From an uncultured bacterium (GTDB lineage Bacteria > Cyanobacteriota > Vampirovibrionia > Gastranaerophilales > JAILCC01): DNA of 64,000 nt. The notes beneath the pieces are model-generated. The model was not told the origin of the DNA. It made no database searches and saw only the letters and a list, made by a program, of their open reading frames with translations. Below, in pieces: positions 1 through 64,000 of the stretch; the stretch's first letter is position 1, and each line of letters starts with the position of its first letter. Location: assembly GCA_949283935.1 (NCBI GenBank), contig CASDUJ010000032.1, forward strand, positions 1 to 64,000, given 5' to 3'. A program made the translations under genes and the position numbers.

Positions 1-73
1 TGGAGGATAGGAGACTCGAACTCCTGACATCCTGCGTGCAAAGCAGGCGCTCTACCAACTGAGCTAATCCCCC
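1..73 (-). tRNA. tRNA-Ala (anticodon TGC)
   Basis: Read on the minus strand this folds as a complete cloverleaf. The acceptor stem is GGGGGAT paired with ATCCTCC, the D-arm contains AGCTCAGTTGGTAGAG, the anticodon stem is CCTGC/GCAGG around the loop TTTGCAC (anticodon TGC, alanine), and the T-arm contains GTTCGAGTC. The discriminator A is base 1 of the window, so a possible encoded CCA end cannot be seen. Confidence 0.96.
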
Positions 74-198
74 AAAATTACTTATCTACACAAAATTTAG
101 AATCAATTTACCAAATTCTTGAATAAAAACCGAAGTAAAATTGGATTATACAAATATTCTATTTTAAAAATTTTCTTTGTCAATTATTCTTTAATTTT

Positions 199-918
199 TT
201 AAAAAACAAGCTTGGGAATTTCCATATTTAAAACTCTTGAAATATCTATATTTTGCAAAATTTCACTAATTAAATTTTCAGGATTAATACCTTCTCTAAG
301 AACATCTAAATCAGGTAAAGTTCCTAAAATATCATATTCTATAATCTGTTCCAAAAGCTTTACTTCATTATGTAAATTATCGTCTTTTGAAGCAGGATTA
401 TATTTATTTAAAATCAATCCAAGAATTTCCAATCGATAGCTTTCTGCAACTTTTAAAGTCAATAAAGTTTTCGAAACAAAATCACCTTCAACATCAACTA
501 CAATTACTACAGGAAGTTTTAGCGTTAAAACTAAATCTACTAAACAAATCTTTCCTGCTAAAGGAGTCATAAGTCCGCCAGTACCTTCTACAATTACTAT
601 ATCATTTTCTTTTTTTGAAGTATTAAAATCTCTAATAATTTTTTCCATAGAAAATTTAATTCTTTCATTTTCAGCTGCTATAGCAGGAATGAAATTTTGT
701 TTAAAATTGTATGTTGAATAAGTTTTTATATTAGGATCAATTTTTTTTACAAAATTTAAATCTGGAGAAAATTGTTTGTCATTTGCATATTTACAACCAG
801 TTTGTACAGGTTTAAAAACAGCCATTTCATATCCAAGGCTTTGCATTACAGCTGCAATACCTGCTGAAAAAACTGTTTTTCCTGAATTTACACCAATAGA
901 AGTTACAAAAATATTCAT
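199..918 (-). CDS. bioD: Dethiobiotin synthetase BioD
   Basis: ATP-dependent synthase of the penultimate biotin step: it closes the ureido ring of 7,8-diaminopelargonate with CO2 to give dethiobiotin. The 239-residue length is normal. The N-terminus shows the BioD P-loop variant TSIGVNSGKT (residues 6-15), the substrate-loop KPVQTG (36-41) and EGTGG (111-115), all hallmarks of the family. It lies 21 bases downstream of deoB on the same strand, so the two may be cotranscribed. A TATAAT box also lies six bases before the ATG, with no Shine-Dalgarno sequence, so a separate leaderless transcript is possible. No other biotin gene is in the window. Function is confident from motifs. Confidence 0.93.
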   Translation of the reverse strand: MNIFVTSIGVNSGKTVFSAGIAAVMQSLGYEMAVFKPVQTGCKYANDKQFSPDLNFVKKIDPNIKTYSTYNFKQNFIPAIAAENERIKFSMEKIIRDFNTSKKENDIVIVEGTGGLMTPLAGKICLVDLVLTLKLPVVIVVDVEGDFVSKTLLTLKVAESYRLEILGLILNKYNPASKDDNLHNEVKLLEQIIEYDILGTLPDLDVLREGINPENLISEILQNIDISRVLNMEIPKLVF

Positions 919-939
919 AAAAAAATTATAATAGAAAAA

Positions 940-2103
940 TTAAAAAGAAGTACCATTTAAATTATTTTCTATGCCAAAATATTTCAAAATTGTAGCACTT
1001 ATATCTGCGAATGATTTTCTTACTCCTAAATCACCTGAAATAAAATTTTCGCCATAACAAATTATAGGAACTTGTTCTCTTGTGTGATCTGTTCCAGGAG
1101 TAGTTGGATCACACCCGTGATCTGCTGTAATTATTAACAAATCGTCATTTTTCATAACCGAAACAATTTTTGCCAAGTATGTATCAACTTCTTCCAGGGC
1201 ATTTTTGTATCCAATTACATCATTTCTATGCCCATACAACATATCAGTATCAACTAAATTAACAAATATGAGTTCTTTTTTTGTGTTTATTTGCTCAACA
1301 GCTTTTAATGTTAATTCTAAACCTTCTTTATTACATGAAGTATGAACAGCCTTAGTAATGCCAGATTTTACAAAAATATCTTCAATTTTACCTATTGCAT
1401 AAACTATTCCGCCATCTTTCTCAATTAAATTCAACATCGTATCAGAAGGTGGAGGCACTGAATAATCTCTTCTGGCTCCGGATATTCTTTTAAATTTTCC
1501 TTTTACAGTTTCAAACGGTCGAGCTATAACTCTACTAACATTGTATTTTTCATTTAATATTTTTCGAGCAATTTCACACCATTCATATAATTTCTCCAAA
1601 GATATTTTTTCTACATGACAAGCAATTTGGAAAACACTGTCCGCACTGGTGTAAATTATAGGATAACCAGTTAGCAAATGTTCTTCTCCCAAATCTTCAA
1701 TTATTTTAGTTCCAGAAGCAGGCAAATTTCCTAAAACTCCTCCACAATTAGTATTTGCAACAAATAAATTAATTAACTCATCTGGAAAGCCATTTGGATA
1801 AGTCTTGAATGGTTTATCTAAAATCAATCCGGCTATTTCCCAATGTCCAGTAGTAGTATCTTTTCCCAAAGATATTTCCTGCATAATTCCATAAGAAGCA
1901 ATTGGAGTGTTTGTAGCAGGAACTCCTTTTATTTCACATAAATTTCCGAGTCCCATTTTTTGCATAACAGGTAAATTTAAACCACCTGAAACCCTTGCAA
2001 CATTTGCAATTGTGTTACAAATTGGCAAATCCCCAAAATTTGAAGCATCAGGCATTGCACCTATTCCAGCTGAATCAATAACTACTAAAATAACCCTTTT
2101 CAT
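940..2103 (-). CDS. deoB: Phosphopentomutase DeoB
   Basis: Cytosolic Mn-dependent mutase interconverting (deoxy)ribose 1-phosphate and 5-phosphate in nucleoside salvage. At 387 residues it matches the family. The metal-binding start MKRVILVVIDSAGIGAMPDA, the phosphoacceptor region GKDTTTGHWE (about residues 80-89) and the C-terminal ITADHGCDPTTPGTDHTRE block are typical of DeoB in the alkaline phosphatase superfamily. No nucleoside phosphorylase or deoxyribose aldolase gene is adjacent. There is no clear ribosome binding site; a TAAAAT box lies seven bases before the ATG. It is divergent from the glycosidase gene that starts at 2198. Confidence 0.95.
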   Translation of the reverse strand: MKRVILVVIDSAGIGAMPDASNFGDLPICNTIANVARVSGGLNLPVMQKMGLGNLCEIKGVPATNTPIASYGIMQEISLGKDTTTGHWEIAGLILDKPFKTYPNGFPDELINLFVANTNCGGVLGNLPASGTKIIEDLGEEHLLTGYPIIYTSADSVFQIACHVEKISLEKLYEWCEIARKILNEKYNVSRVIARPFETVKGKFKRISGARRDYSVPPPSDTMLNLIEKDGGIVYAIGKIEDIFVKSGITKAVHTSCNKEGLELTLKAVEQINTKKELIFVNLVDTDMLYGHRNDVIGYKNALEEVDTYLAKIVSVMKNDDLLIITADHGCDPTTPGTDHTREQVPIICYGENFISGDLGVRKSFADISATILKYFGIENNLNGTSF

Positions 2104-2162
2104 ATTGAAAATTTTAACTCATTTTTGGGAGCCATGCAATATATTATGATACGTTACAACAA

Positions 2163-2191
2163 TATACACCGAAAGCAAATTAAGCTATAAT
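2163..2191 (+). promoter_or_regulatory. Promoter for a probable leaderless mRNA
   Basis: TATACA (2163-2168), a 17-base spacer and TATAAT (2186-2191). The -10 box is only six bases from the ATG at 2198, so transcription would start at or next to the A of the start codon. There is no Shine-Dalgarno sequence. The flanking gene is divergent, so a promoter is required here. Confidence 0.6.
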
Positions 2192-2197
2192 TTTGTC

Positions 2198-4480
2198 ATG
2201 AAAAATTTTTTAAAATTTACCGTATTATTAATATCATTTTTTTCAATTACTTTTGAGGTTTTTTCACATCAAATTGGTGTTTTGGAAACTGAAGAAAATT
2301 TTAATTGCCCAGTTTTATCTATTAAAACACCAAACAATAAACTACTAAAAATTCCCCAAAATTCTTTGTCTACTCTTAATCCTCAGAATACTCCTTTATT
2401 GATATTTTGCCAATACACAAATATAAGCGATAACACTTACAACAACATTGTTAAATATATTAAAAATGGTGGAAAAATAATTTTAATCACACCAAATACG
2501 CAAAACGAAGAAAAAATTTTCAAAAAACTTTGTAAACTTATTGGCGTAAATGTAGAAAAAATAAAATCTTCCAATGAAAAAATTGAAATAAATTGGGTAG
2601 AAAGAACATTAGATGGCAATAATTTAAAACAAAATTCTCCAATTGTTTACGCTACATTATACCCAGAAACTTCTCATTTAGCAGTTTTTGGAGATATAGA
2701 GCGACACGAAACAGCTATAAGTTTAAACTCAAAAGGCTCTATGATTGCTTGGAAATGGGGAATTGATGGAGAAAAAAAATTCAACGAAAAAAGTATGCAA
2801 TTTTTATTTGAAGAACTTTTACCACAAGCTAAATCAAAATCTCCTTTTTTACATCCCCTTTTTAATTATGAAGAAGATATAGAAAAACTAAAAAATAGCA
2901 GAAGTTACATAGAAAATTATCAAGATAATATTATAAATTATTCCCAAGATATTTCATCCGCACAACAAAATCTTGAATTATCAAAAATCAATGAACTTTT
3001 AGCTTCTTATTATTTCAAAAATAATAATTTTCAGTCTTACACAAAATACATAAAAACAGCTCAAGACAATGTATTTGAAGGCACTTATGGAACAAACAAT
3101 CTTGCTTCTGCTGAAAACAGAGGTATTTGGTTTGACAGAGGAACAGTAGTATCAATAAAAAATCAAAATGAAATGGCTCAATATTTTGAAAAACTAAAAA
3201 AAAGCGGAATTAATACAGTATACCTAGAAACAGTTAATGCAGGCTATGCAATATATCCTACAAAAATAGGAGTTCAAAATCCCTTAACAATAGGCAGAGA
3301 TCCCTTAGCTTGGGCAGTAGAAGAAGCTCATGCCAGAAAAATTAAAATACACGCTTGGATATGGATTTTTGCAGTAGGAAATGACAGGCACAATAAACTA
3401 CTAAAACAAAAAGATGATTATGTAGGCCCCATTTTAGAAAGAAATATGAGATGGGCTCTTTTGGGAGAATATGGCAATTTTAGGCCCAAAAGCCAACCTG
3501 AATTTTGGATAGATCCTTCAAACAAAGAAGGAGTAAATTACTTGATAAATTTAGCCAATGAAATTGTAAAAAACTATAACGTAGACGGAATTCAGTTAGA
3601 CTACATAAGATATCCATTTCAACGAAATGATAATCTTATGGGATTTAATCATAATTCTACAGAACAATTTGCTATTAAAACAGGAGAAAAACTTTTCGAA
3701 AATAATTATCAAACTAATTTTTTGTGGAATAAATGGAAAGAAAACAACATAAATGACTTTGTAAAAAAATTGTCTGTATCTACAAAACGAATTAAACCTT
3801 CATTAAAAATCTCAGCTTCAATATTTTCGAAATCACAACCTAATAGATTAAATTCAATTCAGCAAAACTGGGAAAATTGGATAATGAATTCATACATAGA
3901 CACACTTACTCCTATGTCATATTCTACAAGTTTAGAATCTTTAAATACAAATTTGTTTTATTTAAGACCTCAAATTGGAGCCTGCTTAATTTACCCTGGA
4001 ATTGCGCTTAAACACGTAGATGAAATTTCAATGTTAAAACAAATTGCAGCAATAAGAGAAGAAGGCTTTTCAGGAATTTCATTTTTTGCAATGGCTCAAC
4101 TGGATAATGAAAAAGCCAATTATATGAATTACGGCGTTTACTCCCAAAATGCATTAGACCCAACTTATAATACTCCAAAAGCAGCTGTTGCAATTCTTGA
4201 AGATTACAAAATAATGTTACAAACAATAAAACAAACAAATTCAGACCTAAAAGCAGAACAAAAAAACTTAATAGATGACATGATTTCTACAACAAACACA
4301 GCAATTTTCAGGGCAAATAGTGCACAACTAAACAGATCTATTGAAACTATTAATGATTTAATAAAGCAAAACGACATTTTTTTTAAAACTTTTTCCAAAT
4401 ACAATGACCAAAGAAAACAAACAGCTATTAGTTATTTAAAAAGAGCATCAAATTTGCTAAAAATATCTGCAAGAAAATAA
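2198..4480 (+). CDS. Secreted GHL10/DUF187-type glycoside hydrolase-like protein
   Basis: A 760-residue exported protein. Residues 1-24 form a signal peptide (MKN, a hydrophobic core, then VFSHQ). A region at about 60-160 (LLIFCQYTNIS, GGKIILITPN) resembles a flavodoxin/amidotransferase-like fold. From about residue 308 it carries the glycosyl-hydrolase-like 10 (GHL10, formerly DUF187) TIM barrel: GIWFDRGTVVS, NTVYLETVNAGYAIYP, KIHAWIWIFAVGN, VDGIQLDYIRYPF and PMSYSTS. Cyanobacteria have related proteins, usually thought to act on cell-wall or surface polysaccharide. The C-terminal 130 residues are helical and unassigned. The stop codon abuts the stop of the convergent neighbour. The substrate is unknown. 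Confidence 0.83.
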   Translation: MKNFLKFTVLLISFFSITFEVFSHQIGVLETEENFNCPVLSIKTPNNKLLKIPQNSLSTLNPQNTPLLIFCQYTNISDNTYNNIVKYIKNGGKIILITPNTQNEEKIFKKLCKLIGVNVEKIKSSNEKIEINWVERTLDGNNLKQNSPIVYATLYPETSHLAVFGDIERHETAISLNSKGSMIAWKWGIDGEKKFNEKSMQFLFEELLPQAKSKSPFLHPLFNYEEDIEKLKNSRSYIENYQDNIINYSQDISSAQQNLELSKINELLASYYFKNNNFQSYTKYIKTAQDNVFEGTYGTNNLASAENRGIWFDRGTVVSIKNQNEMAQYFEKLKKSGINTVYLETVNAGYAIYPTKIGVQNPLTIGRDPLAWAVEEAHARKIKIHAWIWIFAVGNDRHNKLLKQKDDYVGPILERNMRWALLGEYGNFRPKSQPEFWIDPSNKEGVNYLINLANEIVKNYNVDGIQLDYIRYPFQRNDNLMGFNHNSTEQFAIKTGEKLFENNYQTNFLWNKWKENNINDFVKKLSVSTKRIKPSLKISASIFSKSQPNRLNSIQQNWENWIMNSYIDTLTPMSYSTSLESLNTNLFYLRPQIGACLIYPGIALKHVDEISMLKQIAAIREEGFSGISFFAMAQLDNEKANYMNYGVYSQNALDPTYNTPKAAVAILEDYKIMLQTIKQTNSDLKAEQKNLIDDMISTTNTAIFRANSAQLNRSIETINDLIKQNDIFFKTFSKYNDQRKQTAISYLKRASNLLKISARK

Positions 4481-6943
4481 TTATTTTTCAAAATAAATTA
4501 TGGGTAAATTATTATCCATAGCAAATTTTCTCAGATATTCGGGAATTTCTTGTGTAGTTTTTCCTGTATAAAAAACAGCTTGTATTTTGTTAAATTTGGA
4601 AACAAGAATTTCATTATATTTACTTGAATGTTTTCTATTTTGTAAGAGTTCAGTAAATAATTTTCTTAAAATTTCAGCATCTTCAAAATTACTTCTAGCG
4701 ATATCCTCAAAGGACATATTCAAATACTTATTAACAAATTCTATATAATTTTGATTTGTAAAACTAAATTTGTTTTTTATTTTACTAGAAAAATAGCTTC
4801 GGACACTTTCATCACTAAATAAATATTTGAAAACATCATCTTTAGATTTACCGTACCCTGAAGCAATATCTTGATTTTCTCCTGCAATAATATCATTTGT
4901 ACAAACATTTACAATAATTCCTTGAGGTTTAAATGTTGAATTGTTATAACCTTTTTTGTGATACAAATAACTTGCAGAGGATAAACTCTTACTTGAACGT
5001 TCAACAAAAGTAGCAGCAGTAGCAAGACTTTCTTGGTTGTCTAAGGCATGTACAATTACAGCAAAATTATCAAAATCTAAAAAACGTTTTTGCCCATTAG
5101 AAATAAATTTTAACTTGTAATGATCCGGAATTTTATCGATAAACAATATTTTATTTTTTATGCCTTTGTATATAACTTCTTTTATAATATTTCCGTCAGA
5201 AACAAGTTCTGAGGCCTTAGGGAAGATTTTTATTTGGGGAAGAAATATAGTGTTTTTTTGTATTTGATAAATTTTTTTGTCTATCAAATTAGAAATTTTA
5301 TTTAAATTTTGACCGTAATATTCATAAAACAAATCATTACATTGAACCGCTTTTAAATCTGACCTAGTAAAAATTTTGGCTAAATCAAAAGTATTTTTTA
5401 TACGTAATTCATATGCAACTTCTTTTATTTTTTTCTCAATTTCTTTAGGAATGCACAAATTTATTTTCTGCAAAACTAAATCTCCAATATTATTGTATTT
5501 TGCAAACATTTTACATAAATCTCCATACCATTCGTGAGAATTAATTAAAGCATAAATTTTATTATTTTTTTCCGTTGACAAATTTATTTTCCTCAAAATT
5601 AATTCAGTATCAAATGCCGAATTATACGGATGTGATTTATCTTTTATCCCTTCAGCTTTTGTTAAATCGTGAAAAAGAGCTGAAATTAAAATAACATTTT
5701 TATCCTTTTTAGATAATGTGGAAAATCTTTCATCTTTTATTATGTTTTGTATAACTTTTAATGTGTGTACATCTACACTGTAAGAATGACATCCATGTTG
5801 TTTTTTGCCAACTGTAGTCAATAATTCAGGGAATAGATTGTATAATTCTTGTAGTTGTTGTGAAAATTTAGGAAATCCAATTACCATAACTTTATTTTCA
5901 CTTACAAATTTTTTAACCACAGGTTTTAAATCCAAAATAATATTTTGTAGAGTCGGATTTTGCATTACTGCTAATTTTTTATCATCAGCGGTAATTACGG
6001 GGTATCCATATAATTGAAGCCCTCTTTTTTCATCATAATCAAAATGCAAACCAAAATAATCCGTAACTATGTTTCTTTCACTTGGAGAAAGATTTTTAAC
6101 TTTTGCATATACTTCCTTTATAAAATCTTCTCGAGAAAATTTTAAATTAATTTTAGTTTTATCAAAATCTATATTTCTAAAATCATTATTTAAATCATAA
6201 AAATTTCTCAAAATATTTGCAAATAATTTAATTTGTTTTTTGGAAAAAGGTATTATGTTAATCCCCAAAGACTTTTGTAATTCAGGAATAAAGTTAAGAT
6301 ATTCATTTATATTTGCGGGGAAAAGAGGCATTACTTCTTTAATATTTTTAGGTACATGTTCCAATAATCTGTCTTCTTTTGTAACATTAAACATTTCCGC
6401 CAATAATTTTCTTCTTTCTATTAAACTAAGTTCCGATAAACTTTGTTTATTTTCAAGAATATCATATAACTCAGGTAAAAATTCTATCACATAATAAAAA
6501 TTAACATCTTTGTTTTTCAATATTTTTTGCGCCAAATAAAGTTCTTTTTTTGCCAAATCTTCATCATTTGGAATATTCGAGAAAAAATTTTCAATTTTAA
6601 ATGGCACAAAATCTTTTCGTACAAGCAGTTTATCAGCAATTTGCAGTTGTAATTTTGCAACATCAAAATTTGTTGACAAATTATTCAATATAACATTTTT
6701 TGAAGCATCATTTAATAAAAAATGAGTATTTGCCCATTTTTCTTTTAATATATCCATTTTATTTGAAGAATTATAGGGGTGTTTTTTGGTTTGATGATTT
6801 TGTTCAGGAAAAAATTCTTCTGCAAAATAAGAATCATTTAAGTTATTGCCAAAAGTACAATAAAATTTGTCATTGTTGAGTTGAATTATTTTAGCATTAT
6901 TTTTAGGATTAAAAATTTTAGTTGATAATTTACTTAAGTACAT
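4481..6943 (-). CDS. Large HD-domain protein with N-terminal YCTxGN tag
   Basis: An 820-residue protein with no full-length family that I recognise. At about residues 395-500 there is an HD phosphohydrolase domain: HSYSVDVHT, ALFHDLTKAEG, KSHPYNSAF, ALINSHEWYG. The spacing is like the HD domains of tRNA nucleotidyltransferase/PolA-like and GlnD-like proteins, but no nucleotidyltransferase motif precedes it. The N-terminus contains YCTFGNN, matching YCTLGNS in the 15913-17625 protein. The C-terminal 250 residues (FAVIVHALDN, PQGIIVNVCTNDI) are unassigned. No signal peptide is seen. Its stop codon abuts the stop of the convergent glycosidase gene. It could be a hydrolase acting on nucleotides or a host- or envelope-directed protein; this is open. 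Confidence 0.7.
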   Translation of the reverse strand: MYLSKLSTKIFNPKNNAKIIQLNNDKFYCTFGNNLNDSYFAEEFFPEQNHQTKKHPYNSSNKMDILKEKWANTHFLLNDASKNVILNNLSTNFDVAKLQLQIADKLLVRKDFVPFKIENFFSNIPNDEDLAKKELYLAQKILKNKDVNFYYVIEFLPELYDILENKQSLSELSLIERRKLLAEMFNVTKEDRLLEHVPKNIKEVMPLFPANINEYLNFIPELQKSLGINIIPFSKKQIKLFANILRNFYDLNNDFRNIDFDKTKINLKFSREDFIKEVYAKVKNLSPSERNIVTDYFGLHFDYDEKRGLQLYGYPVITADDKKLAVMQNPTLQNIILDLKPVVKKFVSENKVMVIGFPKFSQQLQELYNLFPELLTTVGKKQHGCHSYSVDVHTLKVIQNIIKDERFSTLSKKDKNVILISALFHDLTKAEGIKDKSHPYNSAFDTELILRKINLSTEKNNKIYALINSHEWYGDLCKMFAKYNNIGDLVLQKINLCIPKEIEKKIKEVAYELRIKNTFDLAKIFTRSDLKAVQCNDLFYEYYGQNLNKISNLIDKKIYQIQKNTIFLPQIKIFPKASELVSDGNIIKEVIYKGIKNKILFIDKIPDHYKLKFISNGQKRFLDFDNFAVIVHALDNQESLATAATFVERSSKSLSSASYLYHKKGYNNSTFKPQGIIVNVCTNDIIAGENQDIASGYGKSKDDVFKYLFSDESVRSYFSSKIKNKFSFTNQNYIEFVNKYLNMSFEDIARSNFEDAEILRKLFTELLQNRKHSSKYNEILVSKFNKIQAVFYTGKTTQEIPEYLRKFAMDNNLPIIYFEK

Positions 6944-6978
6944 TTTGTGTATTCTAAAATTAATTCTCTACCAATATA

Positions 6979-7007
6979 TTAATAGCAAGTAAAGAAAAAA
7001 TTGCCAA
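6979..7007 (-). promoter_or_regulatory. Promoter of the HD-domain gene (TTGGCA / TATTAA)
   Basis: On the minus strand, TTGGCA (7007-7002), a 17-base spacer and TATTAA (6984-6979), 36-64 bases before the ATG at 6943. The -35 box is part of TTTTGGCAATTTTTT, a sequence that recurs in the same orientation before other genes in this window. Confidence 0.55.
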
Positions 7008-7071
7008 AATCTTTTCTTGCTTTCATAAATATTTTTCTATATCATGGGGAAAAAATAGTGAGGAAATAAAT

Positions 7072-7353
7072 ATGATTACGATAAAAGAAGTTGAACACGT
7101 TGCAAAATTAGCCAGACTTGCTCTTACAGACGAGGAAAAGGCAAAATTTGCACCTCAATTAAGTTCAATTCTTGAATATGTAAATGAGCTTAACGAAGTT
7201 GATACGAATGGAGTTGAGCCAATGGCACATTCAATCAAAATTTCTAATGTTATGCGAGAAGATGAAATAAAACAAAATTTTACAAGAGAAGAAATGTTAA
7301 AAAATGCACCAGAAGAAGAGGATGGATTTTTTAAAGTACCTAAAATTAACTAA
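7072..7353 (+). CDS. gatC: Asp-tRNA(Asn)/Glu-tRNA(Gln) amidotransferase subunit C
   Basis: Small structural subunit of the GatCAB amidotransferase, which converts mischarged Glu-tRNA(Gln) or Asp-tRNA(Asn) to the correct amide form. The 93-residue sequence has the GatC pattern: VEHVAKLARLALTDEE at the N-terminus, ILEYVNELNEVDT in the middle, GVEPMAHS, and an acidic tail ending in FFKVPKIN. GTGAGG lies eight bases upstream of the ATG as ribosome binding site. It sits 21 bases before leuB and is probably cotranscribed. gatA and gatB are not in the window, so the complex is encoded at dispersed loci. Confidence 0.95.
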   Translation: MITIKEVEHVAKLARLALTDEEKAKFAPQLSSILEYVNELNEVDTNGVEPMAHSIKISNVMREDEIKQNFTREEMLKNAPEEEDGFFKVPKIN

Positions 7354-7374
7354 GTAAATTATTAAGGAGAAAAT

Positions 7375-8448
7375 ATGTCGAATTTTAAAATAGCAGTACT
7401 ACCAGGAGATGGAATTGGTCCTGAAGTAATAGCTCAAGGTTTAAAAGCACTAAAATCAATTTCAAATAAATTTGGGCATACTTTTGAATTTAAAGAAGGA
7501 TTAATAGGTGGTGTAGCAATTGATCAAACAGGAACACCCTTGCCTGATGAAACGATTCAACTTGCCCAATGTTCAGATGCAGTATATCTTGGAGCTGTTG
7601 GAGATTGGAAATATGATAAATTAGATCCATCAATTAGACCTGAAAAGGCTTTGTTAGGAATAAGAAAAGCATTAAAATTATATGCAAATCTTAGACCGGC
7701 ATTTGTGTACGAAGAACTCGTTGAATGTTCTCCTATCAAAAAAAATATTGTCGAAGGTGTGGACATTATGATAATAAGAGAACTGGTTGGAGGAGCATAT
7801 TTTGGGGAGCCAAAGGGAATTGAAAGTCGAAATGGCGAAAAAATTGGATTCAACAATATGGTTTACACAGAAAGCGAAATAGAAAGAATTGCCAGAAAAG
7901 GTTTTGAAGTAGCAATGAAAAGACGTAAAAAATTATGTTCAATAGACAAAGCTAATGTACTTGATGTTTCAAGATTGTGGAGAGAAGTTGTTTTACGCGT
8001 AGCAAAAGAATTTCCTGAGGTTGAACTTTCTCATATGTACGTTGATAATGCAGCTATGCAATTAATAAGAAATCCAAAACAATTTGATGTAATTGTTACA
8101 GAAAATTTATTTGGAGATATTTTATCAGATGAAGCTTCAATGCTTACAGGTTCTTTAGGTATGCTGCCAAGTGCAAGTCTTTCTTCAGAAGGTGTAGCTA
8201 TGTATGAACCTATACATGGAAGTGCTCCTGATTTCAAAGGGCAAAACAGACTTAATCCTATTGCTACCGTTCTTTCGGCTGCAATGATGCTAAAATACAG
8301 TTTCAATTTGGATAAAGAATCTGATGCAATTGAAAATGCAGTTAAAATGGTCTTAAAAGAAGGATACAGAACTGAAGATATAATGTCTGAAGGAAAAAAA
8401 CTTGTCGGCACTTCAGAAATGGGTGATATGATAGCAAGTTACATATAA
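7375..8448 (+). CDS. leuB: 3-Isopropylmalate dehydrogenase LeuB
   Basis: NAD-dependent oxidative decarboxylase of leucine synthesis, converting 3-isopropylmalate to 2-oxoisocaproate. At 357 residues it has family length. The start IAVLPGDGIGPEVI, the leucine-pathway marker AVGDWKYD, the substrate arginines in IRKALKLYANLRP and in IIRELVGGAYFGEP, VDNAAMQLIRNP, ENLFGDILSDEASMLTGSLGMLPSASL and EPIHGSAPD are all LeuB-type rather than isocitrate dehydrogenase-type. AAGGAG lies six bases before the ATG. It follows gatC closely; leuA, leuC and leuD are not nearby. Confidence 0.96.
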   Translation: MSNFKIAVLPGDGIGPEVIAQGLKALKSISNKFGHTFEFKEGLIGGVAIDQTGTPLPDETIQLAQCSDAVYLGAVGDWKYDKLDPSIRPEKALLGIRKALKLYANLRPAFVYEELVECSPIKKNIVEGVDIMIIRELVGGAYFGEPKGIESRNGEKIGFNNMVYTESEIERIARKGFEVAMKRRKKLCSIDKANVLDVSRLWREVVLRVAKEFPEVELSHMYVDNAAMQLIRNPKQFDVIVTENLFGDILSDEASMLTGSLGMLPSASLSSEGVAMYEPIHGSAPDFKGQNRLNPIATVLSAAMMLKYSFNLDKESDAIENAVKMVLKEGYRTEDIMSEGKKLVGTSEMGDMIASYI

Positions 8449-8472
8449 TTTTATTGTTCTTGTTGTTAAAAG

Positions 8473-8510
8473 ATTTCTGTAATTTTATTTGATTATATTA
8501 CAGGAATTTT
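8473..8510. terminator. Hairpin between convergent leuB and the TrmB-type gene
   Basis: An 11-bp stem with one G-U pair (ATTTCTGTAAT paired with ATTACAGGAAT) around a 13-base loop, followed on the plus strand by TTTTGAG. It is placed to end leuB and perhaps also the opposing gene. The T-run is short, so this is a moderate call. Confidence 0.45.
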
Positions 8511-8523
8511 TGAGTATTTGAGT

Positions 8524-9336
8524 TTAATGCATTTTTAATTTGAAATCTTTTCCTAAAAGTTTTTCTCTTAATTTTATAAGATTACTTCCATATACTTTAT
8601 TTAAGGATGCACCAAAATTATTTTCTATATCAATTTGAAACATATCGTGAATAATTAATTCTTTCATAATAAAAACAAGTGCACTATTTTTCGTGCAAAC
8701 AGCATCAGTAATTCCTTGTTCTTCATTGACTATACCAACTAAACCTTCTCTATCATCTACTGCCATAATAAAACATTTGCCAACAGTTTTTTCAAGAAAA
8801 TCTCCTCCACTATGTTGGTAAACCAAACCAAAATCACATTTTAAATTATTATAACCTACAACTTTGACCTCGACACCTCTATCAAAAGCATCTTTAATAA
8901 TTCCAACATATTTTTGAAAATCATCATCCCAAGCTTCAATTAAAATTTCTTTTTTGGCTTTTTCTATAAGACGGGTAATATTATCAGAAACACCCTTTTT
9001 GTCTTTTATGTTAATAATTGGTTCCACATAATCACCTGAAAAACTTAATAAATTTTCTTTTAAATAACTCATTGATTTTTTATATCTATTTTTATATCTT
9101 TCCAAAATTTCTTTAGGATCTACAGGCATATATGTTAATGGTTTTTCTCCGGTTGAAACAACAACTTTTTTAGTTTCAAGTGCTTTTAAAGTATCATAAG
9201 CTCTAGCTTGAGGAACTCCTGAATTTTTACTTACTTCATATCCTGTTGAATTTCCAAATTGCAAAAGAGCAAGATAAACCCTTGATTCATAAGTATTAAA
9301 CCCTAATTCCTTTAAATGTTCCAGTAATTCTTCCAT
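8524..9336 (-). CDS. TrmB-family transcriptional regulator
   Basis: A 270-residue protein with an N-terminal winged helix of the TrmB type (ELGFNTYESRVYLALLQFG, residues 11-29; then SGVPQARAYDTLKALE), a coiled linker, and a C-terminal domain of the phospholipase-D-like/TrmB effector fold (KKEILIEAWDDDF, GVEVKVVGYNN, LVGIVNEEQG). TrmB proteins usually sense sugars and control sugar or central metabolism genes. GGAAGAGG lies before the ATG. It is divergent from ychF and convergent with leuB. The target genes cannot be inferred from this context because the neighbours are housekeeping genes. Confidence 0.85.
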   Translation of the reverse strand: MEELLEHLKELGFNTYESRVYLALLQFGNSTGYEVSKNSGVPQARAYDTLKALETKKVVVSTGEKPLTYMPVDPKEILERYKNRYKKSMSYLKENLLSFSGDYVEPIINIKDKKGVSDNITRLIEKAKKEILIEAWDDDFQKYVGIIKDAFDRGVEVKVVGYNNLKCDFGLVYQHSGGDFLEKTVGKCFIMAVDDREGLVGIVNEEQGITDAVCTKNSALVFIMKELIIHDMFQIDIENNFGASLNKVYGSNLIKLREKLLGKDFKLKMH

Positions 9337-9424
9337 TTGCCTCTTCCAAAAAAAATATGCTTAGTGTACATTATTTAATATACTAACACTATTTTGGGCA
9401 AAAATAAAGAGAAAGGACTAAAAA

Positions 9425-10519
9425 TTGTTAAGAGCAGGTATTGTGGGATTGCCAAATGTAGGAAAATCAACCTTATTTAATGCTTTAACATGTTCAAAAA
9501 AAGCAGAATCGGCAAATTATCCTTTTTGTACAATTGAACCAAATGTAGGAGTTGTAATTGTTCCCGATGAAAGATTAGAAGTTTTAAGTAAATTATGTAA
9601 TTCAAAAGAAATAATCCCAACAGCAATAGAATTTTGCGACATAGCTGGTTTAGTGAAAGGGGCTAGTCAAGGAGAAGGTTTAGGAAATAAATTTCTTCAC
9701 CACATAAGAGAAGTAGATGCTATTATTGAAGTTGTTAGATGTTTTGATGACGATAATACCGTTCACGTCAGTGGAAAAGTTGATCCAATAAGCGACATAG
9801 AAATTATCAACATGGAATTAGCTTTAGCTGATTTAAGCTCAATAGAAAAGCGTATGGAAAGAATTTCTAAAAATATTAAATCAGGAGAAAAAGCTGCATT
9901 AATTGAAAAAGGAGTATTAGACAAAGTTCAAACATTTCTTGAGAATGGTAAATTTTTCTCAGAAAATGATTTTACTGAAGAACAAAAACCTTTTTTGAGA
10001 GGAATGCATTTGCTTTGTGCTAAACCTATTATTTACGCAGCGAATGTATCAGAAAGTGATTTAAGTACTTCAAACAATTACGTAAAACAAGTAGAAAAAT
10101 ATGCGGCAAATCAAAATGCACAAGTTGTAATAATAAGTGCTCAAATTGAATCTGAACTTGCAGAATTAGATAAAGAAGAAGCCAAAGCATACTTAGAAGA
10201 TATAGGCGTAAAAAACTCAGGTGTAGAAAGAATGATAAATGCAGTATACAATTTACTTGGGCTAAGAACATTTTTTACTGCAGGAGAAAAAGAAGTAAGA
10301 GCATGGACAATTCCGGCAGGAGCAAAAGCCCCACAAGCCGCAGGAGTAATACATACTGATATGGAAAAAGGATTTATTCGTGCCGAAGTTACAAGTTATG
10401 AAGATTTTGTTTCTTGCAAATCTTACATTACAGCACGAGAAAAAGGTCTAACACGCTTAGAAGGAAAAGAATATATAGTTCAAGACGGAGACCTGTTACA
10501 TATTAGATTTACAAATTAA
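9425..10519 (+). CDS. ychF: Redox-regulated ATPase / OBG-family GTPase YchF
   Basis: Universally conserved P-loop NTPase that binds ribosomes and prefers ATP. The 364-residue protein shows GLPNVGKST (residues 8-16), a G3-type CDIAGLVKGAS, GLGNKFLHHIREVDAI, the coiled-coil insert at about 130-200 and the C-terminal TGS domain (FFTAGEKEVRAW to HIRFTN). It starts at a TTG: the family-typical second residue L and the upstream AAAGGA support this start, and no ATG lies upstream in frame. It is apparently transcribed alone, divergent from the TrmB-type gene. Confidence 0.96.
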   Translation: MLRAGIVGLPNVGKSTLFNALTCSKKAESANYPFCTIEPNVGVVIVPDERLEVLSKLCNSKEIIPTAIEFCDIAGLVKGASQGEGLGNKFLHHIREVDAIIEVVRCFDDDNTVHVSGKVDPISDIEIINMELALADLSSIEKRMERISKNIKSGEKAALIEKGVLDKVQTFLENGKFFSENDFTEEQKPFLRGMHLLCAKPIIYAANVSESDLSTSNNYVKQVEKYAANQNAQVVIISAQIESELAELDKEEAKAYLEDIGVKNSGVERMINAVYNLLGLRTFFTAGEKEVRAWTIPAGAKAPQAAGVIHTDMEKGFIRAEVTSYEDFVSCKSYITAREKGLTRLEGKEYIVQDGDLLHIRFTN

Positions 10520-10581
10520 TAGTTCTTTTTTTTGCGTATTAATATTATAATGATAAGTAAGATAGAATTACGATAAAAAAT

Positions 10582-12219
10582 ATGTTGGATTTAAAAGATA
10601 CACAAGACAGCAAAATATCAAAAGCTTTAGAAAACAAAATTCTTTCTTTGCAGCGCAGTATGAAACTTGAAGATGCCATAAATGTATGCAAAACAGCTAT
10701 TGAAAGTGATCCTACAAATGCAAGATGGCATATTTATTTAGGTGACATATACGTACAAAAACACCGCGATATATACAATATTAAACAATACATAGACGAA
10801 GCTATTACTGAATACCAAAGAGCCCTTGAAAGCAACATTAATCCGGCAATAGCTCATTACAAAATAGGTTATGCTTTTTATTTAAAAGGCGAAATGGATA
10901 AAGCTTTAAACCAGATAAACATAGCTTTAAAAAATCAAAATGATTTTAAAGAAGCTTACTACCTAAAATCCAAAATTCTTGCCAAAAAGGATGCGCTCCA
11001 CGAATCTTACGAAAATTTACTTCTTTCAATAAAATATAGTCATTTTAATAATTCTCGAGCACATTATATTGCTTATATTTTGAGTAAAATTTTATATCCT
11101 AAGGGCATTTTGGCATATCCCCCAAATATTGGGTTTAAAGCTTTTTATCACTTTATATGTTCAATAATTCAACTACCTTTTGATAAAGAAGCTCTCAAAG
11201 CTGTAAAAGAAAGAATTACAAATCTAATAAATTTTTATCCGACATTTGTAAAAGGTGCTTATTTTGAAAAAACTGGAGCAATAGATGCTGCAATAGAATT
11301 ATACACAGATAAACTGGAAGAAGCTCCAGGTTTTTTAGATTTATATATAGTTCTTGGTAATGCCTACAAGAGTATTGGCAAATATGAAGAGGCAATAAAT
11401 GAGTACAGAATGGCAATTTGGCACGATCCTCTTCACATTTTAGCATTCAAAGCACTTTGTCAATTATACGAAGAGACTGCAGAATATGATAAAGCTATAG
11501 ATATATACAAAAAATTAATAAATTTACAGCCTAGGTTTCCTGTTTTATACAGTAACCTTGGTAATATTTTGTATATGAAAGGTGACATAGATGAGGCAAT
11601 AAAATATTATCAAATGGCAATAAATCTTAACCCAAGCAAAGACTGGACAAGTGTTGTTGCTCAACTACTTGCACATATACAACATGAAGCCAAAAGAAAT
11701 TATGACGCAGCAATAAGTGCTTATCAAAGTGCTCAACAATTAAATCCATATGACATGGAAACTTATATTAATTTAGGCAGTGTTTTTTACGATAAAGGTG
11801 ATTATAATAATGCCCAAATGATTTATAGACTCGCATTAGAATTAGATCCAAATAACGCAAGACTTCACTGTAACTTAGCATATTTACTTTGGGGAAAAGG
11901 CGAAATAGATGAAGCCATGAAAGAATACAAACTTGCGATAAAATTTGATCCTAATTATGACATTGCATACAACAATCTAGGAGTATTATATCTAGATGAT
12001 TTAGGCAAAGTAAAAGAAGCTATAGATTGTTTAGAAGAAGCAATAAAATCTAATCCAAATTACGCATTAGGTTATTACAATTTAGGCAGGGCTATGGTAG
12101 TTTGCGGAGATAAAATGGAAGCAGCCAGATTATACCAAATTGCACTAGATATAAATAAAATAACAAATGAAATTGATCCTGCAGAAATACAAGAAAGATT
12201 AAACAATTTATTTGAATAA
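10582..12219 (+). CDS. Tetratricopeptide-repeat protein (about 11 TPRs)
   Basis: A 545-residue protein built almost wholly of TPR units, for example NARWHIYLGDIYVQKH, PAIAHYKIGYAFYLKGEMDKA, FPVLYSNLGNILYMKGDIDEA, METYINLGSVFYDKGDYNNA and YDIAYNNLGVLYLDDLGKVKEA. It has no signal peptide, catalytic domain or membrane segment, so a cytoplasmic scaffold is likely. Partners are not evident. A TATAAT lies about 30 bases before the ATG, but no good Shine-Dalgarno sequence is present. A strong bidirectional terminator follows. A similar TPR protein with a membrane anchor lies at 28517-29641. Confidence 0.85.
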   Translation: MLDLKDTQDSKISKALENKILSLQRSMKLEDAINVCKTAIESDPTNARWHIYLGDIYVQKHRDIYNIKQYIDEAITEYQRALESNINPAIAHYKIGYAFYLKGEMDKALNQINIALKNQNDFKEAYYLKSKILAKKDALHESYENLLLSIKYSHFNNSRAHYIAYILSKILYPKGILAYPPNIGFKAFYHFICSIIQLPFDKEALKAVKERITNLINFYPTFVKGAYFEKTGAIDAAIELYTDKLEEAPGFLDLYIVLGNAYKSIGKYEEAINEYRMAIWHDPLHILAFKALCQLYEETAEYDKAIDIYKKLINLQPRFPVLYSNLGNILYMKGDIDEAIKYYQMAINLNPSKDWTSVVAQLLAHIQHEAKRNYDAAISAYQSAQQLNPYDMETYINLGSVFYDKGDYNNAQMIYRLALELDPNNARLHCNLAYLLWGKGEIDEAMKEYKLAIKFDPNYDIAYNNLGVLYLDDLGKVKEAIDCLEEAIKSNPNYALGYYNLGRAMVVCGDKMEAARLYQIALDINKITNEIDPAEIQERLNNLFE

Positions 12220-12230
12220 ATTTTTACAAC

Positions 12231-12260
12231 AAAAAAGACCGCGTAAACACGGTCTTTTTT
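12231..12260. terminator. Bidirectional terminator
   Basis: AAAAAAGACCG paired with CGGTCTTTTTT around an 8-base loop. A-run and T-run flank the GC-rich core on both sides, so it can serve the TPR gene on plus and the small membrane-protein gene on minus. Confidence 0.88.
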
Positions 12261-12279
12261 GTTTTGTTATATAAAACTG

Positions 12280-12753
12280 TTACATTAACAGTCCATAAAT
12301 TCCAAGACCAAGAACAAATGTTGAAATACCTAAAACTTCGTATGCTTGTTTGGTAGTAATACTTGACTGGGGATTAGCAATTTTATAGGTAGCATAAACA
12401 ATACCTGCAACACCTGCAATTACAGACAAACTCATTACAATTGCAAGAGCAGAAAATTGAGCATAAAAAGTTAAGCCAGCACCAACTGCAATAGTCAAAG
12501 CACTTAGCAAAGGTTTTTTGTAAAGAGTTTTTACTATTTCAATTAAACCTTTTGCATAACTAACTAAAGCAACTTTAGCTGAAACAGCTCCGTTTTTTTC
12601 TTCTACAGTATCTTCGTCATTAAGCCAAGCTAAAAAAGAATTAGTTTTTCCAGAATCTTTTTTGTTATAAGAATGTGAAATAGGTGAAGTAGCTTTATTA
12701 GAAGTGGTACTTATAGCTACATTAGTTTCATTTTTTACTTCGTTCTCAATCAT
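12280..12753 (-). CDS. Small membrane protein, unknown
   Basis: About 157 residues that I do not recognise. The first 55 residues are Ser/Thr/Asn-rich and probably disordered. After a short amphipathic stretch (SYAKGLIEIVKTLYKK) there are three hydrophobic segments: LLSALTIAVGAGLTFYAQF, IVMSLSVIAGVAGIVYATY and LGISTFVLGLGIYGLLM. The ATG at 12753 is chosen because GGGGA precedes it; a TTG two codons upstream is less likely. Upstream on the same strand is AATTGGCAATTC, one of the recurrent promoter-like elements. It is a single-gene unit between the TPR gene and the DAHP synthase gene. Confidence 0.65.
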   Translation of the reverse strand: MIENEVKNETNVAISTTSNKATSPISHSYNKKDSGKTNSFLAWLNDEDTVEEKNGAVSAKVALVSYAKGLIEIVKTLYKKPLLSALTIAVGAGLTFYAQFSALAIVMSLSVIAGVAGIVYATYKIANPQSSITTKQAYEVLGISTFVLGLGIYGLLM

Positions 12754-12911
12754 AGTCAAATTCCCCTTTTTATTACATACATATATAATAAAAAAACAAT
12801 CAAATAAGAATTGCCAATTTGTTAATAAATTGTAACTTTTTACAAATGCAATTTCAAGTATTTTGTGTAAAAATTGTTACATAAGAAACAAAAAAAGAAA
12901 GGTAAAAACAA

Positions 12912-13958
12912 ATGATTATCATAATGGAACCTGAAGCAACACAAGAGCAAATTAACAGAGTAGTAAATAAATTAGAAGAAAACGGCTTCAGAATAAACAT
13001 GAACCTTGGAGATGTTTTAACAGTTATAGCTGCAATAGGAGACAAAAGATTAGTTCAACCGCAATCCATTGCTTCGCTTGAAGGAGTAAGAGAAGTCAAA
13101 TTAATTCAAGAACCATTTAAACTTGCAAGCAGAGAATCAAAAAAAGATGATACAGTTATTGAATTTTCGAATGGAGTAAAAATAGGCGGACTAAACAAAC
13201 CTGTTATTATGGCAGGTCCCTGCAGTGTAGAAGCAGACTACAATGGTTTACTTGCTGTTGCAAAGGCAGTAAAAGCATCTGGGGCGCAAATTTTAAGAGG
13301 AGGAGCTTTTAAACCAAGGACATCCCCTTATGATTTTCAAGGTTTAGAAGAAAAAGGATTAGAATTATTAGCCAGAGCTAAAGAGGAAACAGGTTTATTA
13401 ATTGTAACAGAAGTTATGGATACACTTGATTTACCACTTGTAGAAGAATTTGCTGATATTATTCAAATTGGTGCAAGGAATATGCAAAATTTTAAGCTTT
13501 TAAAGGCAGCAGGAAAATACGGAAAACCTGTAATGCTAAAAAGAGGCCCTGCAGCAACAATTAGAGAATTTCTTTTAGCTGCAGAACATATTATGTATGC
13601 AGGAAATGAACAAGTAATTCTTTGTGAAAGAGGGGTAAAAGGAATAGATTCAACATACACAAGAAATACTTTAGATTTAGCAGCAGTACCTATTATTCAC
13701 AAATACTCACATCTTCCTGTAATAGTAGATCCAAGTCATGGAACAGGCAGGAGGTATTTAATTGAACCTATGTCGAAAGCAGCATTAATAGCCGGTGCTA
13801 ACGGATTAATGATAGAAGTTCATCACGATCCTGACAGAGCCAGTTCAGATGGAGCGCAAAGCTTGACTATTGAACAATTCACAAATATGATGATTGACAT
13901 AAACAAAATAATAGGTCGACTTGATTGGGATAACAAACATGCCACAATTGCAAAATAA
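12912..13958 (+). CDS. aroF: 3-Deoxy-7-phosphoheptulonate (DAHP) synthase, type I-beta, copy 1
   Basis: First enzyme of the shikimate pathway, condensing phosphoenolpyruvate and erythrose 4-phosphate. The 348-residue sequence has the ferredoxin-like N-terminal regulatory domain of Thermotoga/Bacillus-type enzymes (residues 1-75, MIIIMEPEATQEQ) and then the barrel: MAGPCSVE, RGGAFKPRTSPYDFQG, QIGARNMQNF, LKRG, CERG, VDPSHGTGRR and EVHHDP. The N-terminal domain is usually the site of Tyr/Phe feedback. AAAGAAAGG lies upstream as ribosome binding site. The gene overlaps the prephenate dehydrogenase gene by 20 bases, which links it to tyrosine synthesis. A paralogue is at 43775-44785. Confidence 0.95.
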   Translation: MIIIMEPEATQEQINRVVNKLEENGFRINMNLGDVLTVIAAIGDKRLVQPQSIASLEGVREVKLIQEPFKLASRESKKDDTVIEFSNGVKIGGLNKPVIMAGPCSVEADYNGLLAVAKAVKASGAQILRGGAFKPRTSPYDFQGLEEKGLELLARAKEETGLLIVTEVMDTLDLPLVEEFADIIQIGARNMQNFKLLKAAGKYGKPVMLKRGPAATIREFLLAAEHIMYAGNEQVILCERGVKGIDSTYTRNTLDLAAVPIIHKYSHLPVIVDPSHGTGRRYLIEPMSKAALIAGANGLMIEVHHDPDRASSDGAQSLTIEQFTNMMIDINKIIGRLDWDNKHATIAK

Positions 13959-14781
13959 TTTAAAAATAGGTATAGCATCATTAGGCTTAATTGGAGGATC
14001 AATATATAAAAGCTTAAAAGAAAAAGGTTACAAAGAAATTATTGCATATACACAAAATGAAGAAACTATTTTGCAAATAAAAAGGGATGGACATAAAGCC
14101 AGTTCTGATATTTATGTTTTAGAAAACTGCGATTTAGTATTTGTCTGCTCACCTATTTCCAAAACAATAGAAATGATTAAGAAAATATGTAAAATTAATC
14201 CAACTGCGATTATAGCAGATACTGCAAGTTTAAAAAGTAACATTTTAGAAGAAATTGAGAAAAAAACAAAATGCAAATTCATAGGTTCACATCCCATGGC
14301 AGGAACAGAACATAGTGGCTTTGAACATTCAGATGCAGAATTATTTAAGGATTCAAAATGGATTCTAACTCCTTCAAAATTTGTAAATGATACCGAAGTA
14401 AAATTATTAGAAAATATTATTTTGTCTATAGAAGCCAAACCTTTGATAATGGAAGCAAAAGAACATGACACATCTGTTGCTTTAGTAAGTCATACGCCAA
14501 TGTTATTGAGTCAAAGCTTAATTTTATCAATAATTGATGATAATAAAACTTTAAAACTTGCATCAAGTGGTTTTAGAGATACAACCAGACTGGCAATGTC
14601 TAACAAAACCATGGCAAAAGATATGCTAATTTACAACAAAAAAAATATACAAAAAGCACTAAAAAAAATTATTGAAACAGCAAACAAATTACTACAATCA
14701 GAATATTTTGACAAAAACATAGACCAAATAATATCTAAACGTAAAACAATGTACAATTCAGAAGGTAAAAATAATCTTTAA
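13939..14781 (+). CDS. tyrA: Prephenate dehydrogenase TyrA
   Basis: NAD(P)-dependent oxidative decarboxylase of tyrosine synthesis. Residues 8-25 carry the Rossmann motif IGIASLGLIGGSIYKSL; further on are CDLVFVCSPI, DTASLKSNI and the family signature GSHPMAGTEHSGFEH, with H and T expected in the active site. The ATG at 13939 is chosen over an in-frame TTG at 13921 because it places the Rossmann fold at the usual distance. There is no ACT or chorismate mutase fusion. It overlaps the 3' end of the upstream DAHP synthase gene, so the two are translationally coupled. Its stop overlaps the stop of the convergent kinase gene. Confidence 0.93.
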   Translation: MPQLQNNLKIGIASLGLIGGSIYKSLKEKGYKEIIAYTQNEETILQIKRDGHKASSDIYVLENCDLVFVCSPISKTIEMIKKICKINPTAIIADTASLKSNILEEIEKKTKCKFIGSHPMAGTEHSGFEHSDAELFKDSKWILTPSKFVNDTEVKLLENIILSIEAKPLIMEAKEHDTSVALVSHTPMLLSQSLILSIIDDNKTLKLASSGFRDTTRLAMSNKTMAKDMLIYNKKNIQKALKKIIETANKLLQSEYFDKNIDQIISKRKTMYNSEGKNNL

Positions 14782-15578
14782 AAGCAATTACCAAAATCTT
14801 CTGCAATTCTTGCAAAATCATCTATTTGAGCGTTACCATTAATAATTACATCTGCATATTTTCTTTGCGGTCTTAAGTATATTTTGGCAGATTTATTTAT
14901 AGTTTCGTATTGTTTAATTGCATCTAATTCAGTTTGATTTCTAAATTGAACAGCTCTTTTTATATATCTATCCAACCTTATTTCATCATCCACTTCAACA
15001 TAAAATCTTATATCAAACAAATCTCTAACAGCAGGATAAAAGACAGCTATTCCTTCAGAAATAATAATAGGAGCACTTTCAATTAAAATAGCATTATCCA
15101 AACTAATTCCAGTACCATCGATTTTATATTCAGGAATATAAACATTTTTCTTTTGCGCAAGTGCCAAAATATGCTTTTTCATTAATTCCAACTTAAAACT
15201 TTCTGGCGCATCAGGATTATAATTTTCATTTTTCAAATAATTATCGAAAGATCCATGCTCTTTAATTTTCTCAGATATATCATTAAAATAATTATCGGTA
15301 CTTATAAAATTCAACAAATTTTTATGTTTAATATTTTCAATTTCTTTTATTTTTTTTGTAATTGTTTTTACAAAAGTAGATTTTCCTGAAGCAGATTCTC
15401 CTGTAATACCAATAAAATTAACTTTATGTTTATCTTTTGCAAATTTAGCAGCCAAATTGAAAATAAAGCCTTCCCTAATAAATTTAATAACAGGAATCTT
15501 TCTTTTTTTGTCATTTTCAATAATTTTGACAAAATTTTGTAACAAATTTTTATTTAATTCTTTTTCTGCTAAAACCAT
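14778..15578 (-). CDS. Uridine kinase / phosphoribulokinase-family P-loop kinase
   Basis: A small-molecule kinase of the Udk/PRK fold, about 266 residues. A basic N-terminal helical part (residues 1-50) precedes FIGITGESASGKSTF (Walker A), STDNYFNDIS (substrate Asp/Tyr), NPDAPESF, YKIDGTGI, ISEGIAVFYP (Walker B-like) and a lid helix region RLDRYIKRAVQFRN. The NPDAPESF and YFND motifs match uridine kinase. The start is uncertain: ATG 15578 or an in-frame GTG at 15590, neither with a convincing ribosome binding site. Its stop codon overlaps that of tyrA. Uridine/cytidine is the likely substrate, but it could be another nucleoside or sugar kinase. Confidence 0.78.
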   Translation of the reverse strand: MVLAEKELNKNLLQNFVKIIENDKKRKIPVIKFIREGFIFNLAAKFAKDKHKVNFIGITGESASGKSTFVKTITKKIKEIENIKHKNLLNFISTDNYFNDISEKIKEHGSFDNYLKNENYNPDAPESFKLELMKKHILALAQKKNVYIPEYKIDGTGISLDNAILIESAPIIISEGIAVFYPAVRDLFDIRFYVEVDDEIRLDRYIKRAVQFRNQTELDAIKQYETINKSAKIYLRPQRKYADVIINGNAQIDDFARIAEDFGNCF

Positions 15579-15590
15579 AAAAAAATCCAC

Positions 15591-15912
15591 AAACTTATCA
15601 ATTATTTAAAACCTGATAAAAAATTTATTCAATAGTAACTTAATAAAATTTAACAAAAAATATTATTTTCAAGCAAAATTCTTACAGAAACTTAGCAAAA
15701 ATTAGATTAATCAAATAACAAGGTCAAGAAAAAATAGAAATACATATTAACGTTAGCTAAACTAATACAAGATTTAATAGGAAAATACTCCAGATACGGA
15801 TTGAAAAGAACAACAAAAAAATAACGTAACAAATTGTATCAAATGAAGTTTACATTAGCAAAAATAAACATGTTTTGCCTTAAAATAATTGTAGGTGGTA
15901 TTAGGCTGAGAA
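15591..15912. other. 322-base AT-rich intergenic region
   Basis: It separates two divergent genes and must hold their promoters. I see no ORF with a ribosome binding site, no strong hairpin and no unambiguous -10/-35 pair. The sequence AACGTTAG at 15750-15757 also occurs before other genes in the window, but I assign it no role. Confidence 0.5.
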
Positions 15913-17625
15913 ATGAAAATCAGTTATAACGACAATATTAATAATTACCCGACAAAATTGCGAGAAAGCAATGCAAAAAGTAGTTATTGTACCTTAGGCA
16001 ATTCTTTTTCACCTAAATTTGCGGGAAGAGTTGAACAAGTTGCCGAAAAAGTAGCCAACAAACTAGTGGCGAATCCAAAAGTACAAAAACTTTTAAAGAA
16101 CAGTACTTTTAATAAACTCTTAAAAATTTCCATTGAAAATCCTGGATTGTATGAAGCACTGATTGCACTTGGAATAACATGTACTGCAAGACCTTTGACT
16201 ATTTTAGCTACACCTGGGGCAAAAATGGAAGATAAGCAATACGCTTCAGCCCAATCGATAGCAAGCGGAATAGCAGGTTTAGCATTTGCATTTGCTGCTT
16301 TTGATCCAATTACCAAAGCTCTCGACAATATTTTAATAGATGTTAACAGCGAGAATGTCAAAACAGCTTTTAAAAACTTCTACGAAAATCCTCAAAATAA
16401 GGATATAGTTGAAGAGTTGCTAAAATACAAAATTATACCTGACAGAGCTATTTTTCAAAAAGAAATAGCAAATGAAAAAACTAATATTTTTGCATTTATG
16501 AAAAATCATTTAAAAGAGGGGGGAGCGAAAGAATTAATTGACAAAATATTGCTTAGTGATGATAATGCTCAAAAAACAAAACTAATTGATTTAACAGAAA
16601 AATTCTCAAAAGCAATTAATTCTTCATATTCAGATGCGGTAAAAAATTCTAAAATTCCACCAAACAAACAATATTTGGTGAATGAGTCATTAGAATTTTT
16701 GAAAGAAGGAGCATACAAACTAAAAAGTTCTGCAGGTGCGGACAAGACCAAGTTTTTAATTGGCGGGACAAGTAAAATTATCTTATTTCCTCTACTTGCC
16801 GGAGTAACAATATGGGCAATTCCTAAAATTATGAAAATTGTATTTCCTAATCATCGTAAGAATAAAAGCAAAGAAAAACCGAAAGAAAACATACCGGCAC
16901 CTTCATTTAGTGAATTATTGCGCAATAAAAGTGAAAATTTTGAATCTTCTAATGGAATAAATAAAAGTATATTCGAAACATTTAATAAAAAACCTGCTCT
17001 TCAATCTAAGCAGGTTTCTTTTTCGGGAGGAATTAGAAAAATATTAGGAGTACCTCAGCAGATATACGAAAAAGGTTACAAAAAGCCACTTGCAAGCATT
17101 TTATCAAAAATATTTAACAAAATAACATTTTCTGAAACTTTTGCCAACAGAATGAAGCACTTATTAAGCAATGATACAGTTAAAAAATACGGAATAGAAG
17201 TTTTATCAAGAGACAAAGCTGGAAAAATTTCTTTGAAATGGGATAATGACTTTTTTGCAAGTAATTTGCCTCAAATTTCGGCAATAGCAGGAAGTTGTTT
17301 GTATATATGGAACACTATAAGAAATAAAGAAATAGATCCGGAAAGAAAACCTGCATTATGTACAAATATGGGAGTTGTAGCAATATTTTCTTTGCTTGCA
17401 AGTAAAGGTATTGAAAGAGCTTCAGCACCAATTTTTGATGCATTGAAGAAAACTCATTCAGGATTAATGAAAAACAAATTAAATTATGATTACGAAGCAG
17501 CTTGGAAATGTGCTCGTTCTCTACTTACAACGACATTTGCTTTTAGATATTTAGGACCTGTTTTAGCAACACCTACAGCAGATAAACTTGTGAAACTATT
17601 TAACAAAAGCAAAGAGAATTCGTAG
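15913..17625 (+). CDS. FxG-tag membrane protein, two-part
   Basis: A 570-residue protein with no known domain. The N-terminus has YCTLGNS and FSPKFAG, a tag type shared with other proteins here. Residues about 85-135 are hydrophobic (LGITCTARPLTILATPGA, SIASGIAGLAFAFAAFDP). A soluble helical part follows, then a second hydrophobic segment (IILFPLLAGVTIWAIPKIM). A second tag-like VSFSGG at about 372 opens a second half with two more hydrophobic stretches (GVVAIFSLLASKG, TTFAFRYLGPVLATP). The second half (DPERKPALCTNMGVV) resembles HERREVLTRDGITVG in the 21921-22784 protein, so it looks like a fusion of two family members. The ribosome binding site is weak (AGGTGG). Its stop lies next to the convergent ispF stop. 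Confidence 0.7.
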   Translation: MKISYNDNINNYPTKLRESNAKSSYCTLGNSFSPKFAGRVEQVAEKVANKLVANPKVQKLLKNSTFNKLLKISIENPGLYEALIALGITCTARPLTILATPGAKMEDKQYASAQSIASGIAGLAFAFAAFDPITKALDNILIDVNSENVKTAFKNFYENPQNKDIVEELLKYKIIPDRAIFQKEIANEKTNIFAFMKNHLKEGGAKELIDKILLSDDNAQKTKLIDLTEKFSKAINSSYSDAVKNSKIPPNKQYLVNESLEFLKEGAYKLKSSAGADKTKFLIGGTSKIILFPLLAGVTIWAIPKIMKIVFPNHRKNKSKEKPKENIPAPSFSELLRNKSENFESSNGINKSIFETFNKKPALQSKQVSFSGGIRKILGVPQQIYEKGYKKPLASILSKIFNKITFSETFANRMKHLLSNDTVKKYGIEVLSRDKAGKISLKWDNDFFASNLPQISAIAGSCLYIWNTIRNKEIDPERKPALCTNMGVVAIFSLLASKGIERASAPIFDALKKTHSGLMKNKLNYDYEAAWKCARSLLTTTFAFRYLGPVLATPTADKLVKLFNKSKENS

Positions 17626-17627
17626 AA

Positions 17628-18113
17628 TTAATTTAATTTTGCAAGTAAAACTACAGCCATTGCAGCTATAGCAAGCCCTTTACCAACATCATCACATTTT
17701 TCGGTAGTCGTAGCTTTTACAGAAATTTTATCTATAGAAATATTTAACTCATTTGCCAAAACATTTTTAATTTCGGAAATAAAAGGTAGAAGCTTGGGTT
17801 TTTCGGCCAATACTGTAGAATCTATATTAATAATTTGATAACCTTTTTCTATTATTAATTCTTTTACAAAATGCAAAAGTTTAATACTTGAAATATCCTT
17901 AAATTGCGGATCACAAGGGGGAAAATGCAAGCCAATATCGCCGAGATTAAGAGCCCCCAAAATAGCATCCATTATGGCATGAGTTAAAACATCTGCATCA
18001 GAATGTCCTAAAAGACCAAGTGGACAAGGAATAACAACTCCACCTAAAATAAGTTTTCTATTTTCAACTAATCTATGTAAATCAAAGCCTTGTCCAATAC
18101 GTAAATCCATCAT
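17628..18113 (-). CDS. ispF: 2-C-methyl-D-erythritol 2,4-cyclodiphosphate synthase IspF
   Basis: Zinc-dependent cyclase of the MEP isoprenoid pathway. The 161 residues show the metal ligands in GQGFDLHRL (D11, H13) and the family motif [19 protein letters not shown], then GDIGLHFPP and the C-terminal [20 protein letters not shown]. It starts two bases after the TGA stop of the prepilin gene at 18115, so they are probably cotranscribed, although the functions are unrelated. It is convergent with the FxG-tag gene with two bases between the stops. Confidence 0.96.
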
Positions 18114-18114
18114 A

Positions 18115-18933
18115 TCAATATTTCATTTTCCATCCATCTTGTATTAATTGAGCAGCACAACCTCTTGTATCTTGAGCATCATCTTCGCTTGGCATATTAC
18201 ATTTATTGTAAAAAGCATTGTCAAACTCACCTCCAAAAGGATACACTCCAAGAACACTTCTATCGGTAATCCACATTCCAAAAACATCTCTTCCCCAAAC
18301 ATTAGGGCCTTGAGGGCCATTTACATCAATAACAATAAACCCACACAAACTTAACATTTGATTAGAAGGATTATCTTTATCATTCACATAAGCATTTAAA
18401 TAAGCATCAATCATTTGGGCATTATCGGCAGTTCTTTCATTAAGACATTTAAGCCCAAAACTCAATACCGCATAAGAAACACCTCTAACTGTCCTAAAGG
18501 TATAAAATCCTGTTTCAAAGTCAGAGCCTTCAGCAAAATTGACTTTATCGCTCATAGTTTCTTTTAAAGTTTGTTCTTTATTGCCAGACAAACCAACTTT
18601 TACTTTATGCGAAAAACAATTACTACCTGTTTTAGTGCCACAATTTTCAGCTACAGCCATTACAGAAGTCATAGCATCGCCAAAATTTTTAGTAGATATG
18701 GCTTGTCCATCATCAAAAAGATGAGTACAAGTCAAGCTTTTGTTACAATCTTCTTCCAAAGCCATTCTTGTTAAGGCATTAAAAGTTTCAGCAAAAGAAC
18801 GCTTAAAAGTTACAGTCCACTTTTCTTTACTAAATTCTTGAAACAAAAACGGAATAGTTAAAGCCGCAACAACTCCAATTAACATCAAAGTTGCTAAAAG
18901 TTCTGCTAAAGTAAAAGCCAATTTATTTTTCAT
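18115..18933 (-). CDS. Prepilin-like protein (type IV pilin / type II secretion pseudopilin class)
   Basis: A 272-residue protein with a prepilin N-terminus: MKNKLA then [21 protein letters not shown]. Cleavage is expected after A6, with Glu at +5. The ectodomain has several Cys pairs ([23 protein letters not shown]) and the motif [13 protein letters not shown] followed by [10 protein letters not shown]; equivalents occur in the prepilin-like proteins at 39831 and 48014. The end is [14 protein letters not shown]. It would be processed by a prepilin peptidase and assembled by a type IV pilus or type II secretion-like machine. It ends in TGA, which shows TGA is a stop codon in this genome. ispF follows directly. 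Confidence 0.85.
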
Positions 18934-19083
18934 AAATTAAAAATCCATAAAATTTCACAAATTATTTACCCAGAAGAATTATAACAATTTTTGTAAAAAA
19001 AAGCCAACGCAAAGAAAAACATAAACTTTATGAATAATAATATCTTGAAAAAACTATCCCAAAAGAATTTCAAGGAAAAACTC

Positions 19084-19111
19084 TTTAACTTTTTAAGCTA
19101 TATGATATAAT
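19084..19111 (+). promoter_or_regulatory. Promoter for a probable leaderless mRNA
   Basis: TTTAAC (19084-19089), a 16-base spacer and TATAAT (19106-19111) preceded by TGA (extended -10). Only six bases separate TATAAT from the ATG at 19118. There is no Shine-Dalgarno sequence. The upstream gene is divergent. Confidence 0.58.
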
Positions 19112-19117
19112 CCTCCT

Positions 19118-20683
19118 ATGAATGAGATTTATTTGTATAAAAAAAATCCCAACGAGGGACAAACCATAAATGTAGGGTTATCATACCCTTCAACTTATTA
19201 TTACGGTATGTCCGTATTAGGTTATTTATCTTTATTTAAAGAATTTGACAAGAATGAACATGTATGTGCTCAAAGAATCTTTTTAAATTCCAAAATGCTT
19301 GCATTTGAGCCTAAACATTTGGATATATTAGGCTTTTCTTGTGTTTTTGAGCTTGATATTTTACAAATATTAAGAATACTAAAAAAATATGGTTTCAATT
19401 TAAACGCTCAAAAAAGGAAGAAAAAAATTCCTCTTATTTTTGCAGGAGGTCCTGTTATCACTTCCAATCCTGAACCATTTGCAAACTTTTTTGATTTTAT
19501 GATTATAGGAGACGGAGAAGGCACAGCAAAAGAAATTACAGAAACATACATCAAAAATAAGAATAAACCTAAAACTGAAATCTTAAAAGAACTTTCAAAA
19601 GTAAATGGAATATACGTTCCTAGTTTGTACAAAACAAAATATAACCACCAAAAAATTCAATCATTTATTCCAATATCAAATGACACGGTAAGATTTGTAA
19701 AAAAAAGGACAACTATTTCTTCCAAATGTTTGTACTCTCCAATTATTTCAGAAAATACTTTTTATTCCAACACAGTATTTATAGAATTAGCTCGAGGTTG
19801 TCCATTTGAATGCAAATTTTGTACAGCACATTGGCAAAATCAACCCACAAGATTTTATGAACTAAAGCACATAAAAAAGGCAATTAAAAAAGCATCTAAG
19901 CACGCAAAAAAAATTGTATTTATAGGTGCAATGATATCTCTTCATCCAGATTTTGACGAAATTTGCTTGTATCTTTCAAAACTAAAGACCAAAAGAAATT
20001 TCCAAGTTGAATTTTCTAGTTTAGGCTTTGAACATCACGCTAAATATTTACCTGATTTGTTAGAAGAAAAGACAATTTCTTTGGCTATAGAATGTGGCTC
20101 AGAGGAACTAAGAAATAACATAGGCAAACATTTATCAAACGAAAAAATTATTGAGACTATTAATTTTTACGTACAAAAAGGTATAAAAAAATTCAATTTA
20201 TATTTCATGATAGGTTTACCAAATGAAACTTCAAAAGATATAGAAGAATACATAAAATTTTCAATTAATCTTGCTCAAAAATATCAAACGATAAAATTTA
20301 ATCACATAATAAGCACTTTTATTCCAAAACCAGCTACTCCATACGAAAGAGAAAAGCGACAAAACAACGCAACTTTAAAAGAATACCTAGAAAAAATAAA
20401 GAAAATATTTACGGAAAACGGAATAGATACAAGCATGCCAATTTTAAATAACGATTATTTTAATACATTAGTATCCTTAGGAGACAGAAGAGTAGGTTAT
20501 TTTTTACAACATATTTTTGAGAAAAACATTCCAATAAAAAACATATTACATGAATACAAAAGATTTATGAAAAAATACAATGAAAAAATAGAAGAAGAAG
20601 AAAAAATTCCTCATTATACATATTATTGCAATACATTAAAAACAAAAAATCAACTACTTCCTTGGGAATTCATTGAATACTAA
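19118..20683 (+). CDS. B12-binding-type radical SAM protein
   Basis: A 521-residue enzyme. The N-terminal 170 residues resemble a cobalamin-binding Rossmann domain (NVGLSYPSTYYYGMSVLGY, LDILGFSCVFELDI, IPLIFAGGPVITSNPEP, FDFMIIGDGEG) without a clear DxHxxG cobalamin ligand. A radical SAM domain follows with ELARGCPFECKFCTA (CxxxCxxC, about residues 226-240), SLAIECGSEELR and FNLYFMIGLPNET. The arrangement is that of unassigned B12-binding-domain radical SAM proteins of the TIGR03960/YgiQ neighbourhood. The substrate is unknown. It is a single-gene unit with no Shine-Dalgarno sequence. Family membership is firm; the reaction is not. Confidence 0.85.
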   Translation: MNEIYLYKKNPNEGQTINVGLSYPSTYYYGMSVLGYLSLFKEFDKNEHVCAQRIFLNSKMLAFEPKHLDILGFSCVFELDILQILRILKKYGFNLNAQKRKKKIPLIFAGGPVITSNPEPFANFFDFMIIGDGEGTAKEITETYIKNKNKPKTEILKELSKVNGIYVPSLYKTKYNHQKIQSFIPISNDTVRFVKKRTTISSKCLYSPIISENTFYSNTVFIELARGCPFECKFCTAHWQNQPTRFYELKHIKKAIKKASKHAKKIVFIGAMISLHPDFDEICLYLSKLKTKRNFQVEFSSLGFEHHAKYLPDLLEEKTISLAIECGSEELRNNIGKHLSNEKIIETINFYVQKGIKKFNLYFMIGLPNETSKDIEEYIKFSINLAQKYQTIKFNHIISTFIPKPATPYEREKRQNNATLKEYLEKIKKIFTENGIDTSMPILNNDYFNTLVSLGDRRVGYFLQHIFEKNIPIKNILHEYKRFMKKYNEKIEEEEKIPHYTYYCNTLKTKNQLLPWEFIEY

Positions 20684-20836
20684 ATACGACATTAGAAACA
20701 AAACATAGCAAGTTATTAGCTTACATGAAAAATTGAAATATCGATTTGAATTCATGCAAACAACCCCACAAAAAAGATAAAAAAGTCTATTTTCATGTAA
20801 AAAATTATTAAGAAATTAATGAAAAAATATACACTT

Positions 20837-20866
20837 TTGGCAATTTTTTTGCTTCATATATATTGT
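20837..20866 (+). promoter_or_regulatory. TTGGCA-type promoter of the FxG-tag operon
   Basis: TTGGCA (20837-20842), an 18-base spacer and TATTGT (20861-20866), 33-62 bases before the ATG at 20899. The same bases also fit a sigma-54 pattern (GG, ten bases, GC), but the recurrence of TTGGCAAT before other genes without the GC favours a -35 role. Confidence 0.45.
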
Positions 20867-20898
20867 AACTATTGTAAGAAGCGTTTTTGTGTAAGGTC

Positions 20899-21927
20899 AT
20901 GAAGGTCAACCAAGTTAAGATTTCCAACTACAGTGCAGATTTACAAAAGACAAAATCTGCAAACAAGATAAACTTTAAAGGTATAGGAAGTTCTATTGCT
21001 AATGCAAATAAATGGGCAATGAACCATCTTGAAAAAGGAGGATTTTTTGCAGAATTTGTTTTACTTGACATGATAGGACTTGTTTTACCACGTGTATACC
21101 AAGGTTTTCAACGTAATAAAGAAGAACTTGGGCATTTAAATTATCAAGCTGGGACAGAAGAATTTTTAAGAGAATTTATTACAGGTCCGAGTTTATTTCT
21201 TATACCCATAGGAGCTGTTATTTTAGCAGGAAAAGCTCTTGGAAAAGGGGTTCAAATAAATTCTAATGTAATGAACAAATTTAAAACAATATTTAAGTCA
21301 ACTGCAAAAGATTTGGGCAAAAAAATTATTGATTCAGATTTAATTAACAGCCAAAAACATTTTGCATCAAAATTGTTTGATAATTTGTTCAAAGAACATC
21401 CTAAATTAAAGGACATAATAAAAGAAGGAGATGACGTACTTGCCAGCTACAAAAAGCGTTTCACAAACATATTAGAAAAATCTATTTCCCAAAATTCAAA
21501 AAGTGACTTAAAAAAATCAGCCACAGAATTTTCTGACGTAATAGCAGATATAAACACAACTTATTTTAATGGCAAAAAGAACACGCATAGTATAGACATA
21601 GTTTTTGACAACAAAACTTACCAAACTTCTGCAACAGATTTATTTGAAGATGCAAGAAAATACATGCAAGACATTATCCCCTCAACAAAGTTATCATTAA
21701 ACGAATTAGCAGACAAAAGCGCAGAAAGCATAAAAAGCAATGTGAATAATATAATTGACCAACTTACAGAATACAGGGAAAAAGGGCGCAGACTTTTATG
21801 CGTAGGCGGAACAGCAGCATTAGCAGCATTTTTATCTATTATTCCCAAAATTTATCAACGTTCAAAAACAAATCCAGCTCTTAATGGACTTTTGAATGAA
21901 TCAAGCAAGGAGAATAAAAAATGCTAA
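20899..21927 (+). CDS. FxG-tag membrane protein A
   Basis: 342 residues, not recognised. Near the N-terminus is SANKINFKGIG, the FxG-type tag. Hydrophobic segments lie at about 45-60 (FFAEFVLLDMIGLVLPRVY) and 95-115 (GPSLFLIPIGAVILAG). They are followed by a long, charged, helical middle and a C-terminal hydrophobic segment with LLCVGGTAALAAFLSIIPK. This hydrophobic-helical-hydrophobic plan, ending in IPK, is shared with the first half of the 15913-17625 protein. The ATG at 20899 with TAAGG five bases upstream is preferred to a TTG at 20887. It overlaps the next gene by seven bases and is translationally coupled to it. Confidence 0.72.
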   Translation: MKVNQVKISNYSADLQKTKSANKINFKGIGSSIANANKWAMNHLEKGGFFAEFVLLDMIGLVLPRVYQGFQRNKEELGHLNYQAGTEEFLREFITGPSLFLIPIGAVILAGKALGKGVQINSNVMNKFKTIFKSTAKDLGKKIIDSDLINSQKHFASKLFDNLFKEHPKLKDIIKEGDDVLASYKKRFTNILEKSISQNSKSDLKKSATEFSDVIADINTTYFNGKKNTHSIDIVFDNKTYQTSATDLFEDARKYMQDIIPSTKLSLNELADKSAESIKSNVNNIIDQLTEYREKGRRLLCVGGTAALAAFLSIIPKIYQRSKTNPALNGLLNESSKENKKC

Positions 21928-22784
21928 AAATCATACCAGATGTTTCTCCTCGTTCATTAAATAACCAATCATTTCTTCAAAAAGCTGCAAAAAAAGCAGG
22001 AGCATTTATTCCTCAAAAATTAAGCCAAACGTTTGAAATGACTAACAAAGGCAGTTTTGACAGAATTCCATTGTTTTTGATAGCAATGGTATTCGTTTTA
22101 GGTGCAAGATTTTACAAATCACGAGATTCACACGAAAGAAGAGAAGTTTTAACAAGAGATGGCATAACAGTTGGTTCAACTTTTTTTGCAGTTCCGGTAA
22201 TTAAGAATTGGATTTCAAAAGGTTTAGATAAAATAAGCAAAATCCCAACAGCAAGTGCTGATAGCGAATTTTTCTCATTAAAAGATTACAGTTTAGAAAA
22301 CCTTCGAAATTTATATTCTAAAGCAGACAAAATGCCGGAAAAGGCATACACAATGGCTCAAAATATTGTAGATAGAGGGGGCGATGTACTAAAAGCTTTT
22401 TCTAAATTGGGAAAAGAATCAATAGAAAATTTAAAAATTATCTCAGGGGATAATTTATCTTCGGACAATTTATTAAAATCCTTAAAGCAAGCCACTACAA
22501 CAAAAGATGAAAATATCAAAAATGCCTTTGAAGCTCTCACAAAAGCATTATCTCCTGTAGACAATGCTTTAGTACAATCAGCCCAAAAATTAAAAGCCAT
22601 TCCTAATCTTGCAAGTATAATTTTGGCAACAATGTTTTTAGGGTGGGGCATTCCAGCATTTAATATTCATTTTACCAGAAAGAAACTAAAACATAACCAC
22701 AAAAATACAGATAGTATTAATCTTGAACCTCAATTAACAGAAAATCAAAGACAAATAATTAGTACTTTTTTGAATAAAATATAA
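21921..22784 (+). CDS. FxG-family membrane protein B
   Basis: 287 residues, not recognised. It opens MLKIIPDVSPRSLNNQS and has no clear FxG tag. There are hydrophobic segments at about 50-62 (IPLFLIAMVFVLGARFY) and 80-95 (GITVGSTFFAVPVIKNWI), a helical middle of about 120 residues, and a C-terminal segment (LASIILATMFLGWGIPAFNI). HERREVLTRDGITVG aligns by eye with DPERKPALCTNMGVV in the 15913-17625 protein, so these belong together. AAGGAG lies before the ATG inside the 3' end of the upstream gene. With gene A it forms a coupled pair. Function is unknown; co-location suggests a two-subunit membrane complex. Confidence 0.72.
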   Translation: MLKIIPDVSPRSLNNQSFLQKAAKKAGAFIPQKLSQTFEMTNKGSFDRIPLFLIAMVFVLGARFYKSRDSHERREVLTRDGITVGSTFFAVPVIKNWISKGLDKISKIPTASADSEFFSLKDYSLENLRNLYSKADKMPEKAYTMAQNIVDRGGDVLKAFSKLGKESIENLKIISGDNLSSDNLLKSLKQATTTKDENIKNAFEALTKALSPVDNALVQSAQKLKAIPNLASIILATMFLGWGIPAFNIHFTRKKLKHNHKNTDSINLEPQLTENQRQIISTFLNKI

Positions 22785-22848
22785 GAAATAAATTTTTTAA
22801 TAAATTTTTTTCTACTATAATTTTGTTGTTAGATTTTAGAGAAATAAA

Positions 22849-24138
22849 GTGAAAACATTTAAGATATACACGTTTGGTTGCAAAACAAATCGTCAAGAAT
22901 CAGATTATATATCGCAAGAGTTAAAAAAAATAGGCTTTGTAGAAAAAGAAAAAGATGAAAAATCTGATTACACAATTATAAATTCCTGCACAGTAACTTC
23001 AAATGCAGATGATGAGGTATTGTATTTTATTAGGAAACAAAAAAAAATAGAGCCAAACACAAAAATTATTTTAACAGGTTGTTTGGCACAAGTAAAAGGA
23101 AAAGAATTATCGCAAAATCCCGACATTGAAATGGTTTTAGGAAACAGTGAAAAATTAAACATAACTAAATATATTTCAAACAAAAATACAAAATACGAGG
23201 CAGAAAATTTACTAAAAAAAGAAAATTTTGACGAATTTACCTTGCAAGCAAGCAAAAGAACCAGAGCAACATTAAAAATACAAGATGGATGCAATAGTTT
23301 TTGTGCATATTGCATAGTTCCTTATGCAAGAGGTAAAAGCAGAAGTAGTCACTTGGAAAACATTATTGAAAATATAAATAATTATGTAAACAACGGATAC
23401 AAGGAAATAGTATTGAGTGCCATACATTTAGGATTATGGGGGAAAGATTTAAATCCTAAAAGAAAACTTATTGATTTACTGAAAGAAATTGAAAAGATAG
23501 AAGGACTAAAAAGATATCGACTAGGTTCATTAAACCCTTCTGAATTAGATGAAGAAATGATTGAATATTTAATTTCTTCTCAAAAAGTCTGCAATCATTT
23601 ACATATTTCCTTACAAAGTGCCACAAATAAAACTTTAGAAAATATGAATAGGCACTACAAAATAGAAGAAACTATAAAAAAACTTGAATATTTGACTACA
23701 CATATTAAATCTTTAAATATTGGAGCAGATATTATAGTAGGTTTCCCTGGAGAAACAAAAGAAGATTTTGCAATAACAATAGAAAATTTAAAAAACATGC
23801 CAATAAATTACATGCACATTTTTCCATATTCAAAAAGACAAAACACAAAAGCAGCAGAAATGTCATGCCAAATTAGCGAAACAGAAAAGAAACGTAGAGC
23901 AAAAGTTCTTAAGCAAATAGCAACAGAAAAGCAGGAAATTTTTTTGCAATCTATGCTAGGCACATGCCAAGAAGTTTTAATTGAAAACTCTAAAACAAAC
24001 GACAAATTATACAAAGGTGTAGGAAGAAACTATACAAAGTTTATAATTGAAAGTGACCAAAACATAGGTAATAATATAATAGAAGTTAAAGTTTCAAAAA
24101 TTATAGACAAGAAATTATTTGCAAATTTTAACATTTAG
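22849..24138 (+). CDS. mtaB: tRNA t6A37 methylthiotransferase MtaB
   Basis: Radical SAM enzyme adding the 2-methylthio group to t6A at position 37 of tRNAs reading ANN codons. It has 429 residues: an N-terminal MTTase domain with three cluster cysteines (TFGCKTNRQES, NSCTVTSNADDE, LTGCLAQV), a radical SAM core with QDGCNSFCAYCIVPYARGKSRS, and a C-terminal TRAM-like region. The TFGCKTN start and CTVTSNAD are the MtaB rather than MiaB or RimO signature. The start is GTG, with GAG a few bases upstream. No functional link to its neighbours is visible. Confidence 0.93.
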   Translation: MKTFKIYTFGCKTNRQESDYISQELKKIGFVEKEKDEKSDYTIINSCTVTSNADDEVLYFIRKQKKIEPNTKIILTGCLAQVKGKELSQNPDIEMVLGNSEKLNITKYISNKNTKYEAENLLKKENFDEFTLQASKRTRATLKIQDGCNSFCAYCIVPYARGKSRSSHLENIIENINNYVNNGYKEIVLSAIHLGLWGKDLNPKRKLIDLLKEIEKIEGLKRYRLGSLNPSELDEEMIEYLISSQKVCNHLHISLQSATNKTLENMNRHYKIEETIKKLEYLTTHIKSLNIGADIIVGFPGETKEDFAITIENLKNMPINYMHIFPYSKRQNTKAAEMSCQISETEKKRRAKVLKQIATEKQEIFLQSMLGTCQEVLIENSKTNDKLYKGVGRNYTKFIIESDQNIGNNIIEVKVSKIIDKKLFANFNI

Positions 24139-24241
24139 TTATAGTCTCAAGGCAAAAAACAGATGTTATTTTATAAAAACAATTATGTGTTTTTTTCTAA
24201 GTAAGTAGTGCAATTTTTTAAAAAATATGTTAATATAAAAA

Positions 24242-24379
24242 TCGCTCACTTATTAAATGTAAAAAGTACACTTAATAAATCTGAGCGAACTTCATTTAGT
24301 AAAAAAGGCAATTTTTTAGAGTAACATGTTTTTATATTACTAAGTGAAGGCAGTAGTAAAACTTTTCGATGAAAAGGTT
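24242..24379 (+). promoter_or_regulatory. Multi-hairpin leader upstream of the HEAT-repeat gene
   Basis: Three consecutive inverted repeats precede the gene. The first, 24242-24288, pairs TCGCTCA and CTTATTAAATG with CACTTAATAAAT and TGAGCGA, with a small bulge. The second, 24290-24349, pairs CTTCATTTAGTA with TACTAAGTGAAG (one G-U pair) and encloses AAAAAAGGCAATTTTTT. The third, 24360-24379, pairs AACTTTTC with GAAAAGGTT and ends just before the ribosome binding site GGAGG (24388-24392). None is followed by a long T-run, so simple termination is unlikely for the first two. A structured 5' UTR or small RNA is inferred. Confidence 0.55.
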
Positions 24380-24398
24380 GTTAAGTTGGAGGAAACCC

Positions 24399-25253
24399 AT
24401 GAGTTTAAGTGTAGGTAGTCGTAAAAAACAGTCTAAAAAAACTTTTGATGAACTAATTTTTGAATTGAGAACAAGTAATTCTGAAAAAGTTAGATATAAT
24501 GCAGCTCGTATCCTTGGTGAAATGGGAGATTTAAGAGCTGTAGAAACACTTATTGACGTATTAAAAAAAGATAAAAATGGTTCTGTACGTTTATACGCAG
24601 CAAGAGCTTTAGGAGAATTAGGCGATTCAACTGCAACCGTACCCCTTATTGAATCATTAAGAGAAGACAGAAACGTAGATGTACGTGTTCGTGCAGCAAG
24701 AGCTTTGGGCAGATTAGGCGGAGAAATTGTTGTAGAACCATTGGTAGAAGCATTGAGTGATGAAAATAGTCAAGTTTGCATTACAGCTACTGATGCACTT
24801 ATTGAAATAGGTGAAGTAGCTACAGATGCCTTAATTCTTTCACTTAAACATGATAAAGTTAATGTAAGATGTGATGCAACAAGAGCATTAGGAGAACTTG
24901 GAAACAAAAAAGCTGTAAAGCCAATCATCGAAATGTTAAACGACGAATGGGTAAATGTTAGAATATATGCAGTTACTTCATTAGGGAAGTTAGGTGATAC
25001 AGAGGCAGTTCCTGCATTAATTGAGGTTTTAAAAAGGTCAGAAGAAAATGAATTAGTAAGAGCTGGAGCAGCAGCAGCTTTAGGTGTTTTAAGAGATACA
25101 AGAGCTCTTATGCCTTTAAGAGAACTAATAATGAATGCAGATGAGCTAGGAGAACTTGAAGATACGGCATTAAAAGCTTTCAAGAAAATTATGGCAGCAA
25201 ATTGGCAAAACATGCCAGCCACTGATGCTAAAAAGCAGCCTACTTTAAAATAA
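24399..25253 (+). CDS. HEAT-repeat (PBS lyase-type) protein
   Basis: 284 residues made of about seven HEAT/PBS-lyase repeats, for example VRYNAARILGEMGDLRAVE, VRLYAARALGELGDST and VRVRAARALGRLGGEI. It has no catalytic motif and no bilin-lyase partner nearby, so a protein-protein scaffold is more likely than phycobilin chemistry even though cyanobacterial lyases use the same fold. The start at 24399 is chosen because GGAGG is ideally spaced there; an ATG ten codons upstream (24369) has no ribosome binding site and lies in the leader hairpin. A long bidirectional terminator follows. Confidence 0.86.
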   Translation: MSLSVGSRKKQSKKTFDELIFELRTSNSEKVRYNAARILGEMGDLRAVETLIDVLKKDKNGSVRLYAARALGELGDSTATVPLIESLREDRNVDVRVRAARALGRLGGEIVVEPLVEALSDENSQVCITATDALIEIGEVATDALILSLKHDKVNVRCDATRALGELGNKKAVKPIIEMLNDEWVNVRIYAVTSLGKLGDTEAVPALIEVLKRSEENELVRAGAAAALGVLRDTRALMPLRELIMNADELGELEDTALKAFKKIMAANWQNMPATDAKKQPTLK

Positions 25254-25263
25254 GTTCACAACA

Positions 25264-25313
25264 GCAATAAAATAAAAACCTCCTTAGTTTTAAGGGGGTT
25301 TTTATTTTATTGC
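25264..25313. terminator. Long bidirectional terminator
   Basis: A 23-bp nearly perfect stem: GCAATAAAATAAAAACC, T, CCTTA paired with TAAGGGGGTTTTTATTTTATTGC around GTTT. It can end the HEAT-repeat transcript and the small minus-strand gene that follows. Confidence 0.88.
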
Positions 25314-25322
25314 AATTTATAT

Positions 25323-25469
25323 TTATAAAGCAATTTTGTAACTTAAATATTCATTTAGTTTATGTTTTAGTAATTTAATAGAAATACTAGCTTTTATTTG
25401 TTGTGATTTAATTGCTAGATCTTTCAACACATCAACTTCCCTAAAAATTTCTTCGTCTTCAGCATACAT
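25323..25469 (-). CDS. Small acidic-basic protein (48 aa), unknown
   Basis: ORF of 48 residues: MYAEDEEIFREVDVLKDLAI, then a basic helical part ending YLSYKIAL. It has a good ribosome binding site (GAGAGG, about ten bases before the ATG), its own terminator downstream and a TTGGGCAATTTTTTT element 55-65 bases upstream, so it looks like a real small gene. No transmembrane segment. It lies divergent from fliL and next to the flagellar genes; any link to motility is speculative. Confidence 0.5.
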   Translation of the reverse strand: MYAEDEEIFREVDVLKDLAIKSQQIKASISIKLLKHKLNEYLSYKIAL

Positions 25470-25588
25470 ATAAAAAACCTCTCTATCTACAATATTTATT
25501 TATAAAAAAAATTTTTTTTCAAAAAAATTGCCCAATTTCAATTTTTTTTTACAAATTGTAAACATCAAATGAGTATATTGTAAAATAT

Positions 25589-25617
25589 TTGTATGTAGTA
25601 GGAAAAGAGGCTATAAT
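25589..25617 (+). promoter_or_regulatory. Promoter 1 of the fliL operon
   Basis: TTGTAT (25589-25594), a 17-base spacer and TATAAT (25612-25617), about 100 bases before the fliL ATG. Confidence 0.5.
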
Positions 25618-25675
25618 TTAAATAGAAAAGTTGTAATTTATCAATTAAATGATGCAGTTAAACATATTGTCTATT

Positions 25676-25684
25676 TGGTATAAT
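25676..25684 (+). promoter_or_regulatory. Promoter 2 of the fliL operon (extended -10)
   Basis: TGGTATAAT is an extended -10 box with no clear -35 partner. A start about seven bases downstream would leave a leader of about 24 bases with the ribosome binding site GTGGAG. Confidence 0.45.
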
Positions 25685-25714
25685 TAAAAAATAGCTAAGA
25701 AGTGGAGATTAAAA

Positions 25715-26377
25715 ATGGCAAACCCAACAAAACCTAAAGATGCAAAGCCCAGAGCAGAAGGGGATGATTTTGAAATAAAGCAAACTGTAAGAGTTGATTC
25801 ACAAAGTGGCGGTACATCTTTACTAACTACCATAAGCATAGTGGCTGTTGCTGTTTTAGTTGTAATTGCTACAAATTATTTTCTTGTAGATATGAAACTA
25901 ACACAATTGTCCAAAAAGCTTGCAACTTTATCTTCTGTATCAGAAGAAGAAACCTTAACAGATGAAGAAGAAGGAATAGCAGCAGAAAGAGGTATTATTC
26001 TGGATTTAGGTGAATTTATATTAAATCTTTCTGATCCAAACACAAGAAAATTTTTAAAAGTTAATGTTGCTATAGAACTAAGCAAAAAGGATAGTGATCT
26101 TGCAGCAGAAGCCAAAGCATCAAATAAAGGAGGCCATGGCGGACATGGTGGTTCCCCTGCAGATCCTATGGCAGAAATAGAAGCAGAAATGAATCAATAC
26201 AAGCCATCAATTAGAGACTCTATTATTTCAATTCTTTCAAGCAAAACATCAGAAGAATTAGCTACAACTCCAGGAAAAGAATTAGCAAAAGAACAGATAA
26301 AAGAAGCGATAAACGCTATTTTTGAAGGAGATAGGGAAGTTCTCAGAGTTAGTTTTGGAAGTTTTTTCATACAATAA
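25715..26377 (+). CDS. fliL: Flagellar basal-body protein FliL
   Basis: Stator-associated membrane protein at the flagellar motor. 220 residues: a cytoplasmic N-terminus of about 33, one membrane helix (LLTTISIVAVAVLVVIATNYF), a linker, then the FliL periplasmic domain (ILDLGEFILNLSDPNTRKFLKVNVAIELS; the end LRVSFGSFFIQ is typical). A His/Gly-rich insert (GGHGGHGG, about residues 143-150) interrupts the domain and is unusual. GTGGAG precedes the ATG. It is first in a tight operon: eight bases to fliM, 19 more to fliY, six more to the TPR gene. Confidence 0.92.
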   Translation: MANPTKPKDAKPRAEGDDFEIKQTVRVDSQSGGTSLLTTISIVAVAVLVVIATNYFLVDMKLTQLSKKLATLSSVSEEETLTDEEEGIAAERGIILDLGEFILNLSDPNTRKFLKVNVAIELSKKDSDLAAEAKASNKGGHGGHGGSPADPMAEIEAEMNQYKPSIRDSIISILSSKTSEELATTPGKELAKEQIKEAINAIFEGDREVLRVSFGSFFIQ

Positions 26378-26385
26378 GGAACAAA

Positions 26386-27453
26386 ATGAATCAAGAAACA
26401 GATATTCTTTCACAATATGAAATAGATAATCTTTTAAATGTCCTTCAAAGCAATGAAGTGGACTGGTCAAAAAAAGATGAACTTATCCAGTCAATAAGGC
26501 ATGATTCTGAAATTTCAGGACACCAAATGTTGCCTGAAGAATTTTCTTTATATGATGAAAAAAAAGGATACAAATTATATAATTTTAGGCGACCTGACAA
26601 ATTTTCAAAAGACCATTTAAGAGCGTTACAAGACATTCACAAGGAATTTTCTCGCCAATATTCATTAGTACTAGCTGCATATTTACGTATGCCTATAGAA
26701 ATTACTATTATTTCTGTCGACCAACTAACATATGATGAGTTTACTCGCTCAATGCCATCTCCTTTAACCATAGGAATTGTAGAGTTAGATAAACTTAATG
26801 GACAAATTTTAACAGGGATAAGCCATGAAGTAATAACCAGCATAGTAGATCGTATGCTAGGAGGAGTAGGTAATGGAGAAGATATTCCAAGGGAACTTAC
26901 AGATATAGAAGAAGCTTTAGCCAAAAAAGTTCTTGAAAGATTTATAAAATCTCTCGAAGTTGCTTGGAAAAATATTATTCCTGTAAAAGGTGAAGTTATA
27001 GACATAGACAATAGTTATTCTTTTATACAAGTATGTAATCCAGGGGAAATTGTAGCTTTAATTACTTTTGAAGTTCAAATATCTAATAAACAAGCAGGTT
27101 TGCTAAGTTTATGTTTTCCTTATCCTGTTTTAGAAACTGTTTTAAGTCAATTAAGTTCTCAGCATATATTTCAATCAAAAGGAGTTGTTGCTACCCCAGA
27201 AGATCAAGAAAATTTGTTGGGACATTTGGAAAAGGCCAATGTTAACATAAATGTTAATTTTGGGGAAACTAATATATCTTTAAAAGATTTTATTGATTTA
27301 AAAGAAGGAGATGTCCTTAAGTTGGACACAACAGTAAATGATAATTTACTTGTTTGTATAAATGGAGAAAAAAAATATTATGCAAGACCAGGAACTTTCA
27401 AAAAAAATCTTGCAGTAAAAATTACGGATATATATGATGAAAAAAAAATTTAA
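26386..27453 (+). CDS. fliM: Flagellar motor switch protein FliM
   Basis: Middle C-ring protein that binds phospho-CheY and sets rotation direction. At 355 residues it has the N-terminal CheY-binding motif ILSQYEIDNLL (residues 7-17), the FliM core (YNFRRPDKFSKDHLRALQDIH, YDEFTRSMPSPLTIGIVEL, VDRMLGG) and a C-terminal SpoA domain (VNINVNFGETNISLKDFIDLKEGDVLKLD). AAGGA precedes the ATG. Retention of the CheY-binding peptide suggests chemotactic control, although no che genes are in the window. Confidence 0.95.
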   Translation: MNQETDILSQYEIDNLLNVLQSNEVDWSKKDELIQSIRHDSEISGHQMLPEEFSLYDEKKGYKLYNFRRPDKFSKDHLRALQDIHKEFSRQYSLVLAAYLRMPIEITIISVDQLTYDEFTRSMPSPLTIGIVELDKLNGQILTGISHEVITSIVDRMLGGVGNGEDIPRELTDIEEALAKKVLERFIKSLEVAWKNIIPVKGEVIDIDNSYSFIQVCNPGEIVALITFEVQISNKQAGLLSLCFPYPVLETVLSQLSSQHIFQSKGVVATPEDQENLLGHLEKANVNINVNFGETNISLKDFIDLKEGDVLKLDTTVNDNLLVCINGEKKYYARPGTFKKNLAVKITDIYDEKKI

Positions 27454-27472
27454 CTAAAAGAATGGAGATAAT

Positions 27473-28510
27473 ATGAGTAGTGATTTGCTTAAAGAATTAA
27501 TTAGCAATTTGGAACTGAATTCAATTAGGAATGATGACTTGCAAATTTTGGGAGATATTTTAGAAGAAACTATTTGCAACAGTGCTTCTGTTTTCTCTAT
27601 GCTACTAAATACAAATACCAATATTTCAATAGCTGATATAAAAGAGGAGCAGAATATAAATAAATTTGTAGAAGAACTTGGCGAAGGTATTTCGGCAGAA
27701 ATTAATTTTGAAGCAGGAATTAAGGGAACTAATTTGCTATTTTTCAAAAACGGAGATGCCGCAATTTTTGCAAATACAGTAATGGGAGCAGAATTAAAGG
27801 ATTTAGGAGATAATCCTCAACTTGGACAATTACAAATTAGTGCTTTTTCTGAAATAATCACGCAATTTTCCACAAAGATAACTACAAGTTTAACATCTTT
27901 TTTAGAAACAAAAATAGGAGCACTTTCTCCTTCTGTAAAAAAGCAAAAGGGTAAAAAGCTTGAAGTATCTTCTTCTTTAACAGATTGCCCTATTATTTTA
28001 ATAATTTATAATCTTGATTTAGGAATGGAAAAAACAAGTTTTTTGTACCAAATAATATCTCTGGATTTAGCATTTGATATAATTGAAAAATTCAAAGAAG
28101 CAAAAATTCCAAACTATAATATGTTAAAAGGATACACTGATACGTCTAAAACAGGAGTAAACATTAATGATGCTTATGCGCAAAATGGACCTGTAACCGT
28201 TCAACCTGTCAGATTTTCGTCATTTGATAATGCTCCACAAGTTACAGGTGATGGAAAAAATCTTGATTTACTTATGGACATTAAGTTAAAACTCACAGTG
28301 GAACTTGGAAGAACAGAAATGCCAATAAAAAAAGTTTTAGAACTTGCAAGAGGTTCTGTTATTGAATTAGATAAAATTGCAGGTGAACCTGTTGAGTTAT
28401 ATGCTAATGGAAAACTTATAGCAAATGGTGAAGTAGTAGTTATTGAAGACAATTTCGGATTGAGAATAACCAGTATACTTAGTCCTGATCATAGACTTAA
28501 AAATTTATAA
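27473..28510 (+). CDS. fliY: Flagellar motor switch protein FliY/FliN with CheC-like domain
   Basis: 345 residues combining an N-terminal CheC/CheX-like region (residues about 1-215) with a C-terminal FliN SpoA domain (MDIKLKLTVELGRTEMPIKK, VIELDKIAGEPVELYANGK, GEVVVIEDNFGLRITSI). This is FliY architecture. The CheC phosphatase helices are recognisable (DILEETICNSAS and SAFSEIITQFS), but the Asn expected in ExxN appears replaced (C and T), so CheY-phosphatase activity may be lost. GGAGA precedes the ATG. It completes the C-ring set with fliM; fliG is not in the window. Confidence 0.88.
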   Translation: MSSDLLKELISNLELNSIRNDDLQILGDILEETICNSASVFSMLLNTNTNISIADIKEEQNINKFVEELGEGISAEINFEAGIKGTNLLFFKNGDAAIFANTVMGAELKDLGDNPQLGQLQISAFSEIITQFSTKITTSLTSFLETKIGALSPSVKKQKGKKLEVSSSLTDCPIILIIYNLDLGMEKTSFLYQIISLDLAFDIIEKFKEAKIPNYNMLKGYTDTSKTGVNINDAYAQNGPVTVQPVRFSSFDNAPQVTGDGKNLDLLMDIKLKLTVELGRTEMPIKKVLELARGSVIELDKIAGEPVELYANGKLIANGEVVVIEDNFGLRITSILSPDHRLKNL

Positions 28511-28516
28511 TAAATT

Positions 28517-29641
28517 ATGATAGAATTTTTACGTTTTTCACTAATATCCGCAATTATTACCACTGCAGCAGGAATTGTTATGTGGTATTTTTCGAGATAT
28601 GATTTTGATTTCAATGAAATTTATAATGAAGGACTGGATTTATATAAAAGGAAACAATATAAATCAGCCTTAGGTAAATTCAAATTAGCTGTTTCAAGAT
28701 TTCCTGACCGTTTTCAAGCTCATTATAATTTAGGTCTTTGCGCACTAAAGTTAAAATCATTCTCCCAAGCAAAAGATGCTTTCAATCAAGCATTACAACT
28801 AAACAAAAGAGATGTGGATACAATCTACAATTTGGGATACGTAGAAATGTGCTTAAATAATTACGAAAAAGCAAAAGAACATTTTAATTTAATTTTACAA
28901 ACATATCCGGAAGAATCAGATGTTCTTTTCAATCTTGGTTATATTTTTGGAATGGAAAAAAATTACGAAAAAGCAAAAACGTATATAGAAAAAGCAATAG
29001 AAATAAGTCCAGAAAAAACAGGTTATAAAAAATTTTACATTGAAATTTTAGATCCACTTTTTGAACAAAAAGGTTCTCCTAAAATGTTAGATGAAATGTT
29101 AGATTTATGCTTAGAATTACTGGTAATTTACCCAAATGACGAAAATTTAATTTACAAAACAGCGGTTATATACGCAAAAATGGGAGACTGGGAAAATTCA
29201 GTAAATTATTGCGAAAGATTATTTAACCAAAATCCCAATTCTCACAAAGCTTGCAGTCAATATGGATTAACTTTATTTTGTAAAGGTGAAACAATCAGAG
29301 CAATTGAAATGTATGAAAGAGCGATTAAAATAGCTCCAGATATACCTGATTCATATTTAAATCTAGTTTTTGCTTATGACAAAATAGGAGAAGTAGACAG
29401 TGCTGCAAAACTTGTAGAAACATTTATCAAAAAATTTCCCAAAGATCCATCCATAGAAATGGCAAAAGATTATTTAGAAAGAAGAGCTGAAGAAAACGAA
29501 CAAGAAGAAGTTATTTCGTCAATAGACAAAGCTATTTTACCTGAACCAATTATCATTCAAGAAAATAACGAAACAGAGAATAAAAAAACAAATCCACAAG
29601 AAATTGACTTGGAACAAGCGCACAATGAAAACCAAAATTAA
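28517..29641 (+). CDS. Membrane-anchored TPR protein
   Basis: 374 residues. One N-terminal membrane helix (LISAIITTAAGIVMWYF, residues 9-25) is followed by about eight TPR units (FQAHYNLGLCALKLKSFSQA, VDTIYNLGYVEMCLNNYEKA, SDVLFNLGYIFGMEKNYEKA, PDSYLNLVFAYDKIGEVDSA) and a Glu/Asn-rich tail. It is last in the fliL-fliM-fliY operon, six bases after fliY, so a role at the flagellar base or C-ring is plausible but inferred only from position. Its stop codon overlaps the stop of the convergent secreted-protein gene. Confidence 0.8.
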   Translation: MIEFLRFSLISAIITTAAGIVMWYFSRYDFDFNEIYNEGLDLYKRKQYKSALGKFKLAVSRFPDRFQAHYNLGLCALKLKSFSQAKDAFNQALQLNKRDVDTIYNLGYVEMCLNNYEKAKEHFNLILQTYPEESDVLFNLGYIFGMEKNYEKAKTYIEKAIEISPEKTGYKKFYIEILDPLFEQKGSPKMLDEMLDLCLELLVIYPNDENLIYKTAVIYAKMGDWENSVNYCERLFNQNPNSHKACSQYGLTLFCKGETIRAIEMYERAIKIAPDIPDSYLNLVFAYDKIGEVDSAAKLVETFIKKFPKDPSIEMAKDYLERRAEENEQEEVISSIDKAILPEPIIIQENNETENKKTNPQEIDLEQAHNENQN

Positions 29642-30234
29642 TTTATTTCAATAGGTTCTTCTAAAACAATTGTAACAAATTGCCCCATATTAATTTTTGT
29701 TTCTTTTCCTATTGTACGAGGTCCATTTTGTTGTAATTGCAATGTACCTTTGTTACCAAAAGAAGCAGATCTATGAAGAGTAGTTTTATAACCAGAACGT
29801 TTAGAAAATTCTCCCCCAAATATTCTACTGTTGTTGTTAGCTATCAAATATCCCTTTGCCGAAAATTGTCTGTTATCAGGAAATATCAAAGAATTTAAAT
29901 CAATAGAGAAAAAACCGTTTCTTCCTTGCTGAGCTTTTTCAAGATTTTTAATTGTGCCAACAAAAACAGAATTTTTAGGCAAAATAATTTTGTCATTTAA
30001 AGAAAAATCTGAAGTTATTAGTATTTTTACAACATCTCCATTATTGTTAAATTCACTGGATATTGTCTGCCCTATAAATCCTCTGAAAAAACTGCCCTTA
30101 GGAATTATCAAATTAACTTTATTCAAGTTTTGAGTATCATTTTCAAATTCATCGAAATGCCCATAGACAGCTAAAGCCCTACTTGACATTAAAGCAACAA
30201 ACATAGTCATAATAAAAAGAAAAAATTTTTTCAT
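29638..30234 (-). CDS. Secreted stand-alone VirB10/TrbI-like domain protein
   Basis: 198 residues. Signal peptide MKKFFLFIMTMFVALMSSRA with cleavage near ALA. The mature part resembles the beta-barrel region of VirB10/TrbI: LIIPKGSFFRGFIGQTISSE, KIILPKNSVFVGTIKNLE, SLIFPDNRQFSAKGYL and the C-terminal GQFVTIVLEEPI, matching the 'PKGS...G' and 'LIFPDG' pattern. Related modules end the SLH proteins at 40688 and 51622. The start at 30234 gives a proper signal peptide; an in-frame ATG seven codons upstream lies inside trxB. It follows trxB directly. No other type IV secretion gene is present. Confidence 0.65.
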   Translation of the reverse strand: MKKFFLFIMTMFVALMSSRALAVYGHFDEFENDTQNLNKVNLIIPKGSFFRGFIGQTISSEFNNNGDVVKILITSDFSLNDKIILPKNSVFVGTIKNLEKAQQGRNGFFSIDLNSLIFPDNRQFSAKGYLIANNNSRIFGGEFSKRSGYKTTLHRSASFGNKGTLQLQQNGPRTIGKETKINMGQFVTIVLEEPIEIN

Positions 30235-30238
30235 ATAT

Positions 30239-31177
30239 TTATTTTGACTCCTCAATATATTTTATTGCAAAAGTTGCAGCAATAGCTCCATCTGCTGCAG
30301 CAGTAATTACTTGCCTTAGCGGAGTATTACGTAAATCACCTGCTGCATAAACTCCAGGAATAGAAGTTTCCATTTTAGCGTTTGTAATAATAAAACCGTT
30401 TTCGTCTTTTGCTAATTTATCTTTAAATAATTCAGCATTTGCAGAAAAACCTATGTAAGGAAAGACTCCATTGGTTTTAATTTCTTTAACTTGATTAGTT
30501 TTTAAATTTTTTATAACAATTGAACTGACAGTATTTTCACCTAATATTTCCAACGGGATAGAATCATATACAAATTCTATTTGAGGATTTTTAAAAGCTC
30601 TTTGCTGAACAATTTTGTCGGCACGTAATTCATTTCTTCTATGTATTACATAAACTTTAGCAGCAAATTTTGTTAGATACAAAGCTTCTTCTATAGCAGA
30701 ATTTCCTCCACCTATTACACATATAACTTTTTCTTTAAAAAAAGCTCCATCACATACTGCACAATAACTTACACCTCGTCCCGCAAATTCTTCTTCTCCA
30801 GGAATGCCAAGTTTTCTAGCTTTTGCCCCAGTAGCTAAAATTGTAGCTTTTGATTTAAAAATTTTATCTTGCGTTTCAATTAATTTTTCTTTGCTCTTAA
30901 TTTTTACGTTTTCAATATTTTCCAATGGAAATTTTTTTACATTAAATTTATCAGCATGCTCCTCAAATTTTTCCATCAATTCATACCCACCACTCATAGA
31001 ATAAGAAGGATAATTTTCTATTTCCAAATAATTAGTAGGCTGACCGCCAAGCATGCTGATATCAATTATAGCTGTTTTTAATTCTCCTCTAGCAGCATAA
31101 ATTCCTGCACTAAGACCAGCCGGTCCACCTCCTAAAATAGTCAAATCAAAATTAAATTCTTGCTTTTGAACACTCAT
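30239..31177 (-). CDS. trxB: Thioredoxin-disulfide reductase TrxB
   Basis: Flavoprotein that passes electrons from NADPH to thioredoxin. 312 residues with FAD site LTILGGGPAGLSAGIYAARG, the redox pair in VSYCAVCDGAFF (CAVC), the NAD(P) site ICVIGGGNSAIEEALYL and the C-terminal GVYAAGDLRNTPLRQVITAAADG. The ATG at 31177 with GGGGA upstream is preferred over a TTG at 31189. It heads a two-gene unit with the VirB10-like secreted protein and is divergent from the amidase gene. Confidence 0.95.
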   Translation of the reverse strand: MSVQKQEFNFDLTILGGGPAGLSAGIYAARGELKTAIIDISMLGGQPTNYLEIENYPSYSMSGGYELMEKFEEHADKFNVKKFPLENIENVKIKSKEKLIETQDKIFKSKATILATGAKARKLGIPGEEEFAGRGVSYCAVCDGAFFKEKVICVIGGGNSAIEEALYLTKFAAKVYVIHRRNELRADKIVQQRAFKNPQIEFVYDSIPLEILGENTVSSIVIKNLKTNQVKEIKTNGVFPYIGFSANAELFKDKLAKDENGFIITNAKMETSIPGVYAAGDLRNTPLRQVITAAADGAIAATFAIKYIEESK

Positions 31178-31242
31178 ATTATTCCCCAATTGTGTTATTA
31201 TTATCTTGATGATATTTTACTATAAATCTACGGATAAAACAT

Positions 31243-32664
31243 TTGCTTAACATCATTAAAAAATTTTTTATAATATTACTAGTATTATTTTGCACTTTTA
31301 CCATAGGTTTTTATGTATTGGCATATAATAATCACCTGGAACTGATATATCCAAAAAACAAAGCAATTATAAAAGCTGATTCGACATTTTTTGTAGGTAA
31401 TACAGATCCCAAGGCCACACTAACAATAAATAACAAACCGGTAAAAGTTTACAGTAATGGTTCATTTGTTAGAGTTTTTGACTTAAAAAAAGGTAAAAAT
31501 ATAATTGTATTAAAATCTACATTAAAAGATGACATAAAAATTCATAAAATAGAACTCACTGTTTTAAACAATTCAAACAAAAAGAAATTGAATTTTTCTA
31601 AATTCACCCCACTAGACATGTCTCTTGTTGTAACAGAAGAAGAAACAGCTTTACGTACTACACCATATGGAGATAGGTTAACCCCAACAAAAAAGGGGGT
31701 AATATTTAAAACTTCAGGTATTTCAAATCAACATTTTAAAATAGAATTAACTCCAAATCGACATGGATATATAAATAAAAATGCAGCAAAACTAAGTGTT
31801 GAAAATAAATTAGAAAATCAAATATTAAAAACTATTACATTCAATGAAACATCTAAAGAAATAAGAGTAGAAATTCCATTTTTACAACCTGCTATTGTAG
31901 AAATAAATGCTAATTCAAATATTTTATCAGTAAGAGCAGACAAAACGAAAATGGAATTTGAAAAATATACAGTTAAAAGTCCATACATAAAAAATTTCAA
32001 TTTTAGAGAGGATACATTTACAATTGAACTAGAAGGAAATCATCTAAATGGTTACGATTATTATTACGAAAAAAACAATTTTGTTTTAAGAATAAAAAAG
32101 CCATTTAAAAGAGGTTTACAAGGAAAAGTTATAGTTATAGACCCAGGACATGGGGGAAAAGAATTTGGTTCAATAGGACCAACAGGGATAGCTGAAAAAG
32201 AAATTAACCTAAAGATTAGCAAATATTTAAAAGAATTACTTGTAGCTCAAGGAGCAAAAGTAATAATGACAAGAACAGAAGATCAATTTGTAAAATTATA
32301 CGACAGAATAGAAATAGCACGCAAAGCTAATGCGGATATTTTAGTAAGTATACACAATAATGCTCTTCCAGATGGGCAGAATCCTTATATAATACATGGC
32401 ACTTCGACATACTACTATCAACCGCAAGCTTTTAAATTAGCAAAATGTATACAAAACAATCTTCTAAAAAGTACTGGGTTTAAAGATAACGGAATAAGAC
32501 ACGGAAATTTTGCAATAACAAGAACCAGTATGCCTGTAAGTGTATTGGTAGAAATTGGTTTTATGATTAATCCTTTTGAATATGAAAAATTATTGATTCC
32601 AATTAACCAAAAATCTTATGCAGAAGGTATAAAAAATGGAATAGAAGAATACTTTAAACTTTAA
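31243..32664 (+). CDS. N-acetylmuramoyl-L-alanine amidase (AmiC type)
   Basis: Exported peptidoglycan hydrolase cutting the MurNAc-L-Ala bond. 473 residues: an N-terminal membrane/signal segment (FFIILLVLFCTFTIGFYVLA), an Ig-like/AMIN-like N-terminal region with SH3-like part (LRTTPYGDRL), then the zinc-dependent Amidase_3 domain from about residue 290: VIDPGHGGKEFGSIGPTG, EKEINLKISKYL, ADILVSIHNNA and VSVLVEIGFMIN supply the His/Glu zinc and catalytic residues. It starts at TTG (31243); no ATG in a suitable place exists. It precedes the flagellin genes; amidases of this type act in cell separation. Confidence 0.9.
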   Translation: MLNIIKKFFIILLVLFCTFTIGFYVLAYNNHLELIYPKNKAIIKADSTFFVGNTDPKATLTINNKPVKVYSNGSFVRVFDLKKGKNIIVLKSTLKDDIKIHKIELTVLNNSNKKKLNFSKFTPLDMSLVVTEEETALRTTPYGDRLTPTKKGVIFKTSGISNQHFKIELTPNRHGYINKNAAKLSVENKLENQILKTITFNETSKEIRVEIPFLQPAIVEINANSNILSVRADKTKMEFEKYTVKSPYIKNFNFREDTFTIELEGNHLNGYDYYYEKNNFVLRIKKPFKRGLQGKVIVIDPGHGGKEFGSIGPTGIAEKEINLKISKYLKELLVAQGAKVIMTRTEDQFVKLYDRIEIARKANADILVSIHNNALPDGQNPYIIHGTSTYYYQPQAFKLAKCIQNNLLKSTGFKDNGIRHGNFAITRTSMPVSVLVEIGFMINPFEYEKLLIPINQKSYAEGIKNGIEEYFKL

Positions 32665-32732
32665 CAAAAAGAAAAAAATTCAACTAATCAGAGTAATTTT
32701 TAGGCAAAAGTTTATACTTTAGTATGACGCAC

Positions 32733-32750
32733 TTCAAACTTTTGCACAAT
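32733..32750 (+). promoter_or_regulatory. Shared 18-base upstream element, flagellin copy 1
   Basis: TTCAAACTTTTGCACAAT, identical to 33811-33828 before the second flagellin gene. It lies 134 bases before the start codon. It is probably a promoter or activator site; the regulator is unknown. Confidence 0.5.
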
Positions 32751-32839
32751 TTGAATAAAAATGAAATAGCTTTATTATAGCAATATATTGTAGAGATAAT
32801 CGTGTAAAATAAAAATTTACAAGAGACACCAGATATTTT

Positions 32840-32876
32840 ATTTATATCAAGGACGTGTGTAGTAAAAGATAAGGAG
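32840..32876 (+). promoter_or_regulatory. Flagellin 1 leader with CsrA-like site
   Basis: The leader contains ATCAAGGACGT, close to the CsrA consensus with a core GGA at 32851, and a second GGA in the Shine-Dalgarno AAGGAG 22 bases later. The whole block is conserved before flagellin 2. In other bacteria CsrA with FliW represses flagellin translation this way. Confidence 0.5.
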
Positions 32877-32883
32877 AATCGCT

Positions 32884-33732
32884 ATGGCTTTAGTAGTCAA
32901 CACTAACGTAACGTCGAACGTTGTTCAACGTAATTTAACCTCGGCAAATAGTTCTGTAAACAAATCAATTGAAAGACTATCTACAGGTTTCAAAATTAAC
33001 AGAGCATCAGATGATGCAGCAGGTTTAGCAATTGCACAAGGTTTCAAATCTCAATCCAGCGGTACATTAGTAGCAAAAGATAACACTCAACATGGTATAA
33101 ATCTTTTGCAAACAGCTGAAGGAGATTTAGATGTAATTCAAGAAAACTTGCAACGTATAAGAGATTTGGCTGTACAAGCTGCAAACGGTACTTATTCAAC
33201 TTCAGAAAAAGCAATGTTAGCAAATGAAGTAAAAGCACGTATATCAGAAATTAACAGATTAGCATCAGTAAGTACATTTAGTAGCATCAATCTTCTTGAT
33301 GGAACAGCAGGTTCAGGTTTAGTACTTCAAGTAGGAGCTAATTCTGGAGAAAATAACCAACTTAATATTTCTGATGCATTAATAAATGCAAAAGCAGAAG
33401 CTTTAAGTACAGACTTAACAGACACAGCAGTAGATGCAGCATTTAAAACTTCAAATGGAGCAAATGAATACATCTCTAAAATAGATGAAGCCATTGACAA
33501 AGTTTCAAGTTCGCGTTCAAAAATTGGTGCATACCAAAACAGATTAGAATCAACTCTAGATAGTTTGGATGTAAGATACGAAAACATGGCCTCATCTTTA
33601 TCAACAATACAAGATACAGATGTTGCCTCAGAAGCAGCAAATATGACAAAAGCACAAATACTTCAAAATGTATCTGTAAGTTTGCTAGCTCAAGCTAATA
33701 GCAACCCATCAATCGCATTAAATTTAATATAA
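32884..33732 (+). CDS. Flagellin, copy 1
   Basis: Filament subunit, 282 residues. It is a short flagellin with the conserved D0/D1 N-terminus (MALVVNTNVTSNVVQRNL, IERLSTGFKINRASDDAAGL) and C-terminus (YQNRLESTLDSLDVRYENMA, ending ANSNPSIALNLI) and a reduced variable centre (about residues 150-210). No signal peptide, as expected for export through the flagellar system. Strong AAGGAG. It is separated from copy 2 by its own UUCG-loop terminator, so the two are separate transcription units. Long stretches are identical at nucleotide level to copy 2. Confidence 0.96.
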   Translation: MALVVNTNVTSNVVQRNLTSANSSVNKSIERLSTGFKINRASDDAAGLAIAQGFKSQSSGTLVAKDNTQHGINLLQTAEGDLDVIQENLQRIRDLAVQAANGTYSTSEKAMLANEVKARISEINRLASVSTFSSINLLDGTAGSGLVLQVGANSGENNQLNISDALINAKAEALSTDLTDTAVDAAFKTSNGANEYISKIDEAIDKVSSSRSKIGAYQNRLESTLDSLDVRYENMASSLSTIQDTDVASEAANMTKAQILQNVSVSLLAQANSNPSIALNLI

Positions 33733-33757
33733 TAATCAAGTAACGTTAGTTTATTAC

Positions 33758-33784
33758 AGAGTCGGTTCGCCGACTCTTTTTTTT
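33758..33784 (+). terminator. Terminator of flagellin 1 (UUCG tetraloop)
   Basis: AGAGTCGG-TTCG-CCGACTCT followed by a T-run; a perfect 8-bp stem on an unusually stable tetraloop. Confidence 0.93.
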
Positions 33785-33810
33785 ATAAATCATACTAAAG
33801 AATAATTTAG

Positions 33811-33828
33811 TTCAAACTTTTGCACAAT
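33811..33828 (+). promoter_or_regulatory. Shared 18-base upstream element, flagellin copy 2
   Basis: TTCAAACTTTTGCACAAT, exact copy of 32733-32750, 130 bases before the start codon. Confidence 0.5.
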
Positions 33829-33912
33829 AGAAGAAAATATTAATCACATTTATCATAATAATGTAAAGAGATGTAATAAACTAACTTTTTACAAAATAAG
33901 CTAACGGATATT

Positions 33913-33950
33913 ATTTTATATCACGGATGTGTGTAGCAAAATATAAGGAG
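33913..33950 (+). promoter_or_regulatory. Flagellin 2 leader with CsrA-like site
   Basis: ATCACGGATGT at 33920-33930 fits the CsrA consensus RUACARGGAUGU well. The GGA at 33925 is again 22 bases before the GGA in the Shine-Dalgarno AAGGAG, as in copy 1. Confidence 0.53.
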
Positions 33951-33957
33951 ATTTATT

Positions 33958-34806
33958 ATGGCTTTAGTAGTCAACACTAACGTAACATCGAACATTGTTC
34001 AAAGAAATTTATCAAATGCAAACAGTTCAGTAAACACTTCTATCGAAAGATTATCAACAGGTTACAAAATTAACAGAGCAGCAGATGACGCAGCAGGTTT
34101 AGCAATTGCACAAGGTTTCAAATCTCAATCCAGTGGTACTTTAGTAGCAAAAGATAACACTCAACATGGTATAAATCTTTTGCAAACAGCTGAAGGAGAT
34201 TTAGATGTAATTCAAGAAAACTTGCAACGTATAAGAGATTTGACCGTTCAAGCTGCAAACGGCACTTATTCAACTTCAGAAAAAGCAATGTTAGCAAATG
34301 AAGTGAAAGCTCGTATAGAAGAAATAAACAGACTAGCTGCAGTAAGCGAATTTAGCAGTATAAAATTACTTGATGGTACAACCGGTTCTAACTTAATACT
34401 CCAAGTAGGAGCTAATTCTGGAGCAAATAACCAATTAGACATATCTGACGCACTTATCAAAGCAAATGCAAGTTCATTAAGCGCAAATTTAACAGCAACA
34501 GGAGTAGATACGGCATTTGCAACTTCAGATGGAGCAAATGCATACATAGATGACGTAGATATAGCTATAGATGCAGTATCAGATGCACGTGCCAAAATTG
34601 GGGCATACCAAAACAGACTAGAATCAACTCTAGATAGTTTGGATGTAAGATACGAAAACATGGCTTCATCTTTATCAACAATACAAGATACAGACGTTGC
34701 CTCAGAAGCTGCAGAACTAACAAAATCTCAAATACTCCAAAATGTATCTGTAAGTTTGTTGGCTCAAGCAAATCAAAACCCATCAATTGCATTAAATTTA
34801 ATTTAA
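33958..34806 (+). CDS. Flagellin, copy 2
   Basis: 282 residues, the same length as copy 1, with the same D0/D1 ends and a diverged centre (about residues 150-205, for example ALIKANASSLSANLTATGVD). N-terminal ERLSTGYKINRAADDAAGL and C-terminal NPSIALNLI are flagellin signatures. It has its own upstream element, leader and terminator, so independent expression of two filament subunits is possible. About 100 bases around 34141-34243 are identical to copy 1 including third codon positions, which suggests recent gene conversion. Confidence 0.96.
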   Translation: MALVVNTNVTSNIVQRNLSNANSSVNTSIERLSTGYKINRAADDAAGLAIAQGFKSQSSGTLVAKDNTQHGINLLQTAEGDLDVIQENLQRIRDLTVQAANGTYSTSEKAMLANEVKARIEEINRLAAVSEFSSIKLLDGTTGSNLILQVGANSGANNQLDISDALIKANASSLSANLTATGVDTAFATSDGANAYIDDVDIAIDAVSDARAKIGAYQNRLESTLDSLDVRYENMASSLSTIQDTDVASEAAELTKSQILQNVSVSLLAQANQNPSIALNLI

Positions 34807-34827
34807 ATTTAATTGAATATGCAAGAT

Positions 34828-34859
34828 AAAAAAGAACCGACAATGTCGGTTCTTTTTTT
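34828..34859 (+). terminator. Terminator of flagellin 2
   Basis: AAAAAAGAACCGAC-AAT-GTCGGTTCTTTTTT, a 14-bp perfect stem with T-run. Confidence 0.93.
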
Positions 34860-34902
34860 GAATAAAATTTTGTGATAAAATTTACACAAGAATAGGAGTA
34901 CT

Positions 34903-35604
34903 ATGGCTAACAATATTCTTTTAGTAGATGATGATAAAGAAATTAGAGAATGGCTTGAATTAGATTTAAAATTTTCCGGCTATAATGTAACGACGGCTAA
35001 AGATGGAGCAGAAGGTTTACAAAAAGCTATAAACGAAAATTATAATTTAATAATTTTAGATGTAATGATGCCCAAAATAGATGGTTTTACTGTATGTCAA
35101 AATATTCGCAAAGTTAAAAAGGAAATTCCCATTATATTATTAACAGCAAAAGGAACAATAGACGATAAAGTTACAGGATTTGATGCGGGAGCAAATGATT
35201 ATTTAGTAAAGCCATTTGACATACAAGAATTATTAGTTAGAATGAGAGCACTTTTAAGAAGAAATGAACCAACGCAACTAACATCAACTGAAACATTAGA
35301 AATTGGAGAAATAAAACTTTACCCCGATTCTTTGGAAGTGAGCATATCCTCCAAACTTATAAAATTGACCCCAACTGAATTTGAAATATTGTATTGTCTT
35401 ATGCAACATGTAAATCAAGCCGTTGGATATTCTACTTTACTTGACGAGGTTTGGGGATATGACGCAGATGAAGACGTAAGAATGGTAAGAGTTCACGTAG
35501 GATGTCTCAGACAAAAAATTGAACCTAATCCTAAATCTCCAAGTTTTGTAAAAACAGTAACAAACGTTGGGTACAAACTTACTCCTTTTTTGGAAGAACA
35601 ATGA
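34903..35604 (+). CDS. OmpR/PhoB-family response regulator
   Basis: 233 residues: receiver domain 1-120 with acidic pair in LLVDDDKE, phosphoacceptor D53 (IILDVMMPKIDG), the Thr of LLTAKGTI and Lys of DYLVKPFDIQE. A winged-helix DNA-binding domain follows (KLTPTEFEILYCLMQH, VWGYDADEDVRMVRVHVGCLRQKI, VGYKL). All phosphorylation residues are present. Its TGA stop overlaps the ATG of the histidine kinase gene (ATGA), so the two are translationally coupled. Cyanobacterial RpaA/RpaB have the same layout, but orthology cannot be judged here. Confidence 0.93.
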   Translation: MANNILLVDDDKEIREWLELDLKFSGYNVTTAKDGAEGLQKAINENYNLIILDVMMPKIDGFTVCQNIRKVKKEIPIILLTAKGTIDDKVTGFDAGANDYLVKPFDIQELLVRMRALLRRNEPTQLTSTETLEIGEIKLYPDSLEVSISSKLIKLTPTEFEILYCLMQHVNQAVGYSTLLDEVWGYDADEDVRMVRVHVGCLRQKIEPNPKSPSFVKTVTNVGYKLTPFLEEQ

Positions 35605-37283
35605 AAAAGCGACTTAAAATAGCAGAACAAATTTTAATTGTATTGACTCTTGCTTTAATTTTACCATTAGTAATAGCTGGAGCAATAATTATTAATACCA
35701 ATCAAATAGCTGTAAGAAAAGAACTTGTATCATCTGCAACAATTATAGCTAACAGTGTTTCTAATGAGCTTGTAACTCTTAAAGATTTTGAAAGAAACAA
35801 TCTTTTTTATTTTTACGAAGCTTTAAAAAAGATGCCTTCTGCAAAAGAGAGAAAAGAATTTATAAATTTTATTAAATCAAATGAACCTAATATCATAGAT
35901 TTTTCAGTTCAAAAACTTCCTGAAAATTTAATAGTTAAAAATAAATACAATTGTACATATTTGCCGGAAGAAAAAGAAGTAATTTTTTCTTTAATAGATG
36001 AGAACAATAAAATGATAAGTAAAAAAGTAAAAGTTCAATATATGGAGAAAAGAATTTTTGATAATTTTGATGGAAAACGCAGACAAATATATATTTTAGA
36101 CAAAAATAAAAATTTAATAATGTCCAAAGATTACGAAGAAAACAGAATAAAAGATATAAAAAATTCATTCCCTGAAAAAACAGACCCTAACACACCTACT
36201 TTGTTTGGGAGATACAAAAATCAACCAAACATAGTTATATATTCGCCGGATTTTGAATGGTATATTGTTGTTTCATCACCCAAATTTTTGACTTATTATG
36301 GAATAATAGATGCAAAAAGAAAAATAATTTTAGCAATTTGTATAGCAGCCATAACAGTTTTTATATTATTTGGCATATATACTTTTTCTTTATATACCAA
36401 CATAAGGCAAATATTCAAAGTAATTCAAGCTATTACTGCAGGAAATTACACCAGAAAAATAAGAGTTTTAACTACTTTGTTTACTTCACAAGAAGTAATT
36501 TTCATAGCAGACGAATTCAATAAAATGATTGAGAAAATTGATGAATCATACAGAGAATTAAATGAAAGCAATAGAAAGCTCAAAAAAATGGACGAATACA
36601 AATCCAATTTAATTGATACAGTAAGCCATGAATTCAGAACTCCACTAACAAGCATAAAAGGTTATGCATCAAGCCTTTTGAGGCATGATATTCAAATAGA
36701 TGAAGAATCAAAAAAGAAATCGCTAAAAATTATAAAGCAACAAGCTGAAAGACTAAGCAGAATGGTAGAAGATTTGCTGGTAATTCCTGACATAGAATCT
36801 GCAACATTGAGAATAAATTACAGGGAAATTAATTTAAAAAACATAATAGAAACATCGATTTTATCTACATCAAAAGCTGATACCACAATATTTGAGGTTA
36901 ATGTAAAAGAGCCAATCAAAACATTATATTCTGACGAAGACAGATTAATTCAAATATTCATAAATCTTTTAGAAAATGCTCTCAAATATTCTAAAGAAGA
37001 CACAAAAATACAAATTTACGCTTCAACCAACAATGATTATGCAACAATAAAAATTCATAATGAAGCAGATTTTATTGATGAAAAAAACTTAAATGAACTT
37101 TTTGAAAAATTCACAAGACTTGACTCTAATTTAACAAGAACAACCAGAGGCACAGGCTTAGGGTTGTTTATAGTAAAAGGATTAGTAGAAACAATGGGGG
37201 GCAAGGTCTTTTTAAGTGCAGCAAATGGTTTTGAAGTAACATTTACTATTCCAACATACAAAGGTCAAAATTATGCCGCATAA
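35601..37283 (+). CDS. Membrane sensor histidine kinase
   Basis: 560 residues. Membrane helix 1 (about 12-32), an extracytoplasmic sensor region of about 200 residues with a Cache-like end (NIVIYSPDFEWYIVVSS), helix 2 (IILAICIAAITVFILFGIYTF), a HAMP-like linker, HisKA with VSHEFRTPLTSIKGYASSLL (phosphoacceptor His) and HATPase_c (INLLENALKYS N-box, TRGTGLGLFIVKG G-box). It is coupled to the response regulator upstream and overlaps tadA by 11 bases. The signal it senses is unknown. Confidence 0.93.
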   Translation: MKKRLKIAEQILIVLTLALILPLVIAGAIIINTNQIAVRKELVSSATIIANSVSNELVTLKDFERNNLFYFYEALKKMPSAKERKEFINFIKSNEPNIIDFSVQKLPENLIVKNKYNCTYLPEEKEVIFSLIDENNKMISKKVKVQYMEKRIFDNFDGKRRQIYILDKNKNLIMSKDYEENRIKDIKNSFPEKTDPNTPTLFGRYKNQPNIVIYSPDFEWYIVVSSPKFLTYYGIIDAKRKIILAICIAAITVFILFGIYTFSLYTNIRQIFKVIQAITAGNYTRKIRVLTTLFTSQEVIFIADEFNKMIEKIDESYRELNESNRKLKKMDEYKSNLIDTVSHEFRTPLTSIKGYASSLLRHDIQIDEESKKKSLKIIKQQAERLSRMVEDLLVIPDIESATLRINYREINLKNIIETSILSTSKADTTIFEVNVKEPIKTLYSDEDRLIQIFINLLENALKYSKEDTKIQIYASTNNDYATIKIHNEADFIDEKNLNELFEKFTRLDSNLTRTTRGTGLGLFIVKGLVETMGGKVFLSAANGFEVTFTIPTYKGQNYAA

Positions 37284-37728
37284 AAAATTTATGCAAGCTG
37301 CCATACTAGAAGCTCAAAAATCAGGAAAAGAAATTCCTGTAGGAGCTGTTTTGGTAAAAGAAAATCAAATAATAGCAAAAGCACACAATGAAAAAGAATC
37401 TTTAAATGATATAACTGCACACGCAGAAATTCTTGTACTAAAAGCCGGAGCAAAATTATTAAACAATTGGCGTTTAGAAGGCTGCACATTATATGTAACA
37501 TTAGAACCTTGTCCTATGTGCGCAACAGCAATAATTAACAGCAGAATAGACACATTATATTTTGGAGCCTATGATATGTTATATGGCTCAATGGGCAGTG
37601 TATTAGATTTAAGAAAAATATTTAACTCAAAATTAAAAACAAAAGGTGGTATTTTAGAACAAGAATGCGAAATTCTTTTAAAAAATTTTTGGAGAAAAAA
37701 TGAACAAATTAAAAAAAATTCTAGATAA
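37273..37728 (+). CDS. tadA: tRNA-specific adenosine deaminase TadA
   Basis: Zinc deaminase making inosine at wobble position 34 of tRNA-Arg(ACG). 151 residues with the catalytic ITAHAEILVL (HAE) and zinc cysteines LEPCPMCATAI, plus the C-terminal MGSVLDLRKI region. AAGG lies in the end of the kinase gene as ribosome binding site. It overlaps both neighbours (11 and 29 bases), so it belongs to a four-gene operon of mixed function. Motifs favour TadA over a cytosine or guanine deaminase. Confidence 0.92.
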   Translation: MPHKKFMQAAILEAQKSGKEIPVGAVLVKENQIIAKAHNEKESLNDITAHAEILVLKAGAKLLNNWRLEGCTLYVTLEPCPMCATAIINSRIDTLYFGAYDMLYGSMGSVLDLRKIFNSKLKTKGGILEQECEILLKNFWRKNEQIKKNSR

Positions 37729-38470
37729 TTTAGTTGAAAAATACGAAAGCAAATCATTCATAGATTCAGATCCAATAAAATTTTTACACAAACACAAGAG
37801 CAAACAAGATATAGAAATATCGGGTCTAATATCAAGTTCTCTTGCATACGGAAAACGTGAAGCTTTTATTGAAAAACTCAATTATATTCACCAACTATTT
37901 GGAACAAATCCATATAAATTTTGCTTGAATTTAAACCAAAATTTATGCAAAGAACACTTCAAAGATTTTAAATATAGATTTAACACGGGTTCGGACATAT
38001 GTTGTCTTTTAGAAAAGCTCCACAAATTTTACAATGAAAATTTGTCTATTGATGATTTTTTAAAAGAAAAGTTAAACACTCAAACTAATTTAGCAAAAAA
38101 AGCAATAACCATTCTTTCTCAAGAACTTTGCAATGGAAATTTTTCAAAAAGTTATTGTTATTTATTCCCAAATCCAGAAGCTAACAGTGCTTGTAAAAGA
38201 TTAAATCTTTTTTTTAAATGGATGGTAAGAAAATCTCCGGTAGATATGGGAATATGGACATCACTTAGTTCCAAAGATTTAATTATACCATTAGATGTTC
38301 ATGTAGCAAAAGTTTCTAGAGCTTTAAATTTTACAAAACGAAAAACAAATGATTGGCAAACTGCAGAAGAAATAACTGCAAAATTAAGAGAATTTGACCC
38401 AAATGATCCGGTAAAATATGATTTTGCACTTTTTGATATAGGAATTGAAAAATTATCAATTAATTTATAG
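37700..38470 (+). CDS. TIGR02757-family (DUF2400) protein
   Basis: 256 residues of a conserved family of unknown function found in Bacteroidetes and scattered other bacteria. Recognisable parts are SFIDSDPIKFLHKHKSKQDIE near the N-terminus, ISSSLAYGKREAFIEKL, RLNLFFKWMVRKSPVDMGIW (about residues 170-190) and IPLDVHVAKVSRAL with YDFALFDIGI at the end. The fold is thought to resemble HhH-type DNA glycosylases; this is family knowledge and not visible here. It starts inside tadA and overlaps the convergent radA by 11 bases. Confidence 0.82.
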   Translation: MNKLKKILDNLVEKYESKSFIDSDPIKFLHKHKSKQDIEISGLISSSLAYGKREAFIEKLNYIHQLFGTNPYKFCLNLNQNLCKEHFKDFKYRFNTGSDICCLLEKLHKFYNENLSIDDFLKEKLNTQTNLAKKAITILSQELCNGNFSKSYCYLFPNPEANSACKRLNLFFKWMVRKSPVDMGIWTSLSSKDLIIPLDVHVAKVSRALNFTKRKTNDWQTAEEITAKLREFDPNDPVKYDFALFDIGIEKLSINL

Positions 38471-39827
38471 CTTTTGTTATAGCCTCAGTAAGTTTTCCAA
38501 CTTCAATAATTTCTATCCCTTTTTCAAATTTACAATTACAAGATGATTTAGGAACTATAACTTTTTTAAAACCTAATTTAGCCGCTTCTTTCACACGTAA
38601 TTCAATTTGATTTACCGGACGTATTTCGCCAGATAACCCAATTTCACCTATTATAACAGTTGAAGGCTCTATTGTCACATTTCTCACACAAGTAGCTATA
38701 GCAAGCGCAATACCTAAATCAGCAGCAGGTTCATTAATTTCCATTCCACCTACTACATTTACATAAACATCTTGCTTGCTCAAATTTATCCCAACTCTAC
38801 GTTCTAAAACAGCTATTATTTGCAAAACTCTGTTATATTCAATTCCTGTTGCAACACGTCTTGGAGAGGGATAAGAAGTATTTCCAGTTAACGCTTGTAT
38901 TTCAACTAGCAAAGGTCTAGTGCCTTCATTGGTAACAATTACTACGCTGCCTGATGCCATCATTTCCATACGTCCTGCTAAAAATAATTCACTTGGATTT
39001 TGAACTTCCTCAAGACCGCAATCATTCATATTAAAAATTCCAACTTCATTAGTTGAGCCAAAGCGATTTTTTACAGCTCTAAGTAATCTAAAAAACTTAT
39101 ATTTTTCGCCTTCAAACTGCAAAACAGTATCTACCATATGTTCTAAAACTCTAGGTCCGGCAATGGCTCCATCTTTTGTTACATGACCTACCACAATAAT
39201 AGTTGTTCCAGAAGTTTTAGCTATTTCCATAAAAATATTACAAGCTTCTCTAACTTGAGAAACACTTCCTGGAGAACTTGTAATATTGGGCGAATAAATA
39301 GCTTGAATACTATCTATAACAACTATTTTAGGATTTAATTTTTCAATAGCTGATTTAATTTCATTTACATTAATTTGAGAAAGTACATTTAAATTTTGTG
39401 CATTTAAATTAAGTCTATTAGCCCTCATTTTCAGTTGTTTTACAGATTCTTCAGCTGAAACATATAAAACACAAAGATTATTAGAAGATAAAAATGAACA
39501 AGCCTGAAGAATCAAAGTAGATTTGCCTATTCCTGGATCACCGGCTAAAAGGACTAAAGAACCTTCTACAAGGCCGCCGCCTAAAACTCTGTCAAATTCT
39601 TCCATGCCAGTAGAAAATCTCATAGTTTCATCTAAAAAAATATCAGTAATTTTTTGCACATTATTTTCAAAAAATATTTTACTTTCATGTATTGGTTGAA
39701 TTTTAGAAATCATTTCAGCTTCTTCCAAAAAACTTCCCCAAGAAGAACACTCAGGACATTTTCCTAAATAAGCAGGAGTCTCATATCCACAATTTTGACA
39801 CACCCATTTTGATTTTAATTTAGCCAT
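38460..39827 (-). CDS. radA: DNA repair ATPase RadA (Sms)
   Basis: Branch-migration helicase-like protein in homologous recombination. 455 residues: zinc finger CQNCGYETPAYLGKCPEC (residues 10-27), Walker A LLAGDPGIGKSTL, the RadA-specific RAVKNRFGST (KNRFG) and a C-terminal Lon-protease-like domain (MEINEPAADLGIALAIATCV, IIGEIGLSGEIRPV). It follows the prepilin gene by three bases on the same strand and overlaps the end of the TIGR02757 gene. Confidence 0.95.
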   Translation of the reverse strand: MAKLKSKWVCQNCGYETPAYLGKCPECSSWGSFLEEAEMISKIQPIHESKIFFENNVQKITDIFLDETMRFSTGMEEFDRVLGGGLVEGSLVLLAGDPGIGKSTLILQACSFLSSNNLCVLYVSAEESVKQLKMRANRLNLNAQNLNVLSQINVNEIKSAIEKLNPKIVVIDSIQAIYSPNITSSPGSVSQVREACNIFMEIAKTSGTTIIVVGHVTKDGAIAGPRVLEHMVDTVLQFEGEKYKFFRLLRAVKNRFGSTNEVGIFNMNDCGLEEVQNPSELFLAGRMEMMASGSVVIVTNEGTRPLLVEIQALTGNTSYPSPRRVATGIEYNRVLQIIAVLERRVGINLSKQDVYVNVVGGMEINEPAADLGIALAIATCVRNVTIEPSTVIIGEIGLSGEIRPVNQIELRVKEAAKLGFKKVIVPKSSCNCKFEKGIEIIEVGKLTEAITKAIN

Positions 39828-39830
39828 ATT

Positions 39831-40445
39831 TTATTTCATTCCTAAAAGTTTTGCACTACAAGCCCAAGTAAATTTTTTAATCATATCGCAACCTTTTGTA
39901 GGATTTATTATATCTTCTTTTACTCCGGCAGGAACTAAACCTTTACGCGTTATGTATAGTTTTATTATGTCATGACCAATTAAATTTGGAGCTTTTGCCC
40001 CATTTGTATCCACATACAAAGCTCCGCAAGTATGTAATATATTAAGATTGCTTATGCAAGCTGGAGAAGTTAATTCAGCCAATATGTATTGTCCGCTTTG
40101 TAATTTAATTCCTGGCTTATCTATTTCACCCCATAACCAATTAGAAGACCAACATTCGTCTTTTTTAGCATTTGAGCAAATTTTTTCAATTTGTAATCCT
40201 TGGGCAAAAGTTTTTATCACATCATTTTCATTTCGAAATCTATCCGAATAACCACCTGTACTCATAATACGACGTGAGGCAGCATCTAATTGAGTATATG
40301 TAACTGCAGCACTTCTTTTCAAGTCAGAAAATTTCATATCAGCTATCATTTGTTTTACGACAAACGTATATATAAAAAACAAAACGAAAATAATAAAAGC
40401 TATTTCAATCAAAGATATCGCATTTTTGTTTTTGTAACAAAACAT
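39831..40445 (-). CDS. Prepilin-like protein
   Basis: 204 residues. The N-terminus MFCYKNKNA then ISLIEIAFIIFVLFFIYTFV fits a class III/IV prepilin with A at -1 and Glu at +5, although Ile instead of Phe at +1 is atypical. The ectodomain has Cys pairs (EKICSNAKKDECW, ACISNLNILHTCG) and GALYVDTNGAKAPN followed by GHDIIKLYITRKG, the same 'DxNGxxxPN, GxD' block as the 18115 protein. The end is WACSAKLLGMK. It lies just upstream of radA, in a probable two-gene unit. Confidence 0.78.
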   Translation of the reverse strand: MFCYKNKNAISLIEIAFIIFVLFFIYTFVVKQMIADMKFSDLKRSAAVTYTQLDAASRRIMSTGGYSDRFRNENDVIKTFAQGLQIEKICSNAKKDECWSSNWLWGEIDKPGIKLQSGQYILAELTSPACISNLNILHTCGALYVDTNGAKAPNLIGHDIIKLYITRKGLVPAGVKEDIINPTKGCDMIKKFTWACSAKLLGMK

Positions 40446-40687
40446 ATTATATTTACCTGTATTGACTATTTTTATAAATTATACACTAAGTCATAATTTT
40501 TTGTAAGAGGGTAATAAAAGAGTCATAAAAACCAAATGTTCTTTCAAATTTTTTAGTTACAAGATAGAAATTGCTCTATTAAATTACCCGAAAAGGCAAT
40601 TAAGAAATCTCCGCAACATTAGATAATGCCGATATGTTAAAAAATCAATTAATTTTTCATTCTGCAATATTTTTATGGAGGGAAAAA

Positions 40688-42970
40688 ATGAAGAATAAAA
40701 GAATTAACTTAGTTGCAGCATTAACATTTGGAGTATTAGCACTAGCGAGTGGCAGTGTTTGTGCACAGACTATTCCTGCAACCGAAAACTCAATTGATGA
40801 AATAGAAATCATCACTGTAAAAGATAACTCATCTGCAATAGAAAGTATCTTTAATGAAAATGTTTTAAATGTAAATTGTCCAGCAAAACCATTTGCAAAA
40901 GCAACTAGTCCAAGAATAACACCGGTTGCTGGCGATTGTGGATGCGAAACTGGAGCTGCAATTCCGCCTCCATGTCCTTGTGAAGCAGAACCTGCCCCAT
41001 GTATACCAGAACCAGTACCTTGTGATCCATGTGCAGAACCAGCCCCATGTGATGTTTCACCGGCTTGTCCAGTAGAAATACCTTGTGATCCATGTGCAGA
41101 AGCTGATCCGTGTGAGCCATGTGATGTTTCACCGGCCTGTCCTGTATCCACACCTTGTGATCCATGTCAAAAATCAGAAGTATGTCCAGTAGCTCCCTGC
41201 GAAAAAAATTGTGGCCCAGCTTGTGCAACTTCTCCATCATTTGACAAGAATTCCTTAGATAGAATTCAAGTTTACGCTTACCCAAGATATATGAATTTGT
41301 GGGGGAATGACATCACAGCAAATGGAGGAAGTTTTAACAACGGCAGTTATGCTAATGCAACAAATGGAGTAATGTTAAGCGATAATTCCTGTGTTTGCGG
41401 ACAATCAATGCGTTTGTTTGATAATAGAACAGCTAACAACATGTTCGGAATGAATATTACCGGTGCAGCCGCAGGAATCCCAGTTCAAAACAATCCTTGT
41501 TTGGGAATGAGCACAGGAATTCCTGTAGATAATTCAGCTGAAGCAAAAGCAAAATATGGATGTCCAATAACAGTACATTCAAGTTCAAGTATAGAAATTC
41601 CAACTAAGTCACTAGAAAAACTAGATGTTCAACAAGTAACAGGTGCAGCAGTTCCACTAATTAACACTTTTGATGATGTACCTAATGGATACTGGGCATC
41701 TTACGATATAAACAAACTTGCTGCATCAAAAGTTATAGCAGGTTATCCAGACCAAACATTCAGACCAGATAGAAAAGTTACAAGAGCAGAATTTGCGGCT
41801 TTGGCCGTATCTGGTTTAAATTATCAAGGCGAAAAATATTATGATAAAGCTATTTTTAGCGACGTTCCCCAAAAACACTGGGCAAACAGTGTAATAGACA
41901 AAGGTGTAAATGGTGGACTTATTTCAGGTTATCCAAATGGAACATTTAAACCAAATAACCACGTAACCAGAACAGAAGCTTTAGTAATATTAGCAAAAGC
42001 CTTGCCTTCTTGTGATATGGATGATTGTAAAGCTGATGAAATTTTATGTAAATATGCAGACAGTTCTTCAATTCCAGCTTGGGCAAAAGTACCGGTTGCC
42101 AAAGCAATACAAGCAAATGCACTTAAAAAGTCACCCGATTGCGACAATTTAATTAGAGGTAATGACTTAGCAACAAGAGCAGAAATTGCCGGAATGTTAT
42201 CAAATATAAGAATTGCATTAGGCATAGACCCAGCAGAAATTGCTTGTGGTTGCGCAGAAACAGGAGCTGCAGCTTATGTTGAAGTTGAACAAATGAAACA
42301 ATATCCTACTTTAAAAGTTAAATTTGATGACCAAATTACAGCAAAAGACTCACAAGCAGGAGATGGTTTCAGAGCATATACAACGGAATGTGTAACAATA
42401 GATGGTGTTACATATCCAGCAGGTTCAATTGTAAGGGGAAAAATTGTTGAAGTAATTCGCCCATCTCACAGTTGCAAAGGTGCCTTAAGAATTGCATTTA
42501 CAGAAATACAAAATGGAGATTGTAAATCAGCATTACCACAAGAAGTACTTTCTGCTCAAGTATTAGACAGTAAAAATCCTAACATGGTATCAAAAGTAAT
42601 GAAAGCACCATTTACTTGGGCAGGAGCTATTATTGGAAATACAGCAAGAACAGTAGGTAATTTTGTAGCCCAAGCAGGTAATGGAATAGAAGCTGTTGCA
42701 AATGATTTTGGAACAGGTACAGGAGAATTATTCCAAGGTAAATTTAAAGCTTCAATGAGAAGCTACGGCCAATCTGCAATTGAATTAGTCAAAACCCCAG
42801 TACAAATGGTAGGAACAGCAGTAAGTGGCGTTGCAGGACTTGCAGAAGTTACGGCTGACGAATTAGCTTATGTTGTTTCACCAAATGGTACAAGAATTTC
42901 GCAAATTAGCCCTAACGAAGTAGTTCAAATTGCATTTGGAACTTGCCAAAAAACTGCAAACAATGAATAA
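40688..42970 (+). CDS. SLH-domain surface protein with Cys/Pro-rich repeats and VirB10-like C-terminus
   Basis: 760 residues. Signal peptide MKNKRINLVAALTFGVLALA, cleavage near VCA. Residues about 80-195 are a Cys/Pro-rich segment with PCDPCAEPAPCDVSPACPV repeats. Three SLH motifs follow (FDDVPNGYWASYDINKLAAS with GYPDQTFRPDRKVTRAEFA; FSDVPQKHWANSVIDKG with GYPNGTFKPNNHVTRTEAL; PAWAKVPVAKAI with LATRAEIAG). After a linker comes a VirB10-like module (VTIDGVTYPAGSIVRGKIVE, LRIAFTEIQNGDCKSAL). SLH domains bind secondary cell-wall polymer or lipid-linked glycan. The start at 40688 has GGAGGG seven bases upstream; a longer ORF start at 40634 has none. Confidence 0.85.
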   Translation: MKNKRINLVAALTFGVLALASGSVCAQTIPATENSIDEIEIITVKDNSSAIESIFNENVLNVNCPAKPFAKATSPRITPVAGDCGCETGAAIPPPCPCEAEPAPCIPEPVPCDPCAEPAPCDVSPACPVEIPCDPCAEADPCEPCDVSPACPVSTPCDPCQKSEVCPVAPCEKNCGPACATSPSFDKNSLDRIQVYAYPRYMNLWGNDITANGGSFNNGSYANATNGVMLSDNSCVCGQSMRLFDNRTANNMFGMNITGAAAGIPVQNNPCLGMSTGIPVDNSAEAKAKYGCPITVHSSSSIEIPTKSLEKLDVQQVTGAAVPLINTFDDVPNGYWASYDINKLAASKVIAGYPDQTFRPDRKVTRAEFAALAVSGLNYQGEKYYDKAIFSDVPQKHWANSVIDKGVNGGLISGYPNGTFKPNNHVTRTEALVILAKALPSCDMDDCKADEILCKYADSSSIPAWAKVPVAKAIQANALKKSPDCDNLIRGNDLATRAEIAGMLSNIRIALGIDPAEIACGCAETGAAAYVEVEQMKQYPTLKVKFDDQITAKDSQAGDGFRAYTTECVTIDGVTYPAGSIVRGKIVEVIRPSHSCKGALRIAFTEIQNGDCKSALPQEVLSAQVLDSKNPNMVSKVMKAPFTWAGAIIGNTARTVGNFVAQAGNGIEAVANDFGTGTGELFQGKFKASMRSYGQSAIELVKTPVQMVGTAVSGVAGLAEVTADELAYVVSPNGTRISQISPNEVVQIAFGTCQKTANNE
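41018..41167 (+). repeat. Imperfect 63/72-base tandem repeat in the SLH gene
   Basis: Units begin CCTTGTGATCCATGTGCAGA at 41018 and 41081, and a third partial copy starts at 41153. They encode the Cys/Pro-rich segment; unit 2 is nine bases longer, so the copies keep frame. Confidence 0.7.
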
Positions 42971-43010
42971 AAGCGTATAAATACGCTTTCCAGACTGTCT
43001 TTTGGGCAGT

Positions 43011-43037
43011 AAAAAGACCGGGATTACCGGTCTTTTT
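43011..43037. terminator. Terminator after the SLH gene
   Basis: AAAAAGACCGG-GATTA-CCGGTCTTTTT. It also faces the small minus-strand gene at 43053. A weaker hairpin (AAAGCGTAT/ATACGCTTT) precedes it at 42970-42989. Confidence 0.9.
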
Positions 43038-43052
43038 GTTTTTAAAATTTTT

Positions 43053-43202
43053 TTAGAATTTTTTCCAACCTTGATACATTGTAACAATTTTGGCATCATC
43101 ATAACTAAGTCTAGAACCTAAAGTAAGTAAAATTGTACTTTTTTCTTTAGCTTGCGTAAATTTGCTTGCAAGTAACTCATCTGTTTCAAATTCCAGTTCC
43201 AT
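43053..43202 (-). CDS. Small protein (49 aa), unknown
   Basis: ORF of 49 residues starting MELEFETDELLASKFTQAKE and ending VTMYQGWKKF. AGAGGAGAAAATT places a strong ribosome binding site just before the ATG, and a bidirectional terminator lies 16 bases past its stop. It is acidic at the N-terminus and basic at the C-terminus with no membrane segment. It is divergent from the 43338 gene. Signals for expression are better than for a chance ORF; function is not known. Confidence 0.58.
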   Translation of the reverse strand: MELEFETDELLASKFTQAKEKSTILLTLGSRLSYDDAKIVTMYQGWKKF

Positions 43203-43337
43203 AATTTTCTCCTCTTTCTCTTTCCAATTTCTAGGGTTTCCTATATATATAAAAACAAAGATGTTAAGAAAATTGACATGTTTAAAAAAAAATTTTTTTC
43301 ATATATAATAAAGAAGTAGAAAAATAAGGAGAATACT

Positions 43338-43748
43338 ATGTCTGAATACTTGATACTTGCTGAAAATATTACATACAAAAACAACAAATTAAGTTGCATT
43401 AATATATATGATAATTTTTCTGCTGTAGCTTTACCTGCAGAATTCGTTTTTGATTTAGTGGTAATTTGTGGTCCTAATTGGTCTGAAGGAGAACACAAAC
43501 TTTCAATAAAAGCAAAAACTAACACAGATGTAACTGTTGATATTGGAGAAATTACAGTAAACATTCCGAATGAGAATTTTGTATACAATGCTATGGCGCA
43601 AAATTTACGTATAGCTTTAGATTATAGTATAAAAGATTTAACATTTATTGTATATGATAATGACCAAGAAGTTATTCAAAGAAAATATGCCGTAAATTCT
43701 TTGTTAGTTCCGCAGCAAAAACAGAACAAAGAAGAAGAAAAAGCATAA
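43338..43748 (+). CDS. Conserved hypothetical protein (DUF6941-like)
   Basis: 136 residues, probably an all-beta cytosolic protein. The sequence order (YLILAENITYKNNKLSCINIYDNFSAVALPAEFVFDLVV, GEHKLSIKAK, VNIPNENFVYNAMAQNLRIA) resembles the DUF6941 group, small proteins that describe a 'gene product with a central figure' beta fold; this match is by eye and weak. The C-terminus is a Gln/Lys/Glu-rich tail. AAGGAG precedes the ATG. It sits 26 bases before the second DAHP synthase gene and may be cotranscribed with it. Confidence 0.62.
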   Translation: MSEYLILAENITYKNNKLSCINIYDNFSAVALPAEFVFDLVVICGPNWSEGEHKLSIKAKTNTDVTVDIGEITVNIPNENFVYNAMAQNLRIALDYSIKDLTFIVYDNDQEVIQRKYAVNSLLVPQQKQNKEEEKA

Positions 43749-43774
43749 CCTTTATAATTTGCAAAGGAGAAAAT

Positions 43775-44785
43775 ATGCTAATAGTAATGAAATCTACAGC
43801 AAACGAAGAACAAGTTGCTGCAGTGGTTAGTGCGATAGAAAAACATGGTTTTACAGCCCACATATCCAAAGGAGATATCCACACTGTAATAGGTGCAGTT
43901 GGTGGAAAAATTATTGATTTTAGGGAAATAGAGCTACTTGATGGTGTAGAAAAAATTATAAAAATAACGTCAAATTATAAACTAGCAAGCAGAACTTTTC
44001 AACCTGAAGATACAATAATAAAATTAAAGAATTCAACCATAGGAGATAAAGAGCTTACTATCATGGCTGGACCTTGTTCAATTGAAAGTGAATCACAAAT
44101 GGAAGAAACAACTGATTATCTTTCAAAACTTGGAATAAAAATATTAAGAGGAGGAGCTTTTAAGCCAAGAACATCTCCTTATGCATTTCAAGGATTAGGG
44201 GAAAATGGTCTTAAAATAGCAAGGAAAGCTGCAGACAAATATGGAATGTGTATTACTTCAGAAGTAATGGATATTTCGCAAATTCCTCTTTTAGTTGATT
44301 ACGTAGACATTTTACAAGTAGGCGCACGTAATATGCAAAATTTTAATCTACTAAAAGAACTTGGACACATAAACAAACCTGTTTTACTAAAAAGGGGATT
44401 ATGCTCTACTATTGAAGAATGGTTAATGTCGGCAGAATATATTATGTCAGGAGGAAACAGAAATGTTATTCTTTGTGAACGAGGCATAAGAACTTTTGAA
44501 ACTTCGACAAGAAACACACTAGATATTTCTGCAATACCTGTTATCAAAAAACTAAGTCATTTGCCAATAGTAGCAGATCCAAGCCACGCATCAGGATTTA
44601 GGGATAAAGTAGCTCCATTATCCAGAGCTTGCATAGCCGCAGGAGCCGATGGATTAATTATAGAAGTACATAATAATCCAGAAAAGGCACTTTGTGATGG
44701 GGCACAATCTTTGTATTTAGAGCAATTTGAAGAATTACATTCACAATTAAAAGTAATAGCAAAAGCAGTTGGCCGGACGTTATAG
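43775..44785 (+). CDS. aroF: 3-Deoxy-7-phosphoheptulonate (DAHP) synthase, type I-beta, copy 2
   Basis: 336 residues, the same architecture as the copy at 12912: N-terminal ferredoxin-like regulatory domain (MLIVMKSTANEEQVAAVVSA) and catalytic barrel (MAGPCSIESESQ, RGGAFKPRTSPYAFQG, QVGARNMQNF, CERG, VADPSHASG, EVHNNP). The two copies are diverged throughout, so this is an old duplication or separate acquisition rather than a recent copy. Differences in the N-terminal domain would be expected to change feedback inhibition. AAGGAG precedes the ATG. The formyltetrahydrofolate cyclo-ligase gene follows by three bases. Confidence 0.95.
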   Translation: MLIVMKSTANEEQVAAVVSAIEKHGFTAHISKGDIHTVIGAVGGKIIDFREIELLDGVEKIIKITSNYKLASRTFQPEDTIIKLKNSTIGDKELTIMAGPCSIESESQMEETTDYLSKLGIKILRGGAFKPRTSPYAFQGLGENGLKIARKAADKYGMCITSEVMDISQIPLLVDYVDILQVGARNMQNFNLLKELGHINKPVLLKRGLCSTIEEWLMSAEYIMSGGNRNVILCERGIRTFETSTRNTLDISAIPVIKKLSHLPIVADPSHASGFRDKVAPLSRACIAAGADGLIIEVHNNPEKALCDGAQSLYLEQFEELHSQLKVIAKAVGRTL

Positions 44786-44788
44786 TTT

Positions 44789-45331
44789 ATGCAAAACAAA
44801 GAAAATCTTAGAAAACTTGCAAAAGATTTACGCAAAAATCTTGACATTCGGGATGTAGGGGAAAAAATTTTGCAAGTTTTTATTAATACAAATATATATA
44901 AAAATTCCGAAAACATTGGTATATATTATCCATATGGAAGTGAACCAAATTTTGAGGAAATTTTCTTAGTTAATAATAAAAATTTTTTTCTTCCAAAAAT
45001 TACAGCAAATTCAAGCTTAACTTTTCACAAATACAAACACCATGATGAATTAACCAAGAACAAATATGGCATTTTAGAATCGTCAGGAGAAATTATTTCT
45101 CCTACTAACCTTGATTTAATAGTTCTTCCTGCACTAATGGCTGATAGAAATGGATATCGTTTAGGTTATGGAAAAGGTTACTACGACAGATTTTTTTCAA
45201 CAAATATATTTTTAGGTACAAAAATAATTTTCATTCCTGAAAAATTGTTTATTGAAAAACTTCCATATGACGAATGGGACATCCCCTCAGACATTATAAT
45301 AACCGAAAAACAGATATATAAGATTCATTAA
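44789..45331 (+). CDS. 5-Formyltetrahydrofolate cyclo-ligase
   Basis: ATP-dependent enzyme returning 5-formyl-THF to 5,10-methenyl-THF. 180 residues with the family marks: basic N-terminal helix (KENLRKLAKDLRK), IGIYYPYGSEPNF, FFLPKI, DLIVLPALMADRNGYRLGYGKGYYDRFF (glycine-rich ATP/folate loop) and the C-terminal PYDEWDIPSDIIITE. It is the last gene of a probable three-gene unit starting at 43338. The same gene is called fau or ygfA elsewhere. Confidence 0.92.
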   Translation: MQNKENLRKLAKDLRKNLDIRDVGEKILQVFINTNIYKNSENIGIYYPYGSEPNFEEIFLVNNKNFFLPKITANSSLTFHKYKHHDELTKNKYGILESSGEIISPTNLDLIVLPALMADRNGYRLGYGKGYYDRFFSTNIFLGTKIIFIPEKLFIEKLPYDEWDIPSDIIITEKQIYKIH

Positions 45332-45353
45332 TATAGTTTTTTTCTTAATATAA

Positions 45354-45362
45354 TGCTATAAT
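45354..45362 (+). promoter_or_regulatory. Extended -10 promoter of the HD-GYP gene
   Basis: TGCTATAAT, an extended -10 box, 19 bases before the ATG at 45381. The leader is short but still holds AAGGA. No good -35 box. Confidence 0.5.
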
Positions 45363-45380
45363 CCAAATGAAGGATGTACA

Positions 45381-47978
45381 ATGGAAACAAAATTATTTAA
45401 ATATTTACACAACTCTCCAGAAGAACTAAAAGAGTTACTGGAAAAAGATATTTCTAAAGAAGAAACTGCAGAAATATTAGTTTCCTTAGGATACATTGAA
45501 TATTTTAAAAACAGCACGGACACAGCTATTTCCAATTTTGAAACAGCCCAAAAAATATACATGGACTTACATGATGATAACAAAATTGCATTGTGTCACG
45601 CATATTTAGCTTTATTTAATTATTTAAAAGACAAAAGTAGATTAATAAGAACTCATACATTATTAAATGATGCAATGTACTCGATAAAAAAAGAAGATTC
45701 TTTAGAAACAAACGACATTAGAGCAATTGTTTTTCTTTGTAATGGAATAGTAAATTATCACGAAAAAAACTTCTCTCAAGCTTTAAATTATTACAAAAAA
45801 GCCTTAAGTATGACTGTTGCAAACAGTCTTATATACGCAAGAATTTTAGATAATATGGGAATATTTTATTTAAGGTCATCAAATTTTCATATTGCTATGA
45901 CATATTTACAAGAATCTTTAGAAATCAAGAAAAAATATAACATCAAACTTGACTTAGCAGCAACAAAAAATTTACTAGGAAGATACTACATTTCCATAGA
46001 AAATTACCCCAAAGCACTAGAAGAACTTCAAGAAACTTTAAATATAATAAAAGAATACAATGACCTTTTATCAGAACTACGTATACAAGATGAAATATTA
46101 AAAATTCATATTAGCACAGATAATTTTGAACAAGCAGAAAGAGAATTTGAAGAAATTTTTCCAAAGTGTAAAAGCTTATCCAACCATCCTGTTTGTGGCT
46201 ATTTAAATTGCACATATGTCTCTTTTCTCATAAAACAAAATAAGATAGAACAAGCAATAGAAATTTTGGAAACAAGAGTCATACCTATTTTTGAAAAATC
46301 AGATTCAGCAAGAGCATCTGCAATGATAAAGCAATTAAAAGCAGAAATTTTCGTCAAACAACGCAAATACGAAGAAGCTTTATCAAATTTATATGGAGCT
46401 ATTGAAAGTTATAAGACAATAAAATTATTTTTTGAAGAAGCAAAAAGTTATTTTAAATTAGCAAAAGTATACAAAGAAATGAATAATCCCCAAATGGTTG
46501 TATCAAGTCTTTTAGAAGCTTTAAATGTTACTTCTGACAATGAATTTCCCGTTTTAAATAAAAAGATAGAAGACTTTTTATACGAAATTGATTCTCAAGA
46601 ATGGGCAAATATAGTAAACAAAACAGCGAGAAAAGAAAAACTTTTTTCAGAAAGTAAAGTATTATTAGAAACATTAGATTTATTAGGAATCTTAAACGAA
46701 CAACCAAAGCAATCAAAAGATCCTCTTCTTGCATTGCTGAGACTAGGACGTTCAATTGCTGCACAAACTGACATAGACCGACTTATAGAAGTAATTGCGC
46801 AAGAAACCAAAATAGCGTTAAATGCGGACAGATGTACAGTTTTTTTGTATGACAAAGAAAAAAATGAACTATGGTCAAAAGTTGCTCTTGGAATGAATTC
46901 AAAAGAGATAAGGTTTCCTGCAAATCAAGGATTAGCTGGCCATGTAATAACAACAGGAGAGACATTAAACATTCAAAATGCATATGAAAGTGAATACTTT
47001 AATTCAGAAATAGACAAACAAACAGGCTATCATACACAAAGTATCTTATGCATGCCAATAAGAAATTTAGATCATAAAATAATTGGGGTATTTCAAATTT
47101 TAAACAAACAAGGCGGAAAATATTTTACAAATGAAGATGAGGATTTATTAGTAGCAATAGGTTCAAGTGCAAGTATTGCACTTGAAAATGCCAATCTTTT
47201 CGCAAAACAATTGCAAATGATTGAAGAACAACAAAAATCATTTACAAGTTTTATAAATACTTTAGCAACATCACTTGATGCAAGAGATAAAATTACTGCA
47301 GGGCATTCGTTAAGAGTAACTCAATACACATCAATAATTGCCAAAGAAATGGGATTTGATGATGACAAAATTGATGCATTTGAAAAAGCTGCACTACTTC
47401 ACGACATAGGTAAAATAGGAGTTCAAGATAATGTTTTGTTCAAAGAAGGACGATTAACAGATGAAGAATATAAACATATTCAAAAACATGCTGAAATTAC
47501 ATCTGAAATATTAAATCAAATGTATTTTACAGAAAAACTCAAAGATGTTCCTCAAATAGCATCATCTCACCACGAAAGATATGATGGAAAAGGCTATTTT
47601 AATCACATAGGCGGAGATAATATACACATTGGAGGAAGAATTTTAGCAGTTTCGGATGTATTTGATGCAATTACATCAAAACGCCATTACAGAGACCGAA
47701 TGGAAATAAGTAATGTACTAAAAATTTTACAAGAAGGTGCAGGTTCTCATTTTGATCCCAAAGTTATTGATGTATTTTTCAATGTTACAGTAGACAAAAT
47801 TTTGGCTATATTAATTACAGCATACAAAAGAGAATTATCAGAAGAAGACATCTCATATTTTTCTAATTACACAATAATGGACTTATACAAAGCTGCTTCC
47901 CAATTTCCAGAAAGTAGAACTCCTGACCAAAGTCGGCTAGTAAAAAATTTCAACAAGTTATATTTGAATGAAAATTAA
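45381..47978 (+). CDS. TPR-GAF-HD-GYP signalling protein
   Basis: 865 residues. Residues about 1-430 are TPR-like helical repeats (NSLIYARILDNMGIFYLRSS, LDLAATKNLLGRYYISIENY). A GAF domain lies at about 455-610 (DIDRLIEVIAQETKIALNAD, FPANQGLAGHVITTGETLNI). The HD-GYP domain at about 620-800 has AGHSLRVTQYTSIIA, LLHDIGKIGVQDNVL, SSHHERYDGKGYF and SDVFDAITSKRHYRDRM. The class hydrolyses cyclic di-GMP. The GYP motif reads GYF here, so activity should be regarded as probable, not certain. It is apparently a single-gene unit, cytosolic, and a likely link between an internal signal and motility or surface behaviour. Confidence 0.88.
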   Translation: METKLFKYLHNSPEELKELLEKDISKEETAEILVSLGYIEYFKNSTDTAISNFETAQKIYMDLHDDNKIALCHAYLALFNYLKDKSRLIRTHTLLNDAMYSIKKEDSLETNDIRAIVFLCNGIVNYHEKNFSQALNYYKKALSMTVANSLIYARILDNMGIFYLRSSNFHIAMTYLQESLEIKKKYNIKLDLAATKNLLGRYYISIENYPKALEELQETLNIIKEYNDLLSELRIQDEILKIHISTDNFEQAEREFEEIFPKCKSLSNHPVCGYLNCTYVSFLIKQNKIEQAIEILETRVIPIFEKSDSARASAMIKQLKAEIFVKQRKYEEALSNLYGAIESYKTIKLFFEEAKSYFKLAKVYKEMNNPQMVVSSLLEALNVTSDNEFPVLNKKIEDFLYEIDSQEWANIVNKTARKEKLFSESKVLLETLDLLGILNEQPKQSKDPLLALLRLGRSIAAQTDIDRLIEVIAQETKIALNADRCTVFLYDKEKNELWSKVALGMNSKEIRFPANQGLAGHVITTGETLNIQNAYESEYFNSEIDKQTGYHTQSILCMPIRNLDHKIIGVFQILNKQGGKYFTNEDEDLLVAIGSSASIALENANLFAKQLQMIEEQQKSFTSFINTLATSLDARDKITAGHSLRVTQYTSIIAKEMGFDDDKIDAFEKAALLHDIGKIGVQDNVLFKEGRLTDEEYKHIQKHAEITSEILNQMYFTEKLKDVPQIASSHHERYDGKGYFNHIGGDNIHIGGRILAVSDVFDAITSKRHYRDRMEISNVLKILQEGAGSHFDPKVIDVFFNVTVDKILAILITAYKRELSEEDISYFSNYTIMDLYKAASQFPESRTPDQSRLVKNFNKLYLNEN

Positions 47979-48013
47979 TATTTTTCGAATACCAAATAAT
48001 ATAGGATAAGCTT

Positions 48014-49036
48014 ATGGTTGTACAAAAAATTTTCATAAACATTACTAATTTCAGCCTCAAAAAGATTAATAGTTTAACTCTAGCAGAAATTCTAATTACC
48101 ATTGTTACAATTGGAATAGTTGCGATACTTGTATTACCTTCTTTATTTTCTAATTTAGATGTCAAATTAAAAGATACCAACAGAGAAATTTTCAAGCAAA
48201 AACTTGATGTTTCTTTAAAAAAAATGAAGGTTATGGGTGATTTAGAAAAAAAATATGAAACAACTAAAAGTTTTGTCAACGGGTTAAAAAAACATATAGT
48301 TATAGTAAATGCCAACAACAATAATACTATTACTTCTTATTTCGGAGATATTATTTATGACAATCAAGGAACAGAAAAATATTATACGTATTCACTGAAA
48401 ACAAGTAAAGATTTAGGGAAAGATTTTGAATCAGAAATTATGGTCGTAATATTTGCTGATTGAGTTAGTTCATTGATTACGTATGACCCTGATTGTATCG
48501 TAGAACAAGATAGTGACAGCCTATATAAATGTCTAGCAATTATTTATGATATAAATGGTAAAAAAGGTCCAAATCAATACCTAAAAGACATTGGCAGTAT
48601 TAATGTTAAACTTGATGATTCATTAGATTTTGAAATAAACGAAATTTTTTCACCTACTCCGCTAAATTGCACTGAATGCGAAAATGCGAAATTACAGGGA
48701 GCACCAATAACTTCTTGCTGTGATGTTGATACAGATTATTTTGCAGGAGCATCTTATGAATGTTATAAAGAAGGAAAAAGGCTTCCTAACCACAATGAAC
48801 TTACTATAATTGCACAAAAGTTATATAAAGATGAAATATCATACCCTGGTACTACATCAAATTTAAAAATAGCAGATGAAAATCTTTGGACCCAATTTAA
48901 TAACCAAAATAATTTTTACTGGGCATCAGAGCACAAAGCAAACAACGCAGAATTTAGAAGCTTGTTATTAAATGCTACATCCGTTGGTATATACAGTAGA
49001 GATAGGGGAGCAGTTAAGGCATTCTGCATTGAATAA
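48014..49036 (+). pseudogene. Prepilin-like gene interrupted by an in-frame TGA
   Basis: One reading frame of about 341 codons with a single TGA at 48461-48463. The first part (149 residues) has a prepilin N-terminus (KKINS then LTLAEILITIVTIGIVAILV) behind a good ribosome binding site. The frame continues through VSSLITYDPDC to CLAIIYDINGKKGPN, the 'DxNGxxxPN' block of the other prepilins, and a C-terminal part (CTECENAKLQ, EGKRLPNHNELTIIAQ, NNFYWASEH, RGAVKAFCIE) resembling DUF1566/C-type-lectin-like domains. TGG to TGA would explain the stop. TGA terminates other genes here, so this is a nonsense mutation, read-through or base error. Confidence 0.75.
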
Positions 49037-49041
49037 AAATT

Positions 49042-49695
49042 TTATATTAAATTTTCTTTGATAGCTTTAACAGCTACTTGAGTTCTATCATCTACTAACA
49101 TCTTTTGAATAATATTACAAACATGTGCTTTGGCTGTATGCTCAGAAATTTTAAGTTCATTAGCAATTTCTTGATTTGATTTACCATCAACAATAAGTTT
49201 TAAAACTTCATATTCTCTTTCTGTTAAGTTAGCATGATTTGCTTTAAAATCTGCCCGAGAACCATTTTTAATATTACCTGATTTTTTTACAAGATGAGCA
49301 ACATTAGGATCAAGCCAAACAGCACCATCTTTAACTGAACGTAAAACCATAATTAAATATTCAGTTTTAATATCTTTTAAAGCGTAAGCATTAGCACCAG
49401 CTTCAATAGCAGTATTAACTTCATTTTCATCTGTATGAGAAGTTAAAATTATTATTTTTGTATTTTTGTCGAATTCTTTAATCTTTTTTGTAGCCTGAAT
49501 ACCGTCTAATTCAGGTAATCCTATATCCATTAATATGACATCTGGTTTTAGTTCTTTTGCTAATTTTACTGCATCTACACCATTTTCAGCTTCTGCCACG
49601 ACATCTAAGTCTTCATAATCTTCAAATATAGATTTTAGTCCCACTCTCATAAGTTTGTGATCTTCGACCATTAGAATTTTCGTTTTATCACTCAT
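49042..49695 (-). CDS. NarL/LuxR-family response regulator
   Basis: 217 residues: receiver domain with MVEDHKLMRVGL, phosphoacceptor D57 (VILMDIGLPELDG), LTSHTDE and AYALKDIK (conserved Lys), and a LuxR-type helix-turn-helix (LTEREYEVLKLIVDGKSNQEIANELKISEHTAKAHV). The ATG at 49695 is chosen over an upstream in-frame start because AAGGAG precedes it and MSDKTKILMVED is the normal start. No cognate kinase is adjacent, so it is an orphan here. It is divergent from the small secreted protein gene. Confidence 0.92.
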   Translation of the reverse strand: MSDKTKILMVEDHKLMRVGLKSIFEDYEDLDVVAEAENGVDAVKLAKELKPDVILMDIGLPELDGIQATKKIKEFDKNTKIIILTSHTDENEVNTAIEAGANAYALKDIKTEYLIMVLRSVKDGAVWLDPNVAHLVKKSGNIKNGSRADFKANHANLTEREYEVLKLIVDGKSNQEIANELKISEHTAKAHVCNIIQKMLVDDRTQVAVKAIKENLI

Positions 49696-49881
49696 AGTTA
49701 ATCTCCTTGTTGTAATAAAATAACTTATATTTAACGAAGGTTCATTGCCCAAATTTCTATTAAAAAAGACAATAATCAAAAATACAAAAACTGTAACAAT
49801 ATTTGTTTAAAATAAATCTTCTGCTAAGAAAAACTTGTTAAGTACAAAATTAACAAATATTTGCAAGTTTTACTTAGTAAA

Positions 49882-49910
49882 TTGGCAATGTTATTTTTTT
49901 CGTGTAAAAT
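49882..49910 (+). promoter_or_regulatory. Promoter TTGGCA-17-TAAAAT
   Basis: TTGGCA (49882-49887), a 17-base spacer and TAAAAT (49905-49910), 21 bases before the ATG at 49931. This is the clearest instance of the TTGGCA-type promoter in the window. Confidence 0.65.
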
Positions 49911-49930
49911 AGTCAGAGGAGTAACCAATT

Positions 49931-50206
49931 ATGAAAATTTTGATATCGAGCATTTTGCTAATAATTTTTTCTATTATTTTATTAAATCCTTGCTGTGCCA
50001 AAAAAGGACTAGATGAAAATAACCCATCAGTTCAACTTTTGCAAACATTAACCCAAGAAGGCAAAGTTATCAGACAAAATGATCAACCTATAGCCAAAGC
50101 AGATACATACGATGACACTACTCTTGTAAAAGAATTAAAACAGAAATATTATGAAGAAAATAAAAATATGCTAGATGTTGGAAAGAATAAAAAAAACCCC
50201 GATTAA
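49931..50206 (+). CDS. Small secreted protein (91 aa), unknown
   Basis: 91 residues. The N-terminus MKILISSILLIIFSIILLNP is a signal sequence; LNPCCAKK could be a signal peptidase I site after CCA or a poor lipobox. The mature part is about 65 residues, charged and probably helical (VQLLQTLTQEGKVIRQNDQP, ELKQKYYEENKNM). Good promoter upstream; GAGGAG lies before the ATG. The last codons overlap a hairpin that acts as a terminator on the opposite strand. Not recognised. Confidence 0.68.
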   Translation: MKILISSILLIIFSIILLNPCCAKKGLDENNPSVQLLQTLTQEGKVIRQNDQPIAKADTYDDTTLVKELKQKYYEENKNMLDVGKNKKNPD

Positions 50207-50216
50207 AAATTCGGGG
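50186..50216 (-). terminator. Terminator for the NrtR-like gene
   Basis: Read on minus: CCCCGA-loop-TCGGGG followed by a T-run of eight. It overlaps the 3' end of the convergent 91-residue gene, so the two transcripts share about 20 bases. Confidence 0.75.
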
Positions 50217-50250
50217 ACGATTGAGTAGCAACCGGACGTAGAAGAGTTGA

Positions 50251-50327
50251 GGATTTATTATAATAATAAATCCTTGTTATCATTTTTTCATGCCCAAAAA
50301 GTTGAATAATAAATAATACTTTTGGGC
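50251..50327. repeat. Two further hairpins in the intergenic tail
   Basis: GGATTTATTA/TAATAAATCC with a 3-base loop (50251-50273), and GCCCAAAA/TTTTGGGC with a 20-base loop (50292-50327), directly after the NrtR-like gene's stop. They would be part of its 3' UTR. Confidence 0.6.
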
Positions 50328-50330
50328 TAT

Positions 50331-50987
50331 TTATAATGTTTCAGGGTTAAATGAATACAATCTTGCTGGACGTTTAGATTTATTTTTAGAATATTCATCA
50401 AGTTCGTTCAATATATTCATTGAAATCATTTTTTTTCTAAAATTTCTTTTATCTAAAGTTGTATTTAGAATAATTTCATAAGCTTTTTGCAATTCAGTAA
50501 GAGTAAATTTAGGAGGCAAAAGTTGAAAAGCAGTAGCTGAATGTTCCAAATCATCACGTAATCTTTTTGCCGCGTACTCAATAATAGTTTTATGGTCAAA
50601 AGCTAAAGGTGGCAAATCATAAACACTATGCCAACAAACTTCTTTTATATTATCTGCACTTTTATCAAATTTAAGGACAAGGTTTTCAGAACGAATAAGC
50701 GCAAAATAAGCCACAGTAATTACACGCGAATTTGGATATCTTAAAGGGTCTCCGAAAGTATAAATTTGCTCCAAATAAACATCTTTAAGATTTGATTTTT
50801 CGTACAAAAGACGCTGAGCAGCCTCGTCCAGATTTTCAGACAATCTAACAAACCCGCCTGGAATAGCCCATTTATTTATAAAAGGTTCTTTGCTTCTTTG
50901 CACAAGTAAAACCTGTAATTTACCTTTTTTTATAGTAAAGATGACTACGTCTACTGTAATTTCATGAGTTTTTGTTTCTCTGTACAT
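50331..50987 (-). CDS. NrtR-like Nudix-related transcriptional regulator
   Basis: 218 residues. The N-terminal Nudix fold (VDVVIFTIKKGKLQVLLVQR, WAIPGGFVRLSENLDEAAQR) has a degenerate Nudix box: the usual REUXEE reads RLLYEK, so hydrolysis is unlikely. The C-terminal winged helix (LPPKFTLTELQKAYEIILNT, LDKRNFRKKM, SKRPARLYSF) is the signature of NrtR, which represses NAD-metabolism genes and senses ADP-ribose. AGGA precedes the ATG. No NAD gene is adjacent, so its regulon must lie elsewhere, or it belongs to a sugar-sensing branch of the family. Confidence 0.85.
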   Translation of the reverse strand: MYRETKTHEITVDVVIFTIKKGKLQVLLVQRSKEPFINKWAIPGGFVRLSENLDEAAQRLLYEKSNLKDVYLEQIYTFGDPLRYPNSRVITVAYFALIRSENLVLKFDKSADNIKEVCWHSVYDLPPLAFDHKTIIEYAAKRLRDDLEHSATAFQLLPPKFTLTELQKAYEIILNTTLDKRNFRKKMISMNILNELDEYSKNKSKRPARLYSFNPETL

Positions 50988-51143
50988 TAAATATCCTATA
51001 TTTCCAAGACTTTTTTTTATTTTAGCAAAAAAAAAATTTAAAATAAGTATATTGTAAAATTTTCTTAATAAAAAGAGAAAAATTCTAAAGTTTAAGTAAA
51101 ATTTGCCGACATAAACAACATCAGGGTAAACAAGGAAAAGAAA

Positions 51144-51284
51144 ATGAACTTAGATTACAGCAAAGAATTTATTAGTGAAGAAATAGCGCAATTATTCAGT
51201 GATGTTGAAGAATTTTTAGTAAAAAAAGACACGATGATAGAAGCCATCAGATATTTATATCTAAATACATCATCTAACAATTAA
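51144..51284 (+). CDS. Small acidic protein (46 aa), unknown
   Basis: ORF of 46 residues, start MNLDYSKEFISEEIAQLFSD, end RYLYLNTSSNN. AAGGAAAAG lies before the ATG. Predicted helical, acidic, soluble. It lies in the 630-base space between the NrtR-like gene and the second SLH gene, where no longer ORF exists. Plausible but not proven. Confidence 0.48.
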   Translation: MNLDYSKEFISEEIAQLFSDVEEFLVKKDTMIEAIRYLYLNTSSNN

Positions 51285-51322
51285 TGTAAAAAATCGTAAA
51301 ATTATATGAATTTTGTAACGAA

Positions 51323-51389
51323 ATTCTGCCCAAAAGGTTTAAATTCAAAAAAAATGGGTATAAAGAGAATGTAACCACATTGGCAGAAT
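51323..51389 (+). promoter_or_regulatory. Inverted repeat before a small hydrophobic peptide
   Basis: ATTCTGCC (51323-51330) and GGCAGAAT (51382-51389) are exact 8-base inverted repeats 51 bases apart, ending just before the ribosome binding site of the 51408 peptide. It may be a stem closing a leader structure or a split operator. Confidence 0.4.
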
Positions 51390-51407
51390 GAAAGAAAGGG
51401 GTTTTTT

Positions 51408-51506
51408 ATGGAAACTTCAATACTACAAATATTAACAATGGGTGCTTTAGCCTATGTAATGTTTATATTTCTTCCACAAAAGGTTACGACGGCATTCCAT
51501 TTGTAA
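51408..51506 (+). CDS. Small hydrophobic peptide (32 aa)
   Basis: ORF of 32 residues, mainly one membrane helix: ILQILTMGALAYVMFIFLPQ, then KVTTAFHL. AAAGGGG lies seven bases before the ATG. Size and composition recall small membrane subunits or toxin-like peptides; none can be assigned. Nothing else longer than 30 codons lies here. Confidence 0.45.
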   Translation: METSILQILTMGALAYVMFIFLPQKVTTAFHL

Positions 51507-51542
51507 ACAAACAAACACTATAGAATAGCATAAGATGTTTAC

Positions 51543-51571
51543 TAGACTAGACGATTTTTTTCTGGTACAAT
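51543..51571 (+). promoter_or_regulatory. Promoter of the second SLH gene
   Basis: TAGACT (51543-51548), a 17-base spacer and TACAAT (51566-51571) with TGG in front (extended -10). About 50 bases before the ATG at 51622. Confidence 0.5.
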
Positions 51572-51621
51572 TCCCTTAGTTTAAAACTGTTAGGATTTAG
51601 ATAAAAGGGAGTGACCTGAAT

Positions 51622-53133
51622 ATGAAAAAGATTTCAGCGTTTTTAGTAAGCATTTTTATGCTATTTGCATTTACAACCTTTCAGGCTGATGCAAAATTAT
51701 TCAAGAAAACACAAACAGAAACTGCACCTTTAGAAGTTGAACAGACTCAAGATGCAACAATTGAAGAAAACTCAACAGAAAAATTGACTACAGAATCTGA
51801 AAATTCCAAATCAGAAGAAGCCACAAATAACGAAGAAACAACAATAGAAGAGACTACTACAGTTCAAGAAGAATCGACAAATTCTACAGAAGATACAAAT
51901 AACGAAATCCCAGTAAATAATGTTTCTTCTCAAATAAGCGATATACCAAATGATTATTGGGCAAGTACTGAAATTAATTCTGTTGTAAAAGATGGAATTA
52001 TCCCATTGTATGACGATGGAACTTTTGCGCCTGAAGTTGTAGTTAGAAGAGTTGATTTTGCTAAATGGGTCTTGAATGCCCTTGACAATTCTACTTTTCA
52101 GATAACAGTACAGAACAATTTTTCTGATGTAAATGAAAATACAGAAGGTTACGAAACGATATTAAGAAATGATCAATTAGGTTTAATATACGGATATCCT
52201 GATGGTACATTTAGACCTGAAAAGGTTATAACAAAAGCAGAAACTAATTCTATTATGAGCCATATAACTAAAGATGTTCCTGCAGGAGAAACAGTACTAA
52301 CTCCCTATGTAGACAAAAATAATATTCCATCATGGGCAGTACAAACTTACGAAAAAACAATTAGATATGGCCTTTTTGTAAATCATCCTAACCCAAATGA
52401 ACTTTTACCCAACAAAGATTTAAATAGAGCAGAAGCAGCTGTTTTACTTTACAAATTAAGAAATGCCCTTAATCTTGTAAAAAAAGCTTACAAATCAGAA
52501 ACTATTTTGAGTACAGAACACCTTAATGTAACTCCTTTAGCTCCTTGTAATACGGTACAAATAACAGACAAAAGAATTATAGTAGACCAAGGAAATGTTA
52601 TAAAAGTAGCATTTGCAAGTAATTTTAATTCAAAAAATTACAATGTAGGAGATGAAGTACATTTTTACGCAAAAGAAGACATCAGAACGCAAGAAGGAAC
52701 TACGGTATTTCCTGTTGGCACAAAATTTCTTGCCAATATAGAAACTTTGAAAGATCCTCAATGGCTTAACAAAAATGCAACTATGACAATTGCATTTAAA
52801 TCAGCAACTCTTCCTGATGGAAAATGTGTGGAAATGCAAGCTAATGCATTTGAAAATGAAGGTGTTTTAGTTAGCAATAAATGGGAAAAACCATTGTTAT
52901 GGACTTTAGGAGGTACAGTTGTTGGAACAGGTATTGGTTTAGCAACAGGGATTCCTAGCGATAATACAGCAGTAGGTCTTGCTGTAGGTATTCCTACAGG
53001 TGTTGTAGTAGGAGCAGGTATTGGATTTTTGACTCCGGGAGTAAATTTTGGAGCAACTCAAGGAGACGAAATTTATGTGTTAATTACAGCTCCTTTCAGT
53101 ATATATACTTGTACACCTGAAGATAATTCATAG
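51622..53133 (+). CDS. SLH-domain surface protein with VirB10-like C-terminus
   Basis: 503 residues. Signal peptide MKKISAFLVSIFMLFAFTTF, cleavage near ADA. Then a Glu/Thr-rich, probably disordered segment (about 25-105), three SLH motifs (ISDIPNDYWASTEINSVVKD; FSDVNENTEGYETI with YGYPDGTFRPEKVITKAE; IPSWAVQTYEKTIRYG with DLNRAEAAVLLYKLR) and a C-terminal module (FYAKEDI, TTVFPVGTKFLANIETLKD, MTIAFKSATLPDGKCVEMQA). A glycine-zipper stretch (TVVGTGIGLATGIP, GVVVGAGIGFL) and YVLITAPFSIYTC close it. The module matches that of the 40688 protein and the stand-alone 29638 protein. GGGAGTG precedes the ATG; it is monocistronic with its own terminator. Confidence 0.86.
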   Translation: MKKISAFLVSIFMLFAFTTFQADAKLFKKTQTETAPLEVEQTQDATIEENSTEKLTTESENSKSEEATNNEETTIEETTTVQEESTNSTEDTNNEIPVNNVSSQISDIPNDYWASTEINSVVKDGIIPLYDDGTFAPEVVVRRVDFAKWVLNALDNSTFQITVQNNFSDVNENTEGYETILRNDQLGLIYGYPDGTFRPEKVITKAETNSIMSHITKDVPAGETVLTPYVDKNNIPSWAVQTYEKTIRYGLFVNHPNPNELLPNKDLNRAEAAVLLYKLRNALNLVKKAYKSETILSTEHLNVTPLAPCNTVQITDKRIIVDQGNVIKVAFASNFNSKNYNVGDEVHFYAKEDIRTQEGTTVFPVGTKFLANIETLKDPQWLNKNATMTIAFKSATLPDGKCVEMQANAFENEGVLVSNKWEKPLLWTLGGTVVGTGIGLATGIPSDNTAVGLAVGIPTGVVVGAGIGFLTPGVNFGATQGDEIYVLITAPFSIYTCTPEDNS

Positions 53134-53145
53134 TAAATTCAAATG

Positions 53146-53178
53146 AAAAAGACCAACCTTTTTAAGGTTGGTCTTTTT
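53146..53178 (+). terminator. Terminator of the second SLH gene
   Basis: AAAAAGACCAACCTT-TTT-AAGGTTGGTCTTTTT, a 15-bp perfect stem followed by more T. Confidence 0.93.
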
Positions 53179-53239
53179 TTATTCTCAAAAAACAGATAAA
53201 TAGGTTATAATTAAGAATATAACATGTTGATGGAAGCAT

Positions 53240-55216
53240 ATGCCCAAAATTTTAGTTTATTCTCAGAATGAATCTGATATAGAAAATGTTATAAATCCGC
53301 TAAAAGAAGTTGGATACATAGTTTCTCATACGCAAACTATAGAAAATCTTTTTCAAATAGCAACAGATTTTAACGCAGATATAATGATATTATCTATAAA
53401 AGATAAAACCGATGAAGTTTCAAGAATTTGTAGAAAAATAAGACTTTTAGACCAATCTAGCGACATACAAATCATATTATTAGTAGAAAAAGATGTATTG
53501 TTTAATGAAATTTCACAAGGAGCAGACGGTTATGTCCAAAGGCCAATAAATCCTGCAATTCTTGTTTCAACAGTAAATGCACATCTCAGATTAAAAAATC
53601 ACTTGGATATATTTTCAGCAAACAACAGCGAATTAGCTAAAAGATTTTACCAATTAAAAGTTTTATACGATACAAACTCCAATCTTGCAGGAACCTTAAA
53701 TCGTCGCAAACTTATAAATATAATGAATGAAGGACTGGAACAAAGTATAAGTTACTCTCTTTGTTCAACCTTAATTATAAATACTCCTGAAGATATTTTA
53801 CTTTTAATAAATTCTATTTACCCTATCAGTAAAAGATTAGAACAAGCATTGAAACTAAGAGCAGTAATAACATACAAATCTATGTTTTCAGAAGAAAATT
53901 TGCCATTTGAATTCAACGTAAACAACATAAAAACAGAAGTGAATTACAAAAAGGATAATGAAAAATATGATCTTGAAATTATGAGATTTGCAAGCATATT
54001 TTCTCCAATATCAACTCAAGATAAATTTTTCGGTACTGTTGAAATTATGAGGGACACAGAACTTTCAAGGGAAGACACTACTTGTTTTCAAACTGTAGTA
54101 AGCCAAGTAGCTTTGCCTTTAGAAAGTGCTATTCTTTACGAAGAAATTCAAGACAAAAATGAAAAATTAGAAAAACTTGAAAAATTAAAATCTGAATTTG
54201 TATCTATTGTTTCTCACGAACTGCGCACACCATTGACTGCAATAAAAAACTCACTTGACATAATGCTTAGCGGAAAAACAGGGGACATAAATGAAAAAAT
54301 GGCAAATTTTTTAAATATGGGGAAAAGAAATGTAACAAGATTATCTGGAATTATAAATGATTTATTGGATTTATCCAAAATTGAAGCAGGGAAAATGGAA
54401 TATAGATTTGAAAAAACAAATTTAAAAGATCCTATTAATATGGTTTTATCGACTTTTAAACCAACTGCACAAGAAAGAGGGATTGAATTAAATGCAATTT
54501 TCAACACAGAAAAAGCAGAAGTATACGGAGATACACAAAAAATAGAGCAAATATTATCAAATTTGGTTTCCAATGCTTTGAAGTTTACAAATTCTCAAGG
54601 TAACGTAAAAATTATTTTAAGCGAAGCCAAAAATAAAAATTATTGGCTAATAGAAGTAAAAGATACAGGAATTGGAATAAACAAGGAAAATTTATCAAAA
54701 GTTTTTGACAAATTCCAGCAAATAGAAAGTTCTTTAAGCAGAAAAGTTGGAGGAACAGGTTTAGGATTACCCATTGCAAAAGAATTTATCACAACACACA
54801 AAGGCAATGTTTGGGTTGAAAGTGAAGAAGGCAAGGGAACAACATTTGCATTTACTATGCCAAAGTTTAATGAATACACAAATTTTTTAATTGAATTAGA
54901 ACTTTTTTACGAAAAAGCCAAAAATTTAAACTCTAATTTTGGAATTATAAATATCAAATCTGAAAATTTACAAGAGATAACAGAATTTTTGAACAAAGAG
55001 AAAAAATACAAGAAAATATTTAACGAAAAAGAAAATTTGTACGTAATTACGAATAATTTAAACAAAAATGCTTTTGAAATTTATTTAGAAAAGTTAAAAG
55101 ATTTTATTACCTCAAAAAATGATGTTAAAATGTTATTGAAAAGCACATATTGTGATTTTGATGAAGACAAAGCTATAGATGAGTTACTAAATGAAATAAA
55201 CCAAGAAAAGTTGTAA
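53240..55216 (+). CDS. Histidine kinase with N-terminal pseudo-receiver
   Basis: 658 residues, soluble. Residues 1-118 have a receiver fold (MPKILVYSQNESDIENVINP, ADIMILSIKDK, GADGYVQRPINPAIL), but the phosphoacceptor Asp is Ser (S52), the N-terminal acidic pair is missing and the conserved Lys is replaced by Arg. A GAF-like region covers about 150-300. HisKA (FVSIVSHELRTPLTAIKNSL) and HATPase_c (ILSNLVSNALKF, KVGGTGLGLPIAKEF) are intact. The C-terminal 110 residues are an extra domain of unknown type. GATGGAAG precedes the ATG. The CheY-like gene starts directly after its stop, so the kinase probably phosphorylates that receiver. Confidence 0.88.
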   Translation: MPKILVYSQNESDIENVINPLKEVGYIVSHTQTIENLFQIATDFNADIMILSIKDKTDEVSRICRKIRLLDQSSDIQIILLVEKDVLFNEISQGADGYVQRPINPAILVSTVNAHLRLKNHLDIFSANNSELAKRFYQLKVLYDTNSNLAGTLNRRKLINIMNEGLEQSISYSLCSTLIINTPEDILLLINSIYPISKRLEQALKLRAVITYKSMFSEENLPFEFNVNNIKTEVNYKKDNEKYDLEIMRFASIFSPISTQDKFFGTVEIMRDTELSREDTTCFQTVVSQVALPLESAILYEEIQDKNEKLEKLEKLKSEFVSIVSHELRTPLTAIKNSLDIMLSGKTGDINEKMANFLNMGKRNVTRLSGIINDLLDLSKIEAGKMEYRFEKTNLKDPINMVLSTFKPTAQERGIELNAIFNTEKAEVYGDTQKIEQILSNLVSNALKFTNSQGNVKIILSEAKNKNYWLIEVKDTGIGINKENLSKVFDKFQQIESSLSRKVGGTGLGLPIAKEFITTHKGNVWVESEEGKGTTFAFTMPKFNEYTNFLIELELFYEKAKNLNSNFGIINIKSENLQEITEFLNKEKKYKKIFNEKENLYVITNNLNKNAFEIYLEKLKDFITSKNDVKMLLKSTYCDFDEDKAIDELLNEINQEKL

Positions 55217-55594
55217 ATGAAAATGAAGGTAAAAACAGTTTTAATAGCAGATGATGAAATAGACATAGTAGAAACTTTAAAATTTATGCTAGAATCTGAA
55301 GGATTTGAAGTTTTAACAGCATATGACGGGGAAGAAGCCTTAAAAAAAGCTAGAACAAATTTTCCTGACATAATTTTGCTTGATGTAATGATGCCCAAAA
55401 TTAATGGTTATAAAGTTTCACGTTTACTAAAATTTGATAAAAAATTTCAAGATATTCCAATACTTATGATAACAGCTCGTTCACAAGAAGAAGACAAGCT
55501 AATAGGAGAGGAAACAGGTGCAGACGAATATATAACAAAACCTTTTGAAATTTCAAATGTTATAGATTTAATTAACAAATATTTACAGGTATAG
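55217..55594 (+). CDS. Single-domain CheY-like response regulator
   Basis: 125 residues, receiver only: acidic pair in LIADDEID, phosphoacceptor D56 (IILLDVMMPKINGYK), MITARSQEED with Thr, and EYITKPFEISN with Lys. All activity residues are present and there is no output domain. It begins at the base after the stop of the kinase gene and ends four bases before the GspE-like gene. As a stand-alone phospho-carrier it may act by binding its downstream neighbour; this is an inference from gene order. Confidence 0.92.
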   Translation: MKMKVKTVLIADDEIDIVETLKFMLESEGFEVLTAYDGEEALKKARTNFPDIILLDVMMPKINGYKVSRLLKFDKKFQDIPILMITARSQEEDKLIGEETGADEYITKPFEISNVIDLINKYLQV

Positions 55595-55598
55595 TTGT

Positions 55599-56840
55599 AT
55601 GCTTCTTTTGACTAATAAAACTATAGAAAAACTAAAACACGACCTTGTAAGAGAAGGACTAGTAGAACTAGATGGGTTAATGTTAGCACAAGAAAATGCC
55701 AAGATAAACAGCACCAATTTAGCCCAAGAACTAGTTAAAGAAAATCTTATAACAGAAACTGTTTTACTAAAATTTATTGAAGACAAATTACACATTCCTT
55801 TTGTAGATTTAAGAGATTATACCCCAGACACAAATTGTTTAGCTTACATAAGTTCTGAAAATGCTCAAAAATACAATATTTTCCCATTATTTAAAATTGA
55901 AGATGTCTTAACGATAGCTATGTCGGATCCACTTGATTTGTTTACAATAAATACCTTATTTGAATTTAGTGATATATCAATAGAACCTGTTGTATGTACG
56001 GAAACTTCTATTAAAGAAGCTATTAAAGAATATTATTTAAAACAAAATACTTCATACGGAAATGAAACATGGCAAGATATGCTTATCTCAGATAACATCA
56101 ATGATGAAATTCTAAAAGAGGCCATTTGGGATATATTAAAAGATGCAATTAAAACAAATACCGAACACATTTTTATGGAACGTTCTCATACAGGATTGAA
56201 CATTTTTTTCAATAAAGAAATAAAAGGATTTATTCCTAATTTACTAGTCCCAAGATTTATGTTTGAATTTAAAAATTTATCAAATTTAGACAATGAAATA
56301 GAAGAAATTGCTCAAAGTTCTAAATTCACAATAGATTTAAACAATCAAAAATATTCCATTTTAGTTTCTTTATTTCCCACAAAATTTGGATCAAGAATAT
56401 CAATTATTATAAATAAACCTATAAAAAATATAACAGAATATAATTTTGATGAAAAAAAATTAAATGAACTATTTTCGCATCCCGCACTAATTGGAATAAA
56501 TGACTTAAATAAAAATGAAGCTAACAGTTTATTTTACGCATTAGCTGAATATTTGAGTGAAGAATACAATATACTTATGGTAGAAAGCAACATTAAATAT
56601 GAACTTAGTGGTATAGCTCAAATAGAATTCCACAAAAACACAGCCTTGTATTTTGATGAAATAATAAACCAAATAGATTTACAAAGATTTGACATAATAT
56701 TTTTCGAAAAAATTTACACAAAAGAACAAGCGAATAAATTAAAAATGTTTACCAAAGAAAAAATAATAGTAACAAATTCTACAGAAGAAAATTTCAGTAA
56801 ATTTGATTTTCAAATTAATACACAAGGAAAAATATTTTAA
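55599..56840 (+). CDS. Degenerate GspE/PilB-like protein (pseudo-ATPase)
   Basis: 413 residues. The N-terminus (about 1-140) is an MshEN/GspE-N-type domain: ELVKENLITETVLLKFIEDK, IPFVDLRDY, YNIFPLFKIEDVLTIAMSDP, EPVVCTETSIKEAIKEYY. The rest follows the PilB/GspE ATPase order but without its motifs. Where Walker A (GPTGSGKTT) is expected there is GINDLNKNEANSLFYAL; the next blocks NILMVESNIKYELSGIAQIE and DIIFFEKI echo the 'NIxTVEDPxEYxLxGIxQ' and 'DPDIIxxGEI' regions with the acidic residues lost. No nucleotide hydrolysis is expected. It is third in the kinase-CheY operon, so it may be a regulator that binds the pilus or secretion motor. Confidence 0.75.
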   Translation: MLLLTNKTIEKLKHDLVREGLVELDGLMLAQENAKINSTNLAQELVKENLITETVLLKFIEDKLHIPFVDLRDYTPDTNCLAYISSENAQKYNIFPLFKIEDVLTIAMSDPLDLFTINTLFEFSDISIEPVVCTETSIKEAIKEYYLKQNTSYGNETWQDMLISDNINDEILKEAIWDILKDAIKTNTEHIFMERSHTGLNIFFNKEIKGFIPNLLVPRFMFEFKNLSNLDNEIEEIAQSSKFTIDLNNQKYSILVSLFPTKFGSRISIIINKPIKNITEYNFDEKKLNELFSHPALIGINDLNKNEANSLFYALAEYLSEEYNILMVESNIKYELSGIAQIEFHKNTALYFDEIINQIDLQRFDIIFFEKIYTKEQANKLKMFTKEKIIVTNSTEENFSKFDFQINTQGKIF

Positions 56841-56860
56841 AACCTGAAAATTTAAACAGC

Positions 56861-56888
56861 AAAAAAAGGGTTGACAAAAAGTCAACCC
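56861..56888 (-). terminator. Terminator of cobO
   Basis: Read on minus: GGGTTGAC-TTTTT-GTCAACCC followed by seven T. Perfect 8-bp stem. The plus-strand orientation lacks a T-run. Confidence 0.9.
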
Positions 56889-56922
56889 TCTCTCCCCAAT
56901 TTCCCAATAATTTTCCCAAATC

Positions 56923-57456
56923 TTAATACTCTATACCTTGGCGCGCCATTACACCTATATCGAAATAATGCTTGATTGGCTTCATTTCTGTAACAAGGTG
57001 AGCCATAGCAACAATTTCAGGATGAGCACGTCTTCCAGTAAGAACTATTTCCAAATTTTCAGGACGTTTAAGTAAAGTTTCTTTTACATCAGAAACCTTA
57101 ATTAATCCCATGTCAATGCAAATATTTAACTCATCTAAAATAATCAATTGATATTTTCCACTATTAATAGCTTCTTTGGCAAATTGCCAACCGCTTTTTG
57201 CTTCCTTATAATCATCCATGCAAATATTATGGGAATAAACAACTCTATCCATACCAAACTGAACCACCTCAAGAGATGGTAAAAGTTTAGAAGTTGCAAT
57301 TTCGCCATAATAATTATCATCTTGTTTTCCTTTTGTAAATTGGATAATTAAAACATTCCACCCGTGTCCGAGAGCTCTCAAAGCTAATCCTAAGGAAGCT
57401 GTTGTTTTTCCCTTACCGTCTCCGGTATAAATTTGTATGTAACCGTGATCTAACAC
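56923..57456 (-). CDS. cobO: Cob(I)yrinic acid a,c-diamide adenosyltransferase (CobO/CobA type)
   Basis: Transfers the 5'-deoxyadenosyl group from ATP to cobalt in corrinoid synthesis or salvage. 177 residues with P-loop YTGDGKGKTTASLGLALRA, NVLIIQFTKGK, LIILDELNICIDMGLI (Walker B) and LTGRRAHPEIVAMAHLVTEM, all typical of the family. The start is taken as GTG at 57456 because GGAGGG is eight bases upstream and the family begins there; a TTG at 57477 is in frame. It is monocistronic with a strong terminator. The B12-type radical SAM protein at 19118 is a possible cofactor user. Confidence 0.92.
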   Translation of the reverse strand: MLDHGYIQIYTGDGKGKTTASLGLALRALGHGWNVLIIQFTKGKQDDNYYGEIATSKLLPSLEVVQFGMDRVVYSHNICMDDYKEAKSGWQFAKEAINSGKYQLIILDELNICIDMGLIKVSDVKETLLKRPENLEIVLTGRRAHPEIVAMAHLVTEMKPIKHYFDIGVMARQGIEY

Positions 57457-57852
57457 CCTATGTGCCCTCCAAAACAATCTTATTTAATTATGTGATTTCG
57501 GTCGTCAAACCACTCCCCAAATCTGGGAAGTAATTAACATATAAATGCTCACTATATCCATTAGAGACTGATTTTCAGTCTTTGCATATTTTGAAATCCA
57601 TTAATACTATACTAGTACAAAACAACTTCACTTGGCAAATACTAATTGAAATTTTTGCAATTATTTTTACATTGTTTTTTTAACTATTACTCGAAACCTT
57701 TACTATTAAACCTTATCGGGGAAATTCAAAAGTTTTACAAAAAAACAGTAAAATTTTGTTAAAAAACTATTGCAATCCTTTTAGCATGGGTAACAATCCA
57801 TTAATTAAAAAAACAGTTAAAAATAATAATAATTAACAAGTATTAATAAATT
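57457..57852. other. 396-base non-coding region upstream of cobO
   Basis: AT-rich region between cobO and the rubredoxin gene, both on minus. It holds a perfect 7-bp hairpin (AGACTGA-TTT-TCAGTCT, 57565-57581) and a weaker ACTTCCC/GGGGAGT stem near 57512-57531. I cannot find the conserved core of a cobalamin riboswitch. The minus-strand sequence TTGCCA, 18 bases, TAGTAT near 57605-57635 could be the cobO promoter. Confidence 0.45.
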
Positions 57853-57990
57853 CTAAACAGCTTCAAACATATCTTTTGGAACACCACACAATGGACAAAC
57901 CCAATCTTCAGGCAAATCCTCAAAAGCTACATTATCATGCTCCGATGGATCATAAATATAACCACACGCAACGCATTTGTACTTGGTCAT
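57853..57990 (-). CDS. Rubredoxin
   Basis: 45-residue iron-sulfur-free Fe(Cys)4 electron carrier: [17 protein letters not shown], then [18 protein letters not shown]. Both CxxC pairs and the aromatic residues around the iron site are present. The start MTKYKC at 57990 follows GGGAGGTG with ideal spacing; a longer in-frame ORF start upstream is not supported. Rubredoxins serve oxygen and superoxide reduction systems or electron transfer in anaerobes. It is divergent from hydG, about 100 bases away, which supports an anaerobic lifestyle. Confidence 0.96.
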
Positions 57991-58091
57991 GCCGCACCTC
58001 CCTTCGATTACATAATTATATAATATTTTTCGGCAAATGTCTTTGACATTGCAATTTAAGTAGTACAATTGGAGTAGATAGGGGAAAAATC

Positions 58092-59471
58092 ATGAATGAA
58101 ATTATTAATGAAGAACAAATTAATTCGCTTTTAGACATAAAAGCCAATGAAAGTCAAATTAATGAAATTTTAAACAAAGCTTTACTTATGAAAGGTATAT
58201 CTTTAGAAGAAACAGCTAAACTTCTTAATATTCCTGACAATAACGAAGAAGAACTAAAAAAACTTTTTGATGCAGCAAAACTTCTAAAAGAAAAGATTTA
58301 CGGAAAGAGAATAGTTTTGTTTGCACCTTTATATGCAAGTAATTATTGTTCAAACAATTGTGTTTATTGTGCTTTTAGACGTGACAATAAAAATATCAAA
58401 AGAATTCATTTAACACCAGCCCAAGTAGTTGAAGAAGCCAGAGCTATTATGCAATTAGGTCACAAGAGAATAGTACTTTTAACGGGAGAAGATTATATTC
58501 ACTCAGGACTTGATTACATAGAAGAGATTATGGATCGCATTTATCACGAAAAAGTGTTTAATGGAGAAATAAGAAGAATAAACATAAACATAGCCCCTTT
58601 AAGTATAGAGGACTTCAAAAGGCTTAATAGTTTTGGAATAGGTACATACCAATTATTTCAAGAGACTTACAAAAAGGACCTTTACTCCAAAATGCATCCT
58701 GCCGGAAAAAAATCTAATTATGAATGGCGTCTTGAAGCTATGGATAGGGCAATGGAAGCAGGCATTAGTGATGTTGGAATTGGTCCATTATTTGGAATGA
58801 CAGATTATAGATTTGAAACCTTGGCTACACTTATGCACGCAAATCATTTAGATCAAAAATATAAATGCGGACCTCATACAATTTCAGTGCCAAGAATTGA
58901 GCATGCACAAGGAGTAGATTTTTCAGATAATTTACCTGCACCTTTAACAAATATTCAATTTAAAAAACTTGTTGCAACTTTAAGATTAGCTGTACCTTAC
59001 ACAGGGATAATTATGTCAACAAGAGAAACTCCAGCTCTAAGAAGAGAATTATTAGACTTAGGAATTTCCCAAATAAGTGCAGGGTCAAAAGTTAACCCTG
59101 GAGGCTACACGGACAATATTGCAACTGAACAATTTGAATTGGGAGATAATAGAACTTTAGATGAAGTAATAAGAGAACTTGTTGATAATAATTTTATACC
59201 TAGTTTTTGCACGGCCTGCTATCGTTCTGGACGAGTTGGAAAGGACTTTATGGATTTAGCTAAACCCGGTTTAATTAAACGTTTTTGCAATACAAATGCA
59301 TTAGCTACTCTTGGAGAATATCTATTAGATTATGCCTCAGAAGATACTAAAAAAGCTGGTTTAGCAATGATAGACAAAGAAATAGACGCAATAGAAGACC
59401 CTAAACTTAAAAATTTGGCCAAAGAAAAAGTTAATTTAGTTAAAAATGGTAACAGAGACGTTTATGTTTAA
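58092..59471 (+). CDS. hydG: [FeFe]-hydrogenase H-cluster maturase HydG
   Basis: Radical SAM tyrosine lyase that makes the CO and cyanide ligands of the H-cluster. 459 residues: N-terminal helices, the SAM cluster motif NYCSNNCVYCAFRRDN (CxxxCxxC), TGEDYIHSGLDYI, GTYQLFQETY, and the C-terminal cluster cysteines CTACYRSGRVGKDFMDLA with a further Cys in IKRFCNTNA, which distinguish HydG from the related ThiH. GGGGA precedes the ATG. It implies an [FeFe]-hydrogenase and HydE/HydF elsewhere in the genome; none is in the window. It is monocistronic with a strong terminator. Confidence 0.95.
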   Translation: MNEIINEEQINSLLDIKANESQINEILNKALLMKGISLEETAKLLNIPDNNEEELKKLFDAAKLLKEKIYGKRIVLFAPLYASNYCSNNCVYCAFRRDNKNIKRIHLTPAQVVEEARAIMQLGHKRIVLLTGEDYIHSGLDYIEEIMDRIYHEKVFNGEIRRININIAPLSIEDFKRLNSFGIGTYQLFQETYKKDLYSKMHPAGKKSNYEWRLEAMDRAMEAGISDVGIGPLFGMTDYRFETLATLMHANHLDQKYKCGPHTISVPRIEHAQGVDFSDNLPAPLTNIQFKKLVATLRLAVPYTGIIMSTRETPALRRELLDLGISQISAGSKVNPGGYTDNIATEQFELGDNRTLDEVIRELVDNNFIPSFCTACYRSGRVGKDFMDLAKPGLIKRFCNTNALATLGEYLLDYASEDTKKAGLAMIDKEIDAIEDPKLKNLAKEKVNLVKNGNRDVYV

Positions 59472-59490
59472 ATAATAAAAAGTCACAAAC

Positions 59491-59521
59491 AAAAAGCTCA
59501 ACTTTGTAAGTTGAGCTTTTT
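59491..59521. terminator. Terminator between hydG and the giant prepilin-like gene
   Basis: AAAAAGCTCAACTT-TGT-AAGTTGAGCTTTTT, a 14-bp stem with A/T runs on both sides, usable from both strands. Confidence 0.93.
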
Positions 59522-59540
59522 GTCAATTTATTATTCAAAT

Positions 59541-62500
59541 TTATCCATTCAAAGTTTTGAAAAATACGTCAACTATAGTTCTCACAACAGACTTCACAGC
59601 TCCTGTAGCAGCATCCCATATATCCATCATAAAACCGCCAACAATACCTATCACATTACCGTGCTCATCTGTTTTTATTGTCAGTCCATCTTCATTGAAT
59701 TCAGTGCTATATTCAGTCGAAATTGAAGTAATTCCGACATCTTTTAAAGTTTTCAATTCAGGAGTATAACAATTATCATTTGACGTATCATAACTGCAAG
59801 AACAATAACTTTGTCCAGTTAATATATTTCCGAAACCTTTTATAAGAGATACATCACAATTTAAAACATAGTAATCTACACGACCATTTTTGTTCAAATC
59901 AGACCACAGAAGTAAATTATCAAAAATGGCATCTTGAGCATCTATGGTTCCGTCATTGTTATCGTCATATTTAGTAAGTTCATCAAAACCTGTTTTTTCA
60001 CCATTTTGATCGCCAAACAATTGTTTACCACTTTGAATTTGAACATTAAGAACTTTACCTTCATATACCATTGGAGTAGTTTTATCATTCAAATATTCAT
60101 TGTGGAAATTTTGCTTTTTATCTCCATCTGAATTATCTTCAGCGTGTTTGAAATTTCTACCTTTGTTTTCAACATACTTTAATTCCGGATTATCATGAGA
60201 TGCTATACACAAAAATGCATCATCAAATCCTTTATTTTCCATATTAGTCGTCCAAGCTGTTTGCTCTACGCCATTTCCGGTAATATCAAATTGAACTCCA
60301 TCTTTTACGGATGTAAAGACTAAACCATCACCTTGGATATCAAAGACTAAAGGAGATTGAACTTTAAATGTATAATTAACATCATATTCGCATCTGTTCC
60401 TTATGGTTTTTAATGTACCTCCGACAACACTGCTGCCATGTCCGTTACAAAAACCGTTAGGTATATAGCCTTTGCGACCTACAGTAGAATATTCATAGTT
60501 ACCATTTTCGGGATGAAGTTTTCCTACTCCATAATTTCCACCACGGTCTTTCACACTATTAACAATACTATTATGGGTATCTATGTAATCTATAAGAAAA
60601 CCTTTATCAGAAATAATATACAAGTTTTGTCTGCCTTCGCCGTTACTATAAGCTTTTTCTTTAGCTGTAATTTGTGAACTTGGAATACAAGTAAAATTAT
60701 TCAACAATGCAGCTAAAGTTGTTGCATGGTTATGACCTTGAGTCATCATGTAAACACTTCCATAATCAGCACAAGCAGTACAAGAAGTATTACCTGTTCC
60801 ATTAGCATAAGTTTGCTTGTCGCAATCAAGACATTTAGCCATACCTTGATTTGGGGCATATGTATCTTGCGCACAAGGTTTACATACATCAGGAGATGTG
60901 CCACCTGCTACACCATTTGTAGATGTACCTGCAGGGCATGGAACACATATTTTTACGTTTGGATTATCAGGAGAAACTTGAGAATAATATCCGGCTTCAC
61001 ATTTAGAACATGTTCCGTCTGAATTTGTTTTTTCTCCATCTTTACAAGCAACGCATAATCCTACAGAAGCAGCACAAGTACCAGGGAATGCAGTACCAAA
61101 AGGACAAGCTTCGCAATAAGGATATTTAGACTTATCATAACTTGAACTTATAGTACTTGGAGCTTTACTTGCATTTTGAACTCCATAAGTATTAGAAGGA
61201 CAGCATGTACAAATTTCATCTACTGAAGTATAAGTCTCTTCTACTTCAGAATTAAAATATTTACCAACCGGACAGAACTTACAAACTCCTGCTCCATCCC
61301 CAACTTTATCAACAGCACCTTCTACCACAGAATAAGTGCCTGTAGGGCAAGGAATACAAAAATCTTTGCTAGCCGGAGCAACACTATATTCGGCAACTGT
61401 ATAAGTTCTTATAGGACATTTAACACAAGTATTAACACTTGTCTGACCTTCTGCTGTAGAATAGGTACCAGGCTGACACCAAGTGCAAGCATTAGCATCT
61501 TTGTTTCCTTTTTTGTCTGACCAAGTACCTGCAGGACATTTTACACATTCTGTAAGCCCTAAAGTGTTATTACCATGCATACCTGCAGGACAAGCATCAC
61601 AAGCAGTTTTTCTTGCAACGGTATTTGAATAAGTACCTATTTCACAAGGTATACATGCAGTCTGCCCAGATTGAGGTTGATAAGTTCCAGGCTCACATGC
61701 ATAACGATGAGTGATTGAATCTTCGTCGCTTGGATTGTCTTTAGGACATTTGTAGCCTGGAGGACATATCGCACATTGAGTAGCCTTGACACTTTGTGGA
61801 TTTCCTTTGTCATTTGCAGAATAATATCCAGCTTTACACAAAACAGGAGCTTGGCATTTTCCTGCACAGGCATAGCCATCTTCACAATTTCTAACATTAG
61901 TAGCTGCCTGACTAACAAATTCGTTACTATTATTATTTGAAGCATATTGACCCGGTAAAACATCCAAACAAACTGTTTTACCAGCTTCTGGTTGGTACGT
62001 GCCACAAATGCAAGCTTTAGGTTGAATCAAGCCCTTTTCCGGACAATAGTTTCCTACAGGACAAGCTATACAACTTGTAGATCCAGATTTATCTTGATAA
62101 CTTCCTGCAGGACATAATTCACATTTTTTTAGCTTCGTATCATAATAACTTCCAGCTGGACAACCTTGACAAAATAATGCACCCTCATCTGACCAAGTGC
62201 CAACAGCACAAACAATAGGACTTACGGTTCCTGCAGTAGGACAATAATAATTTCTAGGGCAGGGAAGACAAGCTGATACATCTGTCGCTCCTTCTTGAGC
62301 AGAATAAGTTCCAGCCGGACATTTTATAGGTTCAACCAAACCTTCTTCCGGACAATAATGCCCTTTAGGACAAATTGTTTTATCAGTTGCACCAACTTCT
62401 GGACAATAATACCCTTTTGGACATATAACTTTATTTATTAATCCACCATCTTTAACTTTAACTAAACTAGTATCTCCATTTTTGTCAGTTTCATATACAT

Positions 62501-63641
62501 ATTTCGCATTATTATATTTATTTTTGTCTTTATCATCTTTAACATTATTTGGACAATAATATCCTTTTGGACATATAACTGAATCTGTCATAGCTTCTTC
62601 TAAGCAATAATGTCCAACAACACAAAGATTACAAACTCCATCTTTTTCGTATGAACCAGGTAAACAAGGTGTTTCACAAGTTGCAGATTCATCAGATTTA
62701 ATATAACCTTTTTGCGGAGTAAAGGTGTCAGGACATACGCAAATTTTATTTTGTCCTTCGTATTTTTCAAAGACCTTAGGAGCAGCACAACATTGATCTT
62801 CTGTATAAGTTTCAGAACCATACAAGCCTACAGCCCTTTGTTTAACAACAATTGCGCCAGTTTGATTAGTTCCAGCACAAGCATATCCGCTTTCTGGCTT
62901 AGTATATATAAAACCACAATCATTTGTAGGACATAATTCTGTAACATCATTATCTGTAGTACAATTACCTTTAACTTTGCAATAGTCTGAATTACAAGGT
63001 TCATTGTCACAGATATAAGAACAAACCTTAGAAGTATCAGAAACACAAGGACCTGTAACTATAGGTGTTTTTTCCCAACCTTCATACATAGAATCTACAC
63101 TCTTTACTCCATTCGCAAATAAAGCATATTCTTCTGTTAATTCTTTGTCTTGTCCACTAACTTTTGTAACAGTAGAAGCAATAATCACAGCACAAGGAGA
63201 TTCATCCGTACAAAAAACATCTTTTACATATCCGTCATTTGATGTTTCATCTAGAGAATTTTTGAATTTAGCTTTTAACGTTACACCATTATCCAATTTA
63301 ATTAATTGAGCATCTTTTATAGTATCATTACTTGAAATCTTTGAAGTTTCCACAGCTATGCCAGAATCTTTGGAATTAAAATAACTTAAAAGAGAATCAT
63401 TTAATGAATTCTGGTCACTAATGACTGCATTTACACCTAAACCAGTTTCATTAGATTTAGAAATAGCTTTTCCCCAAGTTTTCAAAGCAGAATCTACCTG
63501 AGAGAGCTTTGTTGTAGCAATTTTATAATGATTATCCGAAAAATTATTCAGAGATAACATGGTAACAACCAAAATACCAATAATCCCTAATGCTGTCAGC
63601 ACCTCTGCTATTGTAAATCCATTGTAATTTTGATACTTCAT
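59541..63641 (-). CDS. Giant prepilin-like protein with ephrin/GCC2-GCC3-like Cys-rich repeats and RTX-type C-terminus
   Basis: 1366 residues. The N-terminus MKYQNYNG then FTIAEVLTALGIIGILVVTM is a prepilin signal (G8 at -1, Glu at +5). After a pilin-like region of about 200 residues, about 750 residues consist of some 20 Cys-rich units of the type CPAGTYSAQEGATDVSACLP, CPKGYYCPEV, CPAGSYQDKSGSTSCIAC, resembling eukaryotic ephrin-receptor/GCC2-GCC3 repeats. From about residue 1095 the C-terminus is RTX/hemolysin-like: VFDIQGDGLVF, FDITGNGVEQTAW, LFGDQNGEKTGFDELTKYDD, NNDGTIDAQDAIFDNLLLWS and LKTLKDVGITSIST, with an EF-hand-like calcium loop. AAGGAG precedes the ATG. Probably a surface adhesin or pilus-tip protein. 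Confidence 0.85.
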   Translation of the reverse strand: MKYQNYNGFTIAEVLTALGIIGILVVTMLSLNNFSDNHYKIATTKLSQVDSALKTWGKAISKSNETGLGVNAVISDQNSLNDSLLSYFNSKDSGIAVETSKISSNDTIKDAQLIKLDNGVTLKAKFKNSLDETSNDGYVKDVFCTDESPCAVIIASTVTKVSGQDKELTEEYALFANGVKSVDSMYEGWEKTPIVTGPCVSDTSKVCSYICDNEPCNSDYCKVKGNCTTDNDVTELCPTNDCGFIYTKPESGYACAGTNQTGAIVVKQRAVGLYGSETYTEDQCCAAPKVFEKYEGQNKICVCPDTFTPQKGYIKSDESATCETPCLPGSYEKDGVCNLCVVGHYCLEEAMTDSVICPKGYYCPNNVKDDKDKNKYNNAKYVYETDKNGDTSLVKVKDGGLINKVICPKGYYCPEVGATDKTICPKGHYCPEEGLVEPIKCPAGTYSAQEGATDVSACLPCPRNYYCPTAGTVSPIVCAVGTWSDEGALFCQGCPAGSYYDTKLKKCELCPAGSYQDKSGSTSCIACPVGNYCPEKGLIQPKACICGTYQPEAGKTVCLDVLPGQYASNNNSNEFVSQAATNVRNCEDGYACAGKCQAPVLCKAGYYSANDKGNPQSVKATQCAICPPGYKCPKDNPSDEDSITHRYACEPGTYQPQSGQTACIPCEIGTYSNTVARKTACDACPAGMHGNNTLGLTECVKCPAGTWSDKKGNKDANACTWCQPGTYSTAEGQTSVNTCVKCPIRTYTVAEYSVAPASKDFCIPCPTGTYSVVEGAVDKVGDGAGVCKFCPVGKYFNSEVEETYTSVDEICTCCPSNTYGVQNASKAPSTISSSYDKSKYPYCEACPFGTAFPGTCAASVGLCVACKDGEKTNSDGTCSKCEAGYYSQVSPDNPNVKICVPCPAGTSTNGVAGGTSPDVCKPCAQDTYAPNQGMAKCLDCDKQTYANGTGNTSCTACADYGSVYMMTQGHNHATTLAALLNNFTCIPSSQITAKEKAYSNGEGRQNLYIISDKGFLIDYIDTHNSIVNSVKDRGGNYGVGKLHPENGNYEYSTVGRKGYIPNGFCNGHGSSVVGGTLKTIRNRCEYDVNYTFKVQSPLVFDIQGDGLVFTSVKDGVQFDITGNGVEQTAWTTNMENKGFDDAFLCIASHDNPELKYVENKGRNFKHAEDNSDGDKKQNFHNEYLNDKTTPMVYEGKVLNVQIQSGKQLFGDQNGEKTGFDELTKYDDNNDGTIDAQDAIFDNLLLWSDLNKNGRVDYYVLNCDVSLIKGFGNILTGQSYCSCSYDTSNDNCYTPELKTLKDVGITSISTEYSTEFNEDGLTIKTDEHGNVIGIVGGFMMDIWDAATGAVKSVVRTIVDVFFKTLNG

Positions 63642-63671
63642 ATTTATACTCCTTATTAATTAATATCCAAT

Positions 63672-63699
63672 ATTATATAAATTTTTTTGTCATAGTAAA
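63672..63699 (-). promoter_or_regulatory. Promoter of the giant prepilin-like gene
   Basis: On minus: TTTACT (63699-63694), a 16-base spacer and TATAAT (63677-63672), about 30 bases before the start codon. Confidence 0.55.
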
Positions 63700-63953
63700 T
63701 AATTATTATTTAACATGAGTATTATGTGCAATTTTTAAAAATTTTAAACCTAATAAAGCAGAAATCTTTACAAAATTTTACAAAAATAAATAAAAAGTTA
63801 CATATTATTACATATGAAGAATTATTATTATCATATTTAGCAATATAAAATTATAAAAGCAATTAATATTTCTTAATAAAGAAAATAACGTTAGCAATTT
63901 TTATTGGTTAATATACTTTTTATATACATAAGAGATAAATTTGGAGAAGAGAA
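63700..63953. other. Divergent AT-rich intergenic region
   Basis: Between the giant prepilin-like gene and the gene entering at 63954. It contains AGCAATTTTTATTGG (63893-63907), a weak version of the TTGGCAAT element, about 60 bases before the plus-strand start. No ORF or strong hairpin seen. Confidence 0.4.
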
Positions 63954-64000
63954 ATGAGCATAAACTATTCAAACTTTGGTAATTTATTAAGCAATTCAGG
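63954..64000 (+). CDS. Start of an unknown gene (cut by the window end)
   Basis: An ATG with GGAGAAGAG upstream opens MSINYSNFGNLLSNS. Only 15 complete codons are visible. The Asn/Ser-rich start with NFGN recalls the N-terminal tags of the 4481, 15913 and 20899 proteins. Confidence 0.5.
   Translation, partial: MSINYSNFGNLLSNS

Follow-up and report, generated by a model that had tools for sequence, protein, structure and literature searches.

A PilB-derived pseudo-ATPase encoded with a histidine kinase and a CheY-like receiver in a non-photosynthetic cyanobacterial order

The closest precedent for the locus described here comes from the photosynthetic cyanobacteria, the sister group, where a receiver-based regulator controls the pilus motor by protein contact: the PATAN response regulator PixG of Synechocystis interacts, in its phosphorylated form, with PilB1 and PilC (PMC12288463). 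PixG carries its output, a PATAN domain, within the regulator itself, whereas the output here would be a dead version of the motor made as a protein of its own. Additional motor paralogs that cooperate with the main motor, such as TfpB and PilU, are also known (PMC11656802), but these are described as ATPases, while the protein analyzed here lacks the catalytic residues and is encoded with a kinase and a CheY of its own. A further likeness is to the N-domain of GspE/XpsE of Xanthomonas campestris, an MshEN-type domain that no longer binds c-di-GMP (PMC5013675); the XpsE domain is part of a type II secretion ATPase, whereas the domain studied here belongs to a protein without motor residues.

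The protein in question, hereafter called pseudo-PilB, is encoded in a window of 64,000 nucleotides from a non-photosynthetic relative of these cyanobacteria, a Melainabacterium; the window is the whole stretch of DNA that was analyzed (Table 1). It shares with PilB, the type IVa extension ATPase (TIGR02538; structures 5tsg/5tsh and 3jc8), the order of MshEN, N2, and RecA-like core, a full-length alignment, and the fold. Unlike PilB, it has no Walker A, arginine fingers, Mg-binding and catalytic Glu residues, HIS box, or tetracysteine/C-terminal part. GspE, the type II secretion ATPase, belongs to the same superfamily; pseudo-PilB scores lower against GspE than against PilB, and its catalytic losses are the same in that comparison. 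We found no description of a kinase-CheY-pseudo-PilB module in the open-access literature, which was the scope of the search, subscription papers lying outside it.

Table 1. Coordinates of the features discussed, numbered along the window
Feature	Position	Strand	Description
ORF with pilin-like N terminus	18115-18933	-	
ORF with pilin-like N terminus	48014-48463	+	
Histidine kinase gene	53240..55216	+	658 aa, cytosolic type; weak receiver-like N terminus, HisKA (H326), HATPase_c; abuts CheY gene (gap, 0 bp)
Receiver-like N terminus of kinase	53240-53580		
CheY-like receiver gene	55217..55594	+	125 aa, single domain; ends 4 bp upstream of pseudo-PilB gene
Pseudo-PilB gene	55599..56840	+	413 aa plus stop; MshEN, ~residues 8-148; linker; N2, 168-275; shortened RecA-like core, 276-413
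Walker A position	56496..56519	+	DLNKNEAN, residues 300-307; aligned to GPTGSGKT of PilB
ASP-box remnant	56583..56597	+	E329 kept (E353-equivalent); K333 replaces Mg-binding Glu (E357-equivalent)
Walker B region	56691..56714	+	DIIFFEKI; E370 at PilB Gly394, K371 at catalytic Glu395
Hairpin	56867..56889	.	9 bp; between pseudo-PilB gene and convergent cobO; z = -4.3
ORF with pilin-like N terminus and Cys-rich repeats	59541-63641	-	1366 aa

PilB ancestry and active site of pseudo-PilB

An earlier note on this DNA had described a GspE/PilB-like protein with an MshEN-like N terminus, and the resemblance proved to extend well past the N-terminal domain. Pfam matches were obtained to MshEN (E = 2.4e-18) and T2SSE (E = 1.5e-8; best stretch, residues 168 to 289), and phmmer aligned residues 14 to 377 with Myxococcus xanthus PilB 3jc8 (E = 4.6e-26). 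A profile of the pseudo-PilB family aligned over nearly the full length with solved PilBs (E = 2.4e-71). The AlphaFold model (mean pLDDT, 84.4; pTM, 0.58) had its best Foldseek match in 4pht, a structure of GspE with GspL (E = 6.6e-17), and also matched PilB 5tsh_E (E = 9.9e-16; 240 columns; rmsd, 3.7 Å); in a viral structure library, the model returned only a weak match, to a phage-encoded DotB-like ATPase. All three parts of the PilB/GspE fold (MshEN, N2, and RecA-like core) are present, and the resemblance to PilB/GspE is far beyond chance. The score against the PilB equivalog model of NCBIfam, TIGR02538, was 98.9 bits, compared to 47.8 bits for the GspE model. The former value is below the cut-off of 675.65, and this test alone is not decisive, with the intact PilB of the same genome also scoring under the cut-off (563.9 bits).

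Catalytic residues were mapped to the numbering of G. metallireducens PilB (PMC5424180), counting back from the residues named there, and 16 canonical PilB rows in which every site is intact (one has Ser for the Walker A Thr) served as the reference. The reported loss of Walker A was confirmed, as the GINDLNKNEANS stretch lies opposite GPTGSGKT of 3jc8 in the phmmer alignment. The arginine fingers R271 and R286, which are Arg in 16/16 canonical rows, are replaced by Leu and Ile. The earlier claim that the Asp and His boxes are lost holds for the HIS box (H413 to Lys and H420 to Thr) and for the Mg-binding Glu of the ASP box and fails for the first Glu of that box, which is kept; the equivalents of E329 and K333 are invariant in a 35-sequence alignment. 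The protein also stops short of the tetracysteine zinc motif and the C-terminal part of PilB. Position by position, these losses agree with the proposal of a PilB-derived pseudo-ATPase without motor residues. Judged from the established mechanism, a PilB-type ATPase cycle is impossible with this residue set. With the defining features that were tested absent from it, pseudo-PilB does not count functionally as a PilB ATPase; it would work more like a motor adaptor under the control of a receiver.

The pseudo-PilB family across the order

A search of 97 genomes with pseudo-PilB returned a match at E ≤ 1e-5 in 96 of them; in two genomes (G003 and G021), ordinary PilBs were the sole matches. We aligned 63 orthologs, comprising all 3 available from the window's family and 60 from outside it. 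The orthologs form one clade separate from canonical PilB (SH-aLRT, 100), and the overall PilB shape is retained in most of the order.

Loss of Walker A, which the earlier note had emphasized, turned out to be restricted in its distribution. The P-loop is absent from 3/3 available members of the window's family; besides the window, the loci without it are L003, L004, and L011. Outside the window's family, it is kept as G-x4-GK[S/T] in 59/60 orthologs, the only exception being GSDSAHRV in L011 of genome G007. The earlier note had itself named homologs with a functional Walker A as evidence against its reading, and at the level of the motif these 59 are such homologs. Absent from 63/63 orthologs are both arginine fingers (outside the window's family, S/H/I/V and Lys stand in their places) and any His at either position of the HIS box; the E357-equivalent is Lys and the G394-equivalent is Glu, likewise in 63/63. 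A Glu at the catalytic position is retained in 13 of the 60 orthologs outside the window's family, and, with the P-loop kept in nearly all, weak hydrolysis of ATP might still occur there. On this alignment, what defines the family is not the loss of Walker A but that of the C-terminal part and of the residues that serve hydrolysis or act between subunits. The emphasis on Walker A is better replaced by this wider loss, and the core idea of the earlier note survives the change.

Read from sequence, the family is an old, hydrolysis-impaired offshoot of PilB in which the loss of Walker A was a later step. The first losses, of inter-subunit, Mg-binding, and HIS-box residues together with the C-terminal part, likely occurred in the common ancestor; the P-loop was probably lost afterwards in the window's family and, separately, in G007. 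A single Walker A loss covering both the window's family and L011 was considered and set aside, with the tree requiring two losses and an AU test allowing one clade (p = 0.33). Between the window's family and the other orthologs, the two halves of MshEN share 48% and 55% identity; the ATPase core shares 23%, compared to 49% among the other orthologs. That MshEN is held at this level while the core falls so far indicates that the N-domain is what selection holds, and by this measure, the core of the window's family is relaxed and its MshEN is still under constraint.

Other unusual motor proteins were encountered in relatives. A second, distinct degenerate PilB is encoded in G007 (L187:3147-6112) and G019 (L186:1302-3962); N2 and the C-terminal part are retained in it, but the core from the ASP box to the HIS box is missing, and the L186 copy is also without Walker A. 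Its gene lies directly 3′ of one whose product combines MshEN with an HD domain and which is adjoined by CheY-like receivers. The T2SSE matches in the window's genome include no protein of this type. In G247 (L188:5307-8073), a 514-aa T2SSE protein is encoded beside a protein that joins a receiver domain to a ParA/MinD-type ATPase, an arrangement that recalls Tad/Flp pilus genes.

Linkage to the kinase and the receiver

The genes immediately preceding pseudo-PilB (Table 1) include the CheY gene to which the earlier note had drawn attention. The receiver residues D12, D13, D56, T86, and K108 and the kinase residue H326 are invariant in 28/28 orthologs, and both proteins thus carry the residues of two-component phosphorylation. 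The receiver-like N terminus of the kinase (Pfam E = 0.0068) is poorly conserved among orthologs and seems to be without a phospho-acceptor Asp. The hairpin downstream of pseudo-PilB is followed by a T run on the minus strand and may be the terminator of cobO; a terminator scan did not pick it up. No promoter was assigned, as promoter-like sites were not commoner than in shuffled sequences.

The conserved kinase-CheY-pseudo-PilB order that the earlier note had suggested searching for was recovered in relatives: the kinase and CheY genes lie upstream of pseudo-PilB in 15/20 loci, which represent seven of the order's families, among flanking genes that vary, and in 3 of those 15 loci, an extra gene sits between kinase and CheY. 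Pseudo-PilB is located elsewhere in six genomes (G005, G016, G019, G023, G027, and G029), which keep adjacent kinase and CheY orthologs. Genome G013 has two units (L038 and L037). Frames of 592 to 597 aa in G049, G226, and G259 were considered as kinase-CheY fusions; the genes are separate at these loci.

In a sample of the class, 142 of the 144 genomes from the order have pseudo-PilB and 141 have the CheY ortholog; the single discrepancy (G062) is due to a contig end. At the threshold used, the CheY ortholog was absent from 96/96 genomes of the class outside the order. The pseudo-PilB query gave matches of 1e-32 or weaker in these 96 genomes, and the frames among the matches listed were 566 to 718 aa, the size of ordinary PilBs. 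G062, G021, G003, and G025 were examined as exceptions to joint presence and dismissed, the missing members lying beyond contig ends. Pseudo-PilB and CheY are both absent from G085 and G241, which could reflect loss of the whole unit, by one deletion in each, or an assembly gap; an empty site was sought as proof of loss in G085, where a neighboring gene is also missing and a deletion and an assembly gap look alike. The joint presence of adjacent genes is weak evidence of coupling. Overall, the coupling of kinase and CheY to pseudo-PilB is well supported, and the pilus is its putative target.

Candidate outputs of the module

Every genome checked encodes type IV pilus motors. In the window's genome, a secretin, an intact 677-aa PilB, and a PilC/GspF-type protein are encoded in one cluster, and there are two PilT proteins; the kinase-CheY-pseudo-PilB operon contains no pilus gene, and the live PilB is encoded on a different contig. 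A usual candidate for N1 docking is PilM. Docking of pseudo-PilB through PilM was rejected on the basis that PilM_2 (PF11104) had no Pfam match in six genomes of the order, with matches in control genomes; given its absence, the pili of these genomes may depart from the textbook composition in their inner-membrane part. For a termite-gut member of the group, pilA, pilB, pilC, pilT, and pilD have been reported (PMC5877343). Three further ORFs of the window have pilin-like N termini (Table 1). In the longest, this N terminus (GFTIAEVLTALGIIGIL) is followed by Cys-rich Ephrin_rec_like repeats, and the product is possibly a giant pilin-like surface protein.

As far as sequence comparison reaches, the order has a shared set consisting of an intact kinase, an intact receiver, and a PilB descendant that has lost its motor residues. 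We favor, with a probability of about one half, the reading that the locus is a signalling module in which this catalytically dead, PilB-derived protein is the output partner of the kinase and CheY and acts on the motor or the platform of the pilus. The kinase would phosphorylate CheY, and CheY~P would bind pseudo-PilB, most likely at its highly conserved MshEN domain. Keeping the N-domains and overall shape of PilB with no power stroke, pseudo-PilB would dock on live PilB or the platform protein PilC as a decoy, clutch, or scaffold, and the signal would tune pilus extension without a transcription step. The P-loop surviving in most orthologs may add ATP sensing; the window's family has dropped that feature as well. 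The observation in the earlier note is confirmed, and its interpretation is partly supported: descent from PilB without motor residues and an order-wide link to CheY both hold, and CheY-controlled binding to the live motor is putative.

It is also possible, although we consider it rather unlikely, that pili are not the output at all and that pseudo-PilB relays the CheY signal to exopolysaccharide export, secretion, or flagella, its PilB ancestry providing only a binding scaffold. The operon without pilus genes and its unrelated, changeable flanks fit this alternative, as do the flagellar genes in genomes of the group (PMC5877343) and the reported signalling role of M. xanthus PilB itself in regulating exopolysaccharide (PMC5544727). 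However, most of the order has kept the entire PilB shape and not MshEN alone, which points to a partner that recognizes PilB-like surfaces, and pilus motors accompany the module in all genomes checked.

We regard as improbable an ATP-dependent switch in which most orthologs bind Mg-ATP without hydrolysis and signal the level of ATP jointly with CheY~P, with ATP independence arising in the window's family. The P-loop in all but one of the orthologs outside that family agrees with such a switch, and so does the invariant Glu at the Walker B position, which is Gly in PilB-type ATPases and a Mg-binding acid in other ASCE ATPases (PMC5424180). Against this stand the Lys that replaces the Mg-binding ASP-box Glu throughout the family and the lack of a P-loop in the window's family and G007, where ATP binding cannot be essential.

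A role as a c-di-GMP effector, with MshEN binding the nucleotide and the pseudo-ATPase relaying it, has very little in its favor beyond the presence of MshEN as the best-conserved part and seven GGDEF matches in the genome. MshEN receptors bind c-di-GMP through two 24-residue RLG...Q motifs (PMC5013675), but in the window protein, the Gly of motif I is Lys, that of motif II is Ala, and the Gln is gone from both; moreover, the genome's canonical PilB matches NF053729, the NCBIfam model of the c-di-GMP motif (51.9 bits; cut-off, 38), and pseudo-PilB does not. The receptor reading was rejected on these two grounds. We attach equally slight weight to a true motor with unusual chemistry serving a second pilus: most orthologs have a P-loop and 13/60 have the catalytic-position Glu, but the arginine fingers, Mg-binding Glu, HIS box, and C-terminal part are missing from every ortholog aligned, and the window protein is without any P-loop. 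Least credible of all is that the gene once encoded a second pilus motor and is now decaying as a pseudogene, which would explain the missing catalytic residues and the fast-evolving C-terminal core of the window's family but not the open frames of 408 to 413 aa in three genera at ~44 to 50% identity, an MshEN as conserved as elsewhere, or an ortholog in nearly the whole order.

Returning to the favored reading of a signalling module that acts on the pilus, a broader proposal, which we make only tentatively, is that a non-photosynthetic cyanobacterial order controls its pili through a dead motor copy that has become a dedicated subunit or decoy under the control of phospho-CheY, having decayed stepwise, with hydrolysis and inter-subunit residues lost first and the P-loop later. 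The targets of single-domain CheY proteins are seldom evident from sequence, and here the neighboring gene names a testable one. If the reading is true, pseudo-PilB would be a motor paralog turned regulator, and the canonical motor, the form with only a P-loop, and the form without one would make up a natural series from which to learn what a PilB copy does without ATP. The order in which this would take place includes the host-associated Melainabacteria, whose surface behavior is almost unstudied.
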